This document shows, piece after piece, positions 1-26,189 of a stretch of DNA of 26,189 nucleotides. The DNA is taken from IMG/VR virus record IMGVR_UViG_3300031851_000153, positions 1 to 26,189 of that record. One strand, written 5' to 3'. The stretch comes from a virus. A program made the position numbers and the translations under genes. Each line of letters starts with the position of its first letter. Positions within the stretch are counted from its first letter, which is position 1. The notes beneath the pieces were generated by a model. That model did not search any database, was not told the origin of the DNA, and saw nothing but the letters and a program-made list of their open reading frames with translations.

Positions 1-3000
1 CAACAATCTTTTGGTGCTGTTACTGGAGTAGCTTTAAAAACATACACCTTAGGTGTACAGGCAGCTACTGAAGGACAGTTAAGATTTTCTGAAGCAGCTC
101 AATCAGTTGCTATTGGTACAGCAGCAGGACTTTCTAGATCTCAGATAGAAGAGATTGGTAAAGCCGCAAAAAACACCTCGCTTGCTCTTGGTAGAGACTT
201 AACAGATTCATTTAATCGTCTTACAAGAGGTATAACAAAAGCGGAACCAGAATTACTAGACGAACTAGGTATCATACTTAGGTTAGACCCTGCTCTTAGA
301 GCATATGCAGACTCAGTAGGTAAGACAAAAGAACAATTAAATCAATTTGAAAAATCACAAGCTATCGCTAATGAAGTGCTAGATCAAGCTGAATCAAAGT
401 TTGGCAAGATTGCAGAAATTATGGATCCCTCTGCTTTTGCTTTACAGCAATTTGCAGTAGCGTTTGATGATTTACTCAATAAATTTAAAGTAGGAATCGG
501 TACAGTTTTACTACCATTACTAGGGTTTCTTTCTAATAATGTGTATGCACTTACAGCAGCACTAGGGCTTTTTGCACTTCCGATTGTTAAAACAATTTTA
601 CCTAATTTTGAAGCAATGGGACAAACTGCTAAAGAAAGTATGGAGACAGCTACTCAGTCTGTAAAGAAAGCACAAGGCGAATTTGACAGATTAAATTTTA
701 AAGATAATAAGAAAACAAGAGATTCATCTATGGATGGCATTAATATGATGCGAAATAAAAAGGGGCAAAAGAATATGTCCTCAATGTATAATCAGATGAA
801 TCAAAAACAAATTACCTCCCATAAAAAGATGTTAGCAGCTAAAAAGGGTGACTACTTAAATTATACTCGACAAGAAAGACAAATAATGTTTAAGCATTTA
901 AAACGACAGGAAAGATCTTTAGCAGTAAGTGAAGGTAAAAAGAGAGGGGAGTATGCAAAAACAACAAGCTTCTTTAAATTACAGCAAGCAAGAATGGTTT
1001 TAATACAGAAACAAGCAGGTACATTGATGGTAAGAGCTACTAAAGCAACTGCAGGATTAATGACAAAAGCTTTGAGTATGGTAGGTTGGCTTGGAATAAT
1101 AGTTATGATTGGTTCCATAGTTATGGGAATTATAGGGTACTTTAAAAAGGCCAACGAAGCCCAAGATAAGTTAAACGAAAAAATGGCAAACCAGTTAAAA
1201 ATGCAGAAAGAATTAAACATAGAACTAGAAAGAATGAATGAAGTCAGAGGCAAAGGGTTAGTAAAAGAAGGACTTGATACTTCTATTCAATTTGGTAATA
1301 TGATATCTTCTGCAGACATGGCGGGTTCTTTAGCTAAGTCTAAGAAATTTAGAGAACAACAACAAAAAATATTTAACGATACAGGAGACGGTATCGGAGG
1401 TTCATTTGGTGTATTAGATAATGAAGCACTTTCAATGAAAAAGAAAAACATGGCCTACTTAGAAAAACAGGATGAAAGATATAATAAAATGTTGGATAAC
1501 TCTAGCGGAAGAGCAAAAGATAGAATACTTAGACTTCAGGCCTTTAATGATCAGGCAATGAAGCAAAGACAGAAAGAAATAGACCAGTTATCAGAACTTG
1601 GATTTGCTAATAAAGATTTACAGCTAAATTACGAAGGAAATATTGAAACTCTAAAACAACTTGAACAAGGTGCAGTAGGGCCTCTAAAAGATACTTATAA
1701 AGAGATGAGACTTGAACTTGAAAAGAATGGTTCTTTAAGTGACGATCAAATTAAAAGACTAGGAGAAGAAGAAAGGGCGTATGTAAGTTTAACGGAAAGA
1801 GTAAAAAGATACGGAGAAGTTAGTAAAAGTTTCCAACAAGCTTTATCCGGCATGGGAGGTAAAGGACTGCCTATGCAAAATCAAAGAAAAGCTTTAAATG
1901 ACATGCTACTAACTCAGGAAGCTCTAATTAAGAAAACAAAGATGGGGTTAAATAATACTCTAGTAGGCCCTCGTACACAGCAGGGAATGGAAGATAGAGC
2001 CAAAACAGAACTTACTTTAACTGAGGATGAATTACATTTAACAGAACTACAAAAATTTCAAAAACAACTTAATGGAATTGTAACAGCTGAAAAAGCTATT
2101 CTAGCAACTCAACAAGAGAACGCAAGAACTTTCTTAGCCCATGCAAATGCAAGAACAATAGCAGACAAAAAAGCAAAGATAGCAGCTACAGGCATGTTAA
2201 AAGTAGATGAAAAACTAGCACGAGCAAAACAAGACCAAGCAAATGCAGAAGCTGCACTTAAAGCACTTGACTTAAAAGGTAATAGAACAAGAGATAGCTT
2301 TGAAACTCAAGAAGCGTTAGATGCTTATCTTGCAGCTGGAGGAGTACTTCAAGAGCAAGTACAAGATGCTGAATACTCAGTAACTCTTGCTAAAGATAAA
2401 GTAACAACAGTCACAAAAGAAGTAGACGTTCAAAAGGTACTTAATGCAGAGCAACAAAAGCAATTAGATATAGCAGCTTTAAACTTAAAACTGAAAAAAG
2501 ATACTCTTAATGTAAATTCTCAAGCATTAGCCTCACAGATAGGAAATGTTGGATTTAACAGCATGTATAGTGGAACAGGATTTGGAGCTCAAGCAAAGAA
2601 AGAACAAGACGTAGAACAGAAAAAATTCCAAATAGAAGAAAAAAGACTTGCTCTCGTAAATCAAAGAGCAGTACTAGAAAAACAAAAATATGATGCAAAT
2701 AGTGAAGAACAACTTACAGAATTAGCTTCAATTGCAAACAATGAAAAGAAATTAGAGTTACTCCAAGCACAAACAACAGCAGCAGAATTCGCGGCAAGTC
2801 ATTTAGGTCAATTACAGATGAGCTTTGCAAAAGGTATAGAAGATATGTTTGTAGCAATTGCACAAGGCTCTATGTCAGCGAAAGAAGCATTTAAAGATAT
2901 GGCATTAATGATGCTAAAACAAATGGCTCAAATAGCTGCACAGCAACTAGCATTGAAAGCTTTAGGATTTATGGGATTCCCAACCCCTATGGCTAATGGT

Positions 3001-3315
3001 GGAATAATACCTATGGCAACTGGTGGAATCATTCCTAAATATTCACAAGGTGGAATAGCAACAGAACCTACTTATTTAGTAGGAGAAGGAAGACACAATG
3101 AAGCTGTTGTACCTTTACCAAATGGAAGAAGCATACCTGTTGATATGAAAGGCGGAAGCGGAACAAACAATGTATCAATTAACGTAAATGTTGATGGAAG
3201 CTCCTCAAATGTTGCAGATGGAGAAAAAGGAAAACAACTAGGAAAAATGATGGAAGCAGCAGTAATGGAAGTAATACAAAGAGAAAAAAGACCTGGAGGA
3301 GTATTAGGTAGATAA
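1..3315 (+). CDS. Tail tape measure protein, 5' end outside window
   Basis: The frame is open from base 1, so 1104 residues are visible and the N-terminus is missing; the first in-window GTG (376) is not a credible start. In the tail tube this protein sets tail length and is ejected ahead of the DNA. The first ~140 visible residues contain a stretch typical of phage tape measures (LGRDLTDSFNRL, ITKAEPELLDELGIILRL). A hydrophobic stretch lies near residues 164-198 and a clear membrane-type segment near 359-381 (WLGIIVMIGSIVMGIIGYF). Long Lys/Glu/Gln-rich helical or coiled-coil sequence follows. The C-terminus has the tape-measure ending with repeated GGI motifs and YLVGEGRHNEAVVPLPNGR. It is longer than lambda H (853 residues), so the tail is probably longer than lambda's. 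The stop overlaps the next start (TAATG). Identity is secure; the exact family is not. Confidence 0.93.
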   Translation, partial: QQSFGAVTGVALKTYTLGVQAATEGQLRFSEAAQSVAIGTAAGLSRSQIEEIGKAAKNTSLALGRDLTDSFNRLTRGITKAEPELLDELGIILRLDPALRAYADSVGKTKEQLNQFEKSQAIANEVLDQAESKFGKIAEIMDPSAFALQQFAVAFDDLLNKFKVGIGTVLLPLLGFLSNNVYALTAALGLFALPIVKTILPNFEAMGQTAKESMETATQSVKKAQGEFDRLNFKDNKKTRDSSMDGINMMRNKKGQKNMSSMYNQMNQKQITSHKKMLAAKKGDYLNYTRQERQIMFKHLKRQERSLAVSEGKKRGEYAKTTSFFKLQQARMVLIQKQAGTLMVRATKATAGLMTKALSMVGWLGIIVMIGSIVMGIIGYFKKANEAQDKLNEKMANQLKMQKELNIELERMNEVRGKGLVKEGLDTSIQFGNMISSADMAGSLAKSKKFREQQQKIFNDTGDGIGGSFGVLDNEALSMKKKNMAYLEKQDERYNKMLDNSSGRAKDRILRLQAFNDQAMKQRQKEIDQLSELGFANKDLQLNYEGNIETLKQLEQGAVGPLKDTYKEMRLELEKNGSLSDDQIKRLGEEERAYVSLTERVKRYGEVSKSFQQALSGMGGKGLPMQNQRKALNDMLLTQEALIKKTKMGLNNTLVGPRTQQGMEDRAKTELTLTEDELHLTELQKFQKQLNGIVTAEKAILATQQENARTFLAHANARTIADKKAKIAATGMLKVDEKLARAKQDQANAEAALKALDLKGNRTRDSFETQEALDAYLAAGGVLQEQVQDAEYSVTLAKDKVTTVTKEVDVQKVLNAEQQKQLDIAALNLKLKKDTLNVNSQALASQIGNVGFNSMYSGTGFGAQAKKEQDVEQKKFQIEEKRLALVNQRAVLEKQKYDANSEEQLTELASIANNEKKLELLQAQTTAAEFAASHLGQLQMSFAKGIEDMFVAIAQGSMSAKEAFKDMALMMLKQMAQIAAQQLALKALGFMGFPTPMANGGIIPMATGGIIPKYSQGGIATEPTYLVGEGRHNEAVVPLPNGRSIPVDMKGGSGTNNVSINVNVDGSSSNVADGEKGKQLGKMMEAAVMEVIQREKRPGGVLGR

Positions 3316-3701
3316 TGGCAACAGCAATATTTCAAAATAACGGAAGTAATATAACAGGATTTTCTGCAGGAGTACCTGTAGACAAAGGCTTCCAAAGATC
3401 AAGCACACCTAAAGTACATACTATGACTTTTGGAGATGGGTATGAACAAAGAATAGCAGATGGTATTAATAACCTAGCTCAAGGAATGACAGTAAGTTTT
3501 ACTACAAGACCTAAAGCAGAAATTGATGACTTAGTAGCTTTCTTTGAAAGTTTAGGGGGAGTTACAAAATTTAGAATGACTATAGATGATACTAATGGCA
3601 ACGAAACAGTAAAAGTTGTATGTAAGTCCTGGAATCAAACATGGAGCTATGATAACTTCTATAGTTTATCTTGCTCATTTGAAAGGGTGTATGAAGCGTA
3701 A
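3315..3701 (+). CDS. M: Minor tail protein, lambda gpM family
   Basis: A 128-residue protein of the size and pattern of the lambda gpM/Phage_min_tail family, which sits at the tail tip and joins the tape measure/tip complex to the tube. The signature is FGDGYEQRIADGINN in the N-terminal third, followed by alternating beta strands (VSFTTRPKAEIDDLVAFFESLGG) and a C-terminal strand rich in aromatics ending in SFERVYEA. The ATG overlaps the tape measure stop by one base (TAATG), and its own stop overlaps the L start in the same way, so M is translationally coupled on both sides. A short AGG lies 6 bases before the start. Position between tape measure and L matches the lambda order and supports the call. 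Confidence 0.9.
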   Translation: MATAIFQNNGSNITGFSAGVPVDKGFQRSSTPKVHTMTFGDGYEQRIADGINNLAQGMTVSFTTRPKAEIDDLVAFFESLGGVTKFRMTIDDTNGNETVKVVCKSWNQTWSYDNFYSLSCSFERVYEA

Positions 3702-4909
3702 TGGGAGAAAGAATAACGATAAAAGAGTTACAAAAGCTAGAGCAAGCTTCTGGGATTGTAGACCTCTATGAGATTGAATTAAATAATAATGCTAAAGCTT
3801 ATATTACAAAGGCTCCTGATGGTGACCTTCAAAGTATAGAGCTTTACGATTATGATACACATACTCAGAAAAATACCTATATACCTATTCCATTAGAAAT
3901 AGAAGGAATCGATATAACAACAAAAGGAGTATCACCTAGACCAGTATTAACAATTGCAAATATTTTAACAGACTTTGAAAATGCAATCTCTCCCCTAACA
4001 TTTCAAGATCTAATAGGAAAGAAAATATACAGACGAAGAACTTTACAAAAATACTTAGTAGGAGAGGCGTCAGAAACAGCTTCAGGAGTTGCTCCAGTAG
4101 AGTTCCCAAGACAGATGTGGGTAGTAGATAGAGTAGAGCAAGAAGATTCATTAAGTATTGCTTTTGAACTGACAAGTCCATTTAATACTGAAGGCTTAGT
4201 TCTTCCATACCGTGTAGTAGGGCATAATGCTTGTCCTTGGCAGTATCAAGGAGCAAGTCCTGAAAAAACAGAAGGTAATAAGAGAGGTGGATGTTCTTGG
4301 CATACTGAAAGCAAATATATAATAAATGGCATAGCATATCAAGTATATGTAAATTCAGATGATGAATATGTAATTCCAAGTACAGTTACATTTACTACTT
4401 GGTCAGGCAGCGGAACTGTAAATGCCTATTATAAAACAACAACAACACTAGGTACTTCTAGTCAGGTTAGAAGATATAGTGCAGATGGAACAATAGATAC
4501 TTCTGCAGATGGCAGCACAGTAGTAAATTACTGGCAAGCTAACAGAGCTACTAGCGTAACTCCGCAAGATAATCATTCAGACTGGACAAGAATTAGAGTG
4601 TACGATAATTATAGTACAAGCACTACATATTATGCTTATACAGATGATAAATTAAATATGCTTGTAAGAGCAACATCAGGATCTGAGTTATTATGGCAAA
4701 CAAAGATAACTCAGTCTAATAATGCATTACAATTTGGAAATTACTGGAAGAGGGGAGACTTATGTGGTAAAAGACTTTCTTCTTGTCAGACTAGATTTGG
4801 TTTTGACCCAATAACTCCAAGTGCATCAACTAGTACAGGAAAAGCAAATAAAATTACAACTAGAACATTACCCTTTGGAGGCTTCCCAGGTGCAAGAAAA
4901 TTTAAGTAA
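3701..4909 (+). CDS. L: Tail tip protein, lambda gpL family (Fe-S type), with a large insertion
   Basis: 402 residues, against 232 in lambda L. The N-terminal half (about 1-175) has the family pattern, including SPRPVLTIANI and FPRQMWVVDRV. The protein has exactly four cysteines, at 178, 198, 355 and 362, in contexts expected for gpL (ACPWQYQG, GGCSWH, DLCGKRLSSCQTRFGF), and the family ending LPFGGFPG. Lambda gpL binds a [4Fe-4S] cluster through four such cysteines, so cluster binding here is a family inference supported by intact ligands. About 150 residues (roughly 205-350, Ser/Thr/Tyr-rich, beta-like) separate the two cysteine pairs and account for the extra length. The ATG overlaps the M stop by one base; the 3' end overlaps the start of the K-like gene. 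Confidence 0.9.
   Translation: MGERITIKELQKLEQASGIVDLYEIELNNNAKAYITKAPDGDLQSIELYDYDTHTQKNTYIPIPLEIEGIDITTKGVSPRPVLTIANILTDFENAISPLTFQDLIGKKIYRRRTLQKYLVGEASETASGVAPVEFPRQMWVVDRVEQEDSLSIAFELTSPFNTEGLVLPYRVVGHNACPWQYQGASPEKTEGNKRGGCSWHTESKYIINGIAYQVYVNSDDEYVIPSTVTFTTWSGSGTVNAYYKTTTTLGTSSQVRRYSADGTIDTSADGSTVVNYWQANRATSVTPQDNHSDWTRIRVYDNYSTSTTYYAYTDDKLNMLVRATSGSELLWQTKITQSNNALQFGNYWKRGDLCGKRLSSCQTRFGFDPITPSASTSTGKANKITTRTLPFGGFPGARKFK
4877..4881 (+). promoter_or_regulatory. Ribosome binding site GGAGG that fixes the start of the K-like gene
   Basis: GGAGG lies 8 bases before a GTG at 4890 that is in frame with the JAMM protein. The site is inside the 3' end of L, in the codons for its conserved FGGFPG ending. 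No comparable site precedes the alternative starts GTG 4821, TTG 4914 or ATG 4935, so GTG 4890 is preferred. Confidence 0.6.
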
Positions 4910-5222
4910 ACTATTGCCTGAGATATATAGTCATATGGCTATTGAAGCTCCGAGAGAAGGGTGTGGGTTAATTATTGATAAAGAAAATCCAAAATTTATT
5001 CCACTAGAAAACATAAGTGGAGAAAAAGACCACTTTACAATTGACCCAAAAGAATACGTTAAGTATTCAATTAAATCAAAAATATTATATGTAGTCCATA
5101 GTCACTATGATCAAGATTGTTATCCGAGTGAGCATGACAAAAACAACTGTAAGGCATTAGGTATTCCATACTTAATAGTATCTTACCCAGACAAAAAGGA
5201 ATTTATTTATGACCCACGTTAA
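4890..5222 (+). CDS. K: Tail assembly protein, K-like, JAMM/MPN metallopeptidase domain only
   Basis: With the GTG start at 4890 this is a 110-residue protein overlapping L by 20 bases. It carries a complete JAMM zinc-peptidase signature: Glu23 in PREGCG, then His70-x-His72, seven residues, Ser80-x-x-Asp83 (VHSHYDQDCYPSEHD). Lambda gpK fuses such a domain to a C-terminal NlpC/P60 peptidoglycan hydrolase domain. Here the protein ends about 20 residues after the JAMM motif and no NlpC/P60 domain follows. It sits between L and the ubiquitin-like I, the usual place for K, so a role in tip assembly or in processing a beta-grasp partner is likely by analogy. A longer reading from GTG 4821 (133 residues) is possible but lacks a good ribosome site. 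Domain identity is strong; the substrate is unknown. Confidence 0.85.
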   Translation: MQENLSKLLPEIYSHMAIEAPREGCGLIIDKENPKFIPLENISGEKDHFTIDPKEYVKYSIKSKILYVVHSHYDQDCYPSEHDKNNCKALGIPYLIVSYPDKKEFIYDPR

Positions 5223-6051
5223 ATTATTAGGAGAGTTAGGAGACAACTTTGGTACTGAATGGCAGTGTGCAGGTAACTCCGTGCGTGAGATTTTAAAACT
5301 TATTGACTGTCAAGTAGATGGGTTCAAAGAATATATAGCAGAGTGCCATGATAAAAATATTGCATTTACTATACAGAATGGAGAAGATTTTATAGATGCA
5401 GACATAAATGAACTCGGATTAAATAACTTAAAAGATACTGTAATTATATCCCCTGTACCAGCAGGGTCAGGAAAAGGTCTTGGAAAATTATTAACAGGAC
5501 TACTAATGTTAGCGGCAATGTTTTTTATGCCCGGAATGGGAGGAATGTTTTCAGCTAGTGGAGGGCTAACAGCAACTGGAGGTATATCTGCAGCCGGATA
5601 TGCAGGACTGGGGGCAGGTGGAACTCTTAGTATAGCAGGCGCAAGTGCTGGAACGGTTACAGGATTAAGTGGAGCACAAGCTATGGCTGCCGGATTATCT
5701 GTAAGTTTAACAGTACCGGGTGCAATGGTGATGATGTTAGGGGCAAATTTAGCAATAGCAGGTATAACAGAAATGTCAGCCCCAGATGCAGGAGATATGA
5801 CATCAGATCCTTCATTTCTTTTTAATGGAGCAGACAACAACGTAGAACAAGGACAACCTGTACCAGTATTATATGGTACAATGAAAATAGGAGGAACACC
5901 GATTAGTCAAGGGTTCCAGACAGGAAAATTAAGAGGGGCAAATCTAAACTACAGCTCAGGCACAATAACAGGGGGCTACTATGGAAGCTCTGACGGTACT
6001 AGTAGTGGTGGTGGTTGGAAGAGAGGCCTTACGATAGTACATCAAAATTAG
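5209..6051 (+). CDS. I: Tail assembly protein, lambda gpI family (ubiquitin-like N-terminus)
   Basis: 280 residues. Residues ~4-85 form the beta-grasp (ubiquitin-like) region of the gpI family: VKLLGELGDNFG, then an alpha segment (SVREILKLIDCQVDGFKEYI), ending in VIISPVPAG. Residues ~88-190 are Gly/Ala/Met-rich and hydrophobic, the linker usual in gpI proteins. The C-terminal part has the family motif GQPVPVLYGTMKIGGTPIS and a Gly/Ser-rich tail. In lambda, I is needed for tip assembly with J but is not found in the mature tail. The ATG has AGGA 8 bases upstream and overlaps the K-like gene by 14 bases; J starts 9 bases after its stop. Pairing with a JAMM protein follows the known phage-tail arrangement. 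Confidence 0.88.
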   Translation: MTHVKLLGELGDNFGTEWQCAGNSVREILKLIDCQVDGFKEYIAECHDKNIAFTIQNGEDFIDADINELGLNNLKDTVIISPVPAGSGKGLGKLLTGLLMLAAMFFMPGMGGMFSASGGLTATGGISAAGYAGLGAGGTLSIAGASAGTVTGLSGAQAMAAGLSVSLTVPGAMVMMLGANLAIAGITEMSAPDAGDMTSDPSFLFNGADNNVEQGQPVPVLYGTMKIGGTPISQGFQTGKLRGANLNYSSGTITGGYYGSSDGTSSGGGWKRGLTIVHQN

Positions 6052-6059
6052 GAAAAATA

Positions 6060-9000
6060 ATGGCAAAATATACAAGTAAACCTTTTGGAACAAAAACAAT
6101 TGCAGACAGACAGAGTCCTAATAAAACTCAAGTTGCTGCTGCTTACGATATTCTCTCAGAAGGAGAAATAGAAGGATTAGCGAATGGCTTTTCGTCTGTT
6201 TATATTAATGATGTTCCAGTTATTGATACACTTGCGAATGAAATTGTAAAGACTAGAAAACTTATATTAAGTACTACTGCAGGAGCAGCTACAGTATCAA
6301 ATGCTGCTTTTGGACAAGTAAACGCTCTTTCGAATAATAACGTATCTGGACTAACTTTAGGTACAAGACATATTTTAATTGAAAAAGCAGGAGGATATGG
6401 GTCAGGAATAGCAAGTGGAACAAAAGATTCAAATACTATAACTACCTCATCTTCGTTCTTTAGTGCTGAGATGATAAGTAACTTAAATTCAACTGGATTT
6501 ACAGGATATATAAGAGTTACTGGCGCAGGAATAGATGGGACTGATCTTATTACTATGGCAACTTTTATAAGTGCTACAGAAATACAAACATCAGAACTAA
6601 TCGCCACAACTGTTAGTAATGTAGATATATATGTAGATTTAAAAGCTAAAATTACAAACATTACAGGAAATGTTGCTACTTTAAGCGTATCTCCTGCAGT
6701 TAGTTTGTCAACTACTTCCGGTGCAATGACTGGTGCAAATATATCTGAAACACGACTTAAAAACTTATTTAACCTTGAAAACCTTCAATTTTCAATGACT
6801 ACTGGAACACAAACTCAAGGTGCTCTTTCAATGAACACAAGCTTTGGACAAGCAGCTGTAGTAACAAATCCTGCTATAGAGCTAGAACAAGGTGACTTAA
6901 GAGACATAATAGGAACTACAGGAAATTTAGTAAACGCATATAATAATGACTTAGATGATCCTTCAAGTCTTGAAGGTAGTTCTGCTGACACTCTTATGAC
7001 TTCGGCATTTTTAGAAGTATCAAATCCTTCAGAGGTGGATGAAATACATTTAACTTTTAACTTACCTTCCTGTCATGCGTTAAAATCGTCTTCGGGGGCT
7101 AAAGGTCCTTCTTACGTTGAGCTACAAATTTTCTTTGAATACTCTACAGATGGGGGAGCAAGTTATATTTCAGAACTTGCATTTGGTGCAAGTAATGACG
7201 ATATTATAAATAGAGCAGCAGGATTGCACATATTTTCTAGAAGTGGCTCCGATCTACCAAATAATGGTTATATAAGACCTTCTAAAGCCCAGTATGCAGC
7301 TTTTGTAGAAGAGTTTGTAATAAATACAGAACAGTTTCAACCTTTTGATGATTATAGAATTCGTGTAAGAAGAATTAATGATTTAAACTTTAAATCTGGT
7401 AGTTTTCAACATACTAATAACTGTATACTACAATCAGTAGAAAGCATTATAAAAGACAAATTAGCGTACCCACATACAGCATATGCTTTTACATCTTTCA
7501 ATGCAAAAGATTATGATGGTTCTGTGCCTTCAAGAGCTTTTGCTCTTAAAGGAATGAAAATTCAAGTACCTACAAACTACGCTACTCGAGATGAAACAGG
7601 CGGAGCTGCAGTATATAATAGAAACATATCTTCAGGAGCAATAGAAAGCTCTTACCAAAACTGGGACGGTAATTTTAGAGGAGATTTAGATACTTATACT
7701 TTTTCATCTGTAAACTACAATAAAGTATTTTGTGATAATCCTGTTTGGATTATGTATGATATACTTACAAACACTCGTTATGGTATGGGGCAGTTTGTTG
7801 AAAAAGAAAATATAGATAAGTATGAACTATTTAGACTAGCCAAATACTGTGATGAAGAGGTACCAGATGGAAACGGAGGGGTAGAACCTAGATTTACTTG
7901 TAATATATACTTTGCAGAATCAGGAGAAGCTACTACCGTATTAAAGCAACTTGCTTCTGTATTTCATGGAATGGGTCTTTGGGCAAATGGAGAGTTTACA
8001 GTAACAGCAGACCAACCAAAACAACCAGTAGCATTATTTTCAAAAGCTAATATTATCAACGGTCAATTTACTTATGAAGGAACAGGAGACAGAGTAAGAA
8101 CAAACCAAGTAAAAGTAACATGGAATGACCCAGAAGATAATTATAGACAGTCTACAGAGTATGTAGAAGACTATGAAAATATTGCAGAGATAGGCAAAAT
8201 AATAAGATCAGAGCAGTTAGCTTTTGCGTGTACGTCAAGAGGACAGGCACACAGAATGGGCAAATGGAAATTACTCTCAGAAAAGAATGAAAGAGAAACA
8301 GTAACTTTTGAAACAGGACAAAATGCAATAGGTTTACTTCCAGGTCAAGTTATAGGTATCCAAGATGCAGACAGAGACAGAATTTCATACGCAGGTAGGG
8401 TTTCAAATACAGGAACAAGGTCAACAACAGTTATTCCTTTAGATAGAACAATTAGTTTACCTACATATGATGCGGCTTTTCCACCTGAATTAGTTTTAAT
8501 GTACCCAAAAGGAGGTGCGTATCTTATAGATGACTTTGCAACTATTGGAGGAGTAGACTATGTAAAAGGAGATTTAATAGGGAGTATAACTACTTCAGCT
8601 GCTGCAGCTAATGAAGATGCAAATATAGAATGGTCAGAAGACTTCCGAACAGAAACAAAAATAATTACTACTAGTGCAGGAAATGTTTCATCTTTGACAG
8701 TATCTAGTGCTTTTTCAGAGACTCCAGAAACTGAGGCTATTTGGGCATTAAAGTTATATAATGCAGATGGAAGTCTTAAAGTTGGTACAATAAAAGAATA
8801 CAGAATTATCGCTATAAAAGAAGATGAGGGTAAGTTTAGTATAGCAGGCTCAGAGTATCATAGAGAAAAGTTTGCTGAAATAGAAAGAGGATATGGATTA
8901 GAAGTTAGACCCACAAAAGAGTCTGCGGATCCTGATGATGTAGTACCCGCTCCTACTAATGTAGTTATTGCAGTTGAGCCAATGGATTCAAGTAATACTA

Positions 9001-12000
9001 ATTCTTCTACTGATACATCTGGAGTTATCACAGGTAACAAAGTTAGTATTAGTTGGGATTATCCTTTAAATGCAGATGGGACTAAATATAAATTTGCAAA
9101 TGGTTTTGAACTCGTACATACATTCAACGGAGAAGAAGCTACGGAACTTGTTAATACTATAGATCAAAGCTTCACTGTTAGCAATATTGGGGCAGGGGAG
9201 TATGATGTCCGTATAAGAACAAAAACTGCAATAGGCAGTGTTTCTCAATTTATTAGAAGAACAGTAGAGATAGCAGAAAGTGAGTTTGTAAACCCAGGTG
9301 TTTCTAGAACACAACTATTGCCTAGAGGCGGTAGTTCAAGTAGGAATCTAACAATAGGTGCTTCTACAGGTCTAGCAGAATTTAGTTCTAGTAATTATAG
9401 CCTTACAACTTTAAACGGGGTTACTTTTACAAACGAATCTAGTACTGATACTACATATAAACAAGACTTTTCAAACATGGCTAGTACGGCGTATTTAGTA
9501 TTTAATTCAGTAGATACTACAGATAGATTAAAAGCTTTAGAAATCAAAACAACAGCATCAACACCCTCAGTAGATTATTTTGCAGAAGTAGGTGCAAGTT
9601 CAAATGGTTTTACTACAGATACAGGGACTATTCAAATTGACAAACATTCTAATCAGTTGAATGGTACAAATACTTTATTTACAACAGAGAATAAAGTTGG
9701 TGATTTAATTAAATTAGAAAACGGCTCTACTACTACTTCAGCAACAGCATCAGCAATTACAGAATCAAAAATAGTAACGCTTTCTGCAACTAATAGTAAT
9801 ATTAAAGTAGGGCAAACAGTTACAGGAACTGGAATAGTAGGGATATCTTACGTCGAAAATATAGATGGAACAGCAATTACTTTAGCTAATAAACAAACAA
9901 TTGGTAGCGGAGTTACATTAACATTTACCCCATACTTGAGTGTTAAACGAATTAGATCTATAGAATCAAATACAGTACTATACTTTGAAGAGATAGTAGG
10001 TAGACCTTATTCAGGAACAGCAAAAGCAAGACAATCATATAGGTCAGACTTTACAAATGACGCTATACTTGCAAAAATAGATAAAACAGGTAGTACGTAC
10101 AGCATAGAAGAACTATATGTATCTGCAGGTGGAGAGAAAGGAGACAAAGGTCCATTAGGTCCTAAAGGTGTCGACGGTCCTAAAGGTCAAAGAGGTGTTG
10201 ACGGTCCTAAAGGAGAGCCAGGAGCTGGCGGAGAGAAAGGTGTCAAAGGTGCAGCAGGAGACAAAGGGCCTAAGGGTACTATTGGGGACACAGGAGACAA
10301 AGGAGATATAGGGCAGAAAGGAGACCAAGGTGCTAAAGGATTTGGTGGTGACCAAGGTGTTAAAGGAGCCACAGGACAGAAAGGAGACCAAGGTGCTAAA
10401 GGTATCGTAGGTGCTAAAGGTGGAGCAGGAGCCACAGGACAGAAAGGAGACCAAGGCGATAAAGGTATCGTAGGTGCTAAAGGTGGAGTAGGAGCTGGAG
10501 GACAGAAAGGAGACCAAGGTGCTAAAGGTATCGTAGGTGCTAAAGGTGGAGTAGGTGCTGGAGGACAGAAAGGAGACCAAGGTGCTAAAGGTGAATTGGG
10601 AGTTAAAGGTGGACCAGGTGATGCCGGTGCTAAAGGTGGCGAAGGACAAGTTGGGGACAAAGGTGTTAAAGGTATTAAAGGAGTAGGCGGTCAAACAGGA
10701 GTCAAAGGAGACCCGGGAGACGAAGTATTCCTTATTTATTATGACGGACTAGAAAATGACGCATTAAATGGCAATGCTTCTGTAACTACAACAAGTAAAC
10801 CCCTAGCTCCAGACATGGATGGCGGTTCTAGTGCTATTAGTAATTTGTTTAGATTAACTCAAAAAGATGGGACAGTTACAGATTGGTACACAGAAGCCGC
10901 AGCTTTATCTAATTGGTATTTTGTAGCTTCCGCAGTTACTCCAGGATTATTCCAATCCCCTAGATCTGAGTGGACAGTTAGTGAATACTTACAAGGAGAA
11001 AAAGGACCCCAAGGAGATACAGGACAGAAAGGTGTTGTAGGAGCTAAAGGTGGACCAGGTGCTACAGGTGCTAAAGGAACTACAGGTGCTGGAGGAGATA
11101 AAGGTGCTAAAGGTGTTACAGGTGATGGAGGTGCTAAAGGAGCTACAGGTGCTGGAGGTCAGAAAGGTGCTAAAGGTGGCATAGGTGCTACAGGTGCTAA
11201 AGGTGTTACAGGTGATGGAGGTCAGAAAGGTGCTAAAGGTGGCATAGGTGCTACAGGTGCTAAAGGAACTACAGGTGCTGGAGGTCAGAAAGGTGCTACA
11301 GGTGCTGGAGGAGATAAAGGTGCTAAAGGTGTTACAGGTGATGGAGGCCAGAAAGGTGCTAAAGGTGGCATAGGTGCTACAGGTGCTAAAGGTGTCACAG
11401 GTGATGGAGGTCCAAAAGGTGCACAAGGAGCTGCAGGTGATAAAGGTCAACAAGGTCCTGCGGGAGACAAGGGAATAAAAGGAGTATTAGGTACTCAAGG
11501 ACCAAAAGGTCAAGGTGGAGCTACAGGTGCTAAAGGACAGCCAGGTGCTGCAGGTGCTAAAGGTGGTACTGGTACTGCAGGAGACAAGGGACAGAAAGGT
11601 GTTCTTGGACAAACCGGTGTTAAAGGTGCTGATGGTAGTCCGGGGGCAGATGCTCCTTATGTAGTAATTGGTTTTGATACTACAATTGATACAAATGCAG
11701 AAAGAACCACAGCAATTAAAACCTTCTCAGGATTAAGTGTAGTAAAAGTTAACTCTGTATATTGGGATGCTACAACTGGTGTACCACATCAGAACCAAGC
11801 TAGTGAAGCTTCTAATCCAACACTTACACCACTTACAGGAACAAATGCTCTTATTTCTGCAGACACTATTTCAGTACAAGATTTAATCTTACCCACAACA
11901 GGGTCTAGAGTTAGTGGTAGTATTATTGGTAATTTTAATAATAATTCACTAAGATATGCAGAAGTATGTGAAGTAGGCACAGGAGCAGGATTTTATCAAG

Positions 12001-12683
12001 GATTTGTAAGAGCAAAAGGTGGCACAGGACAAGTAAAAACTATTCATTTCTTATTCAGTGATGGAACTGTAAATACTACAGTAACAACTGGAGGAGCAGA
12101 TACTACGGAATTAGGTGAGAGTTCTTCAGGTGTAGTTTATAAAACTCCCCTTATACAAAAACTGCCTGGATTAGTATCAGAATCAAGATTAACATCAACC
12201 GATGACACAACAAATATTCCACTAGCATTTAGATATGATGGAACAGGAACAGTAACTTTATATATATACGGTCAGGGGGACTCCAACAGTAGACAAGTAA
12301 ATTTCGTAGAAGGAAGATTTATTAAATTTGGTGTATCAACTCCAACTCAATTTACGTTTACAGATGTGTCAAATGCAACAGCAAGTAGTACACAGACATC
12401 AAATACTATAACATTATCAGGAAGTGCTTTTGTATCAGGAACAGCAAGTATATCTCTAGGAACATTCAGTGTAAATGGTGGGTCACATAGTGGCACATCT
12501 AGAACAGTAAATAACGGAGACACAATACAATTACAAGGAGTAGCTTCAGGTACAGGTGGAGCAACTAGAAATCATGTATTTACTGTGAGTGATACATCAG
12601 ATACATGGACAATAACAACAACAGGAGGCAGTAATCCACCATCTAACCCACCAAGTGGTCCAGGCGGAGGGGCGCTTCCATAA
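6060..12683 (+). CDS. J: Central tail fibre / host-specificity protein, lambda gpJ family, with two collagen-like blocks
   Basis: Start chosen at ATG 6060 (AGGA 6 bases upstream); an in-frame TTG at 6015 would add 15 unrelated residues. 2207 residues, about twice lambda J (1132). The first ~950 residues match gpJ: AYDILSEGEIEGLANG, NPVWIMYDILTNTRYGMGQF, KYCDEEVPDGNGG, TSRGQAHRMGKWKLLSE, LLPGQVIGI. A fibronectin type III-like domain lies near 961-1074, and a small beta module (KVGQTVTGTGIVG) near 1230-1291. Perfect Gly-X-Y blocks fill 1358-1555 (66 triplets) and 1646-1864 (73 triplets), separated by a ~90-residue spacer. The last ~340 residues are beta-rich and end in a Pro/Gly-rich tail, probably with the receptor-contacting part. 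J closes the tail tip and triggers infection. No S74 chaperone is present, unlike the downstream fibres. Confidence 0.92.
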   Translation: MAKYTSKPFGTKTIADRQSPNKTQVAAAYDILSEGEIEGLANGFSSVYINDVPVIDTLANEIVKTRKLILSTTAGAATVSNAAFGQVNALSNNNVSGLTLGTRHILIEKAGGYGSGIASGTKDSNTITTSSSFFSAEMISNLNSTGFTGYIRVTGAGIDGTDLITMATFISATEIQTSELIATTVSNVDIYVDLKAKITNITGNVATLSVSPAVSLSTTSGAMTGANISETRLKNLFNLENLQFSMTTGTQTQGALSMNTSFGQAAVVTNPAIELEQGDLRDIIGTTGNLVNAYNNDLDDPSSLEGSSADTLMTSAFLEVSNPSEVDEIHLTFNLPSCHALKSSSGAKGPSYVELQIFFEYSTDGGASYISELAFGASNDDIINRAAGLHIFSRSGSDLPNNGYIRPSKAQYAAFVEEFVINTEQFQPFDDYRIRVRRINDLNFKSGSFQHTNNCILQSVESIIKDKLAYPHTAYAFTSFNAKDYDGSVPSRAFALKGMKIQVPTNYATRDETGGAAVYNRNISSGAIESSYQNWDGNFRGDLDTYTFSSVNYNKVFCDNPVWIMYDILTNTRYGMGQFVEKENIDKYELFRLAKYCDEEVPDGNGGVEPRFTCNIYFAESGEATTVLKQLASVFHGMGLWANGEFTVTADQPKQPVALFSKANIINGQFTYEGTGDRVRTNQVKVTWNDPEDNYRQSTEYVEDYENIAEIGKIIRSEQLAFACTSRGQAHRMGKWKLLSEKNERETVTFETGQNAIGLLPGQVIGIQDADRDRISYAGRVSNTGTRSTTVIPLDRTISLPTYDAAFPPELVLMYPKGGAYLIDDFATIGGVDYVKGDLIGSITTSAAAANEDANIEWSEDFRTETKIITTSAGNVSSLTVSSAFSETPETEAIWALKLYNADGSLKVGTIKEYRIIAIKEDEGKFSIAGSEYHREKFAEIERGYGLEVRPTKESADPDDVVPAPTNVVIAVEPMDSSNTNSSTDTSGVITGNKVSISWDYPLNADGTKYKFANGFELVHTFNGEEATELVNTIDQSFTVSNIGAGEYDVRIRTKTAIGSVSQFIRRTVEIAESEFVNPGVSRTQLLPRGGSSSRNLTIGASTGLAEFSSSNYSLTTLNGVTFTNESSTDTTYKQDFSNMASTAYLVFNSVDTTDRLKALEIKTTASTPSVDYFAEVGASSNGFTTDTGTIQIDKHSNQLNGTNTLFTTENKVGDLIKLENGSTTTSATASAITESKIVTLSATNSNIKVGQTVTGTGIVGISYVENIDGTAITLANKQTIGSGVTLTFTPYLSVKRIRSIESNTVLYFEEIVGRPYSGTAKARQSYRSDFTNDAILAKIDKTGSTYSIEELYVSAGGEKGDKGPLGPKGVDGPKGQRGVDGPKGEPGAGGEKGVKGAAGDKGPKGTIGDTGDKGDIGQKGDQGAKGFGGDQGVKGATGQKGDQGAKGIVGAKGGAGATGQKGDQGDKGIVGAKGGVGAGGQKGDQGAKGIVGAKGGVGAGGQKGDQGAKGELGVKGGPGDAGAKGGEGQVGDKGVKGIKGVGGQTGVKGDPGDEVFLIYYDGLENDALNGNASVTTTSKPLAPDMDGGSSAISNLFRLTQKDGTVTDWYTEAAALSNWYFVASAVTPGLFQSPRSEWTVSEYLQGEKGPQGDTGQKGVVGAKGGPGATGAKGTTGAGGDKGAKGVTGDGGAKGATGAGGQKGAKGGIGATGAKGVTGDGGQKGAKGGIGATGAKGTTGAGGQKGATGAGGDKGAKGVTGDGGQKGAKGGIGATGAKGVTGDGGPKGAQGAAGDKGQQGPAGDKGIKGVLGTQGPKGQGGATGAKGQPGAAGAKGGTGTAGDKGQKGVLGQTGVKGADGSPGADAPYVVIGFDTTIDTNAERTTAIKTFSGLSVVKVNSVYWDATTGVPHQNQASEASNPTLTPLTGTNALISADTISVQDLILPTTGSRVSGSIIGNFNNNSLRYAEVCEVGTGAGFYQGFVRAKGGTGQVKTIHFLFSDGTVNTTVTTGGADTTELGESSSGVVYKTPLIQKLPGLVSESRLTSTDDTTNIPLAFRYDGTGTVTLYIYGQGDSNSRQVNFVEGRFIKFGVSTPTQFTFTDVSNATASSTQTSNTITLSGSAFVSGTASISLGTFSVNGGSHSGTSRTVNNGDTIQLQGVASGTGGATRNHVFTVSDTSDTWTITTTGGSNPPSNPPSGPGGGALP
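10131..10724 (+). repeat. Collagen-like block 1 of J, 66 Gly-X-Y triplets
   Basis: Every third residue over 198 residues is Gly, without interruption. Lys is the main Y residue; KGD and KGE pairs, which stabilise triple helices through interchain salt bridges, are common. Bases 10365-10589 hold a 63-bp tandem repeat (7 triplets, from GAT GQK GDQ GAK GIV GAK GG-) present in about 3.6 near-identical copies. Confidence 0.95.
10995..11651 (+). repeat. Collagen-like block 2 of J, 73 Gly-X-Y triplets
   Basis: Uninterrupted Gly-X-Y over 219 residues. A 7-triplet (63-bp) unit, GAK GGI GAT GAK G(V/T)T G-G GQK, recurs at 11166-11228, 11229-11291 and 11355-11417, so this block shares its period with block 1 although the sequences differ. 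Confidence 0.95.
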
Positions 12684-12694
12684 GGAGAATAATT

Positions 12695-13030
12695 ATGGCA
12701 ATACATAACTTTACATATACATATACACATAAAGAGCTACGAGCTAGAATTGTAAACAATACTAACGTCATTGACAATGTTCGAGTAGAAATCACAGGCA
12801 TAGATAGTGTAGATAATACAAAAACAGCAACTATTGAACAATGGGTAGCTTTTAAAGTAAACCAAAGAATGAATGGGGATATTAGTGATTTTATTCCCAC
12901 CAAACAAGTAACAAACGAAACTATCCAAACTTGGGTACAGCAAATTTATCAAGAGGGAACAACGGCAAGAGAGGGGCTAGATGCTCTTATGACCTTAACA
13001 ATTTTTGGTGATGATGAACTTCAAGCGTAA
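12695..13030 (+). CDS. Small protein of unknown function between J and the fibre cassette
   Basis: 111 residues from an ATG with AGGAG 7 bases upstream, 11 bases after the J stop. The first half looks like beta strands (VDNVRVEITGID, ATIEQWVAFKV), the second like short helices (VTNETIQTWVQQIYQEG, ARREGLD-like segment). There is no signal peptide, membrane segment or cysteine. It has a loose resemblance to small proteins encoded near tail genes in cyanophages, in which beta strands precede a T-x-x-x-x-x-W helix, but I cannot name a family with confidence. Its position suggests a tail or tip accessory, or a chaperone for J. An 87-base gap carrying a promoter follows, so it is probably the last gene of the upstream transcription unit. 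Confidence 0.75.
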   Translation: MAIHNFTYTYTHKELRARIVNNTNVIDNVRVEITGIDSVDNTKTATIEQWVAFKVNQRMNGDISDFIPTKQVTNETIQTWVQQIYQEGTTAREGLDALMTLTIFGDDELQA

Positions 13031-13067
13031 CCTATACAGTTTATGAATCACATCCGAAATTTAATGC

Positions 13068-13096
13068 TTGACTTCACCTCAAGATTTTGATATAAT
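13068..13096 (+). promoter_or_regulatory. Near-consensus sigma-70-type promoter upstream of the fibre cassette
   Basis: TTGACT (13068-13073) and TATAAT (13091-13096) are separated by exactly 17 bases, in the only sizeable non-coding gap of the window (13031-13117). Transcription would begin near 13103, leaving a leader of only about 15 bases, which holds AGGAG (13106-13110) 7 bases before the ATG at 13118. A 5-bp inverted repeat (CTTGA 13067-13071 and TCAAG 13079-13083) overlaps the -35 box and could be an operator, though it is too short to be sure. Confidence 0.75.
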
Positions 13097-13117
13097 TAAT
13101 GCTATAGGAGCAAAATA

Positions 13118-13456
13118 ATGGCAGCAGGTAAATACGATATAGTTATAGATCAAGGTTCAGGTTTCGGCTTGGATCTCGTTGTACAAGAGAGTGGGAGCGC
13201 GAAAGACCTTTCGAGCTATTCCGTTAGGGGACAAATTCGTCCGACAGTTACGTCAGATACGTTAACTGCATCTTTTGTTGGAACTGTAACTGAAGCAAGT
13301 CAAGGAAAAATAAATGTAGCGCTGACTCCTTCAACAACAGCGGCTATGTCAGCAGGTAAATACTTTTATGACGTAGAGGTACATACAAGTGGAGATTCAG
13401 TAGTAACAAGGTTATTACAGGGGACAGCAACAGTTAGTCCAGAAGTTACCAGATAG
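13118..13456 (+). CDS. Small beta-sandwich phage protein, BppU N-terminal-like (tip/fibre accessory)
   Basis: 112 residues from ATG 13118, with AGGAG 7 bases upstream and a strong promoter just before it. The pattern MAAGKYDIVIDQGSGFGLDLV, then SSYSVRGQIRP, a central beta hairpin, AGKYFYDVEVHTSG and the ending RLLQGTATVSPEVTR is a recurrent one in small phage structural proteins. It resembles the N-terminal domain of baseplate upper/receptor-binding-complex proteins (BppU-like). Such proteins adapt fibres to the tail tip. No catalytic motif, cysteine or membrane segment is present. The stop overlaps the GTG of the next gene (TAGTG), so the two are probably co-translated. The structural role is inferred from pattern and context; the family name is a suggestion. 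Confidence 0.75.
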   Translation: MAAGKYDIVIDQGSGFGLDLVVQESGSAKDLSSYSVRGQIRPTVTSDTLTASFVGTVTEASQGKINVALTPSTTAAMSAGKYFYDVEVHTSGDSVVTRLLQGTATVSPEVTR

Positions 13457-13857
13457 TGGCCAAGTCCACAACAATTCAAGCTTCACAGGATGTAGTTGCA
13501 GTAACTATAAATGATAATAATGTTACAGTTAATGTAGTACCGCAGGTAACAGCAATAGAAGTTAGTTCAGCTATCGCAGCCTCGGCTACAGCAATTCCAT
13601 TTACAGGAACAGGTACTTTATCAAGTACAGGTAATATTGGGGATGCTCTACAAGTTTTAGCAGACCAATTTTATGTATCAACAACTCCTCCCCAAGCGGG
13701 AGATACAAATCTAGAAGAAGGTGATTTATTTTATGATACTGACGACAATCAGTTAAAGATCTACCGAGAGACCTCTTCGGGTGTTTTTAGTTTCGTTCCA
13801 ATAATGATTGGTAATGAATCAGCAGACTCAGACACGGTAGACGCAGGAGGCTTTTAA
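13456..13857 (+). CDS. Small tail/fibre accessory protein with a fibre-type motif, GTG start
   Basis: 133 residues from a GTG that overlaps the previous stop by one base (TAGTG); no strong ribosome site precedes it, so coupling is likely. The N-terminal ~50 residues are Val/Thr/Ala-rich beta sequence (DVVAVTINDNNVTVNVV). The second half has a motif common in phage fibre proteins: PPQAGDTNLEEGDLFYDT followed by DNQLKIYRET. It ends in DAGGF, the codons of which form one arm of a small hairpin. No enzyme motif is seen. It probably forms a connector or short fibre piece together with its neighbours, which is inference from context. Confidence 0.72.
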   Translation: MAKSTTIQASQDVVAVTINDNNVTVNVVPQVTAIEVSSAIAASATAIPFTGTGTLSSTGNIGDALQVLADQFYVSTTPPQAGDTNLEEGDLFYDTDDNQLKIYRETSSGVFSFVPIMIGNESADSDTVDAGGF

Positions 13858-13862
13858 GCCTC
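13847..13862 (+). other. Small GC-rich hairpin over the stop codon of the preceding gene
   Basis: GAGGCT-TTTA-AGCCTC gives a 6-bp stem and 4-base loop containing the TAA stop (13855-13857). It ends 4 bases before the AGGA ribosome site (13867-13870) of the next gene. No T-run follows, so it is not a standard intrinsic terminator; it may affect coupling or mRNA processing. Confidence 0.4.
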
Positions 13863-13877
13863 AAATAGGAAACAAAA

Positions 13878-15809
13878 ATGGCACAAACTATAAAAATTAA
13901 AAGAAGTCAAAATACCGCTGCACCTGGCTCATTAACAGCTGGAGAACTAGCTTATTCACAAGACTCAAATAAACTATTTATTGGTAGACCTTCCGATGGG
14001 AATGTTACAACAATTGGTGGTGACTTATATGTCAACATGCTTGACCATGCTTTAGGAACACTAACAGCAAGCTCAGCAATAACAACAGACGCAAACAATA
14101 AAGTTAATCAACTTAAAACAGCAAATCTTACAATAGGTGGAAATTCTATTTCATCAGGAAGTGGAGACATTGACCTTGTTGCAGCAGGAAATTTAGATAT
14201 TGATGCAGGTACAGTAGACCTCTCAACACAAGCAACAGATTTCAGAATTATAGATAATTCTGCTACTGGCATGACAATCTCAACAGGAGATCATACTTAC
14301 TTAACTTTTGATTCAACCAACACAGCAGAAAAAATATTAGTAGGTAGAACACTAGACATGAATGGTCTAGAATTAGTACTTGACGCAGACGGTGATACAA
14401 GTATTACTGCAGATACAGATGATAGAATAGACTTTAAAATAGGTGGAACAAACGAACTAGCAGTAACAGGCTCAACATTAAGACCTGGCTCAGACCTAAG
14501 TATTGGTCTTGGTACTTCAAGTGTTAGATTTGCAAATGCATTTATAGATAATATAAAAATAGATGGAAATACAATCACATCTGAAAATACAAATGGTAAT
14601 ATTAATATTACACCAAATGGAAGTGGAGCAGTTGTATTAGATGGATTTGCTTTCCCAATAAACGGTTCAGGTTCAAACGGCCAATTCTTGAGACAAGACT
14701 CAAGTGGTAATTTAGAATTTGCTACTGTAGTATCTTCATTAACTCTCTCAGCAGATAGCGGTACAAATGATACTATTAACACAGGTGAAACTTTAACATT
14801 CACAGGTGGAGAAGGAATTGATACAGCCGTAACAAATAATACAATCACTATAGCAGCAGAAGAAGCTACAACAGGTAACTTAGGTGTTGCCTCATTTGCT
14901 ACAGCAAACTTTACAGTAGCTAGTGGACATGTATCTGCAAAAACTATCACACTAGGAAGTACTACACTAACTAATGGTTCAACAACAACAGATTTAGCAG
15001 GTATCACTTCTTTAGTAGTAGATAACTTAACATTAAATGGTTCAACGCTTTCTACTTCTGCAGGCAACAACAATATTGTTCTATCTCCTCATGGAACAGG
15101 AACAGTAACAGTACCTTCAGGATATAAAGATAGATCTGGCTTCAGTACAAACTCTCTAGTAAGTAAAGAGTATGTTGATGCGATCAAACAAAATTTAGAT
15201 ATTAAAGATTCAGTACATTTAGCTTCAACAAGTAATGTATCATTAACAGGAGGTGCTTCAGGACTAGAAGCAGGAGACTCTATTGATGGAGTAGCTCTAG
15301 TAGCAGGAGACAGAGTTCTTCTTAAAAATCAGACAGATGCTTCAGAAAATGGTATTTATGTTGCAGTATCTTCTGGAGGCACTCCAGCAAGATCAACTGA
15401 TGCAAATTCTAATGATAAAGTTAATGCAGGTATGTTCGTATTCGTTGAAGAAGGAACAGTTAATGCAGATAACGGATTTGTTTTAACAACCAACGGAGCA
15501 ATTACTTTAGATAACACTTCTCTAACTTACACACAGTTCTCAGGAGCTGGTCAAATAGTAGCAGGTGATGCATTAAGTAAATCTGCAAACACATTAAATG
15601 TAAATGATGATAACGTAACTATTGAAGTCTCATCAGATGCATTAAGAATTAAAGGAATTTCACAAACAAGAAAAGGAGACTTAATTCTAGGAAAAACAAC
15701 AAATGACGCCGGGTATGACAGATTACCAATCGGAACAGCTGATCAAATATTAACTGTTCAAAGTGGTACATTAGCATACACTAGTACATTAGACGGCGGT
15801 ACATTTTAA
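13878..15809 (+). CDS. Tail fibre-like structural protein with three beta repeats
   Basis: 643 residues, ATG with AGGA 7 bases upstream. The N-terminus (MAQTIKIKRSQNTAA, then LTAGELAYSQDSNKLFIG) is the short anchoring module common in phage fibres and almost repeats the start of the next gene product. The middle holds three copies of a ~30-residue beta repeat of the form N-(L/I)-x-(I/L)-x-G-(N/S)-x-(I/L)-(S/T)-S, then N-I-x-(L/I)-x-P-x-G-(S/T)-G-x-V. The C-terminal third has a module seen in many marine phage fibres: LVSKEYVDAIKQNLDIKDSV, SIDGVALVAGDRVLLKNQTD, ASENGIYVAVSSGG. There is no collagen block and no S74 chaperone. It probably forms a trimeric or baseplate-attached fibre segment that carries or joins the longer fibres. 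The structural role is well supported; the exact position in the virion is not. Confidence 0.82.
   Translation: MAQTIKIKRSQNTAAPGSLTAGELAYSQDSNKLFIGRPSDGNVTTIGGDLYVNMLDHALGTLTASSAITTDANNKVNQLKTANLTIGGNSISSGSGDIDLVAAGNLDIDAGTVDLSTQATDFRIIDNSATGMTISTGDHTYLTFDSTNTAEKILVGRTLDMNGLELVLDADGDTSITADTDDRIDFKIGGTNELAVTGSTLRPGSDLSIGLGTSSVRFANAFIDNIKIDGNTITSENTNGNINITPNGSGAVVLDGFAFPINGSGSNGQFLRQDSSGNLEFATVVSSLTLSADSGTNDTINTGETLTFTGGEGIDTAVTNNTITIAAEEATTGNLGVASFATANFTVASGHVSAKTITLGSTTLTNGSTTTDLAGITSLVVDNLTLNGSTLSTSAGNNNIVLSPHGTGTVTVPSGYKDRSGFSTNSLVSKEYVDAIKQNLDIKDSVHLASTSNVSLTGGASGLEAGDSIDGVALVAGDRVLLKNQTDASENGIYVAVSSGGTPARSTDANSNDKVNAGMFVFVEEGTVNADNGFVLTTNGAITLDNTSLTYTQFSGAGQIVAGDALSKSANTLNVNDDNVTIEVSSDALRIKGISQTRKGDLILGKTTNDAGYDRLPIGTADQILTVQSGTLAYTSTLDGGTF
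14124..15122 (+). repeat. Three spaced copies of a beta repeat within the fibre-like protein
   Basis: Copies at 14124-14189 (partial), 14550-14645 and 15024-15122 encode the same pattern: N-(L/I)-T/K-I/L-x-G-N/S-x-I/L-S/T-S, then a D/N-I-D/N-L/I stretch, with PNGSG or PHGTG in the last two. They are separated by unrelated sequence, so the copies are dispersed rather than tandem. Confidence 0.7.
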
Positions 15810-15822
15810 TTTAAACACTACC

Positions 15823-15836
15823 TGAGTATATACTCA
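15823..15836. promoter_or_regulatory. Perfect 14-bp palindrome in the gap before the first collagen fibre gene
   Basis: TGAGTATATACTCA is its own reverse complement and is followed by six A residues. It lies in the 46-base gap between two fibre genes. It could be a protein-binding operator or a weak hairpin; nothing else in the gap resembles a promoter. Confidence 0.4.
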
Positions 15837-15855
15837 AAAAATAGGTTACATAAAT

Positions 15856-18800
15856 ATGGCACAGACAATCAAACTAAAGAGGTCTAGCGTTGAAGGACGC
15901 GTACCTGGAACTTCAGACTTAGAACTTGGCGAAATCGCCATTAATACCTATGATGGTAAAGTCTATGTAAAGAAGAATGATGGGTCTGATGCCGTTGTAG
16001 AAGTAGGTGCAACAAATAACATTACTACAACTTTTCAAGCATACGACTACACAGCTACAAATAACCAAACCACTTTCTCGGGTAGTGATAATAACTCAAA
16101 CACTTTAGAATATAATACAGGAACTCCTCCTGCTATATCCGTATACATGAATGGTATTCTTCTTGATGAAGGAACCGACTATACAGCAACTTCAGGAACA
16201 AGCATAGTATTACAAGACGCGGCAACTACAGGTGACTTAGTTCATATTCAAGCATATAAATCCGCAGCATCTTTCACATCCGACTTTAGTCTTCCCGACT
16301 CAGTAAAAGTACTGATGGGAGACAGCGATGATTTACAAATTTACCATGACGGTAGTCATAGTTATGTAAGAGATGTTGGAACTGGTAATTTAAGATTACA
16401 AGGTACGAATCTTAATTTACAAAATGCAGGTGGAACAAAAAATTATTTAGTTGCTACTAATAGTGGGGCAGTTACATTATACTATGATAACTCAGGAAAA
16501 CTTGCGACAACATCAGCAGGTGTAAACGTTACAGGAGAGGTAGCAATTAGTGGCTCTCAAGTAATTAACTCTAGTGGGGAATGGACAGGTTCTCAAGCAG
16601 GTATAAAAGGAGATAAAGGATTAAAAGGTCAAAAAGGAGAGGAAGGTCCAACAGGTCCAGGAGGAAGTGTTGGTGGTACTGGTGGAACAGGACCTAAAGG
16701 TCAAAAAGGTGATAAAGGTACTGGCGGTCTTACTGGTAGTAAAGGACAAAAAGGTGAAATAGGAGCTACAGGCCCAACAGGTACTACTGGAAATACAGGT
16801 ACTACAGGTGCTAAAGGTGATACAGGTATAAAAGGAACTACAGGGCAAAAAGGTGCTTTAGGTAATACAGGTCCAACTGGTCTAACTGGTCCAACAGGTG
16901 CTACAGGTGCTAAAGGGCAGAAAGGCGAAATTGGTGTTACAGGTAATACAGGTGGAACAGGTCCAACAGGTGGTAAAGGTCAAAAAGGTGAAATAGGTGT
17001 AGATGGTCCAACAGGTCCAACAGGCAGTACTGGTCCGACAGGTTCTAAAGGCCAGAAAGGAGAAGTAGGCGTAACAGGTTCTACTGGTGCAGTTGGTAGC
17101 AAAGGTCAAAAAGGTGAGATAGGTGCTACAGGTAATACAGGTGGCACAGGTAGTAAAGGTCAAAAAGGTGAAGTAGGTGTAGACGGTCCAACAGGCCCAA
17201 CAGGAGGTAATGGTCCAACAGGTGGTACAGGTCCAACAGGCGGTACTGGTCCAACAGGTCCAACTGGTAGTAAAGGTCAGAAAGGCGAAATAGGAGTTAC
17301 AGGTAATACTGGTCCAACAGGTGGTACTGGTTCAGCAGGTGCTAAAGGTCAGAAAGGTCAGAAAGGAGAAATAGGAGTTACAGGTCCAACAGGAGGTACT
17401 GGAGGTACTGGTGGTGTAGGACCAAAAGGTCAAAAAGGTCAAAAAGGCGAAGTAGGAGTTACAGGTAATACTGGTTCTACTGGTAGTAAGGGTCAGAAAG
17501 GGGAAATAGGAGTTACAGGTAATACTGGAGGAACAGGCCCAACAGGTGGTACTGGTTCAACAGGTAGTAAAGGTCAAAAAGGTGAAATAGGTCAAAAAGG
17601 AACAACAGGTGGTACTGGCCCAACAGGCGGTACTGGTGGTACTGGTCCAACAGGTGGTACTGGTGCAAAAGGTCAGAAAGGTGAATTAGGGCAGAAAGGT
17701 CAGAAAGGTCAAACAGGTAATACAGGTGGTACTGGTCCAACAGGTGGTACTGGTCCAACAGGTGGTACAGGTCCAACAGGTGGTACAGGTCCAAAAGGTC
17801 AAAAAGGTGAGGGCGGTTCTAAAACAACCTACTCAAGTTTAACAGGGTCTAGTGGTGAGTGGTTTCATATTTTAACTGTAGAAGACTCCCACGGCCCAGT
17901 ATTTGCTTCTTTAAATACGTATGCTCATAGTGGAGCATCATTTACCGCTATAAATGGTTATAATCCATCTGCTACAGGCTCATTAACAGTATTAACTACG
18001 AACTATAATGCCAACGGTAGTTATGCAAATGTATCGGGACTAAGAATAAAAGGTGATGGAGCTGTTGAAGCTAAATTGAATTGGAGTAGTGGTCCTAATG
18101 TAAATCTAGAAATTAATGTAAGTAATGCAGACCAAGCTGCTGTATCATTTCCATCAAGTTTAGCTACAGGAACTTCAACTGCAACTGTTGTAGACTCACA
18201 TACTTGGGGTTCAACTAACGGCAGAACTAGTGGTAAAAGTGCTAATTTTAATGATGGCTATTATGTGGATTTCAACCAAGTCATTAATGGTTCTGGTACC
18301 TGGGTAGGCCCGAGTAGTGGGCTCAAAGGTGCTCCAGGTCCAACAGGTCCAACAGGTGGTACAGGCCCAACAGGTGGTACTGGTCCAACAGGTGGTACAG
18401 GCGCAAAAGGTCAAAAAGGTCAAACAGGTGGAACAGGCCCAACAGGAGGTACTGGTCCCGGAGGTGCTAAAGGTCAAAAAGGTGAAGTAGGCGCTACAGG
18501 TTCAACAGGTGGTACTGGTGGTACTGGGGGTACAGGTCCAAAAGGCCAAAAAGGTCAAACAGGTGGAACAGGCCCAACAGGAGCTAAAGGTCAAAAAGGT
18601 GAAGTAGGTGGAACAGGTTCAAAAGGTCAAAAAGGTGCATCTTACACTAATCAAGCAATCTCTTCTGAAGCAAATACTCATTATCTCGGTGGTATAAAAA
18701 TAGCGGCAGAAAACACTGCGCAAAACTATATTGCTTTCTCAGGAACAACAGGTGACCAACCAGGTAACTATAACCACTCTTATATTGGTGAACACATTTA

Positions 18801-20496
18801 CAGTGGCTCAGAAAGTTCTGAATTAGTTTTAGCTAAGTACAATGATATTGAAGGTAGTGCTGGGTCAGACAGAATTAGAATGATTGGTAATAATATTCTG
18901 TTTGATACATATCCAGCAGTTATTACACCATCTACAGGTGCTTCACTACAATCAGCGGTAGGAACAGGAAGTCCTACAACTAGAATGAGAATACGCCAAA
19001 ATGGCGACATTGAGGTTGGTGGCAGTAAATTTATAGACTCAAGCCGCAACCTAAGCAACATTGGCACTATCTCTAGTGGAGTAATAACAGCAACTGGTGG
19101 TAACTCTACAAACTGGAACACAGCTTACGGTTGGGGTAACCACGCTTCTGCTGGCTACAGCACACCTACTGCTAGTGAAACACTTTCAGGGTTTAAAACC
19201 TTTACCAGTGCAAGCGGGATTAAATATTACGGAACTACAGCCTCACCTTTATGGTTAAGCAGATCTAGTGGCACCAATGTAAATATTCGACTAACAAGTG
19301 CGAGTGTTGGCACAACTTATGTAGGGCAAGGAGGGTCTGCTGGAACTTTAAAAGTAGGCACAAGTGCTGATTTGATAGGTGCTGGTAATACAGTTTGGCA
19401 CACAGGCACCTTAACAACTACTAACAAAGCCAATTACGATACTGCTTATTCAAATGCTAGTCAGGCGTTGGGTACAAGTTCAACTCCACAATTTAGTCAA
19501 GTTAAAGCAACATCAAATACAGATGTTACGGGTTATCAGCTAAGATCAAACTTGGAAGTTATATCTGGAGAAAGTTGGTGTACAGCTTTTTATAATTACA
19601 ACTATAATGATGGTGCGCTTTTCTTAAGAAGAAACGCCTCAGATACTGCACTGGCACATTTTCATATCTCTGGGTATAACAACCCAGGGTACGCAGGACA
19701 TACTGATGGTGATGGAATGGTTACTTTGACAAGAAGTACATCTGGCAAAGCTGGAGGAAGTACTTACGCTGGGACAGGTTTACAAAATACCTCGGACTGG
19801 TCTCGTTGGGTTAAAACTGCAGATAGGACTATATTTGAAGATGGTGATGATAAATGGCAATTTGGAGTAGATGGAGATGCCCCACAAATTACTCTAATGT
19901 ATGACGACCATACATCAGGCCCTGTTTGGGACACAGCAATTGAAATTGGAAGAACAAATGAACTTTCACATGGAACAGGGGCACCTAATTCGGTAGCGAC
20001 TGGTGGTTACGGAATGAGTGCTAAAGGAAACTCTGATGGAGCTTTTTTCGGAATTGAGGAATATTCTTCAGGCAACTATAGACCCGTTATAGCTTGGGGT
20101 GATGACGTAACAGATACCCCTTTTATTATTAGATTTAATGGTACTAGTAAATATACACTAGATTACGCAGGTAACTTTACAGCAGTTGGTAATATTACTG
20201 CTTATTCAGATAAAAAACTAAAAGAAAATGTAGAAGTTATTGAAAATGCAGTAGAGAAAGTACAACAAATTAGGGGTGTTACCTTTACAAGAAACGATTT
20301 AAAAGATAAAGAAAAAAGACATACAGGAGTTATAGCGCAGGAAATAGAAAAAGTATTACCAGAAGCAGTAAGCTATGATGAAGAATCAGATACTAAAACC
20401 GTTGCTTACGGAAATGTAGTAGGACTATTAGTAGAAGCAATAAAAGAATTAAAACAAGAAATAGAGGAGTTAAAACGTGGCAAAGACCAAGAATAG
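15856..20496 (+). CDS. Collagen-like tail fibre with C-terminal S74 intramolecular chaperone
   Basis: 1546 residues; ATG with only a weak AGG 11 bases upstream. The N-terminus ([31 protein letters not shown]) repeats the anchor of the preceding gene product. Residues ~50-245 hold fibre modules ([34 protein letters not shown]). Collagen-like blocks fill 249-656 (136 triplets) and 822-929 (36 triplets), around a ~165-residue globular spacer. Residues 930-1450 are beta-rich fibre sequence, including [16 protein letters not shown]. The C-terminus is a Peptidase_S74 chaperone: [11 protein letters not shown] with candidate catalytic Ser1451, then [23 protein letters not shown], and a terminal helix ([18 protein letters not shown]). 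In this family the chaperone drives trimer folding and cuts itself off before the Ser, so the mature fibre would end near residue 1450. The next gene starts inside its 3' end. Confidence 0.92.
16558..16608 (+). repeat. VINSSG-x-W adapter, copy 1 (first fibre, before collagen block 1)
   Basis: Encodes [17 protein letters not shown], directly before the first Gly-X-Y block. Further copies lie at 18277-18327 ([17 protein letters not shown]), 20636-20686 ([17 protein letters not shown]) and 23393-23443 ([17 protein letters not shown]). Each is joined to a collagen block in the same way. Confidence 0.85.
16600..17823 (+). repeat. Collagen-like block 1 of the first fibre, 136 Gly-X-Y triplets
   Basis: Uninterrupted Gly-X-Y over 408 residues. 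A cassette [11 protein letters not shown](I/V) G(V/A)T GNT recurs; QKGE occurs 14 times. Pro appears mainly as GPT, with Thr in the Y position. Bases 17725-17796 hold four tandem copies of an 18-base unit (GGTGGTACTGGTCCAACA and close variants). Confidence 0.95.
18319..18642 (+). repeat. Collagen-like block 2 of the first fibre, 36 Gly-X-Y triplets
   Basis: Uninterrupted Gly-X-Y over 108 residues after the spacer domain. Bases 18355-18408 contain three copies of the same 18-base unit seen near 17725-17796, showing that the two blocks share a repeat ancestor. Confidence 0.95.
20464..20469 (+). promoter_or_regulatory. Ribosome binding site GAGGAG setting the GTG start of the second fibre
   Basis: GAGGAG lies 7 bases before GTG 20477, both inside the last codons of the first fibre gene. 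The reading frame opened by this GTG continues without a stop to the end of the window. Confidence 0.7.
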
Positions 20497-23400
20497 AAAG
20501 TTAGCCGATTTCGGGCGAGATACAGCTCAAGCTGGAAGAATTAAGGATAGAGATTTATACTCTGGAGATAGTCTTGTCTTAGATATCCACTCAACTGGAG
20601 TTGAAGTACACGGGATTATTCAGGTTAATGGAGACACAGTTGTTAACTCATCAGGCGAATGGATAGGGCCACAAGCAGGTATAAAAGGAAGCACAGGTGC
20701 AACAGGTAGTAAAGGACAGAAAGGAGAGGTAGGAGCACAAGGTACTACCGGTCTTAAAGGTGAAGTAGGTATTACAGGTAATACAGGAGCTACAGGTCCA
20801 ACTGGTCCAACAGGTGCTAAAGGGAACACTGGCTTAACAGGAACAACAGGAGAAAAAGGTCAAAAAGGTGTTACAGGTTCTGCAGGTCCAACAGGTTTAA
20901 CGGGTCCAACAGGTCCAACAGGAAGTAAAGGCCAGAAAGGTCAACAAGGAGTTACAGGTTTAAAAGGTGAAGTAGGGGTTCAAGGAGTTACAGGTAATAC
21001 TGGTCCAACAGGAAGTAAAGGTCAAAAAGGAGAAATAGGAGTTACAGGTAATACTGGAGGGACAGGCCCAACAGGTGGTACTGGTTTAACAGGTCCAACA
21101 GGTGGCAAAGGTCAGAAAGGTGAAGTAGGAGCTACAGGTTCAACAGGTGGTACTGGTGGTACTGGTGGTGTAGGGCCAAAAGGTCAAACAGGTCAAAAAG
21201 GGGATACAGGTACTACAGGTAATACAGGAGCTACAGGTTCAAAAGGTCAAAAAGGTGAGATAGGAGTTACAGGTAATACTGGTACTACAGGTAGTAAAGG
21301 TCAAAAAGGTGAAGTAGGTGTTCAAGGTAACACAGGTGCTCAAGGAACTACAGGAAATACAGGTTCAAAAGGTGAAGTAGGTGTTAAAGGTACTACAGGT
21401 TCAAAAGGTCAAAAAGGTGAAATAGGAGCTACAGGAGCTGGAGGTTCAAAAGGTCAGAAAGGAGAATTAGGAGTTACAGGTAATACTGGCGGTACGGGTC
21501 CAACAGGTAATACTGGTCCAACAGGTAGTAAAGGAGATAAGGGTCAAAAAGGAATAGTAGGAGCAGGGGGACCAACAGGTGGTATAGGTCCAACAGGTGG
21601 TACTGGTCCAACAGGAGCAAAAGGTCAAAAAGGTGAAATAGGAGTTACAGGTAATACCGGTGCTAAAGGTACAACAGGTAATACAGGTGGTACAGGTTCA
21701 AAAGGTCAAAAAGGAGAAATAGGAGTTAAAGGTGCTACAGGTACTAAAGGACAAAAGGGTGAAACAGGCGGTATAACAGGAATAGCAAACTTTGCAGACA
21801 ATCGTTTATTAACTGCGGCAACTTCTTCTACAATCAATGCTGAATCAGGCTTAACATTCGATGGATCTACTTTAGGTATAAGTGGTGCGGCAGATGAAAT
21901 CTTAGTACTCAACTCAACTGATGATGGTGCTATTTATATGGCGTTTAAAAGAAATTCTGACCGTCACGCTTATGTAGGTTTTGGTGGTGGTGGCGATACA
22001 TTTAATATAATGAACGAAGAAACTGGAGGGACATTACAGTTTGGTACTGCTGGTTCAACAAGGCTTACTATCAGTAATACAGGGGATGCTAACTTCACAG
22101 GAGATGTCACAATAAATGGGTATCTTCAACACTATGATTACTTATACTCAAGACAAAGTTTAAGAGTATTAAATTCAGCTGGAAATGGTTGGCATGACTG
22201 GGCTACAAGAGGTGGCGGCAAGTTTGATCTAAATGTAAATAATATCGTATCAGCAACTATAAACACAGGAACTATCTCTAGTGGTGCAATCACATCCACA
22301 GGCATTATAACAGCAGGTAGTGGGCAAGGCGGTGTTTCGCTTACCCATAATGATGGTTATGGTAATGCAAACGTAACTTTTAACCATAAATCAGGCGTAC
22401 CTGAGCAAAACGGGCAAGCTGCTCGTATAGCTGTTAATACAGATGGAACAGGAACTCAGGGCATTATAGAGTTTGAAGTGTCATCATCAGATGTAACGTC
22501 AGGAACCGCGGTAAATATTACAACAGCAATGGTTTTGGCACATGACTTTGTTGAAATACCGCAATATATATACCATCACAACGATACTGATACTTATCTT
22601 AGATTTACTAGTGATAGGGTAAGGCTTTTTGCAGGTGGTGCAAGTGTATTTGATGGCAGTGGTCAAGACATAAGATTAGGCAATAAGGTTCAAATTGGTG
22701 ATACAGATAGCCAAAATGCTTTTGGATTTTTACAAGTAAACCAAACAGCAAATAATGATGAATCTGGTATAGCTATACTAGATTCAACAAACGCAAGGTC
22801 AATGAGACTTTGGGTAGATGAAACAACTTCATATATTAATTCAGGCAATGGCGGTGGTGCTAGTTTAGTTCTTAATGAAGCGATAACAATTAGTTCTGGT
22901 GGTAACTTAACTGGAGCTGGAAATATAAGAACTGCAGATGGTACTAATAGCTCAGTATCTTATGGATTTACTGGTGATGTTAATACTGGTATGTATAGCC
23001 CTGCAGATTCTGAATTAGGGTTTACTACAAACGGCGGCCAAAGATTAAAACTAGATTCTACTGGTGCTACTGTAACAGGAGACATAGTAGTTTCAGGAAC
23101 AGCTACGCTTTCTGGAGATGCAGCCACAGGAACTAATGCACTAAATATACTTGGTTTAAACAATGGTAACGGTACTGGTATTACATTCTCTGATAACGGT
23201 ACGCCACCCGTTTCTGCATCTGGTCAAAATGGTTATTTAACATATTATCATGGTGATGGTCAGTCTTATGGATCTGGAAATGTATTTATATTTAGTAGTA
23301 GTGAAGCTACTACAACTATTCTTGCTGATGGTAAGTTAATGTTTAAAGAGGGTGTGTATGTAAAACCTTCAAGTGGAACAGGTGCAGGAACACAAGTTAT

Positions 23401-26189
23401 TAACTCCTCAGGTGTTTGGACAGGGCCAAGCACTGGTCTTAAAGGTGAAGTAGGGCCTACAGGTTCAAAAGGTCAAAAAGGTGAAGTAGGTGTTACAGGT
23501 GGAACAGGAGCTAAAGGTCCAACAGGTGGAACAGGTCCTAAAGGTCCAACAGGTGGAACAGGTTCAAAAGGTCAGAAAGGTGAAATAGGCCCTCAAGGTG
23601 GTATAGGGGGTAGTGGTGGAGTAGGTCCAAAAGGTCCAACAGGTGCTACAGGTCAAAAAGGTGAAGTAGGTGCTACAGGTCCAAAAGGCCCAACAGGTTC
23701 AAAAGGTGCTACAGGTGCTACAGGTCCAAAAGGTCCAACAGGGGCTACAGGTGCAAAAGGTCCAACAGGTCAAAAAGGTGCTACAGGTGCTACAGGTCAA
23801 AAAGGTGAAGTAGGTGCTACAGGTCCAAAAGGCCCAACAGGTGCTGCAGGTGCAAAAGGTTCAACAGGTGCTACAGGTCCAAAAGGCCCAACAGGTGCTA
23901 CAGGTCTAAAAGGTCCAACAGGTGCTACAGGTCCAAAAGGTCCAACAGGTGCTACAGGTCCAAAAGGTCCAACAGGTGCTACAGGTCCAAAAGGCCCGAC
24001 AGGTGGAACAGGTGCTAAAGGTTCAACAGGTGCTAAAGGTCCAACAGGTACAAAAGGTCAGAAAGGTGGTGATGCTACAGACGCATCAAGTCTTTCCTCT
24101 GGAACTGTACCACTTGCTAGAATACCAGAATTTTTAGAAGAAAAGTATATTTACTCAAGTAATGATTCCAATGGTGTTTACATGCCGATGGTAAAAGGGG
24201 GCATGTATTCAACAGGCTCTTCTTCAATCACAGGAGCGATTAAAATAAAAGTTCCAAATGCTATGGCCGCCGGCAACAACATGATGAATTTCTTTGTTGA
24301 CATTTATGAGTATGCTACTGGTGAAACAATGACTTTCCGTATTTCTGGATATACGTATAGTAGTCAAACTTGGCATAATGTTTCTGCAATTAATTTATCA
24401 GATAATAACGACCGTGACTTTACTGTACGATTCTATGGAAATGAGAGTAATGATACTTCCTATGTAGCAATTGGTGAAACAAACAGTACTTGGACTTACC
24501 CCCAAGTAATTGTTCGAGATTTTTTTGGCGGATATAACACTTCAGAAGCTGAATCACAAGGAACTTGGGAAGTAAGCTTTGTTACTTCTTTTGATGGAAC
24601 GCTTCGTCATTCACGAACCGACAACTTCCCTGCTAGAAGTGTAGGCGATAAAGGATCCACAGGTGCTAAAGGTCCAACAGGTGCGAAAGGTCCGACAGGT
24701 TCAAAAGGTCAAAAAGGTGCTGCAGGTGCAAGTGTTACAGGTGCGAAAGGTGCTACAGGTGCGAAAGGTGCTGCAGGTGCTAAAGGTGCTGCAGGGGCTA
24801 AAGGAGCTGCAGGTGCTAAAGGTCAAAAAGGTGCTGCAGGTGCAAGTGTTACAGGTGCTAAAGGAGCCACAGGTGGCAAAGGTCAAAAAGGTGAAGGCGG
24901 ATTAACTACAACCAATGCAACTACTTTAGACAGTAAAACTTGGGACTCTTTAGATAAAAATATAGGTGCGCATAATTTTAATGTAGATGCAGGTAACTTA
25001 CAAGGACTTAGATTTTGGAATGGAAGTAACTCTTATAGAATTTCAATGGCAAGTAGTGGCACATCTGGAGCTGGTAGAGTAGTAGGAGAAACTACATCCG
25101 ACTACAATATGTACTTTAAAATGACAGGAGGAACAAATAGAGGTTTTGTTTTCCAAAATGGTACTACTAACGTAGCAGGTATTGACTCAGGCGGGAATGT
25201 ACGTGCGTATAGATACTATGGAAAGGTAACTGCTTCAGGAGATGGACAAGCAAATGTGCCATTTAGACTAGATACTGATTATAACTCTTATATGATTACC
25301 ACTGCAGGTAGTACATGGGGACTATTCTGGGCAGGAAATAGTGGAGCAAGATACGGAACAAATGGTAATGGAGGTCCTGGAAATATATGGGGCAACTCAG
25401 GTAATCCAAATGAATTCTGTTTTGTAGGTAGCGATAACACTGCATGGACATGTTATGGTAATAACGGAAATACTTGGCAGGCTGGTCGAATAACATGTGA
25501 TTCAATATGGCCCGATAAATATGGCACACCTCAAGGTATGGCAGCTCCAAGATATGATAACTCTTTCTATGTTCTTCAATCTCAACATTGGTATGGGCAT
25601 ACAAGTAGTCAAACCCTGTATTTAGGAGAAGCAGGAAACACAACTATTATTAGAGGACCGCTTACAACAGCAGGTATTACATCAAGTTATGGTTTAGCTA
25701 TGACTGGTGGGGCAACAAACTTCTTAATGTATAATAATGCTAATGAGAATCTTTTATATATGAGAGATACATCAGCAGGTGCTATGATTACAACTTGGGA
25801 AAAAACCCTATTTAGAGTAAACAAAGATTTTGTCGCTAATAGTACAGCAACATTTAACGGAGATATATATGGTAAGTCAGTAAACAATGCTCATTCTGCT
25901 CTGTATAGATTTGGAGGTATTTACTTTACATGGGATTCAGATTCTTATGGTACAAACACACATCATTGCATTAGGTCTACTGATGGCGATACTTACGGTG
26001 ACCATATAACGTTAAATTCTTTTGGAAATGTAAGAATTAATTTTGACTCTAACTCAAATGGAACTAACTACTTTAGAATAGGGCATGCAACTACTGGTAC
26101 TGGTAATGTACTATTAACACTAGACGAGTCAGGAAACGGTACATTTGCTGGGAACGTTACAGCTTACTCAGACGAAAGATTAAAAGAAA
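20477..26189 (+). CDS. Second giant collagen-like tail fibre, 3' end outside window, S74 chaperone beginning at the edge
   Basis: I followed this frame codon by codon from GTG 20477 to the last base: at least 1904 residues without a stop. The start overlaps the first fibre gene by 20 bases. The ~67-residue N-terminus ([41 protein letters not shown]) differs from the MAQTIK anchors of its neighbours. Collagen-like blocks lie at residues 68-433, 987-1199 and ~1390-1474. Between them are beta-rich fibre regions ([33 protein letters not shown]; a jelly-roll-like stretch about 1215-1385). Residues ~1475-1890 are a beta-rich distal domain with several Trp and Cys. The last visible residues, AYSDERLKE, match the first residues of an S74 chaperone with candidate catalytic Ser1898, so about 100 more residues are expected. 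Receptor binding most likely involves the region before the chaperone. Confidence 0.92.
20678..21775 (+). repeat. Collagen-like block 1 of the second fibre, 122 Gly-X-Y triplets
   Basis: Uninterrupted Gly-X-Y over 366 residues, built from the same GSK GQK GE(I/V) G(V/A)T GNT cassettes as the first fibre. Bases 21032-21086 match 17503-17557 of the first fibre with one mismatch in 55. Confidence 0.95.
23435..24073 (+). repeat. Collagen-like block 2 of the second fibre, 71 Gly-X-Y triplets, strongly basic
   Basis: Uninterrupted Gly-X-Y over 213 residues, with 26 Lys and 6 acidic residues. Bases 23876-24010 contain five tandem copies of a 27-base unit encoding G(P/L)K GPT G(A/G)T. Confidence 0.95.
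24644..24898 (+). repeat. Collagen-like block 3 of the second fibre, interrupted twice
   Basis: About 85 residues of Gly-X-Y in which the phase is broken twice at the same sequence, [13 protein letters not shown]: two extra residues (VT) stand between triplets. The parts on either side are otherwise regular ([12 protein letters not shown]). Confidence 0.9.

Follow-up and report, generated by a model that had tools for sequence, protein, structure and literature searches.

The gap before the tail-fibre module

The window, which is the whole 26,189-base IMG/VR virus record analysed here, carries a tail-fibre module on its forward strand. The module opens with a gene for a 112-amino-acid (aa) fibre-assembly-like (LtfA-like) protein (13118–13456), which has hits to phrog_1084, of unknown function, and to phrog_3304, annotated as L-shaped tail fibre assembly. 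A profile built from 18 relatives matches T5.135, the gene immediately before ltf in T5, with a probability of 93.5% and an E-value of 2.3e-7. On the same strand follow a 133-aa gene with no assigned function (13456–13857), a gene for a 643-aa fibre-like protein with matches to tail fibre, structural and unknown PHROGs (13878–15809), and a gene for a 1546-aa fibre that contains collagen repeats and carries a Peptidase_S74 chaperone domain at its C-terminus (15856–20496). Collagen-like repeat coding with raised GC and GC skew occupies positions 10001–12000, 16001–18000 and 20001–26000, and these repeats give many cross-matches between fibre genes. Upstream of the module lies a forward gene with a weak match to DUF7936 (12695–13030).

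The 87-nucleotide (nt) gap between this gene and the module (13031–13117) is the widest between forward genes, the runner-up being 46 nt. Within it, the forward strand reads as a sigma70-type promoter: a −35 box TTGACT (13068–13073) is followed after a 17-nt spacer by a −10 box TATAAT (13091–13096) with an extended −10 TG (13088–13089), and an A-tract (AAA, 13057–13059) lies as an UP-like element 9–11 nt 5′ of the −35 box. The first base after the −10 box, at 13097, is a T, referred to below as the late-type discriminator. From the usual 6–8 nt distance to the −10 box, transcription is predicted to start at 13103–13104, and a ribosome-binding site AGGAG (13106–13110) precedes the ATG at 13118. 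A sequence-only reading of the window had picked out this near-consensus pair in a real gap before a good ribosome site, and we find the same, with a score of 11/12 for 13068–13096 against a sigma70 consensus that may not be the host's.

No forward terminator-like site was found between 12700 and 13118, so the fibre promoter lacks the terminator on either side that defines a moron. Rfam gave zero matches in the window or in two phage stretches.

The phage is, to judge from its relatives' genes, a marine T5-like one. Of 25 T5 proteins tried, only pb2 is matched by the window itself, as expected of a tail-gene fragment; positions 1–546, the start of a cut tape-measure ORF, resemble this pore-forming tail tip protein (33%). 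The nearest long contig, G002, aligns collinearly with the window, at 85% along 10.6 kb and 80% along 5.9 kb, and matches 12 of the 25 proteins (ligA, ligB, D5, D6, pri, pol, pb2, pb6, pb8, prohead protease, portal and terL). Contig G008 carries the split DNA ligase typical of T5, keeps its early genes in T5 order from ligA to D15 and has early and late genes on opposite strands; T5 homologues thus stand in conserved order. The ribonucleotide reductase region of G008 is about 66–68% identical in DNA to Pelagibacter phages, a similarity that can serve only as a hint to the host. Among 20 G008 proteins scanned, none is named as an integrase or repressor. The earlier suggestion that the fibres might be expressed outside the late programme, for example in a prophage, finds no support here, the relatives being T5-like contigs.

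Conservation of the boxes and change of the upstream neighbour

Promoter-like sites are common in this AT-rich DNA. Between 10000 and 20000 we count 19 sites scoring at least 9/12, against 21.3 expected, so the score by itself proves little; one of the 19 reaches 11/12, and the site at 13068–13096 is the sole one of at least 11/12 in the whole window. Conservation was not judged from pattern matches: relatives were fetched by protein similarity alone (35 loci and the best 80 of 511 confirmed), giving with the window 116 rows and 80 distinct sequences, and sequences containing the boxes that came from a pattern search were kept out of all conservation counts. In this set, a sigma70 promoter scoring at least 11/12 lies within 120 nt upstream in 76 of the 80 distinct sequences, whereas the chance rate is 62 in 22,800 Markov-shuffled upstreams. 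The four sequences without one (L033–L036) are the most distant among the matches listed, with protein identity of at most 39%. The boxes are hence conserved where the gap is, the outcome on which the sequence-only reading had staked its claim, and a sigma70-type promoter does stand between the upstream tail genes and the fibre module.

Among the matches listed, the 76 fibre promoters differ little in their core. TTGAC is fixed in all 76 (53 TTGACA and 23 TTGACT), the −10 box is TATAAT in 75, the extended −10 is TG in 53 with its G present in 74, and the spacer is 17 nt in 73 and 18 nt in 3; the −10 box stands 19–34 nt before the ATG. In the 73 whose spacer is 17 nt, again among the matches listed, the AAA of the A-tract is kept at 99–100%. 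The boxes of these 73 carry about 1.9–2.0 bits per column, the spacer 0.81 and the far upstream region 0.25. The columns that stand out as conserved are those of the A-tract, of the C preceding the −35 box, of TTGAC, of the extended −10 G, and of TATAAT with its following T. Such near-consensus hexamers at 16–18 nt, conserved as boxes, are those of a sigma70 promoter.

The surrounding DNA has changed far more. Over 2,362 pairs with protein identity below 75% (mean 49%), identity is 99.8% in the core boxes, compared with 39% at fourfold sites, 48% in the spacer and 35% far upstream. The boxes are thus nearly invariant while neutral sites are saturated, which argues that the promoter is under selection, and a pattern confined to the boxes is what selection on a sigma70 promoter would be expected to leave. 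That the site is a functionless chance match in AT-rich DNA, as the chance-level count of weaker sites might suggest, is already contradicted by this conservation in 76 of 80 distinct sequences (among the matches listed), and we give that explanation practically no weight.

Two further elements did not hold up. The inverted repeat CTTGA-N7-TCAAG over the −35 box (13067–13083; arms 13067–13071 and 13079–13083), in which the sequence-only reading saw a hint of control, is present in the window; it occurs in only 20 of the 76 fibre promoters among the matches listed, and we reject it as an operator or general control element. An ACCT in the spacer, considered as a conserved element, proved to be partly an artefact of the search pattern, the spacer varying widely in the protein-fetched sequences.

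The gene on the upstream side varies between relatives. A nearest long upstream ORF could be picked for 79 of the 80 sequences, and blastp sorts these ORFs into 17 groups, 13 of which include members with the promoter; this is a rough guide, as the largest group is inflated by collagen-type repeats and the chosen ORF is not always the immediate neighbour. Several unrelated upstream gene families precede the same promoter and fibre-assembly gene. DNA similarity to seven distant contigs (G005, G006, G008, G009, G014, G016 and G019) resumes at 13067, immediately 5′ of the −35 box, and similarity to four others (G015, G017, G018 and G020) begins 10–45 bases before that point.

This switching of upstream genes right beside the block, with similarity to distant contigs resuming at its edge, is what one might expect if the block were kept mainly as a recombination joint between exchangeable modules, its promoter activity being secondary. 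A joint maintained by homology should be conserved without interruption, however, and here spacer and leader drift (identity 0.48 in the spacer, 0.998 in the boxes), which counts against a joint; moreover, the same motif recurs before unrelated genes, the extended form heading many operons on the same contigs. We consider a joint very unlikely. A bacterial origin of the promoter block was also considered and rejected: the block has 9 scattered matches in genome_contigs, none marine-titled. Nor was a cultured phage with the same block found, the matches being insignificant.

The reading that we favour, with a probability of roughly 0.8, is that the site is a T5-type late promoter for the host sigma70 polymerase, heading the tail-fibre module. 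Host polymerase would bind the A-tract, the TTGAC −35 box and the extended −10 box and would start transcription near 13103–13104, leaving a leader of about 14 nt. The transcript would open with the small LtfA-like assembly gene and continue into the fibre genes. This output would add to readthrough from the upstream tail genes and need not replace it. On this evidence the promoter is probably active, and its position, its strand and one base suggest activity late in infection; fibre output would then not depend on which gene sits upstream.

The base after the −10 box in early and late promoters

The one base is the discriminator at 13097. We tallied it in 14 contigs at sites with TTGAC, a score of at least 11/12 and a spacer of 17–18 nt outside ORFs longer than 300 nt, entering identical sites once and assigning blocks by strand majority. 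In these contigs the fibre promoters have T in 8 of 8, and early-strand promoters have A in 80 of 85. Other late-strand sites in the late block have T in 9 of 10 and A in 1 of 10. Late-strand sites in early or mixed blocks (n = 21) have A in 12, T in 4, C in 4 and G in 1, a distribution at odds with a rule based simply on strand. When sites are grouped by the gene that follows, A is the base in 30 of 30 early-strand groups, one of them tied, and T in 3 of 3 late-block groups; the Fisher p value of 1.8e-4 for this split is indicative, since several contigs are closely related and blocks were assigned by strand majority. Early groups that are A throughout include ligA (9/9), ligB (10/10) and primase (10/10).

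The tied group is the Hsp20 region (n = 12), with 6 A and 6 T. At G008 5407 and 5592, and at their counterparts, two promoters stand in tandem, the −10 box being followed by A in one and by T in the other, and they look as if used in both phases.

These counts bear on whether the fibre promoter might instead be early, so that fibre production would begin as soon as infection does, to allow for the slow folding of long trimeric fibres. Its core, A-tract and spacing are identical to those of the early promoters of these phages. The base after the −10 box is not: it is T in 75 of the 76 fibre promoters of the protein-fetched set, among the matches listed, as against the A of early-strand sites, and the gene groups divide in the same way. 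The T5 counterpart, P-G25, is late, its transcripts and those of P-J5 being reported as such from primer extension (PMC7472727). We therefore regard early use as improbable. The same base tells against expression outside the late programme, as it is common to late-block promoters and not to early ones.

A broader proposal, which we put forward tentatively and at somewhat less than even odds, is that in marine T5-like phages, where the sigma70 promoters are otherwise nearly identical, the discriminator sets the time class. TATAAT followed by A would be early and TATAAT followed by T late (the fibre module, the head operon and the operon before terminase), with CGGCGC/GGGCGC perhaps marking a third class. 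One or a few bases would then decide at what time each promoter is used by the same polymerase, as altered by phage factors (a D5 homologue, for example). Among the open-literature matches listed, no paper dealt with the fibre promoter or with an A/T discriminator code.

Near the early/late junction we also see a small set of sigma70-like sites with a GC-rich discriminator (TATAATCGGCGC / GGGCGCC), at G002 52896, G015 22290, G016 21036 and 21481, and G017 79536. The transcripts of those in G016 and G017 would carry TCGTTTCGTTACTGCACTG repeats and may be non-coding.

Comparison with T5 and other phages

The site is a real promoter under selection, sensibly placed and of a sort already known from T5; what was not expected is that the discriminator base divides early from late promoters. 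In a group of marine T5-like phages, the genes for host recognition thus appear to make up a separate transcription unit behind a nearly invariant host-type promoter. Such a unit would hold whichever gene lies upstream and would let fibre modules be swapped without loss of expression. The A/T split also makes the question of class switching in T5 simple to test.

All three T5 promoter classes are described as using host sigma70, and early and late promoters as differing mainly in the discriminator, with ATATT in the early ones (PMC7472727). The abstract of that study calls the mechanism of class switching unknown, and its discussion points to the discriminator (PMC7472727). AT-rich upstream stretches and 17–18-nt spacers are reported for the promoters of the T5-like phage AKFV33 (PMC3326045). 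The annotated T5 promoters that we extracted show the same A-tract and spacing, and the fibre promoter belongs with this family by its A-tract, 17–18-nt spacer, TATAAT and T5-like genome. It departs from it in the −35 box, which in most annotated T5 early promoters is TTGCTT or TTGCTA and here is TTGACA or TTGACT in 76 of 76 (among the matches listed). By its late block, its late strand and the lack of an early-type discriminator, it would fall into the T5 late class.

The promoters annotated in the tail region of T5 include P-G25, which lies behind pb2, and P-J5. With these two sigma70 promoters inside the T5 late tail region, the premise of the sequence-only reading, a single distant late promoter usually serving the late tail genes, fails for T5-like phages. 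P-G25 resembles the fibre promoter in being of sigma70 type, scoring 11/12 with a 17-nt spacer, an A-rich upstream stretch and a short leader, and in its place within the late tail region, where it follows the pb2 (tape-measure) gene. It sits between pb2/D18-19 and the next tail genes, with same-strand genes down to ltf, and is kilobases before T5.135 and ltf, whereas the window promoter touches the fibre module itself. The −35 box is TTGATA in P-G25 and TTGACA in P-J5, against TTGACT in the window, and the −10 box is followed by A in P-G25 and G in P-J5, against T. Because these T5 late promoters lack the T, the A/T mark would be peculiar to the marine group.

In Vibrio phage D149 (114 kb), the fibre-assembly gene has a distant homologue that bears the annotation L-shaped tail fibre protein assembly. 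The 123-nt gap before it (L303 3851–3973) holds a terminator-like hairpin and TTGACT-17-TATAGT, a weaker promoter match (10/12) than that of the window, and protein identity is only 25%. In the marine T4-like phages HTVC008M and Melnitz-1 and in contig L034, the T4-type late motif TATAAATA stands directly before the homologous gene, a T4-type element and not a −35/−10 pair as in the window; it is absent there in P-HM2, S-SSM7, ACP17 and AG-345-E02, four of the six named records. Its presence before the homologous gene weakly suggests that the fibre-assembly gene often starts a late transcription unit under whichever system the phage uses.
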